Of a stretch of 64,000 nt of DNA, positions 1 to 64,000 are shown piece by piece (position 1 is the first letter of the stretch; each line of letters begins with the position of its first letter). Source of the stretch: Ruminococcus sp. (lineage in GTDB: Bacteria; Bacillota; Clostridia; Oscillospirales; Ruminococcaceae); the NCBI GenBank assembly GCA_017460665.1, contig JAFUAO010000061.1, positions 25,748-89,747 on the forward strand, written 5' to 3'. Made by a program: the position numbers and the translations under genes. The notes beneath the pieces are model-generated. The model was not told the origin of the DNA. It was given only the letters and a program-made list of their open reading frames with translations, and searched no databases.

Positions 1-2
1 AT

Positions 3-128
3 TCTGCTTACTATGCCGCAGGCTGTCTGTTCAACGTTTCCATGCAGTGGGTGAAAAACGACTGTAAGGAGTCCGTCAAATTCATTGCTGATACTTATTA
101 TGAGCACGTTTTTTCGGATTTTAATTGA
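3..128 (+). CDS. TetR-family regulator, C-terminal end (partial)
   Basis: This reading frame enters from outside the window and ends at a TGA at 126-128. The 41 visible residues include AAGCLFNVSMQWVKND followed by a segment ending EHVFSDFN. That pattern (a small-residue helix, then a W-x-x-x-D/G turn and a final amphipathic helix) is typical of the C-terminal ligand-binding domain of TetR regulators of the TetR_C_8 type. The DNA-binding half lies upstream, so ligand and targets cannot be inferred. A hairpin follows directly. Family assignment from the tail alone is moderate. Confidence 0.55.
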   Translation, partial: SAYYAAGCLFNVSMQWVKNDCKESVKFIADTYYEHVFSDFN

Positions 129-131
129 AAA

Positions 132-157
132 GGGACTGCTGTGGTCACAGCAGTCCC
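132..157 (+). terminator. Hairpin after the TetR gene
   Basis: GGGACTGCTGTG pairs with CACAGCAGTCCC around a very small loop just after the TetR stop codon. The downstream T-tract is poor, so it is a probable but not classical intrinsic terminator. Confidence 0.55.
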
Positions 158-279
158 CGATTTGTATCAAAAACAATTTACTCTTTTCAGCTACAGCGGC
201 AGATCCTTCATAAACAGTATATTTGAAATCATGATTTGTATAATGCACGGAATGAAAATAGCGTCCCAGAAAAACTGAG

Positions 280-603
280 ATGCGAAATTGGCTGCGCAAG
301 CTGATGCTCATCGGCACGGGCGGTCTAACATTGTTCCCAGGCACTCCGCTTCTGGAAGAAGCACATAGGGGCGAGTTTTCACCTCTGTCCGAAAAGGAAA
401 TGCTGATCGAACTGAAAACCTTTGTCGAGAACCTGACCTGTGACTGCACATCCATCACACACCATACCGTTTCAGGTAAGAACCTGATAGGTCCGAATCT
501 TCTAAAACGCAAGAAAAGTATCATTTCTGCACTACAATATGAAATTGATAGTGGTGATATTGAAGCTATGGCGGCTATCAGAAGAAGCAAGAGGTCACTA
601 TGA
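280..603 (+). pseudogene. Radical SAM protein, C-terminal remnant
   Basis: The 107-residue frame resembles only the last third of a radical SAM protein. It carries GGLTLFPGTPLLEEAHRGEF, the strand and loop that ends the TIM barrel in many Fe-S oxidoreductases, followed by a helical tail with SEKEMLIELKTFVENL. No CxxxCxxC cluster motif is present, and no ribosome binding site precedes the ATG at 280. The upstream 150 bases contain no remainder of the gene. I read it as a decayed fragment; translation of the fragment is unlikely. The family call rests on the recognisable tail motif only. Confidence 0.55.
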
Positions 604-710
604 GTGTCAAGGGATCTGAGCGCAATGACGTGTTTTTTTCTCTATGTTGGCTTAGAATGTTTGACTGATACATGGAAAACGAACAAGCTGTCAAAAGAAA
701 GAAAAAACAG

Positions 711-746
711 CTTGAAAAAACGGCAAGGAAAGTGCTTCTCCTTGCC
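711..746 (-). terminator. Rho-independent terminator of the 754-1224 gene
   Basis: On the minus strand GGCAAGGA and TCCTTGCC form a stem followed by a run of six T, immediately after the stop codon of the minus-strand gene. This supports that gene being real and transcribed. Confidence 0.75.
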
Positions 747-753
747 ATACAGA

Positions 754-1224
754 TCATAATAACTTCAATTCGTCTTTTAGAAATTGCGGATCATATCTTT
801 TTCTATATTCCTTTATCATGATCCTTATTATTTTTCTCTTTTTAACCTCGTCGATCAAAACCGAAGGAATATTATGTGTTGCATCACATAGTAAATACGA
901 CCGGCTCATATCATCACAACTATCCAACATCTCACGAAGTATTGCGGATATTATGGAATAGACAACTTCTTGTTTTATGATATATACGTTTGTTGGATAT
1001 GCGTTATCAACTAACAGCCATGAAAGGATTTCATCGATCTCATTATAATATGGTCTAATTATTTTTCTAATGTTATTATGGTCAACGTAACGGACTTGTG
1101 GTGTCATTGTGTAATCAATAATATCATTTAGTGCAGACTTATAATCAGATAAACGTTCTGGCTTGCTCCGAAAAAATATAAATAGAGCTTGTAAATCATA
1201 GAAATCATAATTTATAAGATACAT
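754..1224 (-). CDS. Hypothetical protein, AT-rich orphan
   Basis: A 156-residue protein that I do not recognise. It starts MYLINYDFYDLQ, is rich in Ile, Tyr, Lys and Arg, has no signal peptide or clear membrane segment, and looks mainly helical with a basic C-terminal third (KKRKIIRIMIKEYRKR). A purine-rich AGGTGA stretch precedes the ATG, and a good terminator lies just past the stop. Its base composition is visibly more AT-rich than the rest of the window, which with the neighbouring radical SAM remnant suggests horizontally acquired DNA. It could be an accessory protein of a lost mobile element; nothing in the sequence proves this. Confidence 0.5.
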   Translation of the reverse strand: MYLINYDFYDLQALFIFFRSKPERLSDYKSALNDIIDYTMTPQVRYVDHNNIRKIIRPYYNEIDEILSWLLVDNAYPTNVYIIKQEVVYSIISAILREMLDSCDDMSRSYLLCDATHNIPSVLIDEVKKRKIIRIMIKEYRKRYDPQFLKDELKLL

Positions 1225-1447
1225 ACCATATCACCTGTAAATCCTACTGAACAAGTTGCGAAATGCCTTCTTTTTTAAATTATAGATCACAGTTTGGAAA
1301 AAGTCAACAACTTCATGAAAAAGAAAGGAAATGAGTGGCTTCATATTCACGCAAACAGTCGTGGACACATATCCTGTGCGATAGAAAGTATTAGCAGCCA
1401 AGCCCCTAGAGCATTTTCTAAGGGTCCCACTTGAATTTTATGCCACT

Positions 1448-1780
1448 TTAATTTCTGTTCTTATCTCCCCACTCACACATCATATCCAGGATCGGGATCA
1501 GTGACTTTCCACGCTCGGTAAGCGAGTATTCTACTTTTGGCGGGATCTGCGGATACTCCTCACGGTGAACAAGACCGTCCGCTTCCAGCTCTTTGAGGTT
1601 ATGGCTCAAAGTCTTGTAGGAAATATCTCCGATGTACTTCTTCATCTCGTTGAAACGGACGATCCCGAACTCCATAAGCGTATAGAGAATGATCATCTTG
1701 TATTTCCCATTGATCAGCGACAGCGTGTAGCTGAAGCCTGTGGTATCAAGGCTCTCGTCTGCGATACAGCGTCCTAACAT
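1448..1780 (-). CDS. HxlR-family transcriptional regulator
   Basis: A 110-residue winged-helix protein of the HxlR (DUF24) family, full length for the family. It shows the typical order: a short N-terminal arm with a cysteine at position 5 (MLGRC), the LINGKYKMIILYTL helix, the recognition region DISYKTLSHNLKELEADGLV, then the wing PPKVEYSLTERGKSL. In YodB, CatR and HypR a cysteine near residue 6-14 senses quinones, diamide or hypochlorite; Cys5 here is well placed for that role. The gene is divergent from an operon with a nitroreductase and a flavin reductase, the usual targets of such regulators. An AAAGGAGAG ribosome binding site precedes the ATG at 1780. Confidence 0.9.
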   Translation of the reverse strand: MLGRCIADESLDTTGFSYTLSLINGKYKMIILYTLMEFGIVRFNEMKKYIGDISYKTLSHNLKELEADGLVHREEYPQIPPKVEYSLTERGKSLIPILDMMCEWGDKNRN

Positions 1781-1826
1781 CTTTTACACTCTCCTTTAGG
1801 TAAGTATATAACCTCGATGTGCGTAC

Positions 1827-1854
1827 TTGACAGAAGTTATGTTTGTGCTATAAT
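1827..1854 (+). promoter_or_regulatory. Promoter of the redox operon
   Basis: TTGACA (1827-1832) and TATAAT (1849-1854) are separated by 16 bp and precede the gene at 1911. An AAGTA...TACTT inverted pair (1802-1806 and 1824-1828) abuts the -35 box and could be the HxlR operator; that part is inference. Confidence 0.8.
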
Positions 1855-1910
1855 TATAATACAGGCAGGCGAAAAAGTCAAGCCTGAAATGACAATTGGA
1901 GGTATTTATC

Positions 1911-2279
1911 ATGGATAAGATCAAGGTTTCGGACTACGAGGAAGTTCTGGCGGTTGTTGGAAAGTATACAGAGGGCTGCAAGGTTGGCAGGAGCGACATT
2001 ATGAAGCCTGCGTTTACCGCAAATGCCCTGATGTACGGCTATCTGAACGGCGAATACTACAACGGTTCTATCGAAGCTCTCTACGGTGCAGTTGATGCGT
2101 TCGGTGCAGCGCCCGATACCCTTGTCCGTGTTGATGTTCTCTCGATCGAGGGTACTGCGGCAGCCGTTAGAGTTACCCTTGAAAACTGGCACGGTCTGTC
2201 CTTCACCGACTTCCATAACTTGATCAAAGAGGACGGACAGTGGAAGATCGTTGCAAAGGTGTTCCACCAGTACAATTAA
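1911..2279 (+). CDS. NTF2-like / SnoaL-type protein (putative lumazine-binding family)
   Basis: A 122-residue protein of the NTF2-like cone fold, recognisable from the N-terminal helix pair VLAVVGKYTEGCKVG, the ALMYGYLNGEYYNGS strand-turn, and the C-terminal sheet ending DGQWKIVAKVFHQYN. These small proteins often act on or bind small aromatic molecules, but many have no assigned reaction. I chose the ATG at 1911 because GGAGG (1898-1902) lies eight bases upstream; a TTG at 1896 has no ribosome binding site. It is the first gene of a four-gene redox operon, nine bases before the nitroreductase, so an accessory or detoxifying role is plausible. Confidence 0.8.
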   Translation: MDKIKVSDYEEVLAVVGKYTEGCKVGRSDIMKPAFTANALMYGYLNGEYYNGSIEALYGAVDAFGAAPDTLVRVDVLSIEGTAAAVRVTLENWHGLSFTDFHNLIKEDGQWKIVAKVFHQYN

Positions 2280-2288
2280 GGTGAGATC

Positions 2289-2807
2289 ATGGACTTTCTG
2301 GAATTTTCAAGAAAACGTTTCTCGGTGCGCTCCTATTCCGACAGACAGGTAGAGGACGAGAAGATACAGAAGATCTTGCAGGCAGCAATGATCGCTCCGA
2401 CAGCGGTGAATTACCAGCCGCAAAAGATATATGTGCTGAAAAGTGATGAAGCTCTGCGAAAGATAAGGGGCATTACCAGAAGCACCTACGACGCTCCCCT
2501 TGTGTTTCTGATCTGCTCGGATACGGAAAGGAGCTGGCACAGTCCCTTTGTCAAGGGCTATGACAGCGGCGAAATGGACGCTTCTATCGTTTGCACCCAC
2601 ATGATGCTGGAAGCGGAGGACTTGGGACTTGGCTCGGTGTGGGTACTGCTGTTTGATCCCCATAAGGTAAAGCGAGCGTTTGGTCTGCCCGACCATATCG
2701 AGCCGATCTGCCTTTTGCCTGTGGGCTATCCTGCGAACGATGCCGTTCCTTACGCACCGTGGCACGATACGTTCCGTGAGATGAGCGATATAGCGGAAGA
2801 ACTATGA
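2289..2807 (+). CDS. Nitroreductase-family FMN oxidoreductase
   Basis: A 172-residue nitroreductase, close to the usual length for the compact family members. Hallmarks are the N-terminal FMN-phosphate motif RKRFSVRSYSDRQV, the AAMIAPTAVNYQPQKIYV segment, and the late region EAEDLGLGSVWVLLFDP with LLPVGYPA. Members use FMN and NAD(P)H to reduce nitroaromatics, quinones or flavins in the cytoplasm. It sits in an operon behind an HxlR regulator with a flavin reductase and an NAD(P)-binding protein, which fits a quinone or electrophile stress response. The true substrate cannot be read from sequence. Confidence 0.93.
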   Translation: MDFLEFSRKRFSVRSYSDRQVEDEKIQKILQAAMIAPTAVNYQPQKIYVLKSDEALRKIRGITRSTYDAPLVFLICSDTERSWHSPFVKGYDSGEMDASIVCTHMMLEAEDLGLGSVWVLLFDPHKVKRAFGLPDHIEPICLLPVGYPANDAVPYAPWHDTFREMSDIAEEL

Positions 2808-2819
2808 CGGAGGTGCATT

Positions 2820-3455
2820 ATGAAAATATTTGTTGTGGGAACAGGCAGAGTTGCAAAGTGCGTGATAGATAAGCTGACCGCAAAGGGACATACTATCGTG
2901 TGCGGCTCCCGTCACCCTGAGAGCATAGCTGAAACTGAGCAATGCAAGCCTGTGCTGTTTGATCTTCACTCTGAAAAAAATGATATCACCGAAACAGTCA
3001 AGGGCTTTGATGCGGTGTATTTCCTTGCAGGCTCACGGGGCAAAGACCTTTTGCAGACGGACGCTTTCGGTGCTGTGAAGCTGATGCAGGCTTGTGAAGC
3101 GGTGGGTATCAAGCGCTTTATCCTGCTTAGCTCCATTTTTGCCTTGGAACCCGAAAAATGGGCGCAGGAGAAGTCTTTGCAGAACATCACGAATTACAAC
3201 ATCGCAAAATTCTTTGCGGACAACTACCTTGTGAGCTGCATCGACCTCGACTATACCATTGTTCAGCCCAGCGTTCTGAAAGAGGAGGAAGGCAACGGAA
3301 TGATCGAGCTTGACCCAGAGCATGACGGCTCAAACCCTATCCCCGATGTGGCTGAGGTGCTTGTATCTGTTCTTGAAAGAAAAAACACATTCAAAAAGGT
3401 GATCAAAATGCGGAGCGGCGATACGCCGATCGGCTCCGCACTTGCAAATATATAA
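2820..3455 (+). CDS. NAD(P)-binding atypical SDR (NmrA-like)
   Basis: A 211-residue Rossmann-fold protein. The first strand and glycine loop read MKIFVVGTGRVAKCVID, followed by CGSRHPES, where the Arg would bind an NADP phosphate. GFDAVYFLAGSRG and IKRFILLSSIFAL are the later strands typical of atypical short-chain dehydrogenases of the NmrA/YwnB type. These proteins often sense or reduce with NAD(P)H, and a YxxxK catalytic pair is not obvious. AGGTGC precedes the ATG and the gene starts 12 bases after the nitroreductase. In the operon it may be a quinone reductase or a redox sensor. Confidence 0.8.
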   Translation: MKIFVVGTGRVAKCVIDKLTAKGHTIVCGSRHPESIAETEQCKPVLFDLHSEKNDITETVKGFDAVYFLAGSRGKDLLQTDAFGAVKLMQACEAVGIKRFILLSSIFALEPEKWAQEKSLQNITNYNIAKFFADNYLVSCIDLDYTIVQPSVLKEEEGNGMIELDPEHDGSNPIPDVAEVLVSVLERKNTFKKVIKMRSGDTPIGSALANI

Positions 3456-3471
3456 TACGGAGGTAATCACA

Positions 3472-4044
3472 ATGAGAAAGAATTTAGGACCACAGCCGGC
3501 GCTTTTCCCCATGCCAGTCGTTATCGTAGCAGCATATGGAGCTGACGGCAATATCTGTGCCATGAACGCAGCTTGGGCCCAGATCTGCGATATGGACAAG
3601 ATAGCGCTGTTCATCGACGCAGACCACAAGACCACCAAGAACATCATGGAGACAAAGGCTTTCACAGTGAGCATCGCCGATGTTCCAAACATGGAAACTG
3701 CGGATTTCTTCGGTATCGCAACAGGCAACAAGATGCCCGACAAGTTCGAGAGAAGCGGCTGCCACGCTGTCAAGAGCGAGTTCGTCAACGCACCGATCAT
3801 CACGGAATATCCCGTGACGCTGGAGTGTGAGCTTGCCGAGGAGATCAACACCGAGAATATGCACGCTATCGTTGGCAAGATCGTCAATGTCAGCGCCGAG
3901 GAGTCGGTCGTAGGCGACAAGGACAAGATCCTTCCCGAAAAGGTCAATGCGCTGATCTTCGACCAGTACCGCAGCGGTTACTTTGCTGTCGGCGAAAAGG
4001 TGGGTCAGGCTTGGAATGCCGGTGCCGGACTTATGAAGAAATAA
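3472..4044 (+). CDS. Flavin reductase-like (split-barrel FMN-binding) protein
   Basis: A 190-residue flavin reductase-domain protein. The N-terminus GPQPALFPMPVVIVAAYG is the split-barrel FMN-binding start of this family; KAFTVSIADVPNMETADFFG and the later ECELAEEINTENMHAIVGKI complete the barrel. These enzymes bind FMN and reduce free flavins or act as stand-alone electron carriers. The ATG at 3472 is chosen because CGGAGGT (3458-3464) precedes it; the upstream TTG has no ribosome binding site. It is the last gene of the HxlR-linked redox operon and is followed by a terminator. Confidence 0.9.
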   Translation: MRKNLGPQPALFPMPVVIVAAYGADGNICAMNAAWAQICDMDKIALFIDADHKTTKNIMETKAFTVSIADVPNMETADFFGIATGNKMPDKFERSGCHAVKSEFVNAPIITEYPVTLECELAEEINTENMHAIVGKIVNVSAEESVVGDKDKILPEKVNALIFDQYRSGYFAVGEKVGQAWNAGAGLMKK

Positions 4045-4081
4045 TATAACTTTGGACCCAATGGATCCAAAGTGCAAGATC

Positions 4082-4114
4082 AGAGCTGTTGCTTCGGCAG
4101 CAGCTCTTTTCTTT
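4082..4114 (+). terminator. Terminator of the redox operon
   Basis: AGAGCTG...CAGCTCT with a TTCG-type loop, then TTTTCTTTT. A second small hairpin (TTTGGACCC...GGATCCAAA, about 4052-4073) lies immediately upstream. Confidence 0.8.
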
Positions 4115-4267
4115 TCAGAAGGACGATTTTTGCTATCTGTTATAAAAAGACAAGTGGCAGAAAAGCGATAGACTCGAAACTACGGGGAAATGAAAAATCA
4201 TGAAAAATGCTCGTTTTGGTAGATAGTTGGTAGACGGGCATAGGAATAGTAAAATGGTAGACAAGCA

Positions 4268-4534
4268 TTAAAGTTGGAAGATAAAGCTGTTGACAGGTAA
4301 AGAAATAGCGGACGATGTTTCATTGAAAGTGAAGCATCGTCCGCTGGTTTTATATCCGAATACCGTACAGGCACCGCATACCTTAGCCTTGCTCATACCT
4401 CCGCCGAAGCAGGCGCCTATCTGCAATGCCTGTTTTTCGGTTATGCCGAACTGTTCTGAAAATGCAGCAAATATAGCCTGTGAACACATGAATCCCCGAC
4501 CAAAAAGGTCAGCAGCCTTTGATACATTATCCAT
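4268..4534 (-). pseudogene. C_GCAxxG_C_C family protein, truncated
   Basis: The first 55 or so residues are a clear C_GCAxxG_C_C family N-terminus: FMCSQAIFAAFSEQFGI, IGACFGGGMSKAKVCGAC. Members are usually about 140 residues and redox-active through conserved cysteines. Here the family match stops after TVFGY and the frame runs into a transcription terminator hairpin (4307-4345) before its stop codon. The 3' half is therefore missing, apparently by a deletion that joined the 5' part to the terminator. The ATG overlaps the acr3 stop codon (TAATG), so it was translationally coupled to the arsenite pump. Confidence 0.75.
4307..4345 (-). terminator. Long hairpin terminator of the arsenic operon
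   Basis: AGCGGACGATGTTTCA (4307-4322) and TGAAGCATCGTCCGCT (4330-4345) form a 16-bp stem with one mismatch. On the minus strand a T-rich stretch follows. It lies inside the truncated C_GCAxxG frame. Confidence 0.75.
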
Positions 4535-5592
4535 TATTGAAGCCTCCGATCTTTATTGAAATATCTTTTTGTTTTGTTAGCAATCCTGCACAGCAAAAGC
4601 ATAACAGGCACTTCAGTCAGCACTCCCACAGTAGTAGCAAGAGCCGCAGGAGAAGATGTACCAAACAAAGCGACAGCCACCGCAACAGCAAGCTCAAAGA
4701 AATTGGACGCTCCTATCATTCCCGCAGGGGCGGCTATATCGTGGGGCTGTTTTAACAGCTTGCAGGCGATATAAGCGAGTGCAAAAATAATGAATGTCTG
4801 CAATACAATGGGAACGGCGATAAGCAGTATATGCAAAGGATCATCAAGAATGATACTCCCTTGAAACGAGAATATCAGTATCAAGGTGAGCAGTAAGCCT
4901 ATCGTTGTAATGCCGTCAAATTTGCGGATAAAGTTTTTTTCAAAGTATTCTGTCCCTTTGCTTTTCGTGACGATCACTCTTGTGAGAATGCCGAGGGCAA
5001 GCGGTATTACCACAAACAGCACCACAGAAAGAAACAGCGTAGTCATTGGCACTTGCACATTCGATACACCGAGCAGGAGCTTGACGATAGGCACGAATGC
5101 GATGAGGATGATCAAATCATTGGTAGCGACCTGCACAACGGTATAGGCAGGATCTCCCTTTGTCAGCGTACTCCACACGAACACCATAGCAGTGCAAGGA
5201 GCAGCACCGAGCAGAACAGCTCCGGCGAGGTATTTCGCAGCAAGCTCGGGATCAATGAAAGCCTTGAAAACACCCCAAAAGAACAGGCTTGCGATCCCGT
5301 ACATCGAAAATGGCTTTATCAGCCAGTTCACCACCCAAGTGACAAACAGCCCTTTTGGATCATTGCCGACATTTTTGATACTCTGAAAATCGACCTTCAT
5401 CATCATCGGATATATCATATGCCATATCAATATTGCCATAGGTATTGAGATACCTGCATATTCAAACTGATCCAGAAAGTCTGGTATCTGGGGAAGAAAC
5501 CGTCCTATCAGCACTCCCGCCACCATACACAGCGCCACCCAGATCGTAAGGTATCGCTGAAACATGCTGATACCGCTGTTCTTTTGTTCCAT
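4534..5592 (-). CDS. acr3: ACR3-family arsenite efflux permease
   Basis: A 352-residue integral membrane protein with ten predicted helices, the right size for ACR3. It carries the family signature around the essential cysteine, LLGAAPCTAMVFVWS (Cys133), and the second conserved region SNFFELAVAVAVALFG. ACR3 exports arsenite (and sometimes antimonite) from the cytoplasm using the proton-motive force. It lies 81 bases downstream of arsR on the same strand, with a TTGA...TCAA palindrome between them. No arsenate reductase or arsA is present, so the locus covers As(III) only. Confidence 0.95.
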   Translation of the reverse strand: MEQKNSGISMFQRYLTIWVALCMVAGVLIGRFLPQIPDFLDQFEYAGISIPMAILIWHMIYPMMMKVDFQSIKNVGNDPKGLFVTWVVNWLIKPFSMYGIASLFFWGVFKAFIDPELAAKYLAGAVLLGAAPCTAMVFVWSTLTKGDPAYTVVQVATNDLIILIAFVPIVKLLLGVSNVQVPMTTLFLSVVLFVVIPLALGILTRVIVTKSKGTEYFEKNFIRKFDGITTIGLLLTLILIFSFQGSIILDDPLHILLIAVPIVLQTFIIFALAYIACKLLKQPHDIAAPAGMIGASNFFELAVAVAVALFGTSSPAALATTVGVLTEVPVMLLLCRIANKTKRYFNKDRRLQ

Positions 5593-5618
5593 AGTATCAC
5601 CCCAAAATATATTTATAA

Positions 5619-5630
5619 ATTGAAATCAAT
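5619..5630. promoter_or_regulatory. Candidate ArsR operator upstream of acr3
   Basis: ATTGAAATCAAT is a perfect 12-bp palindrome in the 81-bp gap between arsR and acr3. It shares TTGA/TCAA half-sites with the site in the arsR promoter. Confidence 0.45.
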
Positions 5631-5673
5631 CAATATATAGTGCTGAATAATAGTCGTGCATACACACGACTTA

Positions 5674-5994
5674 TCATTCACCGCAGCAGCGTTTACCTTC
5701 GGTTTCCGTGACCGCTGTCAGCTCGGATATACACTTGATCGCAGCCTCTGCACCATCAGCCGAAATAGAGTAGTGCGTCCACTTCCCCTCTTTCCTGCCG
5801 ACCACAAGTCCGCTGTCACAGAGAATTTTCATGTGGTGAGAAAGTGTCGGTTGGCTTAATTGCATTTCATCAAGCAGCTCACAGGCGCACCGTTCACCGC
5901 CTTGCAGAAGCCTGAATATCTGCACTCTGTTCTCATCGCACAGGGCTTTGAAGATAACAGTTATCTGCTTGTTTGATAGATCCATATCGCTCAC
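5674..5994 (-). CDS. arsR: ArsR/SmtB-family arsenic-responsive repressor
   Basis: A 106-residue winged-helix repressor. The metalloid site on the alpha3 helix reads GERCACELLDEMQLSQPTLS, with Cys36 and Cys38 in the position of the ELCVCDL motif of classical ArsR proteins, and a further CC near the C-terminus (KRCCGE). The recognition helix SQPTLSHHMKILCDSGLV is typical. ArsR dissociates from DNA on binding arsenite. Its own promoter has a perfect 18-bp inverted repeat over the -35 box and spacer, so autoregulation is likely. acr3 follows on the same strand. Confidence 0.93.
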   Translation of the reverse strand: MSDMDLSNKQITVIFKALCDENRVQIFRLLQGGERCACELLDEMQLSQPTLSHHMKILCDSGLVVGRKEGKWTHYSISADGAEAAIKCISELTAVTETEGKRCCGE

Positions 5995-6015
5995 CTCATA
6001 TTGAAAATTTTCTAT

Positions 6016-6046
6016 ATTATATCACACATATTGAAGTATGTCAATA
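6016..6046 (-). promoter_or_regulatory. arsR promoter with overlapping operator
   Basis: On the minus strand TTGACA (6039-6044) and TATAAT (6016-6021) are 17 bp apart. TATTGA-AGTATG-TCAATA, a perfect inverted repeat at 6029-6046, covers the -35 box and spacer, the expected site for ArsR autorepression. Confidence 0.75.
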
Positions 6047-6197
6047 GGTTCTGGAACATTTCAATGGTAAATTTACGGACAAAGTAAAGCGTTCTCTCCG
6101 AAAAACCAGAAAGAACTCTGTGCTTACAATATGTCTTTAGGGTATGTGAGGATTTTGGTATGCTCCACACTTCTTATTATAACTTGTGAGGATCTGT

Positions 6198-6584
6198 TTA
6201 TAGGTGTGCCATTGGACTACGGGTCATTGGTATAGCAATGATCACAATGCTGCTCTTCGATCGCTTATCCTGCCAGTTGAGATCGGCAGACGTATACGAT
6301 ACGGCAGGGCTTATCTCATACAGGTCTGCACCTGCCGTTTCTGCTAAGTTTTGTCTGCCTTTGCGGTCACGCCGCTTGCAGAAAAATACGCTACCATCAT
6401 TTTGTACACAGTTGGCCTCATATCCACAGGCAACACAGCCTGTGCAGGGATCTACATTCAGTCGACAGACGTTGATCTGCTCGACAGTGTGACCGCTTTC
6501 CTCTGCTCCTCTTTTGAAATTCTCAGCAAGAATGCTCGTTGAGCCATTCGGGTTGGGACTGCCCATAAGTATCACGATCTTCAT
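6198..6584 (-). pseudogene. Chimeric remnant: FMN reductase N-terminus joined to flavodoxin segment
   Basis: The first ~70 residues are the start of an NADPH-dependent FMN reductase or iron-sulfur flavoprotein: MKIVILMGSPNPNGSTS, then the cysteine motif CTGCVACGYEANC. From about residue 80 the frame changes family without a stop. ETAGADLYEISPAVSYTSAD and LNWQDKRSKSS match the middle of a flavodoxin, closely resembling the intact flavodoxin at 6715-7413. The last ~20 residues match neither. A deletion has apparently fused two neighbouring flavoprotein genes and removed both the reductase core and the flavodoxin FMN and C-terminal regions. The ATG at 6584 follows GAGGTG. Confidence 0.7.
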
Positions 6585-6611
6585 ATTGCACCTCACATAA
6601 ATGTTCTCTTT

Positions 6612-6698
6612 TTATTCATACGCTATCAGGAAAAGCAAGAGGGCTGTCAGCACCACATCGACCACTCTCTTGGGGACAGTTTTTGTCTTTGTCTGCAT
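6612..6698 (-). pseudogene. DUF4405-type membrane protein, N-terminal fragment
   Basis: A 28-codon frame from an ATG at 6698 to a TAA at 6612. It encodes a basic start (MQTKTKTVPKR) and one membrane helix (VVDVVLTALLLFLIAYE), matching the first helix of DUF4405 proteins, which normally have several helices. It ends abruptly after helix one. Such proteins are often encoded next to flavodoxins, as here. I read it as a deletion remnant, though a stand-alone single-helix peptide cannot be excluded. Confidence 0.45.
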
Positions 6699-6714
6699 CG
6701 TCAGCCCTCTTTGT

Positions 6715-7413
6715 TCAGTTCAGTCCGCTTATCCAAGTGCTGAGCTCGTCCTCGGAGATACCACCGTCGAGCCTGTCACCGTCAAGCCAGTTTCCGTTGC
6801 CTGCCTGTGAAGCAAGGTTGCTGCCGCTTCTGCCGATACCGCTGCCGCCCGAGGTACAAAACGGAATGACGGTCAGACCACTGAAATCGTGAGTTTCCAC
6901 AAAGGTACTCATTATTCTCGGAGCATCGCCCCACCATATCGGATAGCCGATATAGACTGTCGAATACCCGTCAAAGGATACTATATCATCAGCGATAGCA
7001 GGACGTGCATCCGGATCGTTCATTTCGATCGTGGTGCGGCTGTTCTTATCGTTCCAGTCAAGGTCGGCATCGCAGTAAGGCTCAGCAGGGATGATCTCAT
7101 AAAGATCAGCATTTGTGACATTTGCGATACGTTCTGCAACGCCTTTGGTAGTGCCGGTTGCGGAAAAGAATACCACGATCGTATCCCTGCCCGTTGTCTC
7201 AACATGATCCACCTTTTCGGGTGCTGCCGTTGTATCAGCAGGAGCAGACATATCATTGCTGTTTTCTTCCTGTTCCGCCGTTTCTGTCTGCTGTGCTTCT
7301 GTCTGGGTGATTGTTACAGATGAAGCCGTATCGCTTTCATTCTCCGAATTTCCGCAGGCAGACAAGCCCATCATACATAACATCATGAGAAAGGGAATTA
7401 TGATTCGTTTCAT
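6715..7413 (-). CDS. Extracytoplasmic flavodoxin lipoprotein
   Basis: A 232-residue protein with a lipoprotein signal peptide (MKRIIIPFLMMLCMMGLSAC, lipobox LSAC), an acidic Thr/Glu-rich linker to about residue 75, and a flavodoxin domain. The FMN-phosphate loop is VVFFSATGTTKGVAERIAN; YIGYPIWWGDAPRIMSTF and VIPFCTSGGSGIGRSG complete the fold. It should be anchored outside the membrane and carry FMN, probably as an electron carrier or quinone reductase. It is 12 bases downstream of the decarboxylase-cupin gene, in the TetR-linked redox operon. Two broken flavodoxins flank it at 6198-6584 and 8246-8669. Confidence 0.9.
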   Translation of the reverse strand: MKRIIIPFLMMLCMMGLSACGNSENESDTASSVTITQTEAQQTETAEQEENSNDMSAPADTTAAPEKVDHVETTGRDTIVVFFSATGTTKGVAERIANVTNADLYEIIPAEPYCDADLDWNDKNSRTTIEMNDPDARPAIADDIVSFDGYSTVYIGYPIWWGDAPRIMSTFVETHDFSGLTVIPFCTSGGSGIGRSGSNLASQAGNGNWLDGDRLDGGISEDELSTWISGLN

Positions 7414-7425
7414 GGAGATCTCTCC

Positions 7426-8181
7426 TTATCTCAGCTTGGAATAGTCCTCTTCGGAAACAGCCTCACACCACTCCGTACTGCCGTCCTCACCGGGGATCTC
7501 AAGAGCAAGATGTGAGAACCACGAATCGGGCGCTGCCCCGTGCCAGTGCTTGACCTCGGCGGGGATATTGATGGCCGTACCGGGCGTGAGCTCGACTGCC
7601 TCCTTGCCCCACTCCTGATAATACCCACGTCCGCCGACACAGATCAGCATCTGACCGCCGCCGCTCTTAGCGTGGTGGATATGCCAATTATTACGGCAGG
7701 CAGGTTCAAAGGTAACATTGAAGATAGGCACTTGCTCTGTTGAGACAGGTGCAAGATAACTCTGCCCGACAAAGTAGTCGCCATAGGGGTTCGGCTCGCC
7801 AATGGGGAAGAATATCTCGTTCTGATACCTGTCCTTTTCGGTTAGGACGGGTGTCTCTTCGTTCCAGATGTCCTTTGCAAGTCTGAAGACCGCCCAGCCC
7901 TTTGGCCAGCCGACATACATAGTGGCGTGGGTAATAATGGCTGCGATCTCCTCCTTGGTGACGCCGTGCGTCTTTGCGTTCTGCAAATGATAGGCAAGGG
8001 AGCTGTCCGTGATGCCCGAAGCCATAAGCGACACAACAGTTATTATGCACTTAGTCTTCACGTCTATTGCCTGTTCGTTCCATACCTCGCCGAACAGCAC
8101 ATTGTCATTGAGATGTGCAAACATCGGCGAAAAATCACCGAGCTGGTCTCTGCCAGCGGTCTGTACGATCTTTTCACTCAT
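7426..8181 (-). CDS. Carboxymuconolactone decarboxylase-cupin fusion protein
   Basis: A 251-residue two-domain protein. Residues ~1-115 are a carboxymuconolactone decarboxylase (AhpD-like) domain, with TKCIITVVSLMASG, AYHLQNAKTHGVTKEEI and ITHATMYVGWPKGW. Residues ~140-245 are a cupin with metal ligands in NNWHIHHAKSGGGQ and PAEVKHWHGAAPDS. This fusion is common in redox operons of gut Firmicutes and Bacteroidetes; its substrate is not established. I placed the start at 8181, where CGGAGGG lies eight bases upstream. A longer frame to 8400 runs through the broken flavodoxin and is not credible. Confidence 0.88.
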   Translation of the reverse strand: MSEKIVQTAGRDQLGDFSPMFAHLNDNVLFGEVWNEQAIDVKTKCIITVVSLMASGITDSSLAYHLQNAKTHGVTKEEIAAIITHATMYVGWPKGWAVFRLAKDIWNEETPVLTEKDRYQNEIFFPIGEPNPYGDYFVGQSYLAPVSTEQVPIFNVTFEPACRNNWHIHHAKSGGGQMLICVGGRGYYQEWGKEAVELTPGTAINIPAEVKHWHGAAPDSWFSHLALEIPGEDGSTEWCEAVSEEDYSKLR

Positions 8182-8245
8182 AATAAATCCCTCCGTTATA
8201 TTAGCGAGAATGTGACACTCACATTTCCATCGCCAAGAAATGATC

Positions 8246-8669
8246 TCAATTCGTCCTGTGTGATATTGTCGATATGTCTGCTTTTTCCAAATGGAGTGAA
8301 TTGTACCACCCCTCCACGTCGTCCATTGAAGCTGTTGCTGCAAACCTTCTGCCGGCAAGCTGATCACTGATCGGCACAAGGTCAGCGATATTCTTCTCAC
8401 TCGTAGCGATACCGCTGCTTGCAGAGGTGCAGAACGGTATCACTGTTTTATCAGAGAAGTCATAGCTTTCAAGAAAAGTTACCATTCAGATCTTCCTCCG
8501 TAGGCTGTGCAAGCAGGAAATCCTGCAAATTACAAATATCTTGTATCGTATAGGAAACTGCCTCTGCCTGAGCATTTTCTATCTCTGCTGATCGTACCGA
8601 AGCATTTCCGCTCAGAAATACCGTCAGTGCAGTCATACCCGCCATCAATACAGAGATCATCTTATTCAT
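8246..8669 (-). pseudogene. Secreted dockerin-flavodoxin protein, disrupted by deletion
   Basis: Two frames are remnants of one gene. From 8669 a signal peptide (MNKMISVLMAGMTALTVFLS) leads to YTIQDICNLQDFLLAQPT, which resembles one dockerin half, and stops at 8469. From 8485 another frame encodes a flavodoxin C-terminus: FLESYDFSDKTVIPFCTSAS, then SGIATSEKNIADLVP. They meet at about 8470-8485 out of frame, so the flavodoxin FMN loop and the rest of the dockerin are gone. A third frame near 8200-8260 gives ITQDELRSFLGDGNVSVTF, a possible tail of yet another lost protein. Confidence 0.65.
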
Positions 8670-8709
8670 ACGATCACTTCCTTAAACAGTGCGATCGAAA
8701 AAGAAACAG

Positions 8710-9642
8710 TTACTTCATTTCCTTTTCCCACATACGGATAACATTCAGTCCGAGACTGTCTGAAACGCTTTCAAGCTCCGATACATCAGCAGCAGTCAGT
8801 GTGATATTCGCCGCTTTTACAGCGTCCTCCACATGGCTGACCTTTGTGACACCGATGATCGGCAGCGTACCCTTTGCGATAGCCCACGCAACAGGAATTT
8901 GTGCGATACCGACGCCGTACTTGTCTGCTATCTTGCCAAGGGTGCTGTTCAGTATCTCCAGCTTGTCGAGAACAGGGTCGTATGTTGCTGCCCTTGCCGA
9001 GCCTGCGGGCATGGGGTGAGCGGTGTCATATTTGCCCGAGAGTGCGCCCTGTTCAAGTACCATATATGAGAAGAATGTGATTCCGTTTTCCTTGCAGTAG
9101 TCAAGAATGCCAGACTCCTCCGAGGAACGGTTGATAAGGCTGTAATGGTTCTGTACCGCCGAGAGCTTCAAGCCGTGCGCCTGCAATATCTCGTTCGCCT
9201 GCCTGATCTCCGCAAGATCATGATTTGAAACTCCTATCAGCGGAGCATTGTCTTTCCCCTCAAAATACTTTGCAAGCTCTGTGATCCACTTGGGAGCGTA
9301 CCAGACATTGTGTATCCAGTAAATATCAAAGCGGTCAAGCTCCATTAGACCGAGCTGCATTTCTATCATGTCCTGCATAGCTGTCGGTGACGAACTTGCG
9401 CACTGGGGCGTGAACTTATCCGAGATCAGATAGCTGTCTCTCGGCAGCTCCTTGACAAAGCCTGCAAGCACCTTTTCGGAAGTACCCATACCGTAGGCGT
9501 AAGCAGTATCCCACAGGTTTAAGCCGTTCTCCATTGCCTTGTCAAAGATCGGACGGAGCGTATCTGCTGTCGGGCTTCCGCCGAATGTTCCGTCATTTCC
9601 CCAAGCCCACGCACCAAGGGCGATCTTCGGTAAATTAGTCAT
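8710..9642 (-). CDS. Aldo/keto reductase
   Basis: A 310-residue aldo/keto reductase (TIM barrel, NADPH). NGLNLWDTAYAYGMGTSEKV carries the catalytic Asp and Tyr; the catalytic Lys is in YLISDKF and the His in FDIYWIHNVWYAP. The C-terminal NADP site includes PIIGVTKVSHVEDAVKAAN. The start at 9642 has AGGAGG nine bases upstream; the longer frame to 9762 overlaps the neighbouring reductase and lacks a site. It is the second of two adjacent, divergent-sequence reductases downstream of a TetR gene. Substrate unknown; such pairs commonly detoxify reactive carbonyls. Confidence 0.93.
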   Translation of the reverse strand: MTNLPKIALGAWAWGNDGTFGGSPTADTLRPIFDKAMENGLNLWDTAYAYGMGTSEKVLAGFVKELPRDSYLISDKFTPQCASSSPTAMQDMIEMQLGLMELDRFDIYWIHNVWYAPKWITELAKYFEGKDNAPLIGVSNHDLAEIRQANEILQAHGLKLSAVQNHYSLINRSSEESGILDYCKENGITFFSYMVLEQGALSGKYDTAHPMPAGSARAATYDPVLDKLEILNSTLGKIADKYGVGIAQIPVAWAIAKGTLPIIGVTKVSHVEDAVKAANITLTAADVSELESVSDSLGLNVIRMWEKEMK

Positions 9643-9655
9643 AGTATTATCCTCC

Positions 9656-10693
9656 TTATATTTTCTGATTGCCGGTACCCCAGACGTGCTTTTCGTCCTT
9701 GTTGGCAGGCTTGTTCTGTGCCATAACGCCTGCCAGCGCATGAGGTACATAGGGTTCTTCAAGATAGGTTATTTCATCTTTTGTAAGTTCAAGTTCAACA
9801 GCCTTTGCTGCACCCTCGATGTGGTGGAGTTTCGTCGCACCGACTACGGGAGCTGATACCTTCGTCAGCAACCACGCAAGGCTCACCTCCGTCATGGAAA
9901 CGCCGTGCTTTTCGGCGATCTCAGCCACACGCTTGATGATCACATCGTCCTGCTCCTTTGTGGCGTCGTACTTGAATTTTGCGTAGCTGTCCTCCTCGGC
10001 ACGTTTGGAAGTCTCGCCGGGGAGACTGGCAAGTCTGCCGCTTGCAAGTGCGCTGTATGGCGTCATTGCGATGTTGTCTTCAGCGCAGAGCATCGCCATT
10101 TCACGCTCTTCCTCACGGAAGATCAGATTGTAATGCCCCTGAACGCTCACAAATTTCGCAAAGCCCTCACTCTCGGCAAGGGCATTCGCTTTTGCAAGCT
10201 GCCACGCATAGCAGTTATAAATGCCGATATATCTTGCTTTGCCAGCCTTAACTATCCTGTTCAGACCGTCCATAATATCATAAACAGGTGTGTTCCAGTC
10301 CCACATATGATAGATATAAAGATCAACATGATCCATTCCGAGATTTTCAAGGCTCTTGTTTATCATGCGCTCGATGTGCTGTTGACCACTGATCCCTGCT
10401 TCAATATCCGCAGGAGTTCTCGGCAGGAATTTCGTTGCAACTACCACTTCATCACGCTTTGCAAAGTCACGCAGAGCCCTGCCCACATATTGCTCGCTTG
10501 TGCCCGACTGATAACCGATCGCAGTATCATAAAAGTTGACACCAAGATCAAGCCCACGCCTGATGATCTCACGGGACTGTTCTTCGTCTATCGTCCATGA
10601 GTGCTGGCCGTTTGCCGCATCTCCGAAACCCATACAGCCCATACAGATACGGGACACGTTCAGGTCAGAATTGCCGAGTTTTGTGTATTTCAT
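9656..10693 (-). CDS. Aldo/keto reductase
   Basis: A 345-residue aldo/keto reductase. It starts MKYTKLGNSDLNVSRICMGC, the typical beta-hairpin opening. The catalytic Asp/Tyr are in GVNFYDTAIGYQSGTSEQYV, the Lys in VVATKFLP and the His in VDLYIYHMWDW. Its ATG overlaps the TetR stop codon (ATGA), so the two genes are translationally coupled. The TetR regulator therefore most likely controls this enzyme and the second reductase 13 bases downstream. GGGAGGCG serves as ribosome binding site. The exact substrate cannot be deduced. Confidence 0.94.
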   Translation of the reverse strand: MKYTKLGNSDLNVSRICMGCMGFGDAANGQHSWTIDEEQSREIIRRGLDLGVNFYDTAIGYQSGTSEQYVGRALRDFAKRDEVVVATKFLPRTPADIEAGISGQQHIERMINKSLENLGMDHVDLYIYHMWDWNTPVYDIMDGLNRIVKAGKARYIGIYNCYAWQLAKANALAESEGFAKFVSVQGHYNLIFREEEREMAMLCAEDNIAMTPYSALASGRLASLPGETSKRAEEDSYAKFKYDATKEQDDVIIKRVAEIAEKHGVSMTEVSLAWLLTKVSAPVVGATKLHHIEGAAKAVELELTKDEITYLEEPYVPHALAGVMAQNKPANKDEKHVWGTGNQKI

Positions 10694-11310
10694 ATCGCGC
10701 CTCCCAAAAGCTGGATAACACATTGATAAATGATCTCATAAATGCTGTGCAGTCTGAACTGTATATTTGCCTCTTTCATAGCGTTCAGTTGTTTTTCCGT
10801 TGCGACCGTGTACGGATATACGCCGAATAGGAACGGGAAAAAAACGAAGATAAAACGCTCTCTGTCAATATGGGGGAAGAACTTGTCAAGGCAGGCTCGC
10901 ACAGCACTCAGCGAAGCGTTGTATGCGACCTTGAACTCCTTCAGCCGTTCGGGGCGGGAATGCTCCTCCATATCGTAGTGATTCATGGCAAGCAGTTTCA
11001 GGAGCTGTTCACGCTTTTCAAGGGAATGTGCGAGAGCCGCTGCAAAAACCTCGGCTGTCATCGTTTCATTCTCCGATGACAATGCACTCACCTCTGCCGC
11101 CCACAGCTCATATTCACGCTGCATAAGAGCGAGGAAGATCTCCTCTTTAGTCTGAAAATAGTTGTATATCGACGGTCTTGAAAAGCTGGTCTCCACGCTG
11201 ATCTCTTTGAGAGTTATTTCTTTGAAGCTCATGGTCTGATAGAGCTTTTCGCAGGCGTTTATTATCTCCTCTCGGCGTGAAGCTGTCAGTTCGGGTGAAC
11301 CTTTTGGCAT
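10690..11310 (-). CDS. TetR-family transcriptional regulator
   Basis: A 206-residue TetR repressor. The N-terminal helix-turn-helix reads FKEITLKEISVETSFSRPSI followed by YNYFQTKEEIFLAL. The C-terminal domain has a Phe-rich FVFFPFLFGVYPY segment, probably a hydrophobic ligand pocket. Its start overlaps the stop of a 48-codon flavin reductase remnant (TAATG) and its stop overlaps the downstream aldo/keto reductase. Two TGAC-N5-GTCA palindromes flank the -10 box of the only promoter upstream, consistent with autoregulation of the whole operon. Confidence 0.92.
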   Translation of the reverse strand: MPKGSPELTASRREEIINACEKLYQTMSFKEITLKEISVETSFSRPSIYNYFQTKEEIFLALMQREYELWAAEVSALSSENETMTAEVFAAALAHSLEKREQLLKLLAMNHYDMEEHSRPERLKEFKVAYNASLSAVRACLDKFFPHIDRERFIFVFFPFLFGVYPYTVATEKQLNAMKEANIQFRLHSIYEIIYQCVIQLLGGAI

Positions 11311-11456
11311 TATTTCGCCTCCTTCAAGCTAAGGCACTTTACAATGATCCCGATATGTGCCGCCAGCGTCCATGTAGATTTATCGCCGTTCATCGTGCTG
11401 ATCACAGTCACTGACGTAGGGTAGAGTGCCAGCTTTGTATCGATGTATTTCTTCAT
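11310..11456 (-). pseudogene. Flavin reductase, truncated first gene of the TetR operon
   Basis: A 48-codon frame. MKKYIDTKLALYPTSVTVIS and TWTLAAHIGII match the opening of flavin reductase-domain proteins, which run to about 200 residues. After HIGII only ten unrelated residues follow before TAA. The gene keeps its promoter, a ribosome binding site (GAGGAG) and the overlapping TetR start, so a precise internal deletion left the leader position intact. It may now serve only to couple translation to tetR. Confidence 0.65.
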
Positions 11457-11480
11457 ACAGATCACTCCTCAGCAGTATTC

Positions 11481-11530
11481 TGACATTGTGTCATTACTAA
11501 TATTATAGCGCTATTCTGACGCGATGTCAA
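11481..11530 (-). promoter_or_regulatory. Promoter of the TetR operon with two palindromic operators
   Basis: On the minus strand TTGACA (11525-11530) and TATAAT (11502-11507) are 17 bp apart. TGACA-TTG-TGTCA (11481-11493) and TGAC-GCGAT-GTCA (11517-11529) lie on either side of the -10 box with centres 36 bp apart, so a bound TetR dimer pair would block initiation. Confidence 0.8.
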
Positions 11531-11650
11531 TACCAAATAAAGATTTTTTGATCTTAGGCGTTATCCATAAGAAACGAGCTCTGTTTTGTTGTATATTGCA
11601 CAAAGGGATAGTTGTTAAGGTGCTGGCTGCGGTACGGCTCCTCACACTAA

Positions 11651-11684
11651 AAAAGCTGATACCCACACATAGGTATCAGCTTTT
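11651..11684. terminator. Hairpin terminator after the ComEA-like gene
   Basis: AAAAGCTGATACC and GGTATCAGCTTTT form a 13-bp perfect stem around an 8-base loop, with T-runs on either strand. It abuts the stop codon of the minus-strand gene. Confidence 0.85.
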
Positions 11685-12412
11685 CATTCCTGTGGACAGA
11701 CTGTCACATAACCGATGATCTCGGCGACCTGATCCTGCTCCAGCTCTTCCACATAGAGTAGCTCATAACAATGGGAGAACCCGTGGATAGCCTCCCTGAG
11801 CGACAAAATGCTCTGGGCGATGTCCTCGGTCACATATGGCAGGAGCTCAAGCTGCCATTGCTCCGCTGTGTTCAGGTCGATAGGAGCTATGTCCTCAATG
11901 GTGAGCTCCGGCTCTTCTTCCGGCTCCTCGTAGGGGATCTCCTCCTCTTCATAGATCGGCTCAGGATCAGGCGGAGGCTCTTCGGTCGGCGGCTCAGTTG
12001 GCGGAAGGGTGGTGGGCTCCTCGTACACGGGGTCCGTCACATAGATGTAGGACCTCAGCCCGTCAAATATCCCCTGTCCGATGCCGTTTACGTCCATGAG
12101 CTCCTCTATATTGCGGAATTGCCCGACGCTGGCACGGTAATCGACTATCCGCTGTGCAAGGCTCTGACCGATCCCAGGGAGGAGCTGGAGCTCCTCGGCT
12201 GTTGCAAGGTTCAGTTCCAGAAGGAGCGGCTCGGTGGGCGCAGGCTCTGCCTCAGTGCTGACAGGCTCGGTGGTGTCGGAGCCCTCCAGCTTTTCGATAA
12301 CGATAGGATCCCTATGCTTCCTGTCGTGGCGCTCGATCACAAAGGCTCCAACGGCGCTGCTAAAGAAGATCAGTGCTGCCAAAGCTGTGAGAAGCGTATC
12401 CTTGGTTTTCAT
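11684..12412 (-). CDS. Membrane-anchored ComEA-like protein with two helix-hairpin-helix domains
   Basis: A 242-residue protein with an N-terminal membrane anchor (DTLLTALAALIFFSSAVGAF). A ComEA-type helix-hairpin-helix DNA-binding domain follows: NLATAEELQLLPGIGQSLAQ, IVDYR, then IEELMDVNGIGQG. After a Pro/Glu-rich linker of about 55 residues a second, degenerate copy appears (DLNTAEQWQLELLPYVTEDI). ComEA binds incoming DNA in competence, but a C-terminal second copy and acidic linker are unusual. There is no comEC next to it. I chose the ATG at 12412, preceded by AAGGGG. Either a DNA-uptake component or an envelope protein using HhH domains for something else. Confidence 0.8.
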   Translation of the reverse strand: MKTKDTLLTALAALIFFSSAVGAFVIERHDRKHRDPIVIEKLEGSDTTEPVSTEAEPAPTEPLLLELNLATAEELQLLPGIGQSLAQRIVDYRASVGQFRNIEELMDVNGIGQGIFDGLRSYIYVTDPVYEEPTTLPPTEPPTEEPPPDPEPIYEEEEIPYEEPEEEPELTIEDIAPIDLNTAEQWQLELLPYVTEDIAQSILSLREAIHGFSHCYELLYVEELEQDQVAEIIGYVTVCPQE

Positions 12413-12443
12413 AAAGCAGTCCCCTTTCCACCTTGATAACACT

Positions 12444-12472
12444 ATTATAGCATAGTTTTTGTCGAAATGCAA
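12444..12472 (-). promoter_or_regulatory. Promoter of the ComEA-like gene
   Basis: Minus-strand TTGCAT (12467-12472), 17 bp, TATAAT (12444-12449). Confidence 0.75.
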
Positions 12473-12496
12473 TAGTTTTTGGTAAAAATTAACAAA

Positions 12497-12536
12497 CCAC
12501 CGGCGATCCTTCTGGGGAAAGCCGGTGGCCTTTTTT
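12497..12536. terminator. Hairpin downstream of the pectinase gene
   Basis: CCACCGGC and GCCGGTGG pair around a 16-base loop. The T6 run is on the plus strand, while on the minus strand, where the gene ends, only a TTTG...TTTTT stretch follows, so termination may be bidirectional but is weaker in the useful direction. Confidence 0.6.
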
Positions 12537-12539
12537 CAT

Positions 12540-15500
12540 TTATCCATGGAGCGCATTGAGCTGGTCCTGGGTCACAGGCAGGATATCCGGATCCAGCAGC
12601 TTTGCGTCGATCATCTGGACTGCCAGAGCGTCTATGCCGGTAACGCCGCTGGTGCCGTTGTCAACGATATCTGCGTTGGCCATGCCCTGTTCTGTAAGGG
12701 CGTATTTTGCCGGAAGAGCAGCATACTGGAGGATAGCGACTGCGTCTGTGAGATCAACCTTTCCGTCGCAGTTTGCGTCTCCCATTATCGCAGAGCCGGG
12801 CTCTGTGCTGGGAGCTGTGGTAACAGGCACTGTTGTGACAGGTGCGGTGGTGGTCGTTGTAGTTACAGGAGCTGTCGTTGTGGTAACTATGATCTCCTGC
12901 TCCTTAACGAAAACAGTGTACTGCATAACTCCGCTGGACTGTCCGTTCGTCCCGAGAGTCACCCTGTCGCCGGAATTTACATTCAGAGCGTAAACATCGA
13001 AGCTCCTGTCGGCTGTACCGTCGTTGAAGATTACAGACTCGCCGGTAGCTGTATAGCTGCCCAGCCACGAAGGGAGAGCCGTGACACGGCTGTCGATCGC
13101 AACATAGACAGTTGCGAACGTACCGGCTGTAAAGGCGGCCAGATCCTCTGTGCTGTTCTTTGAGTCGCAGGCTGTGATGATACGCTCGGCACCGGTCAGA
13201 GCGACGGGAAGTATGCCGTAGGTGAAGTCACGGTCGCCAAAGACCTTGTCTCCGGCCTGTGCGTTCTCTGCGATAGACCAGTCTGCGGAGTTCTCGCCGT
13301 CGTAGACCACAAGGTCCTTAGCGATGATGCCGCTTATGGGAAGTGTGACAGGAATGAGCTGCCAGTCCTGACAGTTGAAACCGTTCACTGTCCACTGCTG
13401 TACGTTTGCGCCGTAGTCCATGCTGCCGTTCTCGATCTCTACAGCGGACTTGTCTCCGGAGATCTTGGTGAGGATCTTGTAGGAGCCGTCGCTGTTCTGC
13501 ACGAATTTGAATTGCTGATTATCGCCGTTATTTGGCTGATACAGGTCGATATTAGTGCCGTCGTCAGCCTTTTTGCCTGCAACGTCCAGCACGAAGCTGC
13601 TGCCTCCTGCCAGTGCAGAATAGATGTAGTAGTAGCCGTCGCCGGCGGACATGAGCTTCCAGGTATTCCACTCGCCGGCACCGTTAGTTCCGCTGCCGTT
13701 GTTCTCCCACTGCTGGATATTGGAGCTGTTGGCTGCATTTCCGTCTGTAACTTCCATGTAAAGGCCGCTGTTAACGTTCTTGAACATGAACAGTGCGCCG
13801 TCAGTGAACTCTGCCGCAGTATTCCCGGAGGAAGAGGAACCGCCGTTGTAGGTCTTCTTCTGGTCCATTCGTCCTGAGTACTCCTTACACTCAGTCTTAG
13901 CCTGATCAGCGGTCTGAGGTGTGTAGCTGTACATATTCAAGTCGAAGTTGTCGTAGGCGTCTCCGCCGGACTTCTGGTTTGCGATAGAGGCGCTGGTATT
14001 TCTTGAGGTCACGATAGCGTATGCCAGAGCGCTGCCCATGGTGCAGCCGTCGAACTTATCGTTATAGGACTTGATCGTTCCTGAGTAGGCGTCTGAGCCC
14101 ATTGCCTCTGCTGCTAAGGGCTTGTAGGTGCCCTCGAAGTAATTGGCCTCAGAGAAGATCTTGGAGTTGTAGGAGGCTCCCAGACCGTACTGCTTGTTAG
14201 TTGTGAAGTAGTTATTGTAGCTGTGGATATGTGCGTTCCTTGCACGGGGGTTTCTAGACTCTGTATTGCAGAACCAGTTGTGGTGGTATGTGATGTAGTC
14301 CTGGAACTGAGTGGGACCGCCGCCTACCAGAGAGGTCTTGTGGCAGTTGATGTAGTAGTTGTAGGAAACAGTGATATACTCAGACCACTTGATGTCTGTT
14401 GAGCCGTCGCCGTCCGCCTTGTCATCATCAACTGTACCGTTTCCGGCGTAGGCGTTGTAGCCCTTCTCGATAGTGTTGTTGTGTACCCACATATGTGTGG
14501 ACTTGTTGGAGGAGTCTCCGGTCATGGAGATGCCGTCATCGGGATACTGTCCCAGCCAGAGGTTCCTTACCTCACAGCTAGTGCAGCGCTTCATCTCGAA
14601 GCCCCATTTGTTGAGGTCAGCGTTATAGCCGATACCCTCGATAGTCACGTTCTCGCCGTACTGGAGGTAGAGCATACTTGAGCCGTCGTTCTGCTTGCCG
14701 TCGTTGGCCTTAGCACCGCTGGGAACGTCGATAGTCCCTATGAAGCGGAAGCATACGTTGCTGGGCTTTGCGCTGTAGAAGATGTTGTAAAGGCCGGTCT
14801 TTCCGCCGTAAGAGATAGTGTCCTTGTTGGAGTTGGTAACATAGATCACGGTAACGCCTGATTTGAGCGTACCGTCGTCCTTATAGGCGCCTACGCCTGA
14901 TGTGTAGTTGTAGTGAGCATAGCCGCTGCGGTCGAACTTCATGGTAGTGATCTCGCAGGTTGCTGAGCCGGAGGAGCCCTCTAACTTCAGAGTATAGAAG
15001 GTATTCCCCTTCAGACCGGGAATGTCTACACGGTTGCTGCGGATCAGCTCTGAGTCGACTTCTGTAAAGGAGGAGCTGCCTGACTGGGCGTAGCTGACCT
15101 TGACATTGCTGCCAATCTTTGAGCTGTCCCACTCAGCGAAGGCCTCCTCGTACCAGCCGCCGCAGAGAGTTATCGCACCGTCGGCGGCTCCTGTGGAGCC
15201 GGAGGAGCTTGATCCGGTGGAGGCTGACTCGGCAAGATAGGTGGGGGTCCAGTTTTTCATATAGTCTGTGAGCTTGATGCCCTCGGCATCGGAGGCTGAG
15301 AGGGTGTGGCCTTTTCTGGAGGAAAGACTCACTGCTGTGCCGTTTGCCAGCTTTGTGCCGTACTCCTTGAATCCGGCAACGTTCTCGGGCTGCACGCCGC
15401 TCATGGAGTACCAGCCTGCTGCGTCGATACAGTCGGCGCTCTCAAGGGTGGTATTCACGAACATGACCTTGGCCGTGTCACGCCAGGGGCGTCCCAGATA

Positions 15501-16442
15501 GCCGGATTTTACGGTGAGAGAGGGGCTCTTCTTAACTGTGCAGTTGGAGAACAGATAGCCTGTATCGTCATTGCTCTCGTCTCTTGCGGCAGTGATGTAG
15601 CCGCCGGAGGCTCCTGAGCTGTAGCCCTTCCACACCAGATCGCAGGTGTCGAAAACTGCGGAGGAGTCGCCGAAGATGTAGTCGGTCTGGCCTTCGATAT
15701 GGCAGTTCTTGAAATAGAGGGGCGAACCGCCTGTATAGAGAGTGTCCTGACTTGAGAGGAACTTACAGCCAAGGAATTCAGCGTAGGCTGCGTCTGCGGA
15801 GAGGGCCGCTGCACGCTCTGTTGCTGCCTTGGACTGAACGTCTGTGGAGGAATTTCTCACCTGAGAGATGCTCGATGTTGCGGAGTCGTTCAGTAGGGCA
15901 ACTCCGTCGGCGACCTCCTCGGTGGTCATATAGCGGTTGAACGAGTTCTCAAAGACGATGTTCTTTGCCTTGAAATAGGTAGCCTTAGGCCAAAGCTGGA
16001 CCGTAGCGCCCCAGCGGTAGCTGGCAGGCTTCTTTGCGGACTTTGCAGAAGCTGCGCTGCTGTCGTAGTAGCCCTTGTCGTTGCAGCTATAATAAGTATA
16101 GCCGATGCCGTAATACCATGTGAGGACAACGTCGCCTTTGGAGGGCTCGTCGTTCACGAAGGTGATGTAGGGCGTCTGGACGATGACCTGCTGGCGGTAT
16201 GTACCGGGAGCGATGTGTATGGTCACACGGTCATTCTCTGATGAAGGGGCGATGCTCGCCGCCTTGTTTACAGCGTCCTGAACTGTGGAGAAGTTGTTGG
16301 CTTTGCTTGAATAGCCAACATACAGGTCAGTTCCGGCTGCACTTGCTGTCTGCTGAGGGAAGACGAGAAGCTGTGCCAGCAGCATACAGATCACAGCGAA
16401 AACTGAGATCATAGAAAGCTGCGCCTTTCTGTTTCGGATCAT
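12540..16442 (-). CDS. Secreted multidomain pectinase: pectinesterase (CE8), pectate lyase (PL1), CBM13-like, dockerin
   Basis: A 1300-residue secreted enzyme. After a signal peptide (residues ~1-35) comes a CE8 pectin methylesterase (~40-370) with the active-site strings SSQDTLYTGG, GQTDYIFGDS and GYLGRPWRDT. After a Ser/Gly linker and a small beta domain, a PL1 pectate lyase (~520-860) shows YPDDGISMTGD, THMWVHNNTIEKGY and SRNPRARNAHIHS. A ricin-type carbohydrate-binding module (~890-1035, two QQW repeats), a further beta-domain, a Thr/Pro linker and a ruminococcal type I dockerin (GDANCDGKVDLTDAVAILQY, with a second calcium loop-like half) complete it. De-esterification and cleavage of pectin are combined in one cellulosome-docking chain. 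The start at 16442 has AAGGAG upstream. Confidence 0.93.
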   Translation of the reverse strand: MIRNRKAQLSMISVFAVICMLLAQLLVFPQQTASAAGTDLYVGYSSKANNFSTVQDAVNKAASIAPSSENDRVTIHIAPGTYRQQVIVQTPYITFVNDEPSKGDVVLTWYYGIGYTYYSCNDKGYYDSSAASAKSAKKPASYRWGATVQLWPKATYFKAKNIVFENSFNRYMTTEEVADGVALLNDSATSSISQVRNSSTDVQSKAATERAAALSADAAYAEFLGCKFLSSQDTLYTGGSPLYFKNCHIEGQTDYIFGDSSAVFDTCDLVWKGYSSGASGGYITAARDESNDDTGYLFSNCTVKKSPSLTVKSGYLGRPWRDTAKVMFVNTTLESADCIDAAGWYSMSGVQPENVAGFKEYGTKLANGTAVSLSSRKGHTLSASDAEGIKLTDYMKNWTPTYLAESASTGSSSSGSTGAADGAITLCGGWYEEAFAEWDSSKIGSNVKVSYAQSGSSSFTEVDSELIRSNRVDIPGLKGNTFYTLKLEGSSGSATCEITTMKFDRSGYAHYNYTSGVGAYKDDGTLKSGVTVIYVTNSNKDTISYGGKTGLYNIFYSAKPSNVCFRFIGTIDVPSGAKANDGKQNDGSSMLYLQYGENVTIEGIGYNADLNKWGFEMKRCTSCEVRNLWLGQYPDDGISMTGDSSNKSTHMWVHNNTIEKGYNAYAGNGTVDDDKADGDGSTDIKWSEYITVSYNYYINCHKTSLVGGGPTQFQDYITYHHNWFCNTESRNPRARNAHIHSYNNYFTTNKQYGLGASYNSKIFSEANYFEGTYKPLAAEAMGSDAYSGTIKSYNDKFDGCTMGSALAYAIVTSRNTSASIANQKSGGDAYDNFDLNMYSYTPQTADQAKTECKEYSGRMDQKKTYNGGSSSSGNTAAEFTDGALFMFKNVNSGLYMEVTDGNAANSSNIQQWENNGSGTNGAGEWNTWKLMSAGDGYYYIYSALAGGSSFVLDVAGKKADDGTNIDLYQPNNGDNQQFKFVQNSDGSYKILTKISGDKSAVEIENGSMDYGANVQQWTVNGFNCQDWQLIPVTLPISGIIAKDLVVYDGENSADWSIAENAQAGDKVFGDRDFTYGILPVALTGAERIITACDSKNSTEDLAAFTAGTFATVYVAIDSRVTALPSWLGSYTATGESVIFNDGTADRSFDVYALNVNSGDRVTLGTNGQSSGVMQYTVFVKEQEIIVTTTTAPVTTTTTTAPVTTVPVTTAPSTEPGSAIMGDANCDGKVDLTDAVAILQYAALPAKYALTEQGMANADIVDNGTSGVTGIDALAVQMIDAKLLDPDILPVTQDQLNALHG

Positions 16443-16497
16443 AGTATACAACTCCTTAAATATAATGATATTTCAGCCAATTGACTATAAAAGCTAG

Positions 16498-16549
16498 AAT
16501 TGGCCAATTATATTTATTAAACTATACCATATTATTAAGTTTTTGTAAA
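16498..16549 (-). promoter_or_regulatory. Promoter of the pectinase with palindrome at the transcript start
   Basis: Minus-strand TTTACA (16544-16549), 17 bp, TATAGT (16521-16526). The perfect 12-bp palindrome AATTGGCCAATT (16498-16509) falls a few bases after the expected start of transcription, where a repressor would act. The regulator is unknown. Confidence 0.55.
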
Positions 16550-16611
16550 TGATATTTTGTACTTTATAGCTGAGCTATTATGCTATATCGGTCAGCCGGG
16601 AAACTATGGGC

Positions 16612-16638
16612 AAAAAAAGGGACGCATTTGCGTCCCTT
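16612..16638 (-). terminator. glmS terminator
   Basis: AAGGGACGCA pairs with TGCGTCCCTT, followed on the minus strand by seven T. Confidence 0.9.
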
Positions 16639-16642
16639 CGGC

Positions 16643-18481
16643 TTATTCAACTGTTACGCTCTTTGCAAGGTTCCTGGGCTTATCGACGTCATAGCCCTTT
16701 GCGACCGATACATAGTAGCCTAAGAGCTGGAGCGGGATAACTGAGAGGCTCCCTGCGAAATGGGGGTCTGTCTGAGGAATGTAGACCGTGAAGTCTGCTG
16801 TGTCCTCGATGCTGTAGTTCCCATAGGTGGTAAGGCCCATGAGGAAGGCTCCTCTGCTCTTGACCTCTACCATATTGCTGACGGTCTTTTCGTAAAGGTC
16901 CTGCTGGGTCAGCACGCTGATCACAAGGATACCGTCCTCGATAAGGCTGATAGGTCCGTGCTTGAGTTCTCCGGCAGCGTATGCCTCGGAGTGGATATAG
17001 CTGATCTCCTTCATCTTGAGGCTGCCCTCAAGAACGATAGCGTAGTCGATGCCACGGCCGATGAAGAATGCGTCCTTTGCTCCTGCCAGCTTATTTGCGA
17101 ACCACTGGATACGCTCCTTGTCCTCAAGGATCTTCTCCATTTTCTCAGGGAGCGTATTGATCTCGGCGATGAGCTCGTCGCAGCGCTCCTCTGTCATTTC
17201 GCCTCTTGCAACTGCAAAGCCCATTGCCAGAAGATACCCGGCGATAAGCTGAGTGCTGTAGGCCTTGGTCGTAGCGACTGAGATCTCAGGGCCTGCAAGA
17301 GTATAGAACACATTATCGGCCTCTCTTGCGATAGATGAACCGACAACGTTGACGATACCGAGGGTCTTTATCCCCTTTTCCTTAGCCTCTCTGAGAGCGG
17401 CAAGGCTGTCGGCAGTCTCTCCGGACTGGCTGATGATGATGACCAGGCTGTCCTTGACCAGTGTCATCTTCCTGTAGCGGAACTCAGAAGCAAGCTCCAC
17501 TCTGACAGGGATAGACGTGAAGTCCTCGATAACGTACTGTACAGCCATTCCGACGTGATATGCAGAGCCGCAGGCCACGATGTAGATCTGGCTGATCTTC
17601 TGCATCTCCTCATTCGTAAGGCCGATACCGCTGAAGTCGATCTTTCCGTCCTTGACGATGGAATTGATAGTATCCTTAACGACCTTGGGCTGCTCGTGGA
17701 TCTCCTTGAGCATGAAGTGTTCATAGCCGCCCTTTTCGGCAGCCTCGGCGTCCCACTTGATCTCAGTGAGGGGCTTCTCGATGACCTCACGGTCGATATT
17801 GTAGAAGGTCACGCTGCCCTTTTCAAGGCGTGCGATCTCCATGTTGCCGATGTAGTAGACGTTTCTTGTGTATTTGAGAATCGCAGGAACGTCTGAGGCC
17901 ACATAGGTCTCGCCGTCTGCGATGCCGATGATCATGGGGCTGTCCTTACGGGCAGTGTAGATCTCGCCGGGGAAGTCCTTGAACATTACTGCCAGCGCAT
18001 AAGATCCACGGATCCTGATCATTGCTCTTGCGATAGAGTCCACAGGACCCTGACCATACTTCTTGAAATAGTAGTCGATGAGCTTGACTGCAACCTCTGT
18101 ATCAGTCTGAGACTTGAACTCATAGCCGCTCTTTGAGAGCTTCTCACGGAGCTCCTGATAGTTCTCGATGATACCGTTGTGAACGGCGATAACGTTCTCG
18201 TCGTCGCTGGAATGGGGGTGAGCGTTGAGAGTAGAGGGCTCACCGTGGGTAGCCCAGCGTGTATGGCCGATACCGCAGTTTCCCTGCACGGCCTCGCCGT
18301 CGTTGGTCATTTCCTTGAGCACCTTGAGCTTGCCTTTAGCCTTGACTACCTCCGGCTCATCGCTGCCGTCACGAACAGCGATACCAGCCGAGTCATAGCC
18401 TCTGTATTCAAGCTTTGAAAGGCCGTCCAGCAGGATAGGAGCTGCCGGATGTTCACCTGTAAAGCCTACGATCCCACACAT
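16643..18481 (-). CDS. glmS: Glutamine-fructose-6-phosphate aminotransferase (isomerizing)
   Basis: A 612-residue GlmS, the usual length. The N-terminal nucleophile Cys2 is in MCGIVGFTG, and the glutaminase half shows LEYRGYDSAGIAV and HTRWATHGEPS. Two SIS domains follow, with ACGSAYHVGMA and IIISQSGETADSLAALREA, ending in the conserved DKPRNLAKSVTVE. It makes glucosamine-6-phosphate from fructose-6-phosphate and glutamine, the first step to UDP-GlcNAc and the cell wall. It is monocistronic, with its own promoter and terminator. Its leader is only about 55 bases, too short for a glmS ribozyme. Confidence 0.98.
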   Translation of the reverse strand: MCGIVGFTGEHPAAPILLDGLSKLEYRGYDSAGIAVRDGSDEPEVVKAKGKLKVLKEMTNDGEAVQGNCGIGHTRWATHGEPSTLNAHPHSSDDENVIAVHNGIIENYQELREKLSKSGYEFKSQTDTEVAVKLIDYYFKKYGQGPVDSIARAMIRIRGSYALAVMFKDFPGEIYTARKDSPMIIGIADGETYVASDVPAILKYTRNVYYIGNMEIARLEKGSVTFYNIDREVIEKPLTEIKWDAEAAEKGGYEHFMLKEIHEQPKVVKDTINSIVKDGKIDFSGIGLTNEEMQKISQIYIVACGSAYHVGMAVQYVIEDFTSIPVRVELASEFRYRKMTLVKDSLVIIISQSGETADSLAALREAKEKGIKTLGIVNVVGSSIAREADNVFYTLAGPEISVATTKAYSTQLIAGYLLAMGFAVARGEMTEERCDELIAEINTLPEKMEKILEDKERIQWFANKLAGAKDAFFIGRGIDYAIVLEGSLKMKEISYIHSEAYAAGELKHGPISLIEDGILVISVLTQQDLYEKTVSNMVEVKSRGAFLMGLTTYGNYSIEDTADFTVYIPQTDPHFAGSLSVIPLQLLGYYVSVAKGYDVDKPRNLAKSVTVE

Positions 18482-18542
18482 ATTATGTACCTCCTGAGTG
18501 AATTTGATATAGTATATTTAGGTATAAGTGCTTAATATGTTT

Positions 18543-18571
18543 ATTATACACTAAACTGTGTGTTTTGTCAA
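18543..18571 (-). promoter_or_regulatory. glmS promoter
   Basis: Minus-strand TTGACA (18566-18571), 17 bp, TATAAT (18543-18548). Confidence 0.85.
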
Positions 18572-18575
18572 CCGC

Positions 18576-19946
18576 TTATTTCCTGAAGGGCGGCCTTACG
18601 GGAGGACCTGCCTGCGGTCTTTTGTTCTGGATAGGCGGAGCTCCGCCTCCTCCGCTGTTATTGCGTATGATAGGAGTCTTGTCCAGCTTTTTGTAGAGGA
18701 AGATGTCTCTGTTGTCGCTTAGGCGGAGGCTGTCGTTTATCTTGTAATCTGCGGCGGTCTGCTTGCTGTGGACAGTTTTTAGCTGAGCCTTCAGCGAGCC
18801 CACAACGATGAAGGTCATTATGGCCCCCACCACAAGCCCAGTGACGATGTGAGGAGCAGTGATCTGACCTGCGAAGAGGAACAGCACTCCGATAGTCACG
18901 ATAAAGGCGATGATGAAGGTGCATATGCTGTGCTTAGTGACAGCAGACTTGTCCACAGGAAGGTCTCCCACGAATTTACCGGTCTGGCCGTTCATGGCGA
19001 AGGTGTACTTCTCGCCGTTCCAGCTCGTATTCAGCAGCCACACGGGGTAAAGGGCGTACTTTGCCTTTCCGTTGTGGAGCCGCACGCTGCTGTGCTCGCA
19101 GTTGACAGAGCTGTAGCCGCTGACAGTAGAGGCGAAGGTCTGCTCTGTACTGCGCTTGATCCGTGAATTTGCCCTGTCGATGCTGTCCTCGGCGGAAACA
19201 TCGTACCTGTCGGCCATATATCCGGAAAGGTATGCGGTCTTGAAGTCCACGGCCTGAGAGTAGTCATAGGGCTCGATAGACTCCATGAGCTGGTCGTCCA
19301 TTTTCTCCGAACCGTCAACAGGCACGTTCTTGAAGGCCAGCTTTCCCGAACGGTAGGCCGAATACATATTATGCTCGATATAGGCGAACTGCTGATCCTG
19401 CCAGGAGCGTGTCTTCTCGCACTTGAATACCATGTCAGCGTCTGCCTCGGCGTCGAACAGCCATACCGGGACATAAACGCCCTTGATCTCGTCGATGTGG
19501 TTCTGTTCCTTGAAAACGCTGGGGAGGAGCTTCTTGCCGCTCATGTGGACGATAAGAGCAGCCTTTGCCGCCTCCTTGTCCACCTTGAAGGGGATTATGG
19601 TGTCAGGCCGCCTGTCTCCCGAGAACGTTCCGGACATGACCACGGGATTGTCGCAGTAGGGGCATTTCGAGGCTCCTGTTGTGGAGTCTGCGATGATCTC
19701 GCCGCCGCAGGACTGACAGGAATACACGTTCATACCGCCAAGCTCGCTGCTCTGCCACTCTCCCCCGGCCTGGGTCTCCCAGTCCATCTGGTCCCCTGAG
19801 GATTGAGAAATAGTGTTATTGTAGTCCTGTACCGCCTGGATCTCGAATTCAGACTCGCAGAACGGGCACTTCATCTTCTGCACAGTGCTGTTGAATTCCA
19901 GCTTTCCGCCGCAGCACGGGCATTTGTATTCGTTTATATCTGCCAA
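18576..19946 (-). CDS. TFIIB-type zinc-ribbon membrane protein (YdjG-like)
   Basis: A 456-residue protein with two N-terminal zinc ribbons (YKCPCCGGKLEFNST with KCPFCESEF, and YSCQSCGGEI with KCPYCDNPV). A long soluble region follows with VKCEK- and tryptophan-rich motifs, then two membrane helices near residues 340-390 (SICTFIIAFIVTIGVLFLFA) and a Gly/Pro-rich tail. It resembles B. subtilis YdjG, encoded beside the SPFH protein YdjI; here the SPFH gene is directly upstream. The start appears to be TTG at 19946, with GAGGTG seven bases before it; there is no ATG nearby. The likely role is in membrane-stress protection; no enzyme activity is evident. Confidence 0.75.
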   Translation of the reverse strand: MADINEYKCPCCGGKLEFNSTVQKMKCPFCESEFEIQAVQDYNNTISQSSGDQMDWETQAGGEWQSSELGGMNVYSCQSCGGEIIADSTTGASKCPYCDNPVVMSGTFSGDRRPDTIIPFKVDKEAAKAALIVHMSGKKLLPSVFKEQNHIDEIKGVYVPVWLFDAEADADMVFKCEKTRSWQDQQFAYIEHNMYSAYRSGKLAFKNVPVDGSEKMDDQLMESIEPYDYSQAVDFKTAYLSGYMADRYDVSAEDSIDRANSRIKRSTEQTFASTVSGYSSVNCEHSSVRLHNGKAKYALYPVWLLNTSWNGEKYTFAMNGQTGKFVGDLPVDKSAVTKHSICTFIIAFIVTIGVLFLFAGQITAPHIVTGLVVGAIMTFIVVGSLKAQLKTVHSKQTAADYKINDSLRLSDNRDIFLYKKLDKTPIIRNNSGGGGAPPIQNKRPQAGPPVRPPFRK

Positions 19947-19970
19947 ATATCCTCACCTCAAATCGTATTA

Positions 19971-19998
19971 AGAAAAGGGCGGACGCTCAGGTCCGCCC
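19971..19998 (-). terminator. Terminator after the SPFH gene
   Basis: GGGCGGAC and GTCCGCCC pair around GCTCAG, with TTTTC following on the minus strand. The downstream zinc-ribbon gene would then depend on read-through or its own promoter. Confidence 0.75.
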
Positions 19999-20007
19999 GA
20001 GATGTCA

Positions 20008-21399
20008 TTATGAAACGATGTCAGAATCGTCGAAGGGGTCGCCGCACTCAGCGCAGAACTTAGGCGGATCGAATGGATCCTCAGGCTCCCAGCCGCACTT
20101 GTCACAGCGGTAGAGAGGAGCACCTGCCGGCTTGGGCTTGCCGCACTCAGCGCAGAACTTGCCCTTGTTGATAGCTCCGCATGAGCAGGTCCAGCCTACA
20201 GGCGTACCGTCAGCAGGCTTGGGCTTGCCGCAATTAGCGCAGAACTTGCCTACGTTCGATGTGCCGCAGGAGCACTGCCACTGTCCGGCAGGAGCAGGCT
20301 TCTGCTTACCGCAGTTAGCGCAGAACTTGCCTGTGTTGGAAGTTCCGCAGGAGCAGGTCCATGAGTCAGCGGGCGCCTGGTTCTGCTGGTTCTGCTGGTT
20401 CATAGCGAAGAGGTTCCCGGCATTTAGACCGCCGGCCTGCTGAGCCATTCCCATACCGAAGAAGCCTGTCATAGCTCCGCCGGCGTTACCGGCAGCGGTA
20501 TTCATAGCGGAGGCCTGAGCTTCTACCATAGTTGCAGCAGCATTGCCGGGATCCCTGTTCCAAGCGGTATCCTCGGTCTTCTTGATCCTGTCCTCGTCCT
20601 CCTTGGAGATAGTGACGGAATTGATCGAAACTGTAGCAACAGACAGTCCTCTGTGCTCCTTCCAGCGCTTTGCAAGAGCCTCGTTGAGGGCGTCGCAGAG
20701 CTCGAAGGTATAGCCGGGGAGCTGGTCGTATGTCACGCCCGAAGCAGAGATCTTTGCAAATGCAGGCTGGAGAGCGTTAAGGAACTCGGCCTTGAGCTGG
20801 TTGTCGATATCTGCTCTTGTGTAGCGTGAAGCCACATTTCCGCAAACATTGGTATAGAAAAGCAGGGGATCTGAGATCTTGTAGGAGTAAACGCCGTTGC
20901 AGCGAACGCCCACTGTAAAGCTCTTGCCCAGATCCTGATAAGTCACTCTAAAGGGAACGGGATTTTGAGTGCCGAACTTATTGTCGATGAGCTCCTTGGT
21001 GTTGAAGTAGTAGATGCGCTGGTCGTGGCCGGTATCTCCGCCGTAGCCGATACGCTTCCAGATGGTCTTGAGGGTCTCCTTAACGCTGGCGCCGAAGCTG
21101 CCGGAGAAAAGTCCGGGCTCGGTGGACATATCGTATGTATATTCGCCGGGAACAGCGCAGATCTCAACGACCTGGCCCTGATCCACGATGATCATGCACT
21201 GACCGTCGGCAACTGCGATGGTGCTTCCGTTGGTGATGATGTTATCGCTGCCCTTGGTGTTGGACGAGTGCTTGCCTGTGCGCTTCTGTCCCTTAACTGC
21301 TAAAACGTCGGGCGGAAGGGCGTCGCAGTAGAAGAATTCCTTCCATGTATCGGCAAGAGTCGAGCTTGCACCAACGAGAGCGGCCTGAATAAGTCCCAT
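20008..21399 (-). CDS. SPFH-domain protein with C-terminal zinc-ribbon repeats (YdjI-like)
   Basis: A 463-residue protein. MGLIQAALVGASSTLADTWK opens the YdjI-type SPFH family (often mislabelled virion core protein). The SPFH core runs to about residue 290, with SKSFTVGVRCNGVYSYKI-like strands and EDEDRIKKTED. A Gly/Met/Gln-rich linker follows, then four zinc-ribbon units in residues ~347-463. SPFH proteins oligomerise on membranes; YdjI recruits PspA in B. subtilis. The start at 21399 is preferred over upstream ATGs because it matches the family N-terminus and GGAG lies close by. The YdjG-like gene lies downstream; no PspA gene is in the window. Confidence 0.85.
   Translation of the reverse strand: MGLIQAALVGASSTLADTWKEFFYCDALPPDVLAVKGQKRTGKHSSNTKGSDNIITNGSTIAVADGQCMIIVDQGQVVEICAVPGEYTYDMSTEPGLFSGSFGASVKETLKTIWKRIGYGGDTGHDQRIYYFNTKELIDNKFGTQNPVPFRVTYQDLGKSFTVGVRCNGVYSYKISDPLLFYTNVCGNVASRYTRADIDNQLKAEFLNALQPAFAKISASGVTYDQLPGYTFELCDALNEALAKRWKEHRGLSVATVSINSVTISKEDEDRIKKTEDTAWNRDPGNAAATMVEAQASAMNTAAGNAGGAMTGFFGMGMAQQAGGLNAGNLFAMNQQNQQNQAPADSWTCSCGTSNTGKFCANCGKQKPAPAGQWQCSCGTSNVGKFCANCGKPKPADGTPVGWTCSCGAINKGKFCAECGKPKPAGAPLYRCDKCGWEPEDPFDPPKFCAECGDPFDDSDIVS
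20011..20361 (-). repeat. Tandem zinc-ribbon coding repeat
   Basis: Three near-identical units of about 26-29 codons encode W-x-CSCG-x-x-N-x-GKFCA-x-CGK-x-KP, followed by a diverged fourth (RCDKCG...FCAECGDPF). Each should bind one zinc ion. The high identity suggests recent unit duplication and possible length variation between strains. Confidence 0.85.
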
Positions 21400-21490
21400 A
21401 GTGATTACTCCTTTCACAGCCAGCCAAAGGGCGGCTTTTGAAAAAACATATTTCTTGTGAATTTGTATGATCAACACACACTATATTGCT

Positions 21491-21519
21491 ATTATAACAC
21501 ACTTTTTCAGAAAATGCAA
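21491..21519 (-). promoter_or_regulatory. Promoter of the SPFH gene
   Basis: Minus-strand TTGCAT (21514-21519), 17 bp, TATAAT (21491-21496). Confidence 0.8.
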
Positions 21520-21576
21520 CAATTATGGAGAAATAATTCCTGTTTTTTTATTTACTTCGTAGGAGCACAGTTTATG

Positions 21577-21918
21577 TCACTGCCAGTCCTTCCAGATGTC
21601 GGGCTGGTATCCGACAGTTGCCTGTTTCCCGTTGCGGACTATGGGGAGCCTTATGAGGTGCTGCTCCTCAAAGAGCTTCTCCTCGGCGTCTGAGTCGGAA
21701 AGATACCTCATCAGGGTCAGGGTCTGCTTGTCCTTGGCGTTCTCGTCGATGAGTGCCTTGAAGCCTCCGAGGGCCTTTACAACGCTGTCGAACTCTCCCC
21801 TGCTCATGCCCTTTTCCTTCATGTCGATGAATTGCAGCTTTATGCCACGCTCCTTGAAATAGCGCTCCGCCTTCTTGGAGTCGTTGGACTTTTTGCTGCC
21901 GAAGATCTGTATGTTCAT
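21577..21918 (-). CDS. ArsC/Spx-fold protein lacking the catalytic cysteine
   Basis: A 113-residue thioredoxin-fold protein of the ArsC/Spx superfamily. The N-terminal MNIQIFGSKKSNDSKKAERYF corresponds to the ArsC/YffB active-site loop, but the expected Cys (as in KNCNTVKKA) is Ser. The later IVRNGKQATVGYQPDIWK matches the RPIV...GF segment near the C-terminus. There are no cysteines at all, so it cannot act as a thiol arsenate reductase. It is a single gene with its own promoter and is not near the arsR-acr3 locus. A regulatory or binding role, as for Spx, is more likely. Confidence 0.8.
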   Translation of the reverse strand: MNIQIFGSKKSNDSKKAERYFKERGIKLQFIDMKEKGMSRGEFDSVVKALGGFKALIDENAKDKQTLTLMRYLSDSDAEEKLFEEQHLIRLPIVRNGKQATVGYQPDIWKDWQ

Positions 21919-21945
21919 GTTCTCCTCCTTGAATGGTATACCTCA

Positions 21946-21974
21946 ATGATAACACATCGCCGGTGAAAATGCAA
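21946..21974 (-). promoter_or_regulatory. Promoter of the ArsC-like gene
   Basis: Minus-strand TTGCAT (21969-21974), 17 bp, TATCAT (21946-21951). Confidence 0.75.
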
Positions 21975-22004
21975 GAAAAAAGTCCCGCCTTTCTAAGACG
22001 GGAC
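21974..22004 (-). terminator. Terminator of the DUF3793 gene
   Basis: GTCCCG and CGGGAC pair around an 11-base loop, followed on the minus strand by six T; it directly abuts the next promoter. Confidence 0.8.
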
Positions 22005-22021
22005 ACAGGAAAGAGGTGTTG

Positions 22022-22570
22022 TTAGACAGTTGCCACAGCAAGGCGCTCCAGTGAGCAGCCCTCGCTCCAGCAATTGTAGTAAACGTTCATGCATTTGCGG
22101 TAGCTGGCAAAGCGCTTCTTGGCCAGCTCAGGGTCGCCGTAGACCTTCCAGAAGCCGGTCAGCTTGCAGCTCCTCTTCTCGATGAAGCCGGTGACGTCCT
22201 CCGGAGGGTATCCAAGGAAAAGCCCGATCTCATGGGGGAAATCCTCGCTGGTCTTGAGCCTTTCGATGAGCCTTCCGATACACTTCCCCGTGCTCTTGCA
22301 GGAGTAGCCGCAGCTCTTCAGCACTTCACATGCGCTGCTGTTTTTCAGGTCCTCCTTCAGCCTATCGGGGCGGTAGATGTAGATGAGCGCCCGGTTGTCC
22401 TTGTAGCGCAGGGGGATCGCTCGAAGCCCCTTCTTCACGAAGATCCGGTTGAGGCGGCAAAGCTCGCAGCGCAGGTCCTCCTTGCCGGAGAAGGCAGCAG
22501 TGAACATATTCCCGGTCTTTAGGCCGGCCAGTGTCGGCGAGCAGTGGCGGACTACGAGCTCCTCGGACAT
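22022..22570 (-). CDS. DUF3793 family protein
   Basis: A 182-residue cytoplasmic protein of the DUF3793 family. Recognisable parts are HCSPTLAGLKTGNMF, then GLRAIPLRYKDNRALIYIYR and EIGLFLGYPPEDVTGFIE, plus about nine cysteines. In other Clostridia this family is repeatedly encoded beside flavodoxins, ferrous-iron transporters and metal-responsive regulators, so a link to iron is suspected, but the function is not established. The promoter carries two inverted repeats of the TTAG/CTAA type that resemble DtxR-family boxes, which agrees with iron control. Confidence 0.85.
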   Translation of the reverse strand: MSEELVVRHCSPTLAGLKTGNMFTAAFSGKEDLRCELCRLNRIFVKKGLRAIPLRYKDNRALIYIYRPDRLKEDLKNSSACEVLKSCGYSCKSTGKCIGRLIERLKTSEDFPHEIGLFLGYPPEDVTGFIEKRSCKLTGFWKVYGDPELAKKRFASYRKCMNVYYNCWSEGCSLERLAVATV

Positions 22571-22585
22571 ATCAGCATCTCCTTT

Positions 22586-22662
22586 GTTAGTTTGTTCTAA
22601 CTATATTTTATCATGGCGAGCAGCAGTTGTCAAAGGCTGGCAAGGATATTAGTCCTAACTAA
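22586..22662 (-). promoter_or_regulatory. DUF3793 promoter with two candidate metal-regulator boxes
   Basis: Minus-strand TTGACA (22628-22633), 17 bp, TAAAAT (22605-22610). GTTAG-N6-CTAAC (22586-22601) covers the transcript start and TTAGT-N4-ACTAA (22649-22662) lies upstream of the -35 box. The TTAG/CTAA half-sites recall DtxR/IdeR-type operators. Confidence 0.6.
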
Positions 22663-22775
22663 CAAAATTATTTCCCCTTCCTGCCTGATCGTTGTGGAGG
22701 ACGACGTATTTTTCCATTAAAGCTGTTTCGCATGGCTAACAATTTGTATTATCCTACAATTTTTCGGCGATATAC

Positions 22776-22804
22776 TTTACTTTTTGCTGATAGGGTGGTA
22801 TAAT
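22776..22804 (+). promoter_or_regulatory. Promoter of the VanY-type gene
   Basis: TTTACT (22776-22781), 17 bp, TATAAT (22799-22804). Confidence 0.75.
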
Positions 22805-22837
22805 ATCTAAAGAAAAATATATTTGGAGATGACTTTT

Positions 22838-23866
22838 ATGAAGTTCAAAAGAATAGCGGCTGTTTTTACAGCCTTTTCCGTGCTTTTCGGGCTTTCGGCC
22901 TGCGGGAAAAATGCTGCGGTGCCCAGAGATGAGCAGGAGCAGCAGGTCACTGTCCCCTCTGAGGCTCAGGAGACGACCGAGGCTCCGACCTTAGACTCTG
23001 CCGTGACTACTGCCCAGGAAGTGACCGATACCCCTGCTGTGACGACAACCGTCGTCCATGGAGCTGACGATGTGGAGTCTATTTACCTTACCTTCTATGA
23101 GGCGTCCCTCAGCGTCGGCCAGTCGACCATGCCTTTCGTTACAATGCTCCCGGATAGCGCTCCGAACAAGTCAGAGAAGTGGACGAGCTCTGACAGCAGC
23201 GTCGCCAGAGTGGACGAGCTGGGAAATATCACCGCTGTCGGCGAAGGGACCTGCACGATCACAGTTACCTCTGTTTCAACTCCCGATGTGAAGGCTGACG
23301 TTGCAGTCACTGTCGCTCCTCAGCCGGGACTGACCTACATGGAGGGTGTACTTATCGCTAACAAGACCTACGGGCTGCCTTCTGATTATAACCCCGGCGG
23401 ACTTACTCCCGAGACAAGCGCTGCCTTCGACAGGCTCGTTCAGGGAGCTGCAAATGACGGGATCAACATCTACCTCTCGTCAGGCTTCCGTTCCTATGAT
23501 TATCAGAACGAGATCTATAACAACTACATCGCCGCTTACGGAAAGGCCGCTACAGATACCTTCTCCGCCCGTCCCGGACACTCCGAGCATCAGACAGGCA
23601 TGGCGATCGACGTCAATATCATCGACGACAGCTTCATCGGGACTCCCGAGGCGATATGGATCGAGGAGCACTGCGAGGAGTACGGCTTCATCCTTCGCTA
23701 TCCTCAGGGCAAGGCTGACATCACCGGCTATAAATATGAACCTTGGCACATCAGATACGTCGGCGAGGACTTCGTCAAGAAGTTCCGTGAGGCCGCTGAT
23801 AAGGCTGGAGACCCTAAATACACTCTTGAGGAATACTTCGGTATCGACTCAGTATATCAGGATTGA
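22838..23866 (+). CDS. VanY-family D-alanyl-D-alanine carboxypeptidase lipoprotein with Ig-like domain
   Basis: A 342-residue surface lipoprotein. The signal peptide ends at the lipobox LSAC. A Thr/Glu-rich spacer, a bacterial Ig-like Big_2 domain (~75-160, with SSDSSVARVDELGNITAVGE and GTCTITVTS) and a VanY peptidase domain follow. The zinc ligands are in SARPGHSEHQTGMAIDVNI (HxxxxxxD) and EPWHIRYVG. It should trim D-Ala from peptidoglycan stem peptides outside the membrane. GGAG lies nine bases before the ATG at 22838. It is monocistronic, and there is no vancomycin-resistance context. Confidence 0.92.
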   Translation: MKFKRIAAVFTAFSVLFGLSACGKNAAVPRDEQEQQVTVPSEAQETTEAPTLDSAVTTAQEVTDTPAVTTTVVHGADDVESIYLTFYEASLSVGQSTMPFVTMLPDSAPNKSEKWTSSDSSVARVDELGNITAVGEGTCTITVTSVSTPDVKADVAVTVAPQPGLTYMEGVLIANKTYGLPSDYNPGGLTPETSAAFDRLVQGAANDGINIYLSSGFRSYDYQNEIYNNYIAAYGKAATDTFSARPGHSEHQTGMAIDVNIIDDSFIGTPEAIWIEEHCEEYGFILRYPQGKADITGYKYEPWHIRYVGEDFVKKFREAADKAGDPKYTLEEYFGIDSVYQD

Positions 23867-23885
23867 CCTGAAATAAGTATTTCAC

Positions 23886-23920
23886 AGACCCGAAAGCGTA
23901 TCATTCGCCTTCGGGTCTTT
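23886..23920 (+). terminator. Terminator of the VanY-type gene
   Basis: AGACCCGAA(AGCG) pairs with (CGCC)TTCGGGTCT, followed by TTGTT; T-tract short. Confidence 0.7.
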
Positions 23921-23992
23921 GTTATGCTGCACAAGATCTTTGTCTGCGATTTGTGCAGGGTGACATAGGAAGGAAAATATTAAGGTTTTTCC

Positions 23993-24021
23993 TTGCAATT
24001 GTGATGATCTTGTGATATAAT
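23993..24021 (+). promoter_or_regulatory. putP promoter
   Basis: TTGCAA (23993-23998), 17 bp, TATAAT (24016-24021). Confidence 0.85.
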
Positions 24022-24052
24022 AAATATTGCAGTTTTGCGTATTAAATCACTG

Positions 24053-24090
24053 AAAGGAGGGTATGATCAGATAACTCTGATCAGATCATC
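24053..24090 (+). promoter_or_regulatory. Distant ribosome binding site with hairpin spacer before putP
   Basis: AAAGGAGG (24053-24060) is 30 bases from the ATG at 24091. TGATCAGA-TAAC-TCTGATCA (24064-24083) is a perfect 8-bp hairpin in between; when folded, the unpaired spacing shrinks to 10 bases. No alternative in-frame start lies nearer, because a TGA at 24064 closes the frame. Confidence 0.6.
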
Positions 24091-25632
24091 ATGTCAAGAT
24101 CCGTTATCTGCATACTTATCACCATTTTGGTCTATATGGCCATGATGGTAGTTATCGGCGTTGTCTTCTCAAAGAAGAACAACAACGTCGGAGATTTCTA
24201 CTTGGGCGGCAGAAAGCTGGGCCCGCTGGTCTCTGCTATGAGCGCTGAGGCCTCCGATATGAGCAGCTACCTGCTCATGGGACTTCCGGGACTTGCTTAC
24301 CTCTGCGGTGCTGCCGAGGTGGGCTGGACTGCTATCGGTCTGGCTATCGGCACCTATCTCAACTGGCTGATCGTTGCCAAGAGACTGAGAGTTTACTCAG
24401 CGAAATGTCTCAACTCTATCACGATCCCGGACTTCTTCTCTAACCGCTTTAGGGACAGCAAGAAGATCATCATGGGCATCTCTGCGCTCATCATCATCAT
24501 CTTCTTCGTTCCCTACACAGCTTCAGGCTTCTCGGCCTGCGGAAAGCTCTTCAACCAGCTCTTTGGCTGGGATTACCATGTGGCTATGCTGATCAGCGCC
24601 GCTATCATCATCGCCTACACCTCTCTGGGAGGCTTCCTCGCAGCCAGCTTCACTGACCTTATCCAGAGCATCGTTATGACCACCGCTCTTGTGATCCTGG
24701 TCATCTTCGGCGTAAGTACTGCCGGCGGCATCGATAATGTTATCGAGAACGCAAAGGGCCTGACGAATTACCTCAACTTCACTAAGACCGTGACCGCTGA
24801 CGGCGAGCCTGTTTCATTTGGCTTTATCCCGATAGTTTCGACTCTGGCTTGGGGACTTGGCTACTTCGGTATGCCTCATATCCTGCTCAGGTTCATGGCT
24901 ATCGACGACAAGAACAAGATCCGTATCTCCAGAAGGATCGCTTCTATCTGGGTAGTTATCGCAATGGGCGTTGCTGTCTTCATCGGCTTTATCGGAAGAG
25001 CTCTAACAGCTCAGGGCGACGTCAAGGAGCTCCTTGACTCCTCCTCTTCTGAGACTATAGTTCTGGAAATGGCTACCCTGCTCAGCAAGCACAGCGTTAT
25101 CGCAGCTCTGGTGGCCGGACTCATCTTCGCCGGTATCCTCGCCTGCACCATGTCTACTTCCGACTCTCAGCTCCTTGCAGCTTCGTCAAGTATGTCCGAG
25201 AACCTGCTCAAGGGAGTTTTCAAGATCAAGCTCTCTGAGAAGGCCTCTATGATGGCGGCAAGAGCTGTACTGCTCATTATCGCAGTTCTGGGCGTTATCC
25301 TTGCTTGGGACAGCAGCAGCTCAGTATTCCGTGTAGTTTCCTTTGCTTGGGCCGGATTTGGCGCAACATTTGGACCTCTCATGCTGACCTCCCTCTTCTG
25401 GAGGCGCACCAACAAGTACGGCGCTATCGCCGGTCTTGTAGTCGGCGGCGTGATGATCTTCGTTTGGAAGTTCGCTGTTCGTCCTCTCGGCGGAGCCCTT
25501 GACATCTACGAGCTCCTCCCTGCATTCATCTGCGCACTCATAGCGATCGTTGTAGTTTCGCTGGTAACTCCTGCTCCTTCTAAGGAGATCACAGACGAGT
25601 TCGACGCAGTAAAGGCTGAGTTAGATCAGTAA
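24091..25632 (+). CDS. putP: Sodium/proline symporter
   Basis: A 513-residue solute:sodium symporter with 12-13 membrane helices. The N-terminal DFYLGGRKLGPLVSAMSAEA is the SSS-family signature holding sodium and substrate contacts in TM2. SGFSACGKLF, GGFLAASFTDLIQSIVM and ACTMSTSDSQLLAASSSMSE match PutP closely. It imports proline coupled to sodium. It is a single gene with a strong promoter and a terminator, and its leader contains a hairpin between ribosome binding site and start. A close relative carrying another substrate cannot be ruled out. Confidence 0.93.
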   Translation: MSRSVICILITILVYMAMMVVIGVVFSKKNNNVGDFYLGGRKLGPLVSAMSAEASDMSSYLLMGLPGLAYLCGAAEVGWTAIGLAIGTYLNWLIVAKRLRVYSAKCLNSITIPDFFSNRFRDSKKIIMGISALIIIIFFVPYTASGFSACGKLFNQLFGWDYHVAMLISAAIIIAYTSLGGFLAASFTDLIQSIVMTTALVILVIFGVSTAGGIDNVIENAKGLTNYLNFTKTVTADGEPVSFGFIPIVSTLAWGLGYFGMPHILLRFMAIDDKNKIRISRRIASIWVVIAMGVAVFIGFIGRALTAQGDVKELLDSSSSETIVLEMATLLSKHSVIAALVAGLIFAGILACTMSTSDSQLLAASSSMSENLLKGVFKIKLSEKASMMAARAVLLIIAVLGVILAWDSSSSVFRVVSFAWAGFGATFGPLMLTSLFWRRTNKYGAIAGLVVGGVMIFVWKFAVRPLGGALDIYELLPAFICALIAIVVVSLVTPAPSKEITDEFDAVKAELDQ

Positions 25633-25640
25633 AAAGTTTG

Positions 25641-25670
25641 AGCGCCGAGGGACTGCCTCGGCGCTTTTTT
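25641..25670 (+). terminator. putP terminator
   Basis: AGCGCCGAGG and CCTCGGCGCT pair around GACTG, followed by a T-run. Confidence 0.93.
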
Positions 25671-25683
25671 CTGCAAACAGAAA

Positions 25684-25720
25684 AGCCATAGTACCTCGGC
25701 TGATCCGAGATACTATGGCT
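25684..25720 (-). terminator. pfkA terminator
   Basis: AGCCATAGTACCTCGG and CCGAGATACTATGGCT pair (one mismatch) around CTGAT; TTTTC follows on the minus strand. Confidence 0.8.
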
Positions 25721-25737
25721 AATTTTGCTTCTCTTGC

Positions 25738-26700
25738 TTAGAATGCGATCTGCTCTGCGATCTTGTGGAGCTTGATATCGTAAGGCTTCTGCATCGCCAG
25801 AGCCTCCTGGATATCGTAATCAACGATCTGGTTGTCCTTGATGCCGACAACTCTGTTGCTGGCTCCCTGCTCAAGGAGCTCAACTGCGTAGTAGCCCATT
25901 CTTGTGGCCTCTACACGGTCTCTAACTGTAGGAGAGCCGCCTCTCTGAACGTGGCCAAGGATAGTTGCACGGGCCTCGATACCGGTCTTCTCCTGGAGAG
26001 CAGTAGCGATCTCCTGAGAATGTCCGATGCTCTCGGCAACGATAACGACGAAGTTCTGCTTGCCCTTCGCCTTCTTAGCCAGCATGGTGTTTGCGATAGC
26101 GTCAAGGTCGTAGGGGACCTCCTGAGTGATTATGTCAGTTGCACCGCAGGCGATACCTGTATTTACTGCGATATGTCCGGCACCTCTTCCCATTACCTCA
26201 ACAACGGAGATACGGTCGTGGGACTGTGATGTATCACGGAGCTTATCCACCAGCTCCATAGCGGTATTCATAGCAGTATCGAAGCCGATAGTATAATCAG
26301 TGCAGGCGATGTCGTTGTCGATAGTTCCGGGGATACCGATACACAGCATACCCTGTGCGGACAGGTCAGCAGCACCTCTAAATGAGCCGTCGCCGCCGAT
26401 AACTACCAGACCCTCTATGCCGAGCTCGTCGCACTTGGCCTTAGCCTTTGCAACGCCCTCTGCTGTTCTGAACTCGGGGCATCTTGCGGTATAAAGGATA
26501 GTTCCGCCGTTATGGATAATATCGGAAACGCTCCTCTCGTCCATTTTGAAAATGTCACCGTTGATAAGGCCGACGTATCCTCTGTGGATGCCGTAGACCT
26601 CCATGCCCTTGCTGAGAGCCGTCCTAACGACTGCTCTTACAGCGGCATTCATTCCGGGGGCATCTCCGCCGCTAGTTAATACTCCGATTTTCTTGATCAT
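25738..26700 (-). CDS. pfkA: ATP-dependent 6-phosphofructokinase
   Basis: A 320-residue PfkA of typical bacterial length. MIKKIGVLTSGGDAPGMNAA carries the ATP-binding GGDAPG, VIGGDGSFRGA the phosphate loop, and GTIDNDIACTDYTIGFDTA the fructose-6-phosphate and catalytic Asp region (TIDND). The Gly at GGDGS-F marks the ATP rather than the PPi-dependent form. It commits fructose-6-phosphate to glycolysis. It follows dnaE, a common Firmicute order, but has its own promoter in the gap. Confidence 0.97.
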   Translation of the reverse strand: MIKKIGVLTSGGDAPGMNAAVRAVVRTALSKGMEVYGIHRGYVGLINGDIFKMDERSVSDIIHNGGTILYTARCPEFRTAEGVAKAKAKCDELGIEGLVVIGGDGSFRGAADLSAQGMLCIGIPGTIDNDIACTDYTIGFDTAMNTAMELVDKLRDTSQSHDRISVVEVMGRGAGHIAVNTGIACGATDIITQEVPYDLDAIANTMLAKKAKGKQNFVVIVAESIGHSQEIATALQEKTGIEARATILGHVQRGGSPTVRDRVEATRMGYYAVELLEQGASNRVVGIKDNQIVDYDIQEALAMQKPYDIKLHKIAEQIAF

Positions 26701-26787
26701 ACATATTCTCCATTCTGCGCTTGCGCGTATATTATTGAGCTGCCGGAGCTTGAAGCATACCCAGCTTGCATAATTCCATACATATAT

Positions 26788-26815
26788 ATTGTACTACTTT
26801 TCTGAGATTTGTCAA
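26788..26815 (-). promoter_or_regulatory. pfkA promoter
   Basis: Minus-strand TTGACA (26810-26815), 16 bp, TACAAT (26788-26793), between dnaE and pfkA. Confidence 0.75.
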
Positions 26816-26857
26816 GGGGATTTCGGGAATTTTTGTAATTTGTTTATGATCTTTGGG

Positions 26858-29800
26858 TCATTTTGCGGCTATCAGACCCAGATCCTCGGCTCTGTAGAGC
26901 TTTTTCAGCTCCTCGAAGCTCTCTCTTGTGACGGAAATGCTCAGGTCCTGTTTTGGGATCAGCTTCTTTTTTAGGTCAGAAGCGTAGAAGCAGACTCTTG
27001 TCTGCCCGGGGCATCTTGCCCCTATCGCTGAGAGCTCAGGAGTCATGCCGACCTTGTCAGAGGTGGTCTTTATGCAAAGGAGCTGGCGCTGCACTAGAGC
27101 CTGAAAGTCCCTTTCGGTCCAGATAGCGCCGCAGACTATGCTGCGCTCGTCGTCCTTTACTGAGATCCTTCCGCTGATCAGCACGATCGTCTCCTCGTTA
27201 AGTGCATGGCCGGAGACTGTGAACAGCTCCGGGAAAACGATGGCGTCGATCTCTCCCCCTCCGTCAGATAAGGTCAGAAAGCACATTCTGTCCCCTTTTT
27301 TGGTGACGTGGAGCTTCTTCCCTTGGATCAGACACATGAGCCTTACGCTGTCGCCGTCTTTCAGCCTTTCGTCAGAAAGCACAGTACTGATGCTTTGCAG
27401 GTGCATGAGCTGCTGCAAATAGCCGTACTCGTCTAGAGGGCTGCCGCTGATGTACATTCCTGTGGCTTCCTTTTCCATTGCAAGGAGCCGCTTATAGTCG
27501 AATTCCTCCTTGTAGGGGATCCTTGCCCGGAGCTTTTCTGTCTCCTCGCCGCCGAAAAGGTCGAGCTGGCCCTCCATTATCCCACGGGAGCTCTCCCCTG
27601 CTGCGTCAAGGAGCATCTCGAAGCTCTCCAGCATTTGCCGGCGGTTGAGTCCCATTCCGTCGAAGGCTCCGGATTTGATCAGGCTCTCAAGAGCCTTTTT
27701 GTTCAGCTCTCTGCCCTCGGTGCGCTCGCAGAAGTCCTGTAGACCGGTGAAATCTCCGCCCTTTCTGCGCTCGTAGATGATCTTCTGGCACAGCCCTGAG
27801 CCCACGCCCTTGATCCCCATCAGGCCGAAATACATCTTGCCCTCTGAGTAGTAGAACCCTGTTAGGCTCCGGTTTATATCCGGAGGAACGATCTGGATCC
27901 CGGCGCTCCTACAGTCTGAGATGTACTCAGCCAGCTTTGCCGTGTTCGCCATGACGCTGGACATTGTAGCTGCCATGTACTCGCCACGGTAGTAGTATTT
28001 GAGGTAGGCCGTCTGATAAGCCAGATAGCCGTATGCGGCGGCGTGGGATTTGTTGAAGGCGTAGGAGGCAAAGCTGACCATATCGTCAAAGATTTTGTCA
28101 GCGGTCTCCTTGGGAACGCCGTTTTTTAGGGCTCCGGAAACGAAGCTCTCACGCTCCTTTAGCATGACCTCGTGCTTTTTCTTGGACATCGCACGGCGCA
28201 CTACATCTGCGTGGCCGTAGGAGTAGCCTGCCAGCTTCCGGCAGATCTCCATTACCTGCTCCTGATACACCATAACGCCGTAGGTCTCCATAAGGATGTC
28301 CTTCAGCAGAGGGTGGAGGAACTTGATGTGCTCCGGATCCTTTTTGTTGGCGATATAGGTGGGTATGCTCTTCATGGGACCGGGGCGGTAAAGTCCCAGA
28401 ACGACGATGATCTCCTCCAGCTTAGTAGGCTGTATATCCATGAGGCACTGTGTTATGCCGGCGCTCTCGAACTGGAAAACTCCCATAGTATCGCCCGCGG
28501 ACAGCATTTTGTAGATGTTGGGGTCGTCGGTGGGTACGGCGTCTATGTCGAAGCTCGGCTCTTTGCGCCGGATAGCCTCTACAGCCTCATTGATCATGGT
28601 CAGGTTGCGAAGGCTCAGCAGGTCGAATTTCAGCAGGCCGATCTCTTCAAGGATAGGCGCAGGGTACTGGGTCTCTACTGCTCCGTCATTTAGGCGGATA
28701 GGAACGATCTCGTTCAATGGGAAGGCTGAGATCACGACTCCTGCTGCGTGGGTGGAGGTGTGCCTCGGCATACCCTCGATCCCCATGGAAAGGTCGATGA
28801 GCCGGCGCACAGAGCGGTCTGAGCGATAGAGCCCGGCCAGCTCGTCATTGGTCTTTAGCTCCTCGGAAAGCTCAGACCGCCCGTCGATCATCTTTGCCAC
28901 CTTGTCGCAGAGCTGATATGAGATCCCCAGGACCCTTCCGACGTCCCGGACAGCGGCCTTGGCCTTCATGGTATCGAAGGCGATTATGTCAGAGACCTTG
29001 TCCTCGCCGTATTTTCGGACCACATAGTCCTTTACCAGGTCACGCTTTATGATACAAAAATCAATGTCCAGATCCGGCATACTGACTCTCTCGGGGTTGA
29101 GAAAGCGCTCAAAAAGCAGTCCGAAGCGCATGGGGTCGATACCCGTGATCCCCATGCAGTAGGCGCAGATACTGCCGGCGCCGGAGCCTCTTCCCGGACC
29201 CACCGGGATAGAATTCCTCTTGGCGTAGCCGATGAAGTCCTGAACGATCAGGAAGTAGTCCACATAGCCCATTTTTTCGATGACCGAGATCTCATATCCA
29301 AGGCGCTCAGTGATGCGGCTCTCCGGTGAAGGTCCGTAGCGCCGGTGAAGGCCCTCGTAGCAGAGCCTTCTGAAATACTCACGGTTGTCGCTGACGCCTT
29401 CCATGGTGAACCGGGGCAGCTTGATATTGCCGAATTCCAGCCTTACATCGCACCTTTCTGCGATACGCACAGTGTTCAGCAAAGGCTCCTCCCTTCCGCT
29501 GAAAAGGGTGTGCATCTCGTTGGCGGACTTGACGTAGAACTCCTTTGTCTCAAAGCTGAGAGCGTCGGGGTCCCCGAGAGTTTTTCCTGTTTGGATATGG
29601 AGGAGAACGTCCTGCAATTCGGCGTCCTCGCTGCGGATATAATGGCAGTCATTAGTTGCCGCAAGAGGTATGCCTAGCTCCTCGGAAAGCTCGTATAATT
29701 TGGGGAGAACGGCTTTTTCCTCCTCGATACCGTGGTCCTGGATCTCAAGGAAATAGTTCCCCTCGCCGAAGATCTCAAGATACTCAAGGGCAGTTTTTTT

Positions 29801-30271
29801 GGCGCTCTCTGTCTCCCCTTTCAGCAGGAGCCGGGGGATCTCCCCTGCTATGCAGCCGGAAAGACAGATGAGGCCCTTGTGGTACTTTTTCAGCAGCTCC
29901 CTGTCGACTCTCGGCTTGCTGTAGAATCCCTCCAGCTCTGCGGCAGAGACCAGCTTTACAAGGTTGCTGTAGCCCTCGTTGTTCTCGCACAGTAGGATCA
30001 GGTGATAGGGCTTGCTGTCGATCCTTGGCTCCTTGTCGAAGCGTGTCCTTGGCGCAACGTATACCTCACAGCCGATGATCGGCTTGATCCCGGCAGACGT
30101 GGCCTTTTTCCAGAACTCGACTGCTCCGTACATATTGCCGTGATCGGTTATCGCTATGGCGGTCTGGCCCAGCTCCTTGACCCTGTCGATCAGCTTGTCT
30201 ATGCGGCAGGCTCCGTCAAGAAGACTATACTCGGTGTGAACGTGGAGGTTCACGAATTCATCAGCTCTCAT
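26858..30271 (-). CDS. dnaE: DNA polymerase III alpha subunit
   Basis: A 1137-residue replicative polymerase of the DnaE type. The N-terminal PHP domain opens with NLHVHTEYSLLDGACRID. The polymerase core shows PVGPGRGSGAGSICAYCMGI and MPDLDIDFCIIKRD with the catalytic Asp pair, then VVRRAMSKKKHEVM and SFASYAFNKSHAAAYG. A helix-hairpin-helix and an OB domain (residues ~990-1060) end it. In low-GC Firmicutes DnaE works beside PolC. The ATG lies inside the end of whiA (11-base overlap), so translation is coupled. Confidence 0.97.
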   Translation of the reverse strand: MRADEFVNLHVHTEYSLLDGACRIDKLIDRVKELGQTAIAITDHGNMYGAVEFWKKATSAGIKPIIGCEVYVAPRTRFDKEPRIDSKPYHLILLCENNEGYSNLVKLVSAAELEGFYSKPRVDRELLKKYHKGLICLSGCIAGEIPRLLLKGETESAKKTALEYLEIFGEGNYFLEIQDHGIEEEKAVLPKLYELSEELGIPLAATNDCHYIRSEDAELQDVLLHIQTGKTLGDPDALSFETKEFYVKSANEMHTLFSGREEPLLNTVRIAERCDVRLEFGNIKLPRFTMEGVSDNREYFRRLCYEGLHRRYGPSPESRITERLGYEISVIEKMGYVDYFLIVQDFIGYAKRNSIPVGPGRGSGAGSICAYCMGITGIDPMRFGLLFERFLNPERVSMPDLDIDFCIIKRDLVKDYVVRKYGEDKVSDIIAFDTMKAKAAVRDVGRVLGISYQLCDKVAKMIDGRSELSEELKTNDELAGLYRSDRSVRRLIDLSMGIEGMPRHTSTHAAGVVISAFPLNEIVPIRLNDGAVETQYPAPILEEIGLLKFDLLSLRNLTMINEAVEAIRRKEPSFDIDAVPTDDPNIYKMLSAGDTMGVFQFESAGITQCLMDIQPTKLEEIIVVLGLYRPGPMKSIPTYIANKKDPEHIKFLHPLLKDILMETYGVMVYQEQVMEICRKLAGYSYGHADVVRRAMSKKKHEVMLKERESFVSGALKNGVPKETADKIFDDMVSFASYAFNKSHAAAYGYLAYQTAYLKYYYRGEYMAATMSSVMANTAKLAEYISDCRSAGIQIVPPDINRSLTGFYYSEGKMYFGLMGIKGVGSGLCQKIIYERRKGGDFTGLQDFCERTEGRELNKKALESLIKSGAFDGMGLNRRQMLESFEMLLDAAGESSRGIMEGQLDLFGGEETEKLRARIPYKEEFDYKRLLAMEKEATGMYISGSPLDEYGYLQQLMHLQSISTVLSDERLKDGDSVRLMCLIQGKKLHVTKKGDRMCFLTLSDGGGEIDAIVFPELFTVSGHALNEETIVLISGRISVKDDERSIVCGAIWTERDFQALVQRQLLCIKTTSDKVGMTPELSAIGARCPGQTRVCFYASDLKKKLIPKQDLSISVTRESFEELKKLYRAEDLGLIAAK

Positions 30272-31178
30272 ATCCGCCTCGCTTTCTGATGTCGTCGGCG
30301 ATCTTGGCCAGCTTCTTGAAGCGGTGGTTGACTCCAGAGCGGCTTATGGACTCTGAGAGGGCTTCGCCTATGTCGGAAAGGCTCATGCCGCTGTTTTCAA
30401 GGCGGAGCTCTGCTACTTCACGGAGCTCCGGGGTAAGGCTGTCAAGGCCGGAAACAGAGGCGATGAGCCTTATATCCTCGATCTGCTTCATGGCTGCGTT
30501 GACCACCTTGTCGATGTTTGCGCTGTCGCAGTTTGCGATGCGGTTGACCTTATTGCGGACGTCCTTGTAGATCTTCACGTTCATTATCTCAAGAGTACAC
30601 TGCTGGGCTCCGATGAAGGTGAGAGTGTCCTCGATGGACTCGCTCCCCTTGATGTAGACTATATGTGCTCCACGGCGAAGGACTGTCTTGGCCTTGACTC
30701 CGATGTCAGCAAGAAGAGCTACCAGCTCTCCTGCAAGGGCCTCCTCGGGGGCTGAGAACTCCAGATGATACTCCTTCGAGGGATCGTTGACGCTGCCGCA
30801 GGCAAGAAAGATCCCTGCTGTGAAGATCCCAAGGCTGCTGGTGGTGATGATCTCGGAGTTGATATGCCTGGGGAGCTCAGGATCTATGCGGTACTTCGTC
30901 ATCACAGAGCCGATGAGCTCCCTGTCATCTATATCGAAGGTGTACAGCACCGAGCCGCTTTTCCTCTCATTGGTCCTGCACAGGGGCTCCGTCTTGAAAA
31001 CACGGGAGAAGAGCTCAGAGAAAGTATCGGCAGAGATCCTGCTCTCGGTCTGGAAGACTATCCTCTCACGGCTCAGTGTCCGGGAGAAGAGCAGCGCTCC
31101 GTAAAGGCAGGAATAGCGCTGATTTTTATCGGAGATCGACTCGCAGATCTCCTTTCTGACATCATTGGAAAACGACAT
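30261..31178 (-). CDS. whiA: DNA-binding protein WhiA
   Basis: A 305-residue WhiA. MSFSNDVRKEICESISDKNQ is the conserved opening. The LAGLIDADG homing-endonuclease-like domain covers about residues 85-190, with LGIFTAGIFLACGSVNDPSK. The C-terminal helix-turn-helix (LRLENSGMSLSDIGEALSES, then ISRSGVNHRFKKLAKIADD) is typical. In Firmicutes WhiA influences cell division and chromosome segregation. GGAG precedes the ATG at 31178. The usual yvcK gene between rapZ and whiA is absent; only a 57-base gap is present. Confidence 0.96.
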   Translation of the reverse strand: MSFSNDVRKEICESISDKNQRYSCLYGALLFSRTLSRERIVFQTESRISADTFSELFSRVFKTEPLCRTNERKSGSVLYTFDIDDRELIGSVMTKYRIDPELPRHINSEIITTSSLGIFTAGIFLACGSVNDPSKEYHLEFSAPEEALAGELVALLADIGVKAKTVLRRGAHIVYIKGSESIEDTLTFIGAQQCTLEIMNVKIYKDVRNKVNRIANCDSANIDKVVNAAMKQIEDIRLIASVSGLDSLTPELREVAELRLENSGMSLSDIGEALSESISRSGVNHRFKKLAKIADDIRKRGGYES

Positions 31179-31235
31179 TTTATCAGCTCCAGTCAAAATT
31201 TGTCCGCACACCATTCAAGGTATGCGGACCTATGA

Positions 31236-32108
31236 TCAGAATTTTTTGTCCTTGGTAATGTCTCTGTGGTATTTCTGGACCTTGTAATTGTTTTCGGTGA
31301 GGTGCTTTGCCATGAGCTCCGCAAAGGTGATCGAGCGGTGCTTTCCGCCGGTGCAGCCAAATGCTATGACCAGTTGGCTCTTGCCCTCATGGACATAAAG
31401 CGGTATCAGGTAATCTATCAGGTCAGTGAGCTTCTCCAGCAGCTTTTGTGACTGCTCGAAGCTCATAACGTAGTCCCTTACGCAGGCCTCGCACCCTGTA
31501 TGGCTGCGGAGCTCGTCGATGTAGTAGGGATTAGGCAGACACCTTACATCGAAGACCAGATCCGACTCAGTGGAGACTCCGTACTTGAAGCCGAAGGACA
31601 TGACCTTGATCGTCATCGAGTCTGAGCGGCGGTCCAAGAAGATCTCCTTGACCTGCTCCTTTAGCTGGTTTGCGCTCAGGTCAGAGGTCTCGATGTAGAA
31701 ATCGGCGATCTCTCTGAGCTGTGCGAGCTGGTTCCACTCATACTTTATGGCCGCATGGAGGTTCCCGTTGAACTTCTCGTCAAGGGGGTGCTTCCTGCGG
31801 GTCTCCTTGTAGCGCTTGATCAAGACCTCGTCGCTGGCCTCGATGAAGAGGACCTTGACCTCCACATCGGTCTCGTCCTTTAGGGACTGGAGAGCTCGGA
31901 AGATCTCGGCGAACATATCGCCTGTCCTTATATCTACCGCCACGGCGATCTTGTTGATCCCTGTCTCGGACTTCCGGCACAGATCTACAAATCGAGTGAT
32001 CAGCTTTGGTGGGATGTTGTCTATGCAGTAGTATCCTATGTCCTCCATAACGTCCATGACGCTGGACTTTCCGGAGCCGGACATACCTGTAACTATCAGA
32101 AGCTGCAT
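31236..32108 (-). CDS. rapZ: RNase adapter / nucleotide-binding protein RapZ (YvcJ)
   Basis: A 290-residue RapZ/YvcJ. The Walker A loop is VTGMSGSGKSSVMDVMEDIG, followed by YYCIDNIPPKLI. The C-terminal domain has SFGFKYGVSTESDLVFDVR and the signature AFGCTGGKHRSITFAE. In E. coli RapZ senses glucosamine-6-phosphate and guides degradation of the small RNA controlling glmS; in Bacillus YvcJ affects competence. Its place between murB and whiA is conserved. glmS itself lies about 13 kb away in this window. Confidence 0.96.
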   Translation of the reverse strand: MQLLIVTGMSGSGKSSVMDVMEDIGYYCIDNIPPKLITRFVDLCRKSETGINKIAVAVDIRTGDMFAEIFRALQSLKDETDVEVKVLFIEASDEVLIKRYKETRRKHPLDEKFNGNLHAAIKYEWNQLAQLREIADFYIETSDLSANQLKEQVKEIFLDRRSDSMTIKVMSFGFKYGVSTESDLVFDVRCLPNPYYIDELRSHTGCEACVRDYVMSFEQSQKLLEKLTDLIDYLIPLYVHEGKSQLVIAFGCTGGKHRSITFAELMAKHLTENNYKVQKYHRDITKDKKF

Positions 32109-32130
32109 TCCTTTACCTCCTGTATCGTTC

Positions 32131-33036
32131 TCACTTCAGTATCACCGGTTCGAGCTCCAGCTGGAAGCCGGTCTTATCCTTTACGATACTCTTGATCTGG
32201 TCACAGAGCTCAAGGACATCTGCGCAAGTGGCGTAGCCCTTGTTGATCACGAAGCCGCTGTGCTTTTCGCTGACCATAGCTCCGCCGCAGGAAAGTCCCT
32301 TTAGGCCGCACTGGTCGATGAGGAGGGAGGCGTAGCTCCCCTCCGGGCGCTTGAAGGTGCTCCCGGCGCTGGGGTATTCAAGGGGCTGCTTGGAGCTGCG
32401 CTTCTGCATACACTCTGTCATGGCCTCCTTGATTTTGTCGGGGTCTCCCTCTGAGAGCTGGAGAGTGACTGAGGTGATCACGCAGCCTGTACCTGTGAAG
32501 ATGCTCTTGCGGTAGCCGAGCTGCATCTCTTCATTCGTTATACTGCGGATATTGCAGTCCTCGTCGATGTACTCCGCAGAGACCACTATATCCTTCATCT
32601 CGCTGCCGTAGGCTCCGGCGTTCATGTAGAGCGCTCCTCCCACAGTTCCTGGGATACCGAAAAGGTTCTCCATGCCTGTCAGTCCCTGATGCTGAGCGTG
32701 TACGCAGGCTGAGGACAGGAGCACTCCGGCCTGACATTTGAGCCTTGTACCCTCGATCTCAAGACGTGCGAAATCTCCTCCGAAGAGCAGGATCACGCCG
32801 TCGAAGCCTTCGTCCGGCACAAGGACGTTGCTGCCTCTTCCGAGGATGCCGAAGTGGACCTCGTTCTGCTTCAGATAGCGGATCAGCTCAGCGGCAGATC
32901 TTGCCGAATTTACGCTGATAAGGGCCTTGCAGGGGCCTCCGAAGCGGAAGGTGATGTACTCGCTGAGCGAGCAGTCTGGCGTTATACGGCAGCCCAGCTT
33001 TTCGCTGAGCGCAGTCAGTGAATCAATATCTATCAT
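32131..33036 (-). CDS. murB: UDP-N-acetylenolpyruvoylglucosamine reductase
   Basis: A 301-residue MurB of the short (type II) Firmicute form. The FAD site shows FGILGRGSNVLVPDEGFDGV and FGIPGTVGGALYMNAGAYGS. The catalytic Ser is in YPSAGSTFKRPEG, followed by LIDQCGLKGLSCGGAMVSEK. It reduces the enolpyruvyl group to form UDP-MurNAc, the second committed step of peptidoglycan synthesis. GGAG lies upstream of the ATG at 33036. It belongs to the long operon from rpe to dnaE. Confidence 0.97.
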   Translation of the reverse strand: MIDIDSLTALSEKLGCRITPDCSLSEYITFRFGGPCKALISVNSARSAAELIRYLKQNEVHFGILGRGSNVLVPDEGFDGVILLFGGDFARLEIEGTRLKCQAGVLLSSACVHAQHQGLTGMENLFGIPGTVGGALYMNAGAYGSEMKDIVVSAEYIDEDCNIRSITNEEMQLGYRKSIFTGTGCVITSVTLQLSEGDPDKIKEAMTECMQKRSSKQPLEYPSAGSTFKRPEGSYASLLIDQCGLKGLSCGGAMVSEKHSGFVINKGYATCADVLELCDQIKSIVKDKTGFQLELEPVILK

Positions 33037-33063
33037 CGTTATCTCCTATATCAAAAGCATATC

Positions 33064-34023
33064 TTAGAACGTGTCGTATTCCTTGACGGTCTCTTTGGGG
33101 TCGGAGTCCATACCGAGCCTGTTAAGGAGCTCCTGAGCGGCATTGTAGCCCATTTTCTTCTGCCTGTTGTTCATAGCGGCTACCTCAAGGATAACGGCTA
33201 GGTTCCTTCCGGGCTTGACAGGGATAGTCAGTGACGGGATCTTCACGCCAAGAAGTGTGACATACTCGGTGTCAACGCCCATTCTGTCATAGATCTTCTC
33301 AGAGTTCCACTGCTCCAGCTCGACCACAAGGTCCAGCTTCTCCGTCATCTTAACAGCGCCGATACCGAAGAGGCGCCTTGCGTTGATGATGCCGATGCCA
33401 CGGAGCTCAAGGAAGTGGCGGATATTGTCCGGAGAGCTTCCCACGAGGCTGATGTTAGAGACCTTTCTGATCTCGACTGCGTCATCTGCAACAAGTCTGT
33501 GGCCACGCTTTACCAGCTCGATGGCGGTCTCGCTCTTTCCGACGCCGCTCTCGCCTGTTATGAACACGCCCTCGCCGTAGATCTCGATGAGAACGCCGTG
33601 GCGGGTGACTCTGGGGGCAAGATTGAGGTTGAGGAAGGCGATGAGCCCTGACATGAAGTTTGACGTGCTCTCCTTGCTGCGAAGGAGAGGCACCTCGTAT
33701 TCCTTGGCAAGCTCCAGCATTTCCGCAAAATAAGGCAGCTCTCTTGTGATTATCAGCGCAGGGAGCCTCTGAGCAAAGAGCAGCTCCAGACGCTCACGGC
33801 GAGTTTTCTCGTCGATAGTCGAAAGGTAGGCGAACTCCATTTTTCCGATGATCTGGATACGCTCAGGGTTGAAATACTCATAAAAGCCCATGAGCTGGAG
33901 GCCCGGCCTGTTCACGTCGTTTTCGTCGATAAGTATGGACTCAGCGTCCTTGTGGATATAAATGACTTCCAGCTTGAACTCATCTATCACCTTTTGCAGT
34001 GAGACCTTGAAATTCTCTGCCAT
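33064..34023 (-). CDS. hprK: HPr kinase/phosphorylase
   Basis: A 319-residue HprK. The P-loop is ITGESGVGKSETAIELVKRG, followed by the HRLVADDAVEIRK strand, and LELRGIGIINARRLFG is the HprK signature. The enzyme phosphorylates HPr at Ser46 and reverses this, setting carbon catabolite control in Firmicutes. I chose the ATG at 34023 with GGAG upstream; the longer frame to 34056 has none. Being in one operon with rpe, murB and rapZ ties sugar sensing to wall synthesis. Confidence 0.97.
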   Translation of the reverse strand: MAENFKVSLQKVIDEFKLEVIYIHKDAESILIDENDVNRPGLQLMGFYEYFNPERIQIIGKMEFAYLSTIDEKTRRERLELLFAQRLPALIITRELPYFAEMLELAKEYEVPLLRSKESTSNFMSGLIAFLNLNLAPRVTRHGVLIEIYGEGVFITGESGVGKSETAIELVKRGHRLVADDAVEIRKVSNISLVGSSPDNIRHFLELRGIGIINARRLFGIGAVKMTEKLDLVVELEQWNSEKIYDRMGVDTEYVTLLGVKIPSLTIPVKPGRNLAVILEVAAMNNRQKKMGYNAAQELLNRLGMDSDPKETVKEYDTF

Positions 34024-34060
34024 AGTTTTCTCCGTTCTCCCTTGAAAAAGGGGCATATTC

Positions 34061-35254
34061 TCAGCCGATAACGAATGAAGTATATCCGAGATCGGCGATC
34101 TCTTCCTTCGCCTTGATCAGCTCCTCGGTAGTGGCCGAGCTCCCTGAGATCCTTACAGCCACATTGAAGCCCTCCAGCTCGTCACCGATGAAGCCAAGGC
34201 ATTTTTTCGATTTTTCCGCCGGGGTCCCGCTGAACTCATACACTGTCCAGCCGTCAGAGATCCCCCAGCTTATCTCGTCCATGTTTATGTCCACTATCAC
34301 CGTGTCCGCCGTGAGCATCATGGGCTGGAGGATGTCAGCGTTGCGGCTGAGGATCTCAGCCGCAGAGACCTCCACGATCATTCGTGATCCGCCGGTGGTG
34401 ATCTTGTCATAGAGCAGGTTCGCAGCCGAGGTAAGAGCCATGAACCGGTCCTTTCCGGCAAGTCTTTGGTCTAACAGTTCCAGATCGGTGGGCCTGAAAT
34501 GAGGGAACATGAAGTCCGAGCAGACTATCCTGTCAAAGCCGGCAGAAACTGCCTCATCTGTGATCTGGCAGACATAATCGACCGCAGCGTCAGCATAAGG
34601 CGACACCCAAGGCTTTCCGCCGGAATCGTAGTTATCGTCGATCCACTGTGAGCCGTCGTCTACGGTGACATAGCCGGTCTGAGGATAGGTCGAGGGCAGG
34701 ACGTTGTCCCAGAAGGTGCTTATGACCGCAGCCGGCTTATACCCGGCAGACTCGATCGCTGAGACGATCTCGTCAAGGGTCAGCGAGGACTGGACAGCTC
34801 CCGAGGACTGAGCCTCATAGACCTTAGTGCTGTAGTAGATATTGCCTCCCGAGGCCTTCAGCGGCACCTCGACATACTCTATCCCTTGATCTGCTGGAAC
34901 AGCTTCCAGCGCAGCGTTCAGAGCGTTGATGCTGTTCATGGCATTTACGGACAGAGCGGCTGCCTTGTATTGCTGATCGGTCCTTACGTTAGGGACCAGC
35001 TCGGCAGATGAGGACTCGTCAGGGACCGTTGTCACCTCAGTTGGCTCTGTAGTAGTCTCAACGTTGGAGGCGTCGTCGTCCACCTTTTTGTTGTAGTTCA
35101 AAAGCGGCTCAGCAACGCTGTAGCCGATGAAGCCGAGCCCGCCTATGAGAAGTACGGACAAAACGGCTGAAAAGACCTTCCCTACCGGGCTCTTGCCGTA
35201 GTAGTTCTTTTCCTTGGTCTTGTAAAGTTTCCTTCCTTTTTTATTTGTTCTCAT
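34061..35254 (-). CDS. Membrane-anchored glycoside hydrolase-like protein (DUF4015-like)
   Basis: A 397-residue protein with a very basic N-terminus, one membrane helix (VFSAVLSVLLIGGLGFIGYS) and a Thr/Glu-rich stalk. An extracellular TIM-barrel-like domain follows from about residue 110. KPWVSPYADAAVDYVCQITD and AVSAGFDRIVCSDFMFPHF correspond to the W-x-NPY...GFDEIQFDYIRFP region of DUF4015 putative glycosidases. The Asp of the usual FDYIRFP is in SDFMFP here. Substrate is unknown; a wall-associated sugar is plausible from its neighbours murB and hprK. It lies between rnfA-like and hprK in the long operon. Confidence 0.7.
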   Translation of the reverse strand: MRTNKKGRKLYKTKEKNYYGKSPVGKVFSAVLSVLLIGGLGFIGYSVAEPLLNYNKKVDDDASNVETTTEPTEVTTVPDESSSAELVPNVRTDQQYKAAALSVNAMNSINALNAALEAVPADQGIEYVEVPLKASGGNIYYSTKVYEAQSSGAVQSSLTLDEIVSAIESAGYKPAAVISTFWDNVLPSTYPQTGYVTVDDGSQWIDDNYDSGGKPWVSPYADAAVDYVCQITDEAVSAGFDRIVCSDFMFPHFRPTDLELLDQRLAGKDRFMALTSAANLLYDKITTGGSRMIVEVSAAEILSRNADILQPMMLTADTVIVDINMDEISWGISDGWTVYEFSGTPAEKSKKCLGFIGDELEGFNVAVRISGSSATTEELIKAKEEIADLGYTSFVIG

Positions 35255-35286
35255 TTTTTTCTCCTAAATGCAGTCAGGCTTTTTCT

Positions 35287-35859
35287 TTATTTCAGTGCCC
35301 ATACTGCCATTGATATTATGCCAAGATAAACGAGCATCGCCGGGGATCCTCTGAACGCTGCCGGGACCTTCGCTGAATTCAGCTTATGGAAGGCGGCGGA
35401 AAGGATCAGTGCGGCGAGGACGAAGCCTACGCCGGCCTCAAGTCCGGCGAACACATAGCTCCCGATGTTGCTCAGAGCCGGGTCCTCGGAGGCTCTTCCA
35501 CTGATCGTGAAGAGAGTTCCCATCACAGCGCAGTTGAAAGCCGAAATGTGGATATACCTTCTGACGCTCTTGAAGCGCTCCTTACTGATGAAGTAGAAGA
35601 CTGTCAGGAAGATCACATACAGCAGGCTGACTGTAAGTGTGTAGCAGAGCAGCGTGAGGTAGCTGTACTGCGAGGGCAGAAGGCTGTCAACGGCATATGC
35701 CGCCGCAGCACCTGCGGTGGTGAAGAGAGTTATGACCAGTGTGGTGGCTACCAGCTTTCTGCGGCTCCCGGAGGCGATGAAGATCGTGCTCGTGCCGAGG
35801 GCCTGTGTGAGTATCAGATTTGCCGCAAGAAGGGCGATGAAGTCGTTGATAAGGAACAT
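35287..35859 (-). CDS. RnfA-like integral membrane protein
   Basis: A 190-residue protein with six membrane helices, the size and layout of RnfA/NqrE. ANLILTQALGTSTIFIASGS aligns with the RnfA segment NNFVLxxFLGxCPF, and HISAFNCAVMGTLF with ITTNCAVLG. In true RnfA two cysteines at these places hold an intramembrane iron-sulfur cluster with RnfE. Here the first is Ser24 and only Cys110 remains. RnfB, RnfC and RnfG are not nearby. It is likely a repurposed subunit without electron transfer through the usual cluster. It is followed by the DUF4015-like gene. Confidence 0.75.
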   Translation of the reverse strand: MFLINDFIALLAANLILTQALGTSTIFIASGSRRKLVATTLVITLFTTAGAAAAYAVDSLLPSQYSYLTLLCYTLTVSLLYVIFLTVFYFISKERFKSVRRYIHISAFNCAVMGTLFTISGRASEDPALSNIGSYVFAGLEAGVGFVLAALILSAAFHKLNSAKVPAAFRGSPAMLVYLGIISMAVWALK

Positions 35860-35864
35860 TCACA

Positions 35865-36479
35865 TCACTCCCTTCCTGTGCTCTGCTCAGCCGGGAACAG
35901 AGAGCGGACAGCACGGTAGGCTCCGCAGAGAAGGCCTAAGAAGATGAAGCCGCCGAAGGGCTGGCCGAGGCCGGAAATAAGAGTATCTGCGTCCACCATG
36001 CGGTTGTTGATAGTTCCGTAAGCAAGGAGCTCACGAATGAATGCGGTGATCAGTATGACTGCGTCGAAGCCTGCCACATAGAACAGCAGCGCAGGTATCA
36101 TTTTAAGGCGCTTCATGCGGAAAAACTTTGCCTCTGTCTGGACCACGATGAGGGAGTTCACCGCAAGCAGAGGGAAATATATCCCGATCCTTGTGATGAT
36201 GCCCGGGAAGAATTCCTGGGCCGCCATCCTCACCGGAATGTAGATCAGAGATGAGATCACGGCGTAAATGATGATCTTTACTGCGTAGGGCAGTCTTTTG
36301 GGAATGAACGAGCATAGCAGCACCGACAGCAGCGTGATCGCTGTGAAGGCCATTGCCAAGGCCTCGGCGTTGCGGAGAGTGTCGCCGCAGATGATCACCG
36401 GCGAGATGACCATACAGGACGAGAGCACCGTATTATCGGCCAAAAGTCCGTCAAAAACAGACTGGTTCTTATTCTTCAT
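35865..36479 (-). CDS. RnfE-like integral membrane protein
   Basis: A 204-residue six-helix protein of the RnfE/NqrD type. DNTVLSSCMVISPVIICGDT aligns with the RnfE start [20 protein letters not shown], placing Ser26 where the cluster cysteine normally sits (ISP against LCP). GIYFPLLAVNSLIVVQTEA aligns with FIPLIVTNCIVVGRAEA, placing Ser109 at the second cysteine. Other cysteines (22, 31, 56) are near but not aligned. It overlaps the rnfD-like gene by 11 bases and is five bases from the rnfA-like gene, so the three are co-expressed. Confidence 0.72.
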   Translation of the reverse strand: MKNKNQSVFDGLLADNTVLSSCMVISPVIICGDTLRNAEALAMAFTAITLLSVLLCSFIPKRLPYAVKIIIYAVISSLIYIPVRMAAQEFFPGIITRIGIYFPLLAVNSLIVVQTEAKFFRMKRLKMIPALLFYVAGFDAVILITAFIRELLAYGTINNRMVDADTLISGLGQPFGGFIFLGLLCGAYRAVRSLFPAEQSTGRE

Positions 36480-37575
36480 CGCCGGTCACCTCCTCTTCCT
36501 CCTGATCCTCGGAGAGCTCAGGCTCTTCTTCTAAAGGAGGCTCCTCAGAGTCAGCTTCCGGGATCTGCTCCTCGTCAGTATCCTCCGGAGAGCTCTCTTG
36601 GGCAGGCTCCTCAGCAGACTGCTCTTCCTTGAGAGCCCTCTCAGCTTCGGCCTGTGCGTCCAGGTCATCGATGCGTTTTTCGAGGTTCTTGAAGGCCAGT
36701 GCGATAGGCGTGAACAGCAGAGCAACGATGACTATGGCGTTCTCCTTGGCCGTCGTGAGCACTATTATATATGAGGTCATGGCTATGAAAAGCCCGTAGA
36801 AAAATGCGTAGTAATGCCTTCTGGGAGCGATCCTCTTGTCTGAGACGATATAGACCGCCGCAAAGAGCACCATATTTGTTACAAGAGGGTATTTTACTGA
36901 GTCGGCGATCCTGCCGGACATTGGGACGAGGTACGAAAGGATCACAGTTCCCGTTACAGTGCCGATGAAGGCTCCGCCGGAGATGTCCCCTCTCAGAATC
37001 AGGATCAGCGCCGCTACCGCAAGGAGCAGTATGCTGACTGCGCCGGCCGGTCCGCTGAAATTTCCCATGAGGAGCTCAAAGTCAGTGGCGTCCATCTCAC
37101 CGGTCAGGTTGAAGCTGTGGCTTGCGGAGGTCACCAGTCCTGTCGCCTTTTCAAGGACCCCGGTATGGACGTGGGGCTGAGTGAACTGGAGGACCTGATT
37201 TCGCCATGAGGTCAGCATAAAAACGTAGGCCGCTGCTGCCGGTGAGAAGATCATGTTCAGCCTTCCGCCGAAGATGTTCTTGGCCACGACTACTGCGAAA
37301 ACACAGCCGATAGCTGCGATCTTGTAGTCGATGACGGTGGGCAGCATGAGGGCGATGATCAATGCGTCGGAGGTGCAGGTCAGGTCGTCTGCGGAAAACC
37401 TCCTGTGCATAAGGCGCAGGGATATGAACTCCGCAGCAGCAGACACCGCAACGCAGGCTCCCCCCAGCACAAGGGCGCGGAGCCCGTAGTAAAAGTATGC
37501 CATAAGCTCCAAAGTAAGGAGGGTCAGCATTATATCGAGCCAGATAAGGCGTTCCTGTTTTGCTTTTTTCAGCAT
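36469..37575 (-). CDS. RnfD-like integral membrane protein with acidic tail
   Basis: A 368-residue multi-helix protein of the RnfD/NqrB type. CTSDALIIALMLPTVIDYKI and IFGGRLNMIFSPAAAAYVFM are the family regions around TM3-TM5. FELLMGNFSGPAGAVSILLL aligns with the LLLGNxxGxxGE part. RnfD normally carries FMN on a Thr in an [S/T]-x-A-T motif; the matching stretch here reads VTSASHSF, without that Thr. The last ~65 residues are a strongly acidic cytoplasmic tail (many Glu/Asp) not usual in RnfD. It follows rpe with a seven-base overlap. Confidence 0.72.
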   Translation of the reverse strand: MLKKAKQERLIWLDIMLTLLTLELMAYFYYGLRALVLGGACVAVSAAAEFISLRLMHRRFSADDLTCTSDALIIALMLPTVIDYKIAAIGCVFAVVVAKNIFGGRLNMIFSPAAAAYVFMLTSWRNQVLQFTQPHVHTGVLEKATGLVTSASHSFNLTGEMDATDFELLMGNFSGPAGAVSILLLAVAALILILRGDISGGAFIGTVTGTVILSYLVPMSGRIADSVKYPLVTNMVLFAAVYIVSDKRIAPRRHYYAFFYGLFIAMTSYIIVLTTAKENAIVIVALLFTPIALAFKNLEKRIDDLDAQAEAERALKEEQSAEEPAQESSPEDTDEEQIPEADSEEPPLEEEPELSEDQEEEEVTGDEE

Positions 37576-38228
37576 TTGTTTCCTTCCTTGATGAGTTCTA
37601 CAGTCTTTTTCATGTCATCGGCACGGAAGAGGAAGCTCCCGGAAACGATGACGTTCGCTCCTGCTTTCTTTGCCTCCGGAGCGGTCTGGGCGTTTATGCC
37701 GCCGTCTACTTCGATGTCAAGATCCAGTCCGGTCTCCTGAGCTCTGCGGCGGATGATCTCCACCTTTTCGAGAGTCTCAGGGATAAGGCTCTGTCCGCCG
37801 AAGCCGGGCTCGACAGTCATTACCAGCACCATGTCCACCAGCGGCAGATACTCGAAAACGCTCTGCGCAGGAGTTGCCGGCTTTATGGCGAGGGAGACCT
37901 TTGCTCCCGCTGCCCTGATCGCAGAGATGGTCCCTCTGACATCATCGGTGGCCTCCAAGTGGAACGAGATGATGTCGGCCCCTGTCTTTGCGAAGCGCTC
38001 CACATAGCGCTCAGGCCTGGTTATCATAAGATGTACGTCCAGTATCATATCCGTACAGCTCCTCACCTGCTCCAGCAGGGGCAGTCCGTAGGATATGTTG
38101 TTTACGAAGATACCGTCCATTACGTCGAAATGGAGCATATCTGCTCCGCTCTTTTCGAGCCTGTCTATCTCAGCTCCAAGGTGCAGCAGGTCTGCGCTGA
38201 GGACCGATGCGGACACTTGATCTTTCAA
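37569..38228 (-). CDS. rpe: Ribulose-phosphate 3-epimerase
   Basis: A 219-residue TIM-barrel epimerase. SASVLSADLLHLGAEIDRLE is the typical opening. Metal and catalytic residues are in DMLHFDVMDGIFVNNISYGL and LDVHLMI, and the phosphate site in VEPGFGGQSLIPETLEK and EVDGGINAQTAPEAKKAGAN. It interconverts ribulose-5-phosphate and xylulose-5-phosphate. The start appears to be TTG at 38228, as no in-frame ATG precedes the conserved strand and GGAAG lies upstream. It heads the long minus-strand operon, with a strong promoter. Confidence 0.96.
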   Translation of the reverse strand: MKDQVSASVLSADLLHLGAEIDRLEKSGADMLHFDVMDGIFVNNISYGLPLLEQVRSCTDMILDVHLMITRPERYVERFAKTGADIISFHLEATDDVRGTISAIRAAGAKVSLAIKPATPAQSVFEYLPLVDMVLVMTVEPGFGGQSLIPETLEKVEIIRRRAQETGLDLDIEVDGGINAQTAPEAKKAGANVIVSGSFLFRADDMKKTVELIKEGNKC

Positions 38229-38278
38229 TCTATCACTTCTTCCATCAGATCACTATTGATACATTTTCATACACTTCT

Positions 38279-38307
38279 ATTATATAATATTTCTTGCCCA
38301 ACGTCAA
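38279..38307 (-). promoter_or_regulatory. Promoter of the rpe-to-dnaE operon
   Basis: Minus-strand TTGACG (38302-38307), 17 bp, TATAAT (38279-38284). It is divergent from the rpsO promoter about 100 bases away. Confidence 0.85.
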
Positions 38308-38407
38308 TATACTTCCTTTATTTTTTCTTTTACTTTAATCGCTGCTGCCCGTTTTTGGCCGAACCTTCGCAAAGAAGCCCTATCCTGAAATTTTTTTGAA
38401 AAAGTCC

Positions 38408-38436
38408 TTTACAAGTCTTGGTTTTTGTGTTATAAT
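38408..38436 (+). promoter_or_regulatory. rpsO promoter
   Basis: TTTACA (38408-38413), 17 bp, TATAAT (38431-38436). The leader to 38524 is about 80 bases and contains GGACA-TGGGCC-TGTCC (38454-38469), a possible site for S15 autocontrol. Confidence 0.85.
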
Positions 38437-38524
38437 ATTATCACCGTGTACTTGGACATGGGCCTGTCCTCGAGATCCACCCTGTCTATGTTTACGGAAT
38501 ACTATTTATTAAGAGGTGCTTTCA

Positions 38525-38791
38525 ATGTTACTGAAAGAAGAAAAGACTGCTGTTATCGAAGCTAACAGAACTCACGAGAACGACACAGGTTCCCCTGAGG
38601 TCCAGATCGCTATCCTCACAAGAAGGATCAACGACCTTACAGAACACCTGAAGTCCCACAAGAACGACCACCACTCCAGAAGAGGCCTTCTCAAGATGGT
38701 AGGTCACAGACGTAACCTTCTCGGATACCTTAAGAAGAAGGATATCAACAGATACCGTGCTATCGTTGAGAAGCTCGGTCTCCGTAAGTAA
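38525..38791 (+). CDS. rpsO: 30S ribosomal protein S15
   Basis: An 88-residue S15, the universal length. [40 protein letters not shown] and [12 protein letters not shown] are its conserved rRNA-binding blocks. It binds 16S rRNA at the h20-h22 junction early in 30S assembly. I chose the ATG at 38525 with AGAGGTG upstream; a GTG at 38516 overlaps that site. pnp follows after structured RNA, as in many bacteria. Confidence 0.98.
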
Positions 38792-38803
38792 GAAGAAAGC
38801 TGT

Positions 38804-38834
38804 AAGGCAGACGGGCTATATGCCCCTCTGCCTT
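38804..38834 (+). terminator. Hairpin after rpsO
   Basis: AAGGCAGA-CGGGC and GCCC-TCTGCCTT pair around a short loop with a few T after. The T-tract is weak, allowing read-through into pnp. Confidence 0.6.
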
Positions 38835-38861
38835 TAAGTCTATCTGCCGTAGAAAGAGATT

Positions 38862-38915
38862 AGAAGTCAGAGGCAAGATGTGTGCCCTCCGGCTCACCTT
38901 TTGCCTCTAACTTCT
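38862..38915 (+). ncRNA. Long stem-loop in the rpsO-pnp spacer
   Basis: AGAAGTCAGAGGCAA (38862-38876) and TTGCCTCTAACTTCT (38901-38915) form a 15-bp stem with one mismatch, extended by weaker pairing inside. In E. coli the same spacer holds an RNase III-cleaved stem through which PNPase controls its own mRNA; a similar role is inferred here. Confidence 0.6.
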
Positions 38916-38959
38916 AAGAGCTCTGGCTCGGCAGAAATACTATTTTTGGAGGAATAATT

Positions 38960-41074
38960 ATGTTTGAGAATTACAGAAAATTTGAAACTACTTATGCCGG
39001 CAGACCTCTCATCGTAGAGACCGGCAAGACCTGTGGACTTTCCAACGGCTCCTGCTGGGTACGCTACGGCGAGACAGTCGTTATGGCTAACGTTACCGCA
39101 AGCGCTAAGCCCAGAGAGGGCATCGACTTCTTCCCTCTCTCTGTCGACTATGAGGAGAGGCTCTACTCCGTAGGCAAGATCCCCGGCAGCTTCACAAAGC
39201 GTGAGGGCAAGCCCTCTGAGAAGGCTATCCTTACTTCACGCTGCGTCGACAGACCTATCCGTCCCCTCTTCCCTAAGGACATGAGGAACGATGTTTCCGT
39301 AGTTATGACAGTTCTCGCTGTTGAGCCGGACAACTCCCCTGAGATCGCAGGCATGATCGCTACATCTATCGCTATCTCCATTTCTGATATACCTTGGAAC
39401 GGACCTATCGCCGGCATCAACGTCGGTCTGGTAGACGGCGAGATCGTGCTCAATCCTACTCTTGACCAGAGAGCTAAGACTGACCTTACTCTTACTGTTG
39501 CAGGTACTGCCGAGAAGATCGTTATGATCGAGGCCGGCGCTAACGAGGTGCCTGAGGACACTATGCTGGAGGCTATCCTCAAGGGCCACGAGGAGATCAA
39601 GAAGATGGTGGCCTTCATCAATGACATCCGCTCACAGATCGGCAAGCCTAAGTTCACCTTCGAGTCCATGGAGGTAGACCACGATATGTTCGACGCTATC
39701 GAGGCCTTCGCTTCTGACCGTGTGAAGTTCGCTCTCGATACAAATGATAAGAACGTTCGTGATGAGAGACTTGCTCCTATCGTTGACGATATCCACGCTA
39801 AGTTCGACGAGCAGTACCCTGAGCAGGGCGCTATGATCGACGAGTGTGTCTACAAGCTCCAGAAGAAGATCGTCCGCAATTGGCTCTATGAGGGCAAGCG
39901 TGTTGACGGAAGAGGTATCGACGAGATCCGTCCTCTGGCTGCTGAGGCAGGAGTCCTCCCCCGTGTACACGGCTCAGGACTGTTCACAAGAGGCCAGACC
40001 CAGGTCCTCACGATCGCTACTCTCGGACCTGTGAGCGACTCTCAGAAGCTGGACGGCCTTGATGAAGAGGTCTCCAAGAGATATATGCACCAGTACAACT
40101 TCCCCAGCTATTCAGTTGGCGAGACTAAGCCCTCAAGAGGCCCCGGACGCCGTGAGATCGGTCACGGTGCTCTTGCTGAGAGAGCTCTTGCTCCTGTTAT
40201 CCCCTCAGTTGAGGAGTTCCCCTACGCTATCAGAATGGTATCAGAGGTCCTCTCCTCTAACGGTTCTACATCACAGGGCTCTATCTGCGGTTCGACTCTG
40301 GCTCTTATGGACGCCGGCGTACCGATCAAGGCTCCTGTTGCAGGTATCTCCTGCGGACTTATCACTCTCCCCGACAGCGACGACTTCATGACCATGGTAG
40401 ATATCCAGGGCCTTGAGGACTTCTTCGGCGATATGGATTTCAAGGTAGGCGGTACTCACAAGGGTATCACTGCTATCCAGGTGGACATCAAGGTGGACGG
40501 CCTTACTCCCGCTATCATCAAGGAGGCCTTCGAGAAGACCAGAAAGGCTCGCCTGTATATCCTTGACGAGATCATGCTCAAGGCTATCCCTGAGCCCAGA
40601 GCTACTGTAAATGAGTACGCTCCTAAGATGCTCCAGACCAAGGTGCCTGTGGACAAGATCCGTGAGGTCATCGGCCAGGGCGGTAAGGTCATCCAGAAGA
40701 TCTCCGCAGACTGCAACGTAAAGATCGACATCAACGATGACGGAAGCGTATTCATCAGCGGTATCGACTCCGCTAACTCACGGAAGGCCCTCCAGATCGT
40801 CGAGACTATCGCTAACGGTCCTGAGGTAGGCGCTATCTACAGAGGTAAGGTAGTTCGCCTTATGGAGTTTGGCGCCTTCGTTGAGATCGTTCCCGGAATG
40901 GACGGCCTTGTCCACATCTCAAAGCTGGATAAGCAGAGAGTCGAGAAGGTTGAGGACGTTGTCACTGTCGGCGATGAGATCGTTGTTAAGGTAACTGAGA
41001 TCGACCGTCAGGGCAGGATCAACCTCTCACGCAAGGACGCTCTTGCTGAGATCGAGGCTGCTAAGAAGAACTAA
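38960..41074 (+). CDS. pnp: Polyribonucleotide nucleotidyltransferase
   Basis: A 704-residue PNPase with the full domain set: two RNase PH cores (~10-230 and ~310-550), a KH domain (~555-620, VIGQGGKVIQKISADCNVKI) and an S1 domain (~625-695, GAIYRGKVVRLMEFGAFVEI). The phosphate site is in the second core (SSNGSTSQGSICGSTLALMD). It degrades RNA 3' to 5' with phosphate and works in mRNA turnover. GGAGG lies upstream of the ATG. The long leader stem suggests RNase III-linked autocontrol. A strong terminator follows. Confidence 0.98.
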   Translation: MFENYRKFETTYAGRPLIVETGKTCGLSNGSCWVRYGETVVMANVTASAKPREGIDFFPLSVDYEERLYSVGKIPGSFTKREGKPSEKAILTSRCVDRPIRPLFPKDMRNDVSVVMTVLAVEPDNSPEIAGMIATSIAISISDIPWNGPIAGINVGLVDGEIVLNPTLDQRAKTDLTLTVAGTAEKIVMIEAGANEVPEDTMLEAILKGHEEIKKMVAFINDIRSQIGKPKFTFESMEVDHDMFDAIEAFASDRVKFALDTNDKNVRDERLAPIVDDIHAKFDEQYPEQGAMIDECVYKLQKKIVRNWLYEGKRVDGRGIDEIRPLAAEAGVLPRVHGSGLFTRGQTQVLTIATLGPVSDSQKLDGLDEEVSKRYMHQYNFPSYSVGETKPSRGPGRREIGHGALAERALAPVIPSVEEFPYAIRMVSEVLSSNGSTSQGSICGSTLALMDAGVPIKAPVAGISCGLITLPDSDDFMTMVDIQGLEDFFGDMDFKVGGTHKGITAIQVDIKVDGLTPAIIKEAFEKTRKARLYILDEIMLKAIPEPRATVNEYAPKMLQTKVPVDKIREVIGQGGKVIQKISADCNVKIDINDDGSVFISGIDSANSRKALQIVETIANGPEVGAIYRGKVVRLMEFGAFVEIVPGMDGLVHISKLDKQRVEKVEDVVTVGDEIVVKVTEIDRQGRINLSRKDALAEIEAAKKN

Positions 41075-41089
41075 AAACAGCACATTTTT

Positions 41090-41121
41090 CCCCGTACAGA
41101 AATGTACGGGGATATTTTTTT
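41090..41121 (+). terminator. pnp terminator
   Basis: CCCCGTAC and GTACGGGG pair around AGAAAT, followed by TATTTTTTT. Confidence 0.93.
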
Positions 41122-41132
41122 GGAAAAAGTAC

Positions 41133-41195
41133 TTGACAAATGGAAAAAGACGTGGTATCATATAACTGTAATAACCGTACTACTTGATTTAGTAC
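41133..41195 (+). promoter_or_regulatory. Promoter and operator of the GntR-ABC operon
   Basis: TTGACA (41133-41138), 17 bp, TATCAT (41156-41161). GTACTA-N7-TAGTAC (41177-41195), a perfect inverted repeat, lies just after the expected transcript start, the usual place for a YtrA-type repressor site. Confidence 0.8.
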
Positions 41196-41218
41196 ACCTG
41201 TTACAGAAAGGAGCGGCT

Positions 41219-41584
41219 ATGTTTTCTATTGATCTTACGAGCCGGGTGCCTATCTATGAGCAGATCCATGACAAGATCATCGCCCTGATCATTAACGGCA
41301 CTCTTAGTGAGAACGACCAGCTCCCCAGTGTTAGGAGTTTGGCAAAATCCACCGGCGTCAACCCGAATACCGTTGCCAAGGCGTATCAGGAGCTTGAGCG
41401 CAGCGGCATAATCTACTCCGTTCCCGGACGGGGCAGCTTCATCGCAAAAAAGGACAGCAGCGCCTTTCAGAAGGCTGTTCTGTCTGATTTCGATCAGGCC
41501 GTAACTGAGGCCCTGCAAAACGGGCTTTCTCCTGTAGACCTGAAATGCAGGATAGACAAGATAGACAATGATCTGAGGAGGTAG
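41219..41584 (+). CDS. GntR-family regulator, YtrA subfamily
   Basis: A 121-residue regulator. The GntR winged helix reads VPIYEQIHDKIIALIINGTL, QLPSVRSLAKSTGVNPNTVA and KAYQELERSGIIYSVPGRGS. Only a short helical tail of about 45 residues follows, which defines the YtrA subfamily. YtrA-type proteins repress ABC transporter operons that respond to cell-envelope antibiotics. I chose the ATG at 41219 (AAAGGAG upstream). The ATPase gene follows after seven bases, and a palindromic operator lies at the promoter. Confidence 0.93.
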   Translation: MFSIDLTSRVPIYEQIHDKIIALIINGTLSENDQLPSVRSLAKSTGVNPNTVAKAYQELERSGIIYSVPGRGSFIAKKDSSAFQKAVLSDFDQAVTEALQNGLSPVDLKCRIDKIDNDLRR

Positions 41585-41591
41585 AATTGAT

Positions 41592-42521
41592 ATGATCGAG
41601 CTAAAAAAGACTGTCAAGAAGTTTGACAGCTATACGGCTCTCGATGGGATCGACCTTAAGATCGAGAAGGGCACCGCTTTCGGACTTCTCGGCTCTAACG
41701 GCGCAGGAAAATCAACCATCCTTCGCCTTCTTTCCGGTATCTACAGGCCCGAGGACGGCCAGGTGCTGATCGACGGCGAGAGCGTTTACGACAACATTTC
41801 TGCGAAATCCAAGGTTTTTTTCATCAACGATGAGACCGTTCAGTTCCAGGGATTTACACTGAAAAAGCTGAAGGACTACTACAAGGGCTATTATCCCAAT
41901 TTCTCTGAGGAGGTCTTTGAGAGCCTCAGGTCGAAGATCAAGCTGCCATTAGATAAGAAGCTCAGCACCTTCTCAAAGGGCATGAAGCGTCAGGCTATCG
42001 TGATCATCGGACTGGCTTGCAGGACGGATTATCTCCTCCTTGACGAGGCCTTCGACGGTCTCGACCCCACTATGCGCATCATCGTTAAGAAGATGCTTGT
42101 GGACGCTATGCTGGACAGACAACTCACCACGATCATCTCCTCACATAATCTCAAGGAGATCAATGAGGTCTGCGACACCTGCGCCCTGCTCCACGAGGGA
42201 AAGATCATCTTCTCACGGGACATCGACGACGTAAAGGGCAGTATCCACAAGGTACAGGTGGTCTTCCCGAAAAACGAGGACGGCACCTCTGTGGAGTACA
42301 GCATATCCGACTTCGATGCCTCCGGTATCGATATACTGCACTTTGAGCACACTCAGAGCATCTATTACATCATCGCAAGAGGCGATGAGGACACGGTCAA
42401 GGCCGTATTCGCTCCGAAGAAGCCGGTGCTCCTTGAGCTCATACCGCTGACTCTTGAGGAGATATTTATTTACGAATTGGAGGTGCTTGGCTATGACAGC
42501 AGCGACATCAACGAAGAATAA
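41592..42521 (+). CDS. ABC transporter ATP-binding protein
   Basis: A 309-residue ATPase. Walker A is LLGSNGAGKSTILRLLSG, the signature loop LSTFSKGMKRQAIVI, and Walker B YLLLDEAFDGLDPTMR. SSHNLKEINEVCD holds the switch His. A C-terminal extension of about 90 residues is typical of the YtrB/drug-export type. With the GntR regulator and the following permease it forms a YtrABC-like exporter. The permease gene starts 29 bases before its stop codon. Confidence 0.94.
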   Translation: MIELKKTVKKFDSYTALDGIDLKIEKGTAFGLLGSNGAGKSTILRLLSGIYRPEDGQVLIDGESVYDNISAKSKVFFINDETVQFQGFTLKKLKDYYKGYYPNFSEEVFESLRSKIKLPLDKKLSTFSKGMKRQAIVIIGLACRTDYLLLDEAFDGLDPTMRIIVKKMLVDAMLDRQLTTIISSHNLKEINEVCDTCALLHEGKIIFSRDIDDVKGSIHKVQVVFPKNEDGTSVEYSISDFDASGIDILHFEHTQSIYYIIARGDEDTVKAVFAPKKPVLLELIPLTLEEIFIYELEVLGYDSSDINEE

Positions 42522-44745
42522 GAGCTATTTCGGCAGAAGGTTCGCAACACGTCTTGCCGAGAGCAAAAAGCTTCTTATCGTGAACTTCGTTTTCTCCTTG
42601 CTCGGACTTCCCCTATTATCACTTGTGTTCGTCCTTATGGAGTATTACGACAAGAAAAATGTCAGCATCTACGAGGTCTTCCAGCCGGACGCTTATTTAG
42701 CTATCGGCGCTGTGGCTGTTTTTGCCAGCTTCGCTATGGGCCTCATCATCGCACTGTTCCATTTCAGATACCTCTACCAGAAGCAGCTAGTCGACATGAA
42801 CTATTCCCTGCCCCTCAGCTCGGGCCAGCGCTTCTTCGCAGACTATCTCTCTGGACTGTTCATCTATCTGCTCCCGATCGCAGTTGGCACCGTCATCAGC
42901 TACGGTATCGTTCTGATCGGTGAGGCTTCCTTCGGCGGCAGTGCCATTACTGATATGCTTGGCCATATCACTGTCAGCGGTATCATCGTTGTTGTGGGAC
43001 TCATAATGCTCTACACCTTCGCTGTGCTTGGAATCGTTTTCTGCGGCAGCACCTTCGAGGCTATTTTCAGCATCGTTGCGCTGAACGTGATGATCCCGGC
43101 AACTATCGCCTGCCTGTGGATCGCTATGATCTACTCCTCTGCCTTCGGTATCGACGAGTCAAGTATAATCAAGAGCCTGTTCTTCACTGCTACCAGTCCA
43201 TTTGGTGCAGGCGTGTTCTTCGGCGACTATCTATCGAACGGCGAGTTCATCGTTATGGGCAATTACGGTGCTCCAATGGCAACTTGGAACTATTTTAGCT
43301 GGCTCATCACTGCTGCTGCAGTTATCTTCATCGCTCTGTTAGCGGCATTCCTGCTCTACAAGAAGCGCAAGGCCGAGGACGTTTCAAAGCCCTATGTTTT
43401 CAAGAGCTACTACTATGCTATCATCACAATGGCTGTTTTCTGCATACTGTCACTGTTCATCTCCGACGGAGACAACATCATCGCAGGTATCATCATCTGT
43501 GCAGTTGGCTGGTTCCTAATGGAGGTCATCACAAGAAGAGGCTTCAAGAAGTTCTGGACAGCCGGCGTGGGCTTCGCTCTTGCAGTCGGATCCGTCTTTG
43601 TGATCTGCGCTGTCTGCAAGGCGACCGACGGATTCGGTGCCTCAAGGAAGGTGCCCTCAGCCTCAAGTATCTCTTCAGTTGAGATCGGATCCTATAGCTA
43701 TGCCAGCTTCGGCTCTGGGATCAGTGTGTTCACTACCGACGATCCTGAGGTCATCGATCAGGTCATCAAGCTCCATGAGGAGATCATTGACAGGCATTTC
43801 CACTCAGAGAACTACGAATACGAGCAGTTCTCTGAGGACAGCAGCGAAAATTACTTCGTAAGCGACTGCAGCTTCAATGTGTCCTACCGCATGAAGAGCG
43901 GTTCCACCCTGTCAAGAAGGTATACGATCAACACTGCCATGATGACTGACCTTATGAAGGCTGTCTATCTGTCAGACGACTATGCAAAGGATGCCTCTGA
44001 GAGATTCTTCATGAACATGGCCAACACCAGCGACGAGTGGTTCCGCAGCTATGAGGACGCTGAAAAATACGCCACAAAGGGTATCGTTGGCATCGAAGAC
44101 AAGCTCATGCTGACAGGTGACGCCTTGAACGTCAAGAAGGACGATATGATCCAGCTCAGAGATGCCTACCGCAGGGATCTCGAAGCAATGACTGCCGAGG
44201 AGCTCAGCAGCGGCGAGGTATTCTGCTATGTGGGAGATAACTGGGTGCTCGACTCGTTCAAGGAGACCAAGTCGGTGCTCTTATCCATGGGCTATTCCCC
44301 CGATGATATGGACGAGGCTTACCTCAAAAACGTTTTCTCCAACGGCAACTACGATCCTTCGATCTATATCTACAGCGACTTTGAGCTCTGCTCGCATATC
44401 TCCTCGAATATGAGCGACACAGGTAATTTCTTCAGCTATTACGGCGACGAGGATTGGCATCTGGATAAGGAGAAGACCATGTCACAGTTCGGCTTCGCCT
44501 ACAGGAACGATTACTACGGCTACGGCTACTACGAAGACGGTCAGTCCAACTATAACAATGGCGTGATGTTTATCAACAGCCGCACCGAATACGATAAGGC
44601 CGATGTGGCGCAGCTCCTTGGCCATCTCACTTCGCTTGTGTTCGATGAGCGGCCTATCGCAGTCGTAACGATCAACGGCTCGATCTACTGCTTGAAGGAT
44701 ACCCCTGAGAACAGTGCTCTTCTCGAAAAGGTCGTAAACGGCTGA
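42493..44745 (+). CDS. ABC transporter permease with large C-terminal extracytoplasmic domain
   Basis: A 750-residue membrane protein. Residues ~20-380 hold roughly eight to ten helices (such as LIVNFVFSLLGLPLLSLVFV and FWTAGVGFALAVGSVFVICA). The last ~365 residues are soluble, acidic and rich in Ser, Tyr and Asp (YYGYGYYEDGQSNYNNG), and should lie outside the membrane. Permeases of YtrA-controlled operons often carry such a domain, perhaps to sense the exported compound. I chose the ATG at 42493 with GGAGGTG upstream. Substrate unknown; an antimicrobial peptide is the first guess. Confidence 0.85.
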   Translation: MTAATSTKNKSYFGRRFATRLAESKKLLIVNFVFSLLGLPLLSLVFVLMEYYDKKNVSIYEVFQPDAYLAIGAVAVFASFAMGLIIALFHFRYLYQKQLVDMNYSLPLSSGQRFFADYLSGLFIYLLPIAVGTVISYGIVLIGEASFGGSAITDMLGHITVSGIIVVVGLIMLYTFAVLGIVFCGSTFEAIFSIVALNVMIPATIACLWIAMIYSSAFGIDESSIIKSLFFTATSPFGAGVFFGDYLSNGEFIVMGNYGAPMATWNYFSWLITAAAVIFIALLAAFLLYKKRKAEDVSKPYVFKSYYYAIITMAVFCILSLFISDGDNIIAGIIICAVGWFLMEVITRRGFKKFWTAGVGFALAVGSVFVICAVCKATDGFGASRKVPSASSISSVEIGSYSYASFGSGISVFTTDDPEVIDQVIKLHEEIIDRHFHSENYEYEQFSEDSSENYFVSDCSFNVSYRMKSGSTLSRRYTINTAMMTDLMKAVYLSDDYAKDASERFFMNMANTSDEWFRSYEDAEKYATKGIVGIEDKLMLTGDALNVKKDDMIQLRDAYRRDLEAMTAEELSSGEVFCYVGDNWVLDSFKETKSVLLSMGYSPDDMDEAYLKNVFSNGNYDPSIYIYSDFELCSHISSNMSDTGNFFSYYGDEDWHLDKEKTMSQFGFAYRNDYYGYGYYEDGQSNYNNGVMFINSRTEYDKADVAQLLGHLTSLVFDERPIAVVTINGSIYCLKDTPENSALLEKVVNG

Positions 44746-44762
44746 TTAGAACAAGAGAAAGC

Positions 44763-44792
44763 AAAAGGCAGATACTTGTGTATCTGCCTTTT
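44763..44792. terminator. Bidirectional terminator
   Basis: AAAAGGCAGATAC and GTATCTGCCTTTT pair around TTGT between two convergent operons, with T-runs on both strands. Confidence 0.88.
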
Positions 44793-44801
44793 CGTTTTAT
44801 G

Positions 44802-45776
44802 TCAGCCTGTGCTTTTTTCTGCGTCCTGCTGCTGGATCCAGAGAGCGTCGCCGCCGGAGATCCCGTCCTTGCCGTCGCAGTCGGCATTGAACCTTCCCTG
44901 TGCTGTAAGAGGATATTTCTGAGGAAGTGAGATATACTGCAAGACCGCAACTGCGTCGTTGAGGCTGAGCCTGCTGTCTGCATTGGCGTCGCCGTTCACA
45001 GCTCCCACAAGCTCCACCGTTTCGCCGTTGTCTGATACGGTCGTAGGACTTGAACCATAGGCGTATATGCCTACCTCCTTCTCGATACGAACAGAAAGCT
45101 CTGCCATTTCAGCAGCATTCAGTTTTGTATCGTCAGCAGGAACGACCTCATACGCCGGATGTATCTCGTCCCCCACTGGGATCTCCACTTGCTTGATCTT
45201 TAGGCCGTTTTCCTCTGTGAAGCTCTCAAGATCTGAGTACTGCTTATCGAAGATCCTGAACGTTCCGTCATCATAGGTAAGTACGTTCCCAAAGAAGCCG
45301 ATGTTGTTGTAGGTCCAGTACTGAGGCGTATACTCAAAGCTCCTGAGGCCCTGAGCGTCCTTGACCTCGTTCCATATAGCCTTCGCTGCTTCATCAGATA
45401 CATCGTATATGACGCAGCACCTGTTGAAGCCAGTTATCCTTGGAGACTCCATATGGTTTTCGGCTGCATTACGCACAGCAGTCATAAAGACGGCCTCGTT
45501 CGTGTCAGAGGTGCAGCCTATCACCAGGTATGATCCTCGCTGACCGATGACCAGCACACCAGTTGCCTCTTCATTGATGTAAGCTGACGTATTGCTGACA
45601 GCTTCCAAGCACCACTCATAGCTGCTGGGATCTTCCAGCTTATAGGGATAATGATCAAGCATCTCATTGATCTCTGAACTGCGGTCACCAAATCTGGCGA
45701 TGGCATTTGCGCTGACAGGAGCTGCTGAACAAACAGCGAGCACTGCCGCAATGATAGAAGTGAATAGTTTTTTCAT
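44802..45776 (-). CDS. Secreted dockerin protein of unknown function
   Basis: A 324-residue secreted protein. It has a signal peptide (MKKLFTSIIAAVLAVCSAAP), an N-terminal domain of about 225 residues that I do not recognise, and a C-terminal type I dockerin (~255-320). The dockerin has calcium loops GDANADSRLSLNDAVAVLQY and NADCDGKDGISGGDALWIQQ. The unknown domain contains GVLVIGQRGSYLVIGCTSDT and ends in a basic-acidic mixed helix. It should attach to a cellulosome scaffoldin. It is the last gene of the ECF sigma/anti-sigma operon, so it may be a sensor partner or target rather than an ordinary enzyme. Confidence 0.85.
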   Translation of the reverse strand: MKKLFTSIIAAVLAVCSAAPVSANAIARFGDRSSEINEMLDHYPYKLEDPSSYEWCLEAVSNTSAYINEEATGVLVIGQRGSYLVIGCTSDTNEAVFMTAVRNAAENHMESPRITGFNRCCVIYDVSDEAAKAIWNEVKDAQGLRSFEYTPQYWTYNNIGFFGNVLTYDDGTFRIFDKQYSDLESFTEENGLKIKQVEIPVGDEIHPAYEVVPADDTKLNAAEMAELSVRIEKEVGIYAYGSSPTTVSDNGETVELVGAVNGDANADSRLSLNDAVAVLQYISLPQKYPLTAQGRFNADCDGKDGISGGDALWIQQQDAEKSTG

Positions 45777-45789
45777 AGTGATACCTCCT

Positions 45790-46686
45790 TTATCCTATGG
45801 GGCGAGCGATGAAATACGCCTGGCCCTCAGATGTTTGTACAGAGCAGACGATAAGATCTGGGTGTGTCTCGGTCGTCGTCTGAGCATGAGCTAACAACGC
45901 CTCAACAGCGATAGTCTTACCGAAAAAGTCTGTCGTGTACAAAGATGTATAGTTTATCATGGTCATGTCTTGCAGATCCTCTTCATAAACACGCTCTCCG
46001 GAGACCTCATAGCTCGTTCCGTCGAGAGAAAAGCTGTAGGTCTTTTTGGGGTCGTACAAATATGTTCCTGACTGGACTCTAGTCGTTGTGCCGAGCGGTG
46101 TCGGCTCGTCCGGTATCGAGCCCGGATCATCGGTGACGATAGTCGTTATGATGTTCGATGTCACAGCAGGAGAGGTCTGCGTTGCCGGTGCTGTAACAGG
46201 AGTGGTCTGCGCAGCCGTATCTGTAGCAAGAGAAGCCGCTGTTGCAGCCGACGTCCTCTCCGTAACAGGAGCAGTCTGGACGGTCCTTTCCGGTGCAGTC
46301 ACCGCAGCAGCCTCTGTTACCGTATGAGCGGCCCTCTCAGTCGAGGCTGCTGTTCGAGCGGCTGTGCTTTGGACGATCGCCGAAGCTGCGGCTGTCGTCT
46401 TGACTGGGTGAGGCTCAGTTGCCGGCGGCTCTGTAGAAGGCGCAGAAGTTCCCTCCGGGAGAGTCGGAACGGCTGTGGTCTCAGTGATCACCACTTCAGT
46501 GTGAGGAGGCTTTGCGGCATCTCTGAGGCCGTCGACTGACATGAGCCATACTCCGGCTATCGCCGCAGCACAGGCCCCGGAAGAGACTGCGCTCCGCCTT
46601 ATGATCTTATCACGCCGCTTTTTCTCGGCGATCATTTTTTCAGCCTTCATGTAGGCATTCCTTTCCAGCTCTTCATAGCTCTTCAT
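45790..46686 (-). CDS. Putative anti-sigma factor, single-pass membrane protein
   Basis: A 298-residue protein encoded directly after an ECF sigma gene with a 14-base overlap. A cytoplasmic helical segment (YEELERNAYMKAEKMIAEKK) precedes one membrane helix (VSSGACAAAIAGVWLMSVDG). A 120-residue Thr/Ala/Pro linker and an extracellular domain of about 95 residues (YDPKKTYSFSLDGTSYEVSG to the end) follow. No zinc HCC motif of classical ZAS anti-sigma factors is seen, so the assignment rests on gene order and topology. The outer domain probably senses a signal, perhaps a glycan. Confidence 0.65.
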   Translation of the reverse strand: MKSYEELERNAYMKAEKMIAEKKRRDKIIRRSAVSSGACAAAIAGVWLMSVDGLRDAAKPPHTEVVITETTAVPTLPEGTSAPSTEPPATEPHPVKTTAAASAIVQSTAARTAASTERAAHTVTEAAAVTAPERTVQTAPVTERTSAATAASLATDTAAQTTPVTAPATQTSPAVTSNIITTIVTDDPGSIPDEPTPLGTTTRVQSGTYLYDPKKTYSFSLDGTSYEVSGERVYEEDLQDMTMINYTSLYTTDFFGKTIAVEALLAHAQTTTETHPDLIVCSVQTSEGQAYFIARPIG

Positions 46687-47221
46687 TGCCTATCCCCTCC
46701 TTTTCCAGTTCTTTCTTGAGGGCAGCCTTTGCCCTGAATACCAAATTGCCTATCTGCCGTTTCGTTTTTTTCATGATATGCGCAGCTTCTCCGGTGTCAA
46801 AGCCCTCGATCCACATCAGGAAAAGCACCTGTGAGTAGTCAGGCTCCAGCCGTGAGATCGCCCTGTGGAGCAGTCTCCTGCTCTCCTCGCTGATGTATCT
46901 CTCTTCCAGATCTGTCTCGTCAGCGACCTCTTGCAGCTCATCGAGAGCTATTCCCTTAGAGCTGCTTTTGATGTAGTCATAGGCAATGTTCCTGCCTATG
47001 GAATAGAGCCAGGTCTTGAAGCTGCTTTTGCCGGAAAATCTGGGCTTTTTAGCGATAAGTACAGCAAAAACGTCCTCAGTTAGGTCCTCGGCAGTATGGA
47101 TATCCCTGACGATACTGCACAGGTAGAAGATCAGCCCGTCGCTGTATGTGCGGACGATCTCACTGAGGCCCTCCTTGTCACCGGAAAGGAAACGGCGGTA
47201 GCTACTTGCACCGTTATCCAT
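46673..47221 (-). CDS. ECF-type RNA polymerase sigma factor
   Basis: A 182-residue sigma-70 family protein. Region 2 has CSIVRDIHTAEDLTEDVFAV and FSGKSSFKTWLYSIGRNIAY. Region 4 has LEPDYSQVLFLMWIEGFDTG and AAHIMKKTKRQIGNLVFRA with the -35 recognition helix. GGAGGAAAA precedes the ATG at 47221. A GGATCATGATCC palindrome (47241-47252) lies in its leader. The next gene encodes a likely anti-sigma factor, and a dockerin protein completes the operon. Confidence 0.93.
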   Translation of the reverse strand: MDNGASSYRRFLSGDKEGLSEIVRTYSDGLIFYLCSIVRDIHTAEDLTEDVFAVLIAKKPRFSGKSSFKTWLYSIGRNIAYDYIKSSSKGIALDELQEVADETDLEERYISEESRRLLHRAISRLEPDYSQVLFLMWIEGFDTGEAAHIMKKTKRQIGNLVFRAKAALKKELEKEGIGNEEL

Positions 47222-47334
47222 AAAGAATTTTCCTCCTATAGGATCATGATCCTCTACTACTTAGTCTGGATCCGTGGTCTCGTTTTCTCACCTTCAAAAT
47301 AATATTTTTCTTTTAACATATATATCCTGCAAAT

Positions 47335-47359
47335 AAAGGCCGCCCTTGCAGGTGGCCTT
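47335..47359 (-). terminator. Weak terminator after the HD gene
   Basis: AAAGGCC and GGCCTTT pair around GCCCTTGCAGGT just past the stop codon of the HD gene; the T-tract is short. Confidence 0.4.
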
Positions 47360-47363
47360 TTGC

Positions 47364-47930
47364 CTATTTTTCTTCAGTTTCGATCTTGTGGAGGGTCTCC
47401 GCAAGGATCTCCTTCCGCAGATCCGTCAGCCAGTCTGAGAACTCTGTTACATCGAAGGCGTAGGTCTTGTTCAGCTCGTACTCGTTCTCGGACCATGTGT
47501 TTATGGGAGATTCGTTGTGCTGGATCAGAGCCTCCAGCTTGTCAAGGGCCCGGAAGATCTTAGACTCTAAGGTCTGCTGAGCCTCCATTTCGGCGAAAAG
47601 AGCCGAAAGCTCCGCCGATACCTGGTCAGGGAGAGAGATGACCCAGTCTTGCAGGAGACTATCCTCCCTTTCTCTGTCAAGGTCAGTCTTGCTGAATGTG
47701 GGTATGTCACCGGTGAAGCACTCCCCCAGGTCGTGGACGATGCACATCCTGACCACACGGTCGATGTCGGCCTCCGGGAACTGCTCTCTCAGCAGCATTG
47801 CCATGAGGGATATCCTCCAGCTATGCTCTGCCACGCTCTCCGGCCGCCCTTTCGAGGTGGTGCAGTGCCGGATCGTGTCCTTCAGCTTTTCGGCGGTGTG
47901 CAATATTTCAAGGAATGCCTGCGGTCTCAT
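47364..47930 (-). CDS. HD-domain phosphohydrolase (YfbR/HDDC2-like)
   Basis: A 188-residue HD hydrolase. The metal ligands are in PESVAEHSWRISLMAMLLRE (first His), VRMCIVHDLGECFTGDIPTF (HD) and FRALDKLEALIQHNES (last Asp). The layout matches YfbR and HDDC2, 5'-deoxynucleotidases that hydrolyse dNMPs. It lies 22 bases downstream of the SGNH lipoprotein gene, with GGAGG before the ATG at 47930. The functional link to the ABC exporter operon is not obvious. Confidence 0.88.
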   Translation of the reverse strand: MRPQAFLEILHTAEKLKDTIRHCTTSKGRPESVAEHSWRISLMAMLLREQFPEADIDRVVRMCIVHDLGECFTGDIPTFSKTDLDREREDSLLQDWVISLPDQVSAELSALFAEMEAQQTLESKIFRALDKLEALIQHNESPINTWSENEYELNKTYAFDVTEFSDWLTDLRKEILAETLHKIETEEK

Positions 47931-47952
47931 AATGCCTCCGATCTGTGTGAGC

Positions 47953-49107
47953 TCAGCCTGTGATGTAGGCGGCTATGCTTTCAAGGGTATCGTCACTGTA
48001 GTGGAGCCCGTCGTCGATGAAGCCGGCCTTTCCGCCGCAAATATCCGGGACAGTCGTGAAGTATCCGGCGCCCTCTGCAAGGCTCTCGCTGGCGTTTACA
48101 GCGCTTTGAAGGGATGTATTATAATCCGAAACATAGCGGTTGAAGGTGCTTTGCGGAGTTCCCCAAAGGTCGGAGGTGGTCCAGCACCCGTCGAAGCCCA
48201 CCACGATCACAAGAGGCCGAAAAACGCCCTCGCCGTTATCATAGCTCAGCTCAGAAAGGCGCTCTGCAGCCCTGACTGCGTCACGAATATAGGTGGAATT
48301 CGAGTTGTTGTAAAAGTCGTAGTCGTTGACCGTTGCGAAGAGATAGATCGTGGAGCTGCCGCAGGCGTCGATCTGAGCCCGGAAGCAGCTCTCCACATCG
48401 GAAAGGAGCTCGTCATTCAGGATCGAGGGGCTGATCCCGGAGGCGAAATGGCCTCCCCAAACGGCAAAAGCGGCGTACTCAGAGCCGCCGGTGCGCTGCT
48501 GATAGATCCCGAGCTGACAGCAGCGGCTGTCGCCGATCACGATGCTGCCGCTGGTATAGGCGCCGGAGCTGCCCCTTGCGGTCAGCGAGCCGTCATGATA
48601 GCCGGTCTCGTTGGCCCAATCGGTGTAGTCGCTGAAGCTGTCAAAGGCAGCGAAGGTCTCCTTGGGCTGCTCCGGCTCAGCCTTTTGCTCCTGCTTGGGA
48701 GCCGAGATGCTTACTGAGGCTGAGCCTTGGCTCTGCTGGGGAGAGTTATCCGGTGCCGGCTCATAGATCGGCTCCTCGGGAGGATCGTAAGCTTCGTTCA
48801 CTGGCTCGTTTTGAGCAGGCTGGACATTTGAGCCTGCTGACGGCCTAGCAGTGGCAGTTGGAGCCGGCAATGTGGCCGCAGCAGTCGTAACTGTCGTCGT
48901 TACTGGAGCTGGAGCTGTTGTGGTCACAGCTGCTGTGACTGTCGGGACAGTTTCTGACGGGACCTTCGTGACCGTCGCAGTCACCGGCTGGACGACCTCC
49001 GGCTCTGAAACTGTATCGTAGCTCCCGCAGCCTCCTGCCAAAAGGAGAGAAGCCGCCGTGACTGCCGAAAATAAGCCTTTAATGAAATGTCTGCCAGTGC
49101 TGTTCAT
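47953..49107 (-). CDS. SGNH/GDSL-like hydrolase lipoprotein
   Basis: A 384-residue protein with a lipoprotein signal (SLLLAGGCGS), a Thr/Val/Pro-rich stalk of about 130 residues, and a C-terminal SGNH-type domain. GSIVIGDSRCCQLGIYQQ carries the Ser of block I, IYLFATVNDYDFYN the Asn of block III, and FIDDGLHYSDDTLESIAAYI the Asp-x-x-His-like pair. Such enzymes remove acyl groups from glycans or peptidoglycan at the surface. It overlaps the ABC exporter by four bases (ATGA). A role in processing an exported compound or in wall O-deacetylation is plausible. Confidence 0.8.
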   Translation of the reverse strand: MNSTGRHFIKGLFSAVTAASLLLAGGCGSYDTVSEPEVVQPVTATVTKVPSETVPTVTAAVTTTAPAPVTTTVTTAAATLPAPTATARPSAGSNVQPAQNEPVNEAYDPPEEPIYEPAPDNSPQQSQGSASVSISAPKQEQKAEPEQPKETFAAFDSFSDYTDWANETGYHDGSLTARGSSGAYTSGSIVIGDSRCCQLGIYQQRTGGSEYAAFAVWGGHFASGISPSILNDELLSDVESCFRAQIDACGSSTIYLFATVNDYDFYNNSNSTYIRDAVRAAERLSELSYDNGEGVFRPLVIVVGFDGCWTTSDLWGTPQSTFNRYVSDYNTSLQSAVNASESLAEGAGYFTTVPDICGGKAGFIDDGLHYSDDTLESIAAYITG

Positions 49108-50963
49108 TCTTGATCTTCGCCTTCTGTGTAATCAAACTTGTCCTCTGTTTTGACAGCCTTGCTGAACTGGGTCTCATAGAGCTGGGTGTAAACGCCGTTT
49201 TGCTTGATCAGCTCCTCGTGACTGCCCTTCTCGACTATCTCGCCGTCCTTGACAACAAGGATCTCGTCAGCGGCAAGGATCGTGGAGAGCCTGTGCGCGA
49301 TCAGTATGCTGGTGCGAGTAGCGATAAGGGGCTCGATAGCGTCCTGGATCTTCTGCTCGGATATGGAGTCAAGGGCGGAGGTCGCCTCGTCAAAGATCAT
49401 GAGGACGGGATCCTTTAGGAGGATCCGGGCAATGGAGATGCGCTGTTTTTCGCCTCCTGAGAGCTTTAGCCCCCTGTTGCCCACAACGGTATCAAGACCG
49501 TCCTCCTGATTCTGGATAAAGTCGTAGATGTTTGCCTGTTTGCAGGCCTCGATAAGCTCCTCCTCGGTGGCGTCGGGCTTTGCGTAGAGAAGGTTGTCCC
49601 GGACAGTGCCGTTGAAGAGGTAGGTCTCTTGGCTGACTATGCCGATATTTCGCCTGAGGAAGGCCAGATCAAGGCTCCTGACGTCTATGCCGTCGAAGCT
49701 GACCTTTCCTCCGCAGACATCATAAAGTCTAGGGATAAGGTTGATCAGAGTGCTCTTTCCGGAGCCGGAGGGACCGACGATAGCTATGCACTTGCCTTTT
49801 TCCAGCTTGAAATTTATGTCCTTGAGGATCTCACGCTCGGGATCGTAGTGGAAGCTGACGTGCTCGAAGGTCACCTCTCCGTCGGCCTTTCCGGGAGTAA
49901 CTGCCATGGGAGCGTTCTCGATCTCCACGGGCATATCGTAATACTCGAAGATCCTTGTGAACATGGCCATTGACCTGATCCAGTCTACCTGTATGTTCAG
50001 CAGTTGGTTCACCGGACCGTACATCCTTCCCAGAAGTGCCACCAGCACCGAGATCTGGCCCACTGTGATCGTGGAGTCGTACTTCATCATGATGATACCG
50101 CCCACAAGGTAGATCAGCATGGGTCCAACGCTTGAGAAGGTGCTCAGTGCCATTCGGAACCAGCGTCCGGCCATGCTCTCACGGATATTCAGATCTATCA
50201 TCCGGCGGTTGACATCCTCGTAGCGGTCGTACTCCTTTTTTTCCATTCCGAAGAGCTTCACAAGGAGCTGGCCGCTGACGGACATGGTCTCGTTGAGTAT
50301 GCTGTTGATCTCATCGCTGCAGGCCTGGGACTCACGAGTGATGGTCCAGCGGGTCTTTCCGGCAGTGCGGGTCGGGATCGTGAAAAGCGGTACGATGACT
50401 ACTCCTAACAGCGCCAGCAGCCAGTTCTCCCGGAACATCACCACAAGGGCCACCACAAGAGTGATCACGTTGGAGATGATACTGGTCAGGGTGTTGGTGA
50501 TTATCTGCTGGACTCCGGAGATGTCGCTGGTCATACGGGTGATTATGTCGCCTTGGTTGTTGGTGGTGAAAAACCTCTGGGACATTTTTTGAAGATGCAG
50601 GTACATGGCGTTTCGCATATCGAAGGTGATGTGCTGAGCGATCCATGTGTTGAGGTAGCTCTCAAGTATGCCGATGATATTGGCTCCCAAGGTCACCGCC
50701 AGAGAGAGCACTATGTACTTGACCAGAGCCTTCATGCTCCGGGCGATAAGGCCCTCGTCGATGATCCGTCCGGTGAGCACTGACGGCAAAAGCGTGAGTA
50801 TCGCCGAGAAAAGTATTGCGATGAGCACCAGCCCGAACTGCTTCCAGTAGGGCTTCATATAGGAGAATATCCTTATCAGCAGCTCCTTAGTGACTTTTGG
50901 GCGGTTCTTTTTTTCCTCTTCTGTCAGGTAATTTGCTCCTCTTGGGCCTCCCATTGGCGGCAT
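49104..50963 (-). CDS. ABC exporter, fused membrane and ATPase domains
   Basis: A 619-residue half-transporter. Six helices span residues ~35-330 and the ATPase ~370-600. Walker A is [20 protein letters not shown], the signature LKLSGGEKQRISIARILL, and Walker B PVLMIFDEATSALDS. It belongs to the MsbA/LmrA-like lipid and multidrug exporter group and works as a dimer; no second half is encoded next to it, so a homodimer is likely. It is the first gene of an operon with the SGNH lipoprotein and the HD hydrolase, and has a strong promoter. Confidence 0.93.
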   Translation of the reverse strand: MPPMGGPRGANYLTEEEKKNRPKVTKELLIRIFSYMKPYWKQFGLVLIAILFSAILTLLPSVLTGRIIDEGLIARSMKALVKYIVLSLAVTLGANIIGILESYLNTWIAQHITFDMRNAMYLHLQKMSQRFFTTNNQGDIITRMTSDISGVQQIITNTLTSIISNVITLVVALVVMFRENWLLALLGVVIVPLFTIPTRTAGKTRWTITRESQACSDEINSILNETMSVSGQLLVKLFGMEKKEYDRYEDVNRRMIDLNIRESMAGRWFRMALSTFSSVGPMLIYLVGGIIMMKYDSTITVGQISVLVALLGRMYGPVNQLLNIQVDWIRSMAMFTRIFEYYDMPVEIENAPMAVTPGKADGEVTFEHVSFHYDPEREILKDINFKLEKGKCIAIVGPSGSGKSTLINLIPRLYDVCGGKVSFDGIDVRSLDLAFLRRNIGIVSQETYLFNGTVRDNLLYAKPDATEEELIEACKQANIYDFIQNQEDGLDTVVGNRGLKLSGGEKQRISIARILLKDPVLMIFDEATSALDSISEQKIQDAIEPLIATRTSILIAHRLSTILAADEILVVKDGEIVEKGSHEELIKQNGVYTQLYETQFSKAVKTEDKFDYTEGEDQE

Positions 50964-50995
50964 AGCTATCAGCTCCTTGTGAATAATGTGATCAT

Positions 50996-51024
50996 ATTAT
51001 ACCATTTTTGTAGGTGAAAGTCAA
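50996..51024 (-). promoter_or_regulatory. Promoter of the ABC exporter operon
   Basis: Minus-strand TTGACT (51019-51024), 17 bp, TATAAT (50996-51001). Confidence 0.85.
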
Positions 51025-51046
51025 ATGAAATAAGGCTCCCTATTGC

Positions 51047-51080
51047 GAAAAACAGCCTGAAAGTTAGTTACTTCAGGCTG
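51047..51080 (-). terminator. Terminator of the 51087-51779 gene
   Basis: CAGCCTGAAG and CTTCAGGCTG pair around a small loop, with TTTTT following on the minus strand. Confidence 0.85.
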
Positions 51081-51086
51081 CTTATA

Positions 51087-51779
51087 TCAAAGTGTCATTA
51101 TCATGAGGTAGATGATCCCGACCGCTGCGACTATCATGAGCAGTACAGCTATCGAGCCGGCGGAGGTGGCCAGCTTCCGCTCGCCGTTCTCGAAGGCCTT
51201 CCTCTTTTTTGAAGAGCTGATCGCTATGAGGATAGCAATGGCGATGTTGAGCGCTCCGACAGCGATCTTGACGATGTTCAGGATGCCGGACTTGGTGTCG
51301 ATGTAGTAGTCGCCTTCGATGGTCACATTGCTCCTCAGTCCGTCGATCACCATGGGCGAGAGAGTGTCAGAGGCCTGATGTGGCAGCTTTCTTACTCTGC
51401 CCGTGATCTTTACCTTGCCGGTGTTCTCGAATTCCTCGTTGAAGTTCTCGGCGAAGTCCTTGCCTGCCCTTACAGAGATAGCGCTGGTCATATCCTCGTT
51501 GGTGACCAGGAAGAAATACTCATGGGCAACTGTGATACCGTTTATAGAATGTGAGAGGTCAAGGTACTCGTGATCGACTCCGCAGTCTGGGACGCCGGAA
51601 TAGTAGTCGCCCTTCTCAAAGCCCTCTTCAAAGCCGACGGAAAGGTCGATGCGCTCCTTTAATATGCCGCTGATGCCGGAAAACAGCATGAGTGCGGCGA
51701 TCACAAGGAAGAATAGGTAGGTTATGGCAGAATTACCGCCCTTGTAAACGCTCTGGACTTGGTTTTTCTCTTCGTTCAT
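51087..51779 (-). CDS. Membrane protein of unknown function with extracytoplasmic domain
   Basis: A 230-residue protein. One N-terminal membrane helix (AITYLFFLVIAALMLFSGIS), an outside domain of about 120 residues (with HEYFFLVTNEDMTSAISVRA and EFENTGKVKITGRVRKLP), then two C-terminal helices (VAIL-type NIAIAILIAIS and SIAVLLMIVAAVGIIYLMIM). The outer part may be an OB-like domain, as in the GKVKITGRVRKL strand, but I cannot name the family. GGAGGG lies upstream of the ATG at 51779. It is monocistronic with its own promoter and terminator. Confidence 0.75.
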   Translation of the reverse strand: MNEEKNQVQSVYKGGNSAITYLFFLVIAALMLFSGISGILKERIDLSVGFEEGFEKGDYYSGVPDCGVDHEYLDLSHSINGITVAHEYFFLVTNEDMTSAISVRAGKDFAENFNEEFENTGKVKITGRVRKLPHQASDTLSPMVIDGLRSNVTIEGDYYIDTKSGILNIVKIAVGALNIAIAILIAISSSKKRKAFENGERKLATSAGSIAVLLMIVAAVGIIYLMIMTL

Positions 51780-51823
51780 ATCATGACCCTCCAATGACCG
51801 TGCAAAAGCACTTATATACATAT

Positions 51824-51852
51824 ATGATAGCACAGATGTTGCTTTTTGTCAA
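51824..51852 (-). promoter_or_regulatory. Promoter of the 51087-51779 gene
   Basis: Minus-strand TTGACA (51847-51852), 17 bp, TATCAT (51824-51829). Confidence 0.8.
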
Positions 51853-51908
51853 TGGCAGGGCGGATAATTTGAAAAGAGCAGCTTTTTGCAACTTAAGCAG
51901 ATCAAACC

Positions 51909-51937
51909 TTGCATTTTCCCGAAAAATGTGTTATAAT
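51909..51937 (+). promoter_or_regulatory. Promoter of the first amino acid ABC operon
   Basis: TTGCAT (51909-51914), 17 bp, TATAAT (51932-51937). Confidence 0.85.
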
Positions 51938-51990
51938 AAAGCATCGCTGTATCGTAGTGATACATTAACACAGTAAAGGCGGTCATAACT

Positions 51991-52695
51991 ATGTCGAGCG
52001 AACAGATCTCAAGCCTGTTCCGGCTCATGCTGGAGCACCTTCCACCGACCCTAAAGCTATTCGGCTCTACGCTGCTTTATTCCATTCCACTGGGAATGAT
52101 AGTGGCCCTGCTGAAAATGTGCAGGATAAAGCCTATCAAATGGCTCACGGAGCTGTACATACTCATCATGAGGGGCACTCCCCTGCTACTACAGATAATC
52201 GTCGTTTATTACTCAGTACCGATCCTCAAGCTGTCCGGGAGCTGTCCGGAGGGCCTGAGGAGCTTGCTCGAAAAGGTCGATATACAGTCGAGCAGCTATA
52301 TGTTCCGGATGATCCTGATCGCATTCGTGCTGAATTACGCCGCTTATTTTGCGGAGATCTTCCGTGGCGGTATCGAGTCCATACCCAAGGGCCAGTACGA
52401 AGCAGCAGGAGCCCTGGGCTTCGACCGCTTCCAGACCTTCTTTAGGATAATCCTCCCTCAGGTGGTCAAGCGAGTGATCCCTGCCAGCTCCAATGAGGTC
52501 ATCACACTGATCAAGGACACTTCACTTGCCTACGCTATGGGCTATATGGAGATCATGTACATCGCCAAGAAGCAGATGAGCTTCTACAGCTCGCTGGTGC
52601 CGCTGTTCATGGCCGGCCTTTTCTACTTCGCCTTTGCGACTCTTCTGACCCTGCTTTTCCGCTTTGTGGAGAAAAAGCTGGACTACTACAAATAA
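51991..52695 (+). CDS. Polar amino acid ABC transporter permease
   Basis: A 234-residue permease of the HisM/GlnP type with about five helices. The loop that contacts the ATPase is NYAAYFAEIFRGGIESIPKG followed by QYEAAGALGFDRFQTFFRII, the EAA motif of importers. It moves a polar or acidic amino acid, substrate unknown. The ATPase follows 12 bases downstream, but no binding-protein gene is in this operon. The convergent operon at 53.9-56.1 kb has one, and the two systems could share it. Confidence 0.93.
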   Translation: MSSEQISSLFRLMLEHLPPTLKLFGSTLLYSIPLGMIVALLKMCRIKPIKWLTELYILIMRGTPLLLQIIVVYYSVPILKLSGSCPEGLRSLLEKVDIQSSSYMFRMILIAFVLNYAAYFAEIFRGGIESIPKGQYEAAGALGFDRFQTFFRIILPQVVKRVIPASSNEVITLIKDTSLAYAMGYMEIMYIAKKQMSFYSSLVPLFMAGLFYFAFATLLTLLFRFVEKKLDYYK

Positions 52696-52707
52696 GGAGA
52701 CAGAGCT

Positions 52708-53469
52708 ATGTCAATGCTTGAAATACGCAATTTATCCAAGAGCTTCGGCAGCCTTGAGGTGCTAAAGGACATTTCCTTCGATGTGAAAAAGGGCGAGGTC
52801 GTTGCGGTCATCGGGCCGTCAGGAAGCGGAAAATCTACCCTCCTGCGCTGCATAAACCAGCTCGAGCACGCAGATTCCGGCGTGATAAAGGTCTGCGGAA
52901 CTGATATGCTGATCAAAAACAGCTCCGGGAAAACTGTTTATGCCGACAAGAAGACTCTCCGGGAGATCAGGCTGAAAACAGGTCTGGTCTTCCAGAATTT
53001 CAACCTTTTCCCCCACATGACCGTCAAGCGGAACATCACTGAGGCGCCGGTATGTGTGCTGAAAAAGGACAAAGCCGAGGCCTCCGCAAGGGCCGACGAG
53101 CTGCTGAAAAAAATGGGGCTGGAGACCAAGGGAGGATCCTATCCCTGCGAGCTCTCCGGCGGCCAGCAGCAGAGAGTCTCTATCGCAAGAGCTCTTGCGC
53201 TGAGCCCGGAGGTCCTCTTCTTCGACGAGCCGACATCGGCTCTTGACCCGGAGCTCACCGGCGAGATCTTGAAGGTCATCAAGGAGCTTGCCAAGGAGGG
53301 CATGACCATGGTGATCGTTACCCATGAGATGGCCTTCGCAAGGGACGTTGCCGACAAGGTGATCTTCATGGAGGGCGGATATATCGTTGAGTCCGGCGCC
53401 CCTGAGCAGCTCTTCGGCGAGAACGCCTCCGACAGAGTGAAGCAGTTCCTGCAAAGGTTCAATAGCTGA
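52708..53469 (+). CDS. Polar amino acid ABC transporter ATP-binding protein
   Basis: A 253-residue ATPase of the GlnQ/HisP type. Walker A is [20 protein letters not shown], the signature ELSGGQQQRVSIARALALS, Walker [16 protein letters not shown], and the switch VTHEMAFARDVAD. An insert of about 15 residues after the first third (MLIKNSSGKTVYADKKT) is slightly longer than usual. It energises the permease encoded directly upstream. GGAGACAGAGCT precedes the ATG. Confidence 0.95.
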   Translation: MSMLEIRNLSKSFGSLEVLKDISFDVKKGEVVAVIGPSGSGKSTLLRCINQLEHADSGVIKVCGTDMLIKNSSGKTVYADKKTLREIRLKTGLVFQNFNLFPHMTVKRNITEAPVCVLKKDKAEASARADELLKKMGLETKGGSYPCELSGGQQQRVSIARALALSPEVLFFDEPTSALDPELTGEILKVIKELAKEGMTMVIVTHEMAFARDVADKVIFMEGGYIVESGAPEQLFGENASDRVKQFLQRFNS

Positions 53470-53470
53470 C

Positions 53471-53506
53471 AAAAACGGCCATAGGTCACCCTATGGCCGT
53501 TTCTTT
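53471..53506. terminator. Bidirectional terminator between convergent genes
   Basis: ACGGCCATAGG and CCTATGGCCGT pair around TCA, with A/T-runs on both sides. Confidence 0.88.
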
Positions 53507-53918
53507 ATATCTTCTTTTCCATGAGAACGTGAGGACAGCCCTCGTCGTCGTGGTATTTCCCGGCAGAAGTATACCCCAGCTTCTCATAAAAGCCGTAGGC
53601 TCTGCACTGTGCCCACAAAAGGATCTTCTCAGCGCCCTGCTCCTTTGCAGCCTTTTCCAGTCCAAGGACTATCATGCTGCCAAGGTCCTTCTTCCGGTGA
53701 TCCTTCATGACTGCGACTCTTCCGATGTACCAGCCGTCCGCCTCACGGAAAACTCTACCGGTACCCACTGGAGCATCGCCGTCGTAGACCACTATATGTA
53801 TGCAGCTCTCGTCTGTTTCGTCGAACTCGTTCTCAAAGCCCTGTTCCTCCACAAAAACAGTCTGTCTGACGGTCATGCAGTCAGGAACTATGCCTCTGTA
53901 TATCCTTGTCTTATACAT
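53505..53918 (-). CDS. GNAT-family N-acetyltransferase
   Basis: A 137-residue acetyltransferase. The acetyl-CoA loop is in VAVMKDHRKKDLGSMIVLGL (R-x-x-x-L-G in place of the usual RxxGxG/A), followed by AKEQGAEKILLWAQCRAYGF and YEKLGYTSAGK. It resembles the ElaA/YjcF branch. The ATG at 53918 overlaps the stop codon of the upstream ATPase gene (TGATG), so it is the last gene of the second amino acid ABC operon. The substrate may be an amino acid or amine, but this is a guess from context. Confidence 0.88.
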   Translation of the reverse strand: MYKTRIYRGIVPDCMTVRQTVFVEEQGFENEFDETDESCIHIVVYDGDAPVGTGRVFREADGWYIGRVAVMKDHRKKDLGSMIVLGLEKAAKEQGAEKILLWAQCRAYGFYEKLGYTSAGKYHDDEGCPHVLMEKKI

Positions 53919-54643
53919 CACAGCACCTTTGAGAGGAATTCTTTTAGCCGAGGGTTCTGCGGATTGCCGAAGAAAGGCTCAGGACTGTTCTCCTCCATGA
54001 TGACGCCCTCGTCCATGAACATCACCCGTGAGGCCACCTCTCTGGCAAAGCCCATTTCGTGAGTGACGACCACCATGGTCATGCCCTCGTCTGCGAGCTG
54101 CTTCATAAGGCTCAGCACCTCGCCTACCATCTCAGGATCAAGGGCGGAGGTCGGCTCGTCGAAGAGCATGACATCAGGCCCCATTACAAGAGCTCGGGCA
54201 ATGGCGATACGCTGCTTCTGTCCGCCGGAGAGCTGGTTGGGATAGGCGCTCTCCTTATCGGCAAGGCCGACCTTTTTCAGCATCTCTCTTGCGCTCTTCT
54301 CGGCCTCTTCCTTGGTCATAATCTTCAGCTTCACCGGCGCAAGGGTCAGGTTTTGCAGTATGGTCAGGTGTGGGAAAAGGTGGAAGTGCTGGAACACCAT
54401 GCCCATTTTCTCACGGATCTCGTAAAGGCGTTTGTCAGAGGCCTTTGTCAGGTCCTCGCCCTCAAAGATCACCGAGCCTGACGTGGGCTGCTCAAGTCTG
54501 TTGATACACCTCAGAAAGGTGCTCTTTCCGGAGCCGGAGGGCCCGATTATGACTACCTTTTCGCCCTTTTCGATCTTTGTGCTTATCCCCTTTAGGATCT
54601 GGAGATCGCCGAAGCTCTTTTTCAGGTCTTTAACCTCTATCAC
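53918..54643 (-). CDS. Polar amino acid ABC transporter ATP-binding protein
   Basis: A 241-residue GlnQ-type ATPase. Walker A is [20 protein letters not shown], the signature [19 protein letters not shown], Walker [16 protein letters not shown], and the switch [13 protein letters not shown]. The start is taken as GTG at 54643, because AAAGGAGG lies ten bases upstream and the conserved [10 protein letters not shown] follows. The TTG used by a longer frame overlaps that site. It overlaps the permease gene by 14 bases. Confidence 0.94.
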
Positions 54644-55322
54644 TTTTAGCGAGCCTCCTTTCAAGTGCAGATACCAGCGAGCTGAGTATCATAACGATGA
54701 TCAGGTAAATGAGCGCCACTGCGATCAGCGGCAGGAAGGCCTCGTATGTGAGGCTCCTGATGATGTCTCCGCCCTTCGTCAGGTCGTTCAGTGCGATATA
54801 TCCGGCAACAGATGTCTCCTTCAGCAGGACGATGCACTCGTTGGCTAAGGCCGGGAGAACGTTCTTAAAGGCCTGAGGCATGATGATATACATCATGGTC
54901 TTCCGGTAGTTGAGGCCAAGGCTGGCACCGGCCTCGAACTGTCCGTTGTCGATCGACATTATGCCGGAGCGGAAGATCTCAGCAACGTAGGCTGCTGAAT
55001 TAAGTCCAAATGCCAGTATGCCCACGATAGTCTTGTCTATGGCGACTGAGGCAAAAATGACGTAGTAGATGATCAATAGCTGGACCATTACAGGCGTTCC
55101 TCTGATCACCGTCAGATACAGCTTTGCGATCAAGTTCAGGAATTTCAGCTTCCCGGTCTTATCGTGAGTCGATCGTATGATCGCGATCAGGAAGCCAAGG
55201 ACCATTCCTATCATCACAGCAAAGACCGTGATGATCAGGGTGGTCTTCAGACCGTTGGCAAGATATTTCCAGCGGTCATCGACTATAAAGGTCTCGTGGA
55301 GCTTATCTATGAAACTGCTCAT
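54630..55322 (-). CDS. Polar amino acid ABC transporter permease
   Basis: A 230-residue permease with about five helices and the EAA motif in [20 protein letters not shown], then [37 protein letters not shown] is the typical polar amino acid permease region. The ATG at 55322 has AGGTGG upstream. It is the middle gene of a binding protein-permease-ATPase operon, 12 bases after the binding protein gene. Confidence 0.94.
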
Positions 55323-55334
55323 GGGCCCCACCTA

Positions 55335-56120
55335 TCAGTCCTTGCGGACTATTATGACCTGAGTGGTCGTTGCATAGCCCTGAGTGAAGGAAACGTTCTT
55401 CTCACGCTCAGGTGTTACGGAGATGCCTGCGACTCCCACATCGGCCTTGCCCGAATCAACGGCTGCGATGATAGAGTCGAACTCCATGTTGTCGATCTGG
55501 AGCTCATAGCCCAGACGGTCACAGACAGCGTTCATCATATCCACGTCTATGCCAACGACTGCATCGTGGTCCATGCTCTCATAGGGCGGGAACTCGGCAT
55601 TCGTTGCCATTACCAGCTTTCCGTTGCTCCTGGAGGCGTTAGCATCAGGAGCGTATGGGACCTGATCTGCTGAGTCGCCTACCCAGTGGGAAACGATCTC
55701 GTCCAGAGTACCGTCGCTCTTGAGCTCAGAGAGAGTCTCGTCCAGCTTCTTGCCGAGCTCGTCGTTGCCCAGCTTATAGGCGATAGAGTACTCCTCTACT
55801 GCGAAGGGATCGCTGAGGATCGTCAGGTCGTCGTTCTTGGAAACGAAGACCTTTGCAGGCTCGCTGTCGATGATAACAGCGTCTACCTTGCCCTGCTTGA
55901 GGGCCTGAACTGCGTCAGCGCCCTTGTTATAGGGCTCAACAGTAGCGTTCTCGATGTCTCCGGCGAAGATATAGCCGGTAGTTCCGAGCTGAGTACCGAT
56001 CTTCTTGCCTACAAGATCATCGGCGCTGTGAACGGTATTTGCAGGGATGCTGGATCCGCACCCGGTCAAACAGACAGCTAAGAGGGAAGCTGCGGCTGCG
56101 ATAGTTAATGGTTTTTTCAT
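55335..56120 (-). CDS. Polar amino acid ABC transporter substrate-binding lipoprotein
   Basis: A 261-residue lipoprotein. The lipobox is LTGC, and the type 3 solute-binding fold shows DDLVGKKIGTQLGTTGYIFA, then NGKLVMATNAEFPPYESMDH with the ligand-contact residues, and GIDVDMMNAVCDRLGYELQI. The two lobes appear in swapped order: the VMATNAEFPPYE lobe, normally N-terminal, comes second. A conventional reading would start with that lobe, so this is a circular-permutation-like or two-part arrangement worth noting. It binds an amino acid outside the membrane and feeds the downstream permease. Confidence 0.9.
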   Translation of the reverse strand: MKKPLTIAAAASLLAVCLTGCGSSIPANTVHSADDLVGKKIGTQLGTTGYIFAGDIENATVEPYNKGADAVQALKQGKVDAVIIDSEPAKVFVSKNDDLTILSDPFAVEEYSIAYKLGNDELGKKLDETLSELKSDGTLDEIVSHWVGDSADQVPYAPDANASRSNGKLVMATNAEFPPYESMDHDAVVGIDVDMMNAVCDRLGYELQIDNMEFDSIIAAVDSGKADVGVAGISVTPEREKNVSFTQGYATTTQVIIVRKD

Positions 56121-56158
56121 GATGATACGTCCTTTCAAAAATGTGATCTATAATGACA

Positions 56159-56187
56159 ATTATATCACATAGTTCCATAAAATGCAA
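56159..56187 (-). promoter_or_regulatory. Promoter of the second amino acid ABC operon
   Basis: Minus-strand TTGCAT (56182-56187), 17 bp, TATAAT (56159-56164). Confidence 0.85.
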
Positions 56188-56238
56188 CGGTAATATCGAA
56201 ATATTAAGGTTCCGTTCATTTTCCGTCGGGAGCTGTCC

Positions 56239-57363
56239 TTATTTCCTGCCGAGAGAGCGCAGGTGCTCCATGAAGGCTGCCTTGTTCTCAGAGGGCGGTA
56301 CAGTTGGCCTTCCAAGATCTGGCCGGGAGCCTATAGCCGCCTTTACCTCGATGAAGGTCAGCTCTCTTTCCGAGGCTGCTCTGCTGAGGACCTCCCTGAG
56401 AGAGCTCTCGCTGTCGGCTGAGAAGGCCCTCCTGTAGCCGCAGGCCCTAGCTATCGCCGGAAGATCCGCTGAAGAGGCGGCAGTCGGCATACCTCCCACC
56501 GACTCATGAGCGCAGTTATTTATGACGATGTGGACCAAATTCTCCGGCGAAGCGTTTCCGATGACTGCCATTGCTCCCATGTGCATGATCAAGGCGCCGT
56601 CGCCGTCGATACACCAGACCCTTGCGGAGGTATCCATGGCTATCCCAAGAGCGATAGACGAGCAGTGTCCCATGGATCCAACTGTGAGAAGATCTCTGTG
56701 GTGCCCGGATCCTGATCTCTCCCGGAGCTCAAAGAGCTCCCGGCCAGCCTTCCCCGTAGTAGCGATCACAGGGTCCTCGCCGGAGAACTCCGTGATCAGA
56801 CTTATGGCCTCCTCACGGGTCAGGGAGCAGCCGTTCCTGTAGACCGCCTTTTCATGGACGAGGGCGCCGCTTTTCACCACAAGGGCCACCTGTCTGCCGT
56901 TTTTCAGCAGAGGCCCGGCCTCCTCCATTATGCCGGAGAGCTCCTCCTCACCGGTCTCCTCCCCTATGATCCAGTAGGGGATCTCCATAGTGTCAAGGAG
57001 CGGAAGTGTCTTTTTCCCCTGAAAGCTGTGCTGAGGCTCGTCGTGAGTCCCCGGCCTGCCCCTCCAGCCGATGACGAAGATCACCGGGATCCCGTATACC
57101 TCCGGGCTGAGAAGGCTCGCCGCCGGGTTTATGATGTTGCCCTCGCCGGAATTCTGCAAATACACCACAGGGACCCTTCCGGTGGAAAGGTAGTGTCCGG
57201 CTGCGGCTGCGGCACAGTTCCCCTCATTTGCAGCGATAAGGTGACGTGAATTATTGGTCCCGAAGCGCTCACAGAGGCAGTCACACAGGCCTTTCAGGGC
57301 ACTGTCGGGGACTCCCGTGAAAAAGTCTGCACCAAGTATCTGGATAAAGCGTTCAGCTCTCAT
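56239..57363 (-). CDS. ppd: Phosphonopyruvate decarboxylase
   Basis: A 374-residue TPP enzyme, the length of single-chain Ppd. FFTGVPDSALKGLCDCLCE is the family opening. AANEGNCAAAAAGHYLSTGR has the catalytic Glu47, VYLQNSGEGNIINPAASLLS and VIGWRGRPGTHDEPQHSFQG are strong Ppd markers, and WCIDGDGALIMHMGAMAVIG is the TPP/metal site. It converts phosphonopyruvate to phosphonoacetaldehyde, the step that drives phosphonate synthesis. PEP mutase is not in the window. The related sulfopyruvate decarboxylase is less likely given the DEPQH motif. Its ATG overlaps the stop of the reductase gene (ATGA). Confidence 0.88.
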   Translation of the reverse strand: MRAERFIQILGADFFTGVPDSALKGLCDCLCERFGTNNSRHLIAANEGNCAAAAAGHYLSTGRVPVVYLQNSGEGNIINPAASLLSPEVYGIPVIFVIGWRGRPGTHDEPQHSFQGKKTLPLLDTMEIPYWIIGEETGEEELSGIMEEAGPLLKNGRQVALVVKSGALVHEKAVYRNGCSLTREEAISLITEFSGEDPVIATTGKAGRELFELRERSGSGHHRDLLTVGSMGHCSSIALGIAMDTSARVWCIDGDGALIMHMGAMAVIGNASPENLVHIVINNCAHESVGGMPTAASSADLPAIARACGYRRAFSADSESSLREVLSRAASERELTFIEVKAAIGSRPDLGRPTVPPSENKAAFMEHLRSLGRK

Positions 57364-58490
57364 TTTTCTCTCCTCTCAAAGATCCTGCGGTAGATCAGCT
57401 CAAGACCCTCTTCATCGGGCAGGACGGGATTTCGCTCCAGCCTTCCCGGATCGACAGATCCTGCAAGGGACGAGATCTCCTCATCGGTGATACCCTCCGG
57501 CAGGGAAAGCCCTAGGCTCCCCGGAAGATCTCTCAGCATGGCGGCGGCCTCCAGCGGATCCTTCCTGCCAAGGAGGGCTGCAAGCTCGGCCAGGGTATCT
57601 CTCAGGTAGGCCTCTCCCCTACTGTCGGTGCATTTGCCCTGTCCCTCTGCCATATAGCGGAGGATCTCCGGCACGCAGACCGCAGCGGCGTGGCCGTGAG
57701 GGAGACCGTATTTGCCGGTCAGCTCATAGCTCATGGCGTGTCCGGCGGTGGTCGCAGTTATGTTGATCGCCTGACCTGCGATGTAGGCGGCATCGAGGAT
57801 CCTCTCGGCACAGCCTTGATCTCCTTCAAGATAGCCCTTCATATCGGCAAGTATGATACTTATGGCCTTTCTGGAGAGCTCCTTGCTCTCCTGCGTAGAT
57901 CTGACCGACCAGAAGGACTCGATAGCGTGGCAGAGCGCATCCAGCATTGCGGACTTTTTGTGTATGTCCGGCAGTCCTGACAGGAGCTCGTGATCCAGCA
58001 GTACAGCCTGTGGGATAAGTGTCTCGTCGGTGACAGAGAACTTCTTCCCATTGTAGTAAACTACGGCGTATCTTGTGACCTCGCTGCCGGTGCCGGCAGT
58101 AGTTGGGATCGCTATGAGGGGGATCCCGTTCTCGGCGATCGGCTGTAAGATCCACTCCTCTCCGTCGGGCATTTCAGCGAAGGCCTTGATACACTTTGCG
58201 GTGTCCATTGCGCTTCCGCCTCCTGCTGCAACTATCCCCTGACAGCCGGCTCTTCGGTACTCCTCGACTCCGGCACAGGCCTCCTCATAGGAGGGGTTTG
58301 GAGAAAACCCGGAAAACTGCACGATCTCTATGCCTGTGCGCTCCGGGAGCTCACGGAAGAACTCTCCGGCCCTTGTCCGTGAAAGGGACCTTCCGCACAC
58401 CAGCATGAGCCTTTTGCGCCCAAAGGAGGCGATGTATCTCTCCAGCTCCTTATAACCATTTTCTCCACGAAAAACGATCTGTTCCTTCAT
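57360..58490 (-). CDS. Iron-containing alcohol dehydrogenase, probable phosphonoacetaldehyde reductase
   Basis: A 376-residue group III alcohol dehydrogenase. GIVAAGGGSAMDTAKCIKAF binds the nucleotide; metal ligands are in MLDALCHAIESFWS and GLPHGHAAAVCVPE. FSGFSPNPSYEEACAGVEEY is typical of the reductases found in phosphonate clusters (FomC, PhpC and DhpG type). Coupled to the decarboxylase by a four-base overlap, it should reduce phosphonoacetaldehyde to 2-hydroxyethylphosphonate. The ATG at 58490 has AAGGAGCG upstream. An ordinary aldehyde reductase is the alternative. Confidence 0.85.
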   Translation of the reverse strand: MKEQIVFRGENGYKELERYIASFGRKRLMLVCGRSLSRTRAGEFFRELPERTGIEIVQFSGFSPNPSYEEACAGVEEYRRAGCQGIVAAGGGSAMDTAKCIKAFAEMPDGEEWILQPIAENGIPLIAIPTTAGTGSEVTRYAVVYYNGKKFSVTDETLIPQAVLLDHELLSGLPDIHKKSAMLDALCHAIESFWSVRSTQESKELSRKAISIILADMKGYLEGDQGCAERILDAAYIAGQAINITATTAGHAMSYELTGKYGLPHGHAAAVCVPEILRYMAEGQGKCTDSRGEAYLRDTLAELAALLGRKDPLEAAAMLRDLPGSLGLSLPEGITDEEISSLAGSVDPGRLERNPVLPDEEGLELIYRRIFERREK

Positions 58491-58519
58491 ATTTTCGCTC
58501 CTTATCATCAGTTTAGCTA

Positions 58520-58548
58520 ATTATAGCACGTTTCCCTGTAAAAATCAA
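58520..58548 (-). promoter_or_regulatory. Promoter of the decarboxylase-reductase operon
   Basis: Minus-strand TTGATT (58543-58548), 17 bp, TATAAT (58520-58525). Confidence 0.85.
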
Positions 58549-58567
58549 CGCCGCAGCAGCAAAAGAC

Positions 58568-58581
58568 GTGACATTTGTCAC
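58568..58581. promoter_or_regulatory. Palindromic candidate operator between divergent operons
   Basis: GTGACA-TT-TGTCAC is a perfect 14-bp palindrome that also fits GTGA-N6-TCAC, the core of CRP/FNR-family sites. It lies between two divergent promoters and could co-regulate both. The binding protein is not known. Confidence 0.5.
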
Positions 58582-58655
58582 TGATCAAATGACGGCTGAC
58601 AGCTTTAATTTTTCCGGGATCTGATGTATCATAAGACCGTGGAGAGTAATCCTCG

Positions 58656-58684
58656 TTGACAAAGAGGCTCCTAAGTCTTATAAT
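58656..58684 (+). promoter_or_regulatory. Promoter of the lipid-type operon
   Basis: TTGACA (58656-58661), 17 bp, TATAAT (58679-58684), matching consensus exactly. Transcription should start about 58691, giving a leader of only about 15 bases with AAGGAG at its very 5' end. Confidence 0.88.
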
Positions 58685-58705
58685 AAGAAAAAGGAGAATT
58701 AAAGG

Positions 58706-59350
58706 ATGTTTTGTTTATACAAGATCATGCGGAGCGTTCTTGCTCCTGTCTTTACCCTGCTCTACAGGCCGAGGATCATCGGCGCCGAGAATATCCCTAA
58801 GAGCGGTGCTGCCGTTATCGCCGGGAACCATAAGCACGCTCTCGATCCGATCCTGATCGACATCTCCACAAAGCGTGTCGTGCGGACTCTTGCCAAAAAG
58901 GAGCTCCATGACGGGCCCTTTGGAGGAATGTTTCGCAGCGTCGGCACTATACCTGTTGACCTCCACGCTGATCATAACCACGACGCCTTCATCACTGCGG
59001 TGGAGGCTCTTGAAGAAGGACAGCTCGTGAACGTTTCCCCGGAGGCTAAGAGGAACTACACCGACCAACTCCTGCTACCCTTCAAATTCGGCGCAGCGGC
59101 CATGGCCGGAAGGACCGGAGCTGTGATCGTTCCCTACGCAATAACCGGCGAATACAGGCTCTTTGCACGGAACAGGCTGACCGTTGTTTTCGGACGGCCC
59201 ATGACTGCCTCTGAGGACGCTGACAGGACCAACGAAAAGCTCTACGGGGCGGTGGCGTTCCTGCTTAGGAGGTCCATGCCAAAGGAACAGCTCTCGGCGA
59301 AGTTTTTTACATCATATAGGGAGTGGAGAAGCAATGAAAAGACATCTTGA
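58706..59350 (+). CDS. PlsC-like 1-acylglycerol-3-phosphate acyltransferase
   Basis: A 214-residue acyltransferase of the PlsC family. The catalytic NHxxxxD is in AAVIAGNHKHALDPILID (His42, Asp47), and the phosphate-site motif in NVSPEAKRN replaces the usual FPEGTRS. GTIPVDLHADHN and GAVIVPYAITGEY follow. It should move an acyl group to a glycerol-3-phosphate or similar acceptor at the membrane. The altered second motif (SPEAKRN) suggests a different acyl donor or acceptor. It is the first gene of a five-gene operon in which neighbours overlap or touch. Confidence 0.87.
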   Translation: MFCLYKIMRSVLAPVFTLLYRPRIIGAENIPKSGAAVIAGNHKHALDPILIDISTKRVVRTLAKKELHDGPFGGMFRSVGTIPVDLHADHNHDAFITAVEALEEGQLVNVSPEAKRNYTDQLLLPFKFGAAAMAGRTGAVIVPYAITGEYRLFARNRLTVVFGRPMTASEDADRTNEKLYGAVAFLLRRSMPKEQLSAKFFTSYREWRSNEKTS

Positions 59351-60971
59351 ATATCCTGAGATCTCGGTCTACGATCTTTTGGAGCAAAAGGCCGGAGAAT
59401 TTTCCGAGCTCTGCGCTTTGAACTATTTCGGGGCAAAGACCTCCTACCGAAAGCTAATACAGAAGATAAAGGAGTGCGCCAAGGCCCTTGACGCTCTGGG
59501 AGTAAAAAAGGGCGACAGCGTTTCTGTCTGTCTTCCGAATATCCCGGAGGCGGTCCACCTGTTTTACGCCATTGACCGCCTTGGAGCGGTCTCCAACATG
59601 ATCCATCCCATGTCGGCTGAGAACGAGATCCTGCGCTTCGTGGAGCTCACCGACAGCCGGCTGATCTTCGGTATAGACCTGATCGGCGAAAAGCTGGAAA
59701 GGGTCCGTGAGAAGCGGCCTGACCTGAGGATAGTGACTGTCAGCGCCTCAAGGTCCATGCCCATTCATCTGAAAATGGGCTATAAGCTGACCCAGAAGAA
59801 GCCTCCTGCCTGCTCAGCCATGAGCTGGGACAGCTTCATCTCGGGGGCTAAAAACGGCAGGGACATCAACTCTCACGGTGCTGCGGACGATACTGCGGCG
59901 ATCCTTTACAGCGGCGGCACTACCGGCAAGCCAAAAGGGATAATGCTGACGAATATGAATTTCAACGCACTTGCTATACACAGCATCGACGCCTGCGGAG
60001 GCCTTGCGCCGGGCATGAAGATGCTCTCGGTGATGCCCATATTCCACGGCTTCGGCCTGGGCGTCTGCATACACACGATGCTGGTGCTGGGGGGAACTGC
60101 TGTGATCCAGCCAAAGTTCTCTGCAAAGGACTTCCCAAATCTCCTGTTCAAGTACAGGCCGGATATGATCGCAGGTGTCCCGGCCATTTACGAGGCAATG
60201 ATCGTTGACAAGAGCTTCAGCGGCAAGGATCTCAGCTTCCTGAAGTGTATCATTTCCGGAGGAGATTCTCTCGCCCCCTCCACTAAGAAGAAGCTGAACA
60301 TGATGCTGGCGGAACACGGCTGCAAGGCCAGGGTCCGTGAGGGCTACGGTCTGACAGAGTGCGTCACCGGGAGCTGCCTTATGCCGGAGGGCCCTGATGA
60401 TCTGCTCAGTGTGGGACTTCCCTACGCCGATACCTTCTACAAGATCGTTGACGAAAGCGACAGGGAGCTCCCTCCCGGCGAGACCGGACAGATCATTCTC
60501 CGTGGCCCCTCTGTCATGAAGGGCTACTACAAGGAGCCGGAGGAGACAGCGAGGGCCCTCCGCAAAAGAGATGACGGCTGCACCTGGCTGTATACCGGGG
60601 ATCTGGGCTATATGAGCGAGAATGGCTACGTTTACTTTGCTCAGAGGCTGAAAAGGATGATCGTCTCCGGCGGATATAACATCTACCCCCAGAATATCGA
60701 GGGGATCATCAGCTCCCACAGAGACGTGATCATGTGTGCAGTCGTGGGCGTGCCGGACCAGATCATGGGCGAAAGGGTCCGTGCCTGCGTGGTGCCTGCC
60801 GATGGCTGTGACGAGGAGAAGCTGAGGGAGGAGCTCTGTCAGCTCTTGGAGAAAAACGTTGCTCGGTATGCTCAGCCGAGAGAGCTGTTCTTCATGAGGG
60901 AGCTGCCTAAGACCTTAGTGGGAAAGATCGCCTACAACGAGCTGAAACAGGAGGCTGTGAATGAAAAATAA
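59334..60971 (+). CDS. Acyl-AMP/acyl-CoA ligase (AMP-binding)
   Basis: A 545-residue AMP-forming ligase. The ATP loop is ILYSGGTTGKPKGIMLTN (residues 193-202 the core), with GYGLTECVTGSCLMP, YTGDLGYMSENGYVYFAQR, and SGGYNIYPQNIEG. The catalytic Lys is in PKTLVGKIAYNEL. It activates a carboxylic acid, presumably a fatty acid, for the adjacent acyltransferase or the radical SAM step. The start at 59334 overlaps the acyltransferase by 17 bases. There is no carrier protein gene beside it. Confidence 0.93.
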   Translation: MKRHLEYPEISVYDLLEQKAGEFSELCALNYFGAKTSYRKLIQKIKECAKALDALGVKKGDSVSVCLPNIPEAVHLFYAIDRLGAVSNMIHPMSAENEILRFVELTDSRLIFGIDLIGEKLERVREKRPDLRIVTVSASRSMPIHLKMGYKLTQKKPPACSAMSWDSFISGAKNGRDINSHGAADDTAAILYSGGTTGKPKGIMLTNMNFNALAIHSIDACGGLAPGMKMLSVMPIFHGFGLGVCIHTMLVLGGTAVIQPKFSAKDFPNLLFKYRPDMIAGVPAIYEAMIVDKSFSGKDLSFLKCIISGGDSLAPSTKKKLNMMLAEHGCKARVREGYGLTECVTGSCLMPEGPDDLLSVGLPYADTFYKIVDESDRELPPGETGQIILRGPSVMKGYYKEPEETARALRKRDDGCTWLYTGDLGYMSENGYVYFAQRLKRMIVSGGYNIYPQNIEGIISSHRDVIMCAVVGVPDQIMGERVRACVVPADGCDEEKLREELCQLLEKNVARYAQPRELFFMRELPKTLVGKIAYNELKQEAVNEK

Positions 60972-62295
60972 AAGAGCCCTTCTGGTCCACCCCGAGATCT
61001 CACGGACGAAATATAACTTCGCCGGGATCATCGACAATGAGCCCTTAGAGCTGGAATACATCTATGCTATGCTGAAAGACATGGGTTGGGAGCCCTACAT
61101 TTGGGACGGTCAGGTGGAAAAGCAGCCCTTCCGCAGCCGCCTTGCAGAGCTTAGCCCGGCAGTGGTCTATATCTGCGGCAGAACTCGGCAGGAGGGCTTC
61201 ATGAAGGAGTACGCAAAGGCCGCGAAGGAGTCCGGAGCTGAGACCATGATCGGCGGGCTCCACGCACAGCGCTGCTACAGCCGGTTCTTCACGGACTACA
61301 TCGACGTAGTTTTCACCGGCTTTGACGTTGCACCGATCAGGGATCATCTAAGGGGAGATCCTTCCGAGTCTATCAGTTCCATGTGCTGGAAAAAAGACGG
61401 AAAATGGACCGTAAACAAGGCTGTCCCGGCGGAGATAAATGATCTTCCAAGGCCGGACAGGAACTATTTCTACCAGCACTCTGACCGCTACCGCTATCTG
61501 GAGCTGCTGCCGGCTGCCCATGTAAGGACCTCCTACTGCTGCCCGTACAAGTGCAGCTTTTGCCTTAGGAACATCCTGAACTGCGGCCGTTATTCCGTTC
61601 GGGACATTGCCGACGTGGTGGACGAGATCCAAGGGATAGAGTGCGAGAACATCTACATCATCGACGATGACTTCCTCTTCGGAGAGGAACGCCTCCGGGA
61701 GTTCATAAGGCTGATCCGCTCGAAAAATATCCGAAAGCGCTTTGTTTGCTACGGAAGAGCCGATTTCATCGCAGCTCACCCGGACCTTATGCAGGAGCTG
61801 AAAAGCATCGGCTTTTACTATATCCTCGTGGGTCTTGAGGCTGCGGACGAGCGCTATCTTGAGTCCTACAACAAGCGCTCGGACATGGAGGCCAATGTCA
61901 AGGCGGTTTCGGTCCTTAACGAGGCCGGGATCAACATCATGGGAATGTTCATCGTGGATCTGGACTTCACCGGGAAGGACTTCCGGAGGATCTGGAGGTG
62001 GGTGAAAAGATACGGCCTAAAGCACGCCGCTGTGTCCATTTTTACCCCTGAGATGAACTCCACGGCGATCCGGAGCTGCAGGGACCGGCTGATCACCCGT
62101 GACCCGGCGCACTGGGACTACCTCCACGTTGTGGCAAGGCCGGAAAAGCTCTCGGTGAGAGGCTACTATTTCTACTATCATATCCTTCTGATTCGCCTGT
62201 TCCTCAGGGCTTGGCGGCAGGGGATCTACGACTTTATCGACTACGGCTTTTTCATCAAGTCGTTCATCAACAATATGTTCAGATTTGGAGGCTAA
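60961..62295 (+). CDS. B12-binding-type radical SAM enzyme
   Basis: A 444-residue protein. An N-terminal Rossmann-like B12-binding domain (~1-135, with ETMIGGLHAQRCYSRFF) is followed by the radical SAM core with CPYKCSFC (Cys194, 198, 201), then IYIIDDDFLFGEERLREFIR and GLEAADERYLESYNKRSDME. No DxHxxG base-off motif is seen, as in many BchE- and HpnJ-like enzymes. Relatives methylate, cyclise or couple unreactive carbons, including on lipids and phosphonates (Fom3 type). The flanking ligase and phosphatidyltransferase genes suggest a lipid substrate. It starts within the ligase gene (11-base overlap). Confidence 0.88.
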   Translation: MKNKRALLVHPEISRTKYNFAGIIDNEPLELEYIYAMLKDMGWEPYIWDGQVEKQPFRSRLAELSPAVVYICGRTRQEGFMKEYAKAAKESGAETMIGGLHAQRCYSRFFTDYIDVVFTGFDVAPIRDHLRGDPSESISSMCWKKDGKWTVNKAVPAEINDLPRPDRNYFYQHSDRYRYLELLPAAHVRTSYCCPYKCSFCLRNILNCGRYSVRDIADVVDEIQGIECENIYIIDDDFLFGEERLREFIRLIRSKNIRKRFVCYGRADFIAAHPDLMQELKSIGFYYILVGLEAADERYLESYNKRSDMEANVKAVSVLNEAGINIMGMFIVDLDFTGKDFRRIWRWVKRYGLKHAAVSIFTPEMNSTAIRSCRDRLITRDPAHWDYLHVVARPEKLSVRGYYFYYHILLIRLFLRAWRQGIYDFIDYGFFIKSFINNMFRFGG

Positions 62296-62296
62296 A

Positions 62297-62968
62297 ATGG
62301 CTGAGAATTACACAAATCCTGTCAAAAAACTTATCCCCAGCAAGCTGGAGACCGGCTATCAGCAGCTCATGTACAAGCTGATGGGGAAGCATATCCCCAA
62401 GAACGCTACCCCTAACCAAGTGACTGCCGTAGGAGCTCTGGGAGGGCTCTTTGCGATAGTTTGTGCTCTGCTGGCCAATATCACGCCCCTGTTCTTCATC
62501 GGCACCATATTCGGACTTTTCGTCCATATGACAGCGGATGTGCTGGACGGATACGTTGCCCGGACAAGGGGTATGTCCTCAAGGGCAGGCGCCTATTTCG
62601 ACCTGTTCACCGATGTGCTGATCTCCACCTTCCTGATACTGGCCTTCGGACTGACGCCCTACGCTCATCTTGCTCCGGCAGCCTTTGCTGCTCCTCTTTA
62701 CGGAGTCATGAACGTGACCATGATGAACTATATCATCTATTTCAACGAGTTCCAGTTCCCTCGGCTCGGCCCGATCGAGGCCCACATCGCATACTCAGTT
62801 TTCTGCATACTTGCCATGATCATGAGGACGAAGGTCCTGTTCACTGTCTTTGGCATAGGAGTTATGATCGGCGATGTGCTCATGATCGTCGCAATGCTGC
62901 CCATGTACTACGAAATGGTCAGGATGGCGATAGTTCTTTTCCGGAGACTGAAGGAGCTGGAAAAATGA
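62297..62968 (+). CDS. CDP-alcohol phosphatidyltransferase
   Basis: A 223-residue membrane enzyme with about six helices. The complete catalytic motif is present: DVLDGYVARTRG...GAYFDLFTD (Asp81, Asp84, Asp102, Asp106). It transfers a CMP-linked phospho- or phosphono-alcohol or phosphatidyl group between an activated donor and an alcohol. It does not look like a standard PgsA. In phosphonate loci, enzymes of this kind attach phosphonate head groups to lipid. The ATG at 62297 has GGAGG upstream and directly follows the radical SAM stop codon. Confidence 0.92.
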   Translation: MAENYTNPVKKLIPSKLETGYQQLMYKLMGKHIPKNATPNQVTAVGALGGLFAIVCALLANITPLFFIGTIFGLFVHMTADVLDGYVARTRGMSSRAGAYFDLFTDVLISTFLILAFGLTPYAHLAPAAFAAPLYGVMNVTMMNYIIYFNEFQFPRLGPIEAHIAYSVFCILAMIMRTKVLFTVFGIGVMIGDVLMIVAMLPMYYEMVRMAIVLFRRLKELEK

Positions 62969-63591
62969 AGACCGTCTACATCGTCCTTGTAAAGGCTCAC
63001 ACCGGCCTCGGAGCAGTTGCTCGGAAGATCACCGGCTATCCATATACTCACGTTGCCGTAAGCCTGGACCGCTCCATGGAGGACTTCATCAGCTTCTCCC
63101 GGAGGAGGCATTTCTTCCCCTTCGACGCCGGCTTTACCCACGAGAGCCGCAGCTCATACGCCTTCGGGGATCACAGATCCTTCAAGGCTAAGATCTTCTC
63201 CCTTCCGGTCAGTGACGAGGCATATCTCAGGATCACCGACTATATCTCGGAGTGCGAAAAGGATCCAAAAAGGCTCTTCAATATCTTTTCCATGGCAACT
63301 ATGCCGCTGATCGGGGGCTTTCGGATCTGGCACGCTGACAACTGTATGTCCTTTGTCTCAAGGGTGATCCAGCTCAGCGGAGCTGTTAAAATGGACCGCT
63401 CTTACTGGAGGTATGCTATAAAGGACCTTGACAGGCTCCTTGCAAAGGATCTCTTCTTCGAGGGGAAGATCTTTCGCAGCTCTCCGCCGGATCCGGAGTA
63501 TATGGAGCCCTTTGAGCTGGGGGCCTTCCTAAAGGAAATGTTCTCTCTCATCGGTCGGCTGACCTACAGGCTCTTTTTCAATAGACCATAG
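62965..63591 (+). CDS. NlpC/P60-superfamily (permuted papain-like) protein
   Basis: A 208-residue protein. GYPYTHVAVSLDRSMED has a His at position 29 and WHADNCMSFVSRVIQLSG a Cys at 127; in permuted NlpC/P60-type proteins (YiiX/LRAT-like) His precedes Cys, as here. Relatives hydrolyse or transfer acyl groups (LRAT, lecithin:retinol acyltransferase) or peptides. That fits with the acyl-lipid operon it ends, overlapping the phosphatidyltransferase by four bases (ATGA). A terminator follows. The LRAT-like reading is inference; substrate unknown. Confidence 0.75.
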   Translation: MKTVYIVLVKAHTGLGAVARKITGYPYTHVAVSLDRSMEDFISFSRRRHFFPFDAGFTHESRSSYAFGDHRSFKAKIFSLPVSDEAYLRITDYISECEKDPKRLFNIFSMATMPLIGGFRIWHADNCMSFVSRVIQLSGAVKMDRSYWRYAIKDLDRLLAKDLFFEGKIFRSSPPDPEYMEPFELGAFLKEMFSLIGRLTYRLFFNRP

Positions 63592-63627
63592 AGAAAGCCC
63601 TGCAAAAGCGCAGAGCTTTCTTTTTTT
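63591..63627 (+). terminator. Terminator of the lipid-type operon
   Basis: GAAAGCCCTGC and GCGCAGAGCTTTC pair around AAAA, followed by seven T. Confidence 0.88.
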
Positions 63628-63633
63628 GCCTCA

Positions 63634-64000
63634 TGTTGGTTTGTCAATGATGTGAGACAAATTAAATCAAAAAACTTGACCTGATTTAAGGAAAGCTTTG
63701 ATGTGATCGGAGGGAGACTTCCAGTTAAGTGGGCACATAGGGAAATTGTTGTATTTTCTGCTGTGAACAGCTAATTGCTTCTTGAAGTCATCGAAGGAAT
63801 AGAATGTATGAGTAGCATAGAAATACTCGTTATCCTTTCGGTGAGAACGTTCAACTTTACCGTTATGACGAGGAGTGTATGGTTTTATGAGCTTGTGTTT
63901 TATGCCAAGTTCTGCAAGCTTTTTCTCAAATGAAGTGGGAGTGGGCTTTTCAGAACTACCGAGCCGCTTTGTAAACTCCTGTCCGTTATCAGTCTGAACA
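63634..64000 (-). mobile_element. Insertion sequence, partial at window edge
   Basis: The element end is placed near 63634, where TGTTGGTTTGTCAATGATGT begins, because IS3/IS481-type ends open with TG. The other end lies outside the window, so the terminal repeat could not be confirmed. Confidence 0.55.
63667..64000 (-). CDS. Transposase, rve (IS3/IS481-like) catalytic domain, C-terminal part
   Basis: The visible 111 codons are the end of an integrase-core transposase. QTDNGQEFTKRLG contains the second Asp of the DDE triad, and IKPYTPRHNGKVERSHRKDN the final Glu with the usual RHNGKVER context. It ends at 63667 (TGA). The first Asp lies outside. The element sits just past the terminator of the lipid-type operon and is intact as far as it goes. 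Confidence 0.88.
   Translation of the reverse strand, partial: VQTDNGQEFTKRLGSSEKPTPTSFEKKLAELGIKHKLIKPYTPRHNGKVERSHRKDNEYFYATHTFYSFDDFKKQLAVHSRKYNNFPMCPLNWKSPSDHIKAFLKSGQVF

Follow-up and report, generated by a model that had tools for sequence, protein, structure and literature searches.

A divergent phosphonate and lipid-modification locus of Ruminococcus sp. and its probable role in phosphonolipid synthesis

A seven-gene locus of Ruminococcus sp., together with a PEP mutase gene (pepM) on a separate contig, is proposed to encode a Kennedy-type route to a phosphonolipid, the acyl part being remodelled by the other four enzymes; we give this reading a probability of about two in three. It is favoured because pepM and the phosphonopyruvate decarboxylase (Ppd) both exceed their cut-offs, packed operons occur and pepM is enriched in genomes with the cassette. 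The co-occurrence of the transferase with the radical SAM enzyme, the CPT-type profile of the former, the identity of the nucleotidyltransferases (NTP) of an importer variant, and the conservation of the divergent promoters and a palindrome also argue for it. Thus, carriers in this rumen group probably make a phosphonolipid.

The window is the whole stretch of DNA analysed, 64,000 nucleotides long. G000 is its genome, while other G numbers denote relatives' genomes and L numbers the compared loci. As described in the initial annotation, the locus is divergent and two-sided, and all seven genes are intact around a 197-bp control region:

56239..57363, minus strand: Ppd, phosphonopyruvate decarboxylase (TPP enzyme), with a GDG...NN TPP motif
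57360..58508, minus strand: iron-containing alcohol dehydrogenase (Fe-ADH; PF00465, 141.9 bits), putative phosphonoacetaldehyde reductase forming 2-hydroxyethylphosphonate (HEP)
58509..58705, no strand: shared divergent control region, 197 bp
58656-58684, plus strand: promoter-like site, 12/12 to consensus, 17-base spacer
58548-58520, minus strand: promoter-like site, 10/12 to consensus
58568..58581, no strand: operator-like palindrome GTGACATTTGTCAC
58706..59350, plus strand: PlsC-type acyltransferase (PF01553, 77.2 bits; NHX4D motif)
59334..60971, plus strand: acyl-AMP ligase, fatty acid activating (PF00501, 256 bits; P-loop SGGTTGKPK)
60961..62295, plus strand: radical SAM enzyme with a B12-binding-type N-terminal domain
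62297..62968, plus strand: CDP-alcohol phosphotransferase, CPT/CEPT-like (PF01066, 42.8 bits; possible upstream TTG start at 62285)
62965..63591, plus strand: permuted papain-like (YiiX-fold) protein, putative lipid deacylase or acyltransferase

The Ppd and Fe-ADH genes overlap by 4 bases, and the identity of Ppd is borne out by TIGR03297 (432.3 bits against a cut-off of 312.5). The window itself holds no PEP mutase, which had been the weak point of the initial annotation. A genome-wide search mends this: G000 carries pepM on contig C62 (4836-5687; TIGR02320, 376.4 bits against 319.55), and the enzyme has the PEP mutase motif EDKX5NS, as given in passages of PMC6697681, in the form EDKTGLKRNS. 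The argument that there is no pepM and hence no phosphonate is thereby ruled out. The enzyme is fused to two nucleotidyltransferase domains, NTP_transf_3 and CTP_transf_like, giving a Fom1-like cytidylyltransferase-PepM fusion (PF01467 and PF13714 within one ORF); these domains are a candidate for the CMP-phosphonate nucleotidyltransferase that the initial annotation proposed to look for in the genome. In G001, the nearest relative, pepM also lies on a different contig, which weighs against the phosphonolipid reading.

The Fe-ADH falls below the PsrA cut-off (TIGR03405, 150.9 against 423.7 bits), which likewise weighs against the reading, and it is therefore filed only as an Fe-ADH in a phosphonate context. 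It is, nevertheless, the probable phosphonoacetaldehyde reductase making HEP; its homologues in relatives adjoin pepM or are fused to an NTP. The cut-off of the AEP transaminase (PhnW) model, TIGR02326, is passed in just two of the 32 genomes that carry a radical SAM homologue, and its best match in a search of G000 reaches 34.1 bits. An alcohol rather than an amine is thus indicated, and aminoethylphosphonate as the G000 product is rejected on the search with this model. An enzyme of G005 belonging to the related model TIGR03301 scores 277.7 with TIGR02326, the model used genome-wide.

Gene content, intact motifs, linkage, conservation, the common control region and the fold matches are direct observations, whereas the following reactions, their order and HEP as substrate are inferred. 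PepM would convert PEP to phosphonopyruvate, Ppd would convert this to phosphonoacetaldehyde, and the Fe-ADH would reduce the latter to HEP, which the NTP would activate to CMP-HEP. The CPT/CEPT-like transferase would then place HEP from CMP-HEP onto a lipid of the diacylglycerol type. Acting like a split Aas, PlsC and the ligase may load a chosen fatty acid onto the lyso form. The YiiX-fold protein would probably remove an acyl group or transfer one, while modification of the lipid, most likely at the chain or backbone, would fall to the radical SAM enzyme.

The catalytic motif of CDP-alcohol phosphotransferases, DX2DGX2ARX8GX3DX3D, is complete in 24 of 24 aligned transferases, with PF01066 above its cut-off. 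As a profile, the transferase appears closest to the CPT/CEPT type: its best solved matches are CPT1 (E 1.7e-7) and CEPT1 over most of the length, a distant similarity, and AF2299 follows over part of the length (E 7.6e-7). The single sequence lies nearest to archaetidylinositol phosphate synthase in NCBIfam (46.2 bits against a cut-off of 180). Its nearest solved relatives are distant (E about 1e-7), an observation that weighs against the phosphonolipid reading. Alignments A1 and A2 cover the window and 26 of the 32 loci (L011, L014, L017, L028, L033 and L035 left out); A3 additionally leaves out L029, L030 and L032.

Among the acyl enzymes, PlsC matches PRK08633 (acyl-[ACP]-phospholipid O-acyltransferase) below cut-off at E 1.8e-19, and by sequence the pair with the ligase resembles a split Aas. 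The papain-like protein shows a permuted papain-like (YaeF/YiiX, permuted NlpC/P60) fold with His before Cys. Its 27 members share no consistent Pfam family (best E 0.0015), and its profile has zero matches to solved structures at E<=1; it is a possible lipid deacylase or acyltransferase.

The comparison set comprised 32 homologous loci from 32 genomes with a radical SAM homologue. The cassette occurs in Butyrivibrio and Ruminococcus, including Ruminococcus flavefaciens 007c and Butyrivibrio proteoclasticus P6B7. The genes for pepM, Ppd or Fe-ADH adjoin the lipid genes in 14/32 loci; pepM immediately follows the papain-like gene in 10/32, eight of these having the order papain-like gene, pepM, Ppd and an NTP-Fe-ADH fusion. 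The single-contig genome G148 keeps this operon order with NTP and Fe-ADH unfused. The NTP is thus variously placed: fused to PepM (G000), to the dehydrogenase or Ppd (relatives), or a separate gene. Such contiguous operons in other genomes are the ground for rejecting a chance neighbourhood. Three loci are interrupted by a contig end, and in 10/32 no headgroup gene was recognised within the fetched stretch, which weighs against the phosphonolipid reading; for five of these ten, pepM lies elsewhere in the genome. The linkage of the two sides of the locus, which the initial annotation had proposed to check in other genomes, is therefore frequent and not universal. Together, the genomic pepM and the frequent adjacency of headgroup and lipid genes favour its inference of a phosphonolipid.

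With regard to co-occurrence, pepM was detected in 23 of the 32 genomes at E<=1e-3, in 22 at E<=1e-50 and in 18 above the cut-off; the EDKX5NS motif is present in 22 of the 23, the remaining sequence being cut. As the lenient E<=1e-3 also gives matches in control genomes (PEP mutase model 6/14, Ppd model 13/14, none over cut-off), more weight belongs to the counts that use the cut-off, E<=1e-50 or the motif. In a family sample not chosen by pepM, the gene occurs in three of four orthologue-bearing genomes besides G000, against 20 of 192 without the radical SAM orthologue (E<=1e-50; Fisher p 0.005). In a class sample, also not chosen by pepM, it occurs in 2/2 such genomes besides G000 (Fisher p 0.006). 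The transferase gene has exactly the distribution of the radical SAM orthologue, 5/197 in the family and 3/391 in the class; orthologue counts exclude G127 (35% identity, tandem paralogues; family) and six class genomes at 37-40% identity. On the other side, pepM was not found in 9/32 genomes, which weighs against the phosphonolipid reading; in five of these (G016, G026, G027, G029 and G030) a related NTP was not found either, while Ppd is present in G027.

Four loci without pepM carry a PgtP/UhpC/GlpT-type MFS (organophosphate-type) importer with an NTP; they are four of the five loci (of 32) in which an NTP is the sole headgroup gene. This variant raises a very unlikely alternative, in which an imported phospho-alcohol, for example phosphocholine, would serve the transferase and the phosphonate module would be only one of several donors; choline as the cargo of the importer is retained under this heading. 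The best solved match of the importer-variant NTP, the phosphocholine cytidylyltransferase LicC, would agree with it, but the fused NTP of L012 also matches LicC best, so this match does not separate the variants. Moreover, the three importer NTPs compared are 78-84% identical to, and in the clade of, the fused NTP domain of L022, which is joined to Fe-ADH beside pepM and Ppd; the same substrate is therefore likely. The importer-variant genomes are probable HEP scavengers.

Promoter-like sites number 7 in 8 kb, against 4.1 +/- 2.2 in shuffles; both sites of the control region are kept in two relatives (L004 and L005). The palindrome GTGACATTTGTCAC has a single match across the 64 kb (<=1 mismatch). 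At this stringency, 9 of 27 stretches have it within the 900 bp that precede PlsC, while the remaining 534,690 bp of these stretches give 2 matches; with <=2 mismatches it is absent upstream of PlsC in 16 of the 27, which weighs against the phosphonolipid reading. These counts cover the window and 26 of the 32 loci (L014, L028, L029, L030, L032 and L035 left out). Beside pepM the palindrome is found in neither G000 nor G001, again weighing against the reading, and in L002 and L070 its occurrence near pepM is at chance level (in L070 a single 1-mismatch site, away from pepM).

The conserved common control region bears on another alternative, that of two unrelated divergent operons, one (phosphonate) decorating a surface glycan, the other (lipid) serving a common phospholipid. 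This is very unlikely: single packed operons in several lineages, pepM enrichment and the CPT-type transferase also speak against it, although the separate pepM contig of G000 and the ten loci with no recognised nearby headgroup gene would suit it. So would the view, in passages of PMC6697681, that bacterial phosphonate capacity mostly tailors cell surfaces.

The radical SAM enzyme has the CX3CX2C motif in 27 of 27 aligned sequences and an N-terminal B12-type Rossmann domain (PF02310, 32.7 against 32.1 bits), and its fold matches span the whole length in a class B architecture. The nearest fold among the matches listed is AprD4, which works without cobalamin, so B12 use is only putative. Its substrate would be the lipid or HEP, most likely a lipid chain or backbone. 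Since the enzyme is not tied to HEP over lipid, a Fom3-like C-methylation of CMP-HEP, giving a 2-hydroxypropylphosphonate headgroup before lipid transfer (the second option of the initial annotation), stays an alternative, albeit a rather unlikely one. Fom3 acts on CMP-HEP, which fits, as do the Fom1-like fusion of G000, the inseparability of radical SAM orthologue and transferase in both samples, and the P-methylase PhpK as third-best distant NCBIfam match (79.8 bits, cut-off 600). However, the nearest named families, HpnR (112.7, cut-off 650) and BchE (99.8, cut-off 481.35), are nowhere near their cut-offs, the enzyme is missing from many pepM genomes, and L029 and L030, which hold diverged relatives of the radical SAM-papain pair, lack the transferase (fetched stretch) and pepM (genome).

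Alternatively, the enzyme may join or branch acyl chains, as in diabolic-acid-type membrane-spanning lipids, with HEP attached to that lipid; this is unlikely. Butyrivibrio and Ruminococcus both carry the cassette, diabolic acid is known from Butyrivibrio lipids (passages of PMC13274423), and a radical mechanism has been proposed for it, as cited in a part of PMC8941075. The published coupler, however, is Mss, structurally like Tes (PMC13274423, in part); Tes is absent from the solved matches to the radical SAM profile and from the 50 model matches listed, which excludes nothing.

Returning to the phosphonolipid reading, it may tentatively be extended, at somewhat less than even odds, to a new lipid class of rumen and gut Clostridia. 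This would be an HEP-headed glycerolipid with a radical-SAM-modified acyl part, made by a bacterial Kennedy-type route, sometimes via an NTP-alcohol-dehydrogenase fusion; neighbours without PEP mutase would import HEP by the organophosphate transporter for the same lipid. If true, rumen bacteria store phosphorus in C-P lipids that may resist ordinary phospholipases, a headgroup is common to or scavenged between members of the rumen community, and a radical SAM enzyme gains a new role in lipid chemistry. The compact gene set in the named isolates R. flavefaciens 007c and B. proteoclasticus P6B7 makes phosphonolipid production experimentally testable.

Several known systems resemble parts of the locus. 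The transferase recalls CPT1/CEPT1 of the eukaryotic Kennedy pathway, its best solved matches, in its predicted joining of a CDP/CMP-alcohol to diacylglycerol, but it is bacterial, short (223 aa) and only distantly similar, with a presumed phosphonate headgroup. PlsC and the AMP ligase recall Aas/LplT, the lyso-lipid recycling system, whereas here they are two separate genes of a putative phosphonolipid operon, with PRK08633 below cut-off. The fosfomycin pathway uses Ppd, an Fe-ADH (FomC), CMP-HEP and a B12-type radical SAM enzyme (Fom3), all with actual or predicted counterparts here; its Fom1 is a PepM fused to a CTP_transf_like domain (PMC6697681, in part). The present system differs in its joined lipid genes, its extra NTP_transf_3 domain and a radical SAM enzyme that is only putatively Fom3-like. 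The papain-like protein shares the fold and His-before-Cys order of YiiX/LRAT enzymes, which are permuted NlpC/P60 enzymes (abstract of PMC3142127; passages of PMC7387801 on LnsA), but lacks a sequence-family match.

Bacterial phosphonolipid biosynthesis is, in the literature consulted, mostly predicted rather than demonstrated, and a passage of PMC6697681 states that almost nothing is known of it or of phosphonolipid roles. A predicted cluster of a lichen Nostoc, with a Burkholderia homologue, also unites pepM, ppd, an NTP transferase and a CDP-alcohol phosphatidyltransferase (passages of PMC5987646, after Yu et al. 2013). That cluster has an AEP transaminase and a 2-oxoglutarate oxidase, whereas the Clostridia locus has an alcohol dehydrogenase (HEP), adds PlsC, acyl-AMP ligase, radical SAM and YiiX-fold genes, and shows anaerobic hosts and an importer variant. 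Triple PepM fusions have already been inventoried (42 proteins, in a part of PMC6697681); the term 'alcohol dehydrogenase' is absent from the main text of that paper. PntC tailoring (Rice et al. 2019, PMC6697681, in part) similarly involves a CMP-activated phosphonate and an NTP fused to a pathway enzyme, there an aminotransferase and here an Fe-ADH, with the lipid transferase in the operon. The solved NTP-aminotransferase 6pd1 (PntC) is among the solved matches of the NTP.

The phosphonate and lipid genes named in the initial annotation were all found, intact and closely packed, in the Ruminococcus genome itself (G000; 2.87 Mb, 104 contigs, estimated completeness 92.9%), where the window forms the right-hand end of contig C40. 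An integrase/transposase-like ORF, assigned by reading, occupies window 63667-63999, 76 bases 3' of the papain-like gene, and runs off the contig end. The PEP mutase, which that annotation noted as absent from the window and proposed to seek genome-wide, is present once in G000, on contig C62 (L-numbers denote fetched stretches):

L002:3618-5693, pepM ORF, domain order NTP_transf_3, CTP_transf_like, PEP_mutase

Rice et al. (PMC6697681) catalogued 42 proteins as triple PepM fusions of this kind. pepM adjoins a gene taken, by reading, as birA in both G000 and a second genome, G001. The same arrangement in two genomes makes it unlikely that an assembly accident separated pepM from Ppd and Fe-ADH. 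Recombinase-like genes, also assigned by reading, lie 5' of pepM in G000 (L002:285-2531), possibly as a mobile element insertion; none was seen in the G001 stretch (L070).

Scanning GTDB genomes with the radical SAM (rSAM) protein yielded 32 loci, spread over 31 genomes. In these relatives the two operons are often, but not always, together: phosphonate genes adjoin the lipid operon in 10 and 4 of the 32 loci, and no headgroup gene was recognised nearby in another ten (L008-L011, L019, L021, L029, L030, L032, L034). In the first ten, pepM lies directly 3' of the papain-like gene (L006, interrupted by a contig end, L007, L012, L013, L015, L022, L025, L026, L031 and L035). In eight of these ten, one protein combining an NTP and an Fe-ADH domain serves as the third headgroup gene (by Pfam for L012, by BLAST for the rest); in L031, an NTP fused to a rhomboid domain (L031:14767-16620) replaces it, and the L006 locus is cut. 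The four other adjoining arrangements are as follows:

L004, Ppd and Fe-ADH, divergent
L005, pepM and Ppd, divergent
L024, Ppd-NTP fusion and Fe-ADH, upstream
L016, NTP-FeADH fusion, downstream

Five loci carry an NTP but lack phosphonate genes (L018, and with an importer L020, L023, L027 and L033), and a contig end cuts three (L014, L017, L028). The genome of L014 (G011) carries PAP, pepM, Ppd and NTP consecutively on a second contig (L054). Six further genomes were taken from the family and class samples:

G148 (L101), one contig, consecutive ACS-rSAM-transferase-PAP-pepM-Ppd-NTP-FeADH, with NTP and Fe-ADH as separate genes
G116 (L102), PAP, then pepM, Ppd and NTP consecutively
G552 (L099), PAP, one intervening gene, then pepM-FeADH-Ppd
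G189 (L105) and G606 (L106), pepM and Ppd elsewhere
G224, locus cut by a contig end, no pepM in the genome

The intervening gene in G552 encodes a LysE-type translocator (L099:9611-10375), a possible exporter.

Genome-wide, pepM was found in 23/32 genomes at E<=1e-3, 22/32 at E<=1e-50 and 18/32 over the cut-off (G000 included). The EDKX5NS motif is present in 22 of the 23; the remaining sequence (G003) is cut. The background at E<=1e-50 is 24/197 genomes of the family sample and 32/391 of the class sample. Orthologues of the rSAM protein occur in 5/197 and 3/391, leaving out G127 (family) and six genomes at 37-40% (class), and the transferase is found in exactly these genomes. With G000 excluded, pepM accompanies the orthologue in 3/4 vs 20/192 genomes without it in the family sample (Fisher p=0.005) and in 2/2 vs 29/388 in the class sample (p=0.006), the numbers being small, the samples partly overlapping and relatedness uncorrected for. 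In the same-genus genomes sampled (G050, G166), pepM, rSAM and transferase genes are all absent. Both pepM and a related NTP are missing from five rSAM-homologue genomes (G016, G026, G027, G029, G030), of which G027 has Ppd. Ppd is over the cut-off in 24/32 genomes and the AEP transaminase PhnW in 2/32. Since G005 has a TIGR03301 transaminase inside a separate pepM cluster, some carriers may make the alcohol as well as the amine. In G005 (L060 and L094), a pepM cluster includes an AEP aminotransferase and an octopine-dehydrogenase-like gene, and an NTP and Fe-ADH pair lies elsewhere.

In L020, L023, L027 and L033, the pepM-Ppd-fusion set gives way to an MFS protein with an unfused NTP. These draft genomes (1.3-1.7 Mb) show no pepM, and no Ppd except in G025. 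Compared with the NTP domain of the L022 fusion, the L020, L023 and L027 NTPs show 78-84% identity, and they cluster with the fusions (six-row clade, 98/95; four-row clade including L022, 94/94). L022 and L027 are sisters in the rSAM tree (100/99). The nearest models of the L020 MFS protein are PgtP-type (148.9 bits), UhpC-type (114.8) and GlpT-type (102.1), all under cut-off. This transporter family imports organophosphates, fosfomycin enters via GlpT/UhpT, and a phosphonate requires no kinase; the simplest reading, therefore, would be that HEP is imported.

Judged by the rSAM protein, the nearest named relatives among the matches listed, which may omit very near records, are Ruminococcus flavefaciens RUG10602, at 83%, and a Ruminococcus from sheep omasum, at 73%. 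As L029, L030 and L032 carry divergent rSAM proteins (41-49%) with no transferase found in the fetched stretches, the inner pair of rSAM and papain-like protein may serve lipids more widely. Tandem B12-type radical SAM paralogues, two to four genes and 20-38% identical to that of the window (BLAST), were seen in seven other Clostridia genomes (L076-L079, L082-L087), none with a pepM match in the searches of the family and class samples.

Among the matches listed, titles and abstract openings in the open PMC literature hold nothing on the cassette or on Ruminococcus phosphonolipids, and no open PMC paper was found to combine phosphonate, Ruminococcus and phosphonolipid. As most subscription papers lie outside this literature, and the NTP-dehydrogenase fusion outside the query scope, neither cassette nor fusion is claimed to be unpublished. 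The nearest precedent found is a predicted Nostoc cluster (PMC5987646).

Both diverging operons originate from a common 197-bp region, with promoter-like matches of 12/12 toward PlsC and 10/12 toward the alcohol dehydrogenase; both hexamer pairs are recognisable in L004 and L005. An operator-like element lies between the two promoter-like sites:

window 58568-58581, palindrome GTGACATTTGTCAC

At <=1 mismatch it occurs once in the window (chance mean 0.09); in 9/27 stretches it lies no more than 900 bp upstream of PlsC, and the other 534,690 bp of these 27 stretches hold two occurrences. One of these two, L018:7529, is 25 bases within a PlsC ORF, whose real start is probably further downstream. 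Two-mismatch sites are present in L005 and L025, and 16/27 stretches searched have none at <=2 mismatches. The palindrome is upstream of PlsC in L004, L008 and L009 as well as in the window; L008 has three copies in 21-base steps, two of them with two mismatches. In the Ruminococcus-like branch, the lipid operon thus seems to have this palindrome as its operator. In three Ruminococcus loci, a nitroreductase-family gene is placed between the palindrome and PlsC (L009:7160-7696, assigned by Pfam in L009 only, with like-clustered ORFs in L010 and L011).
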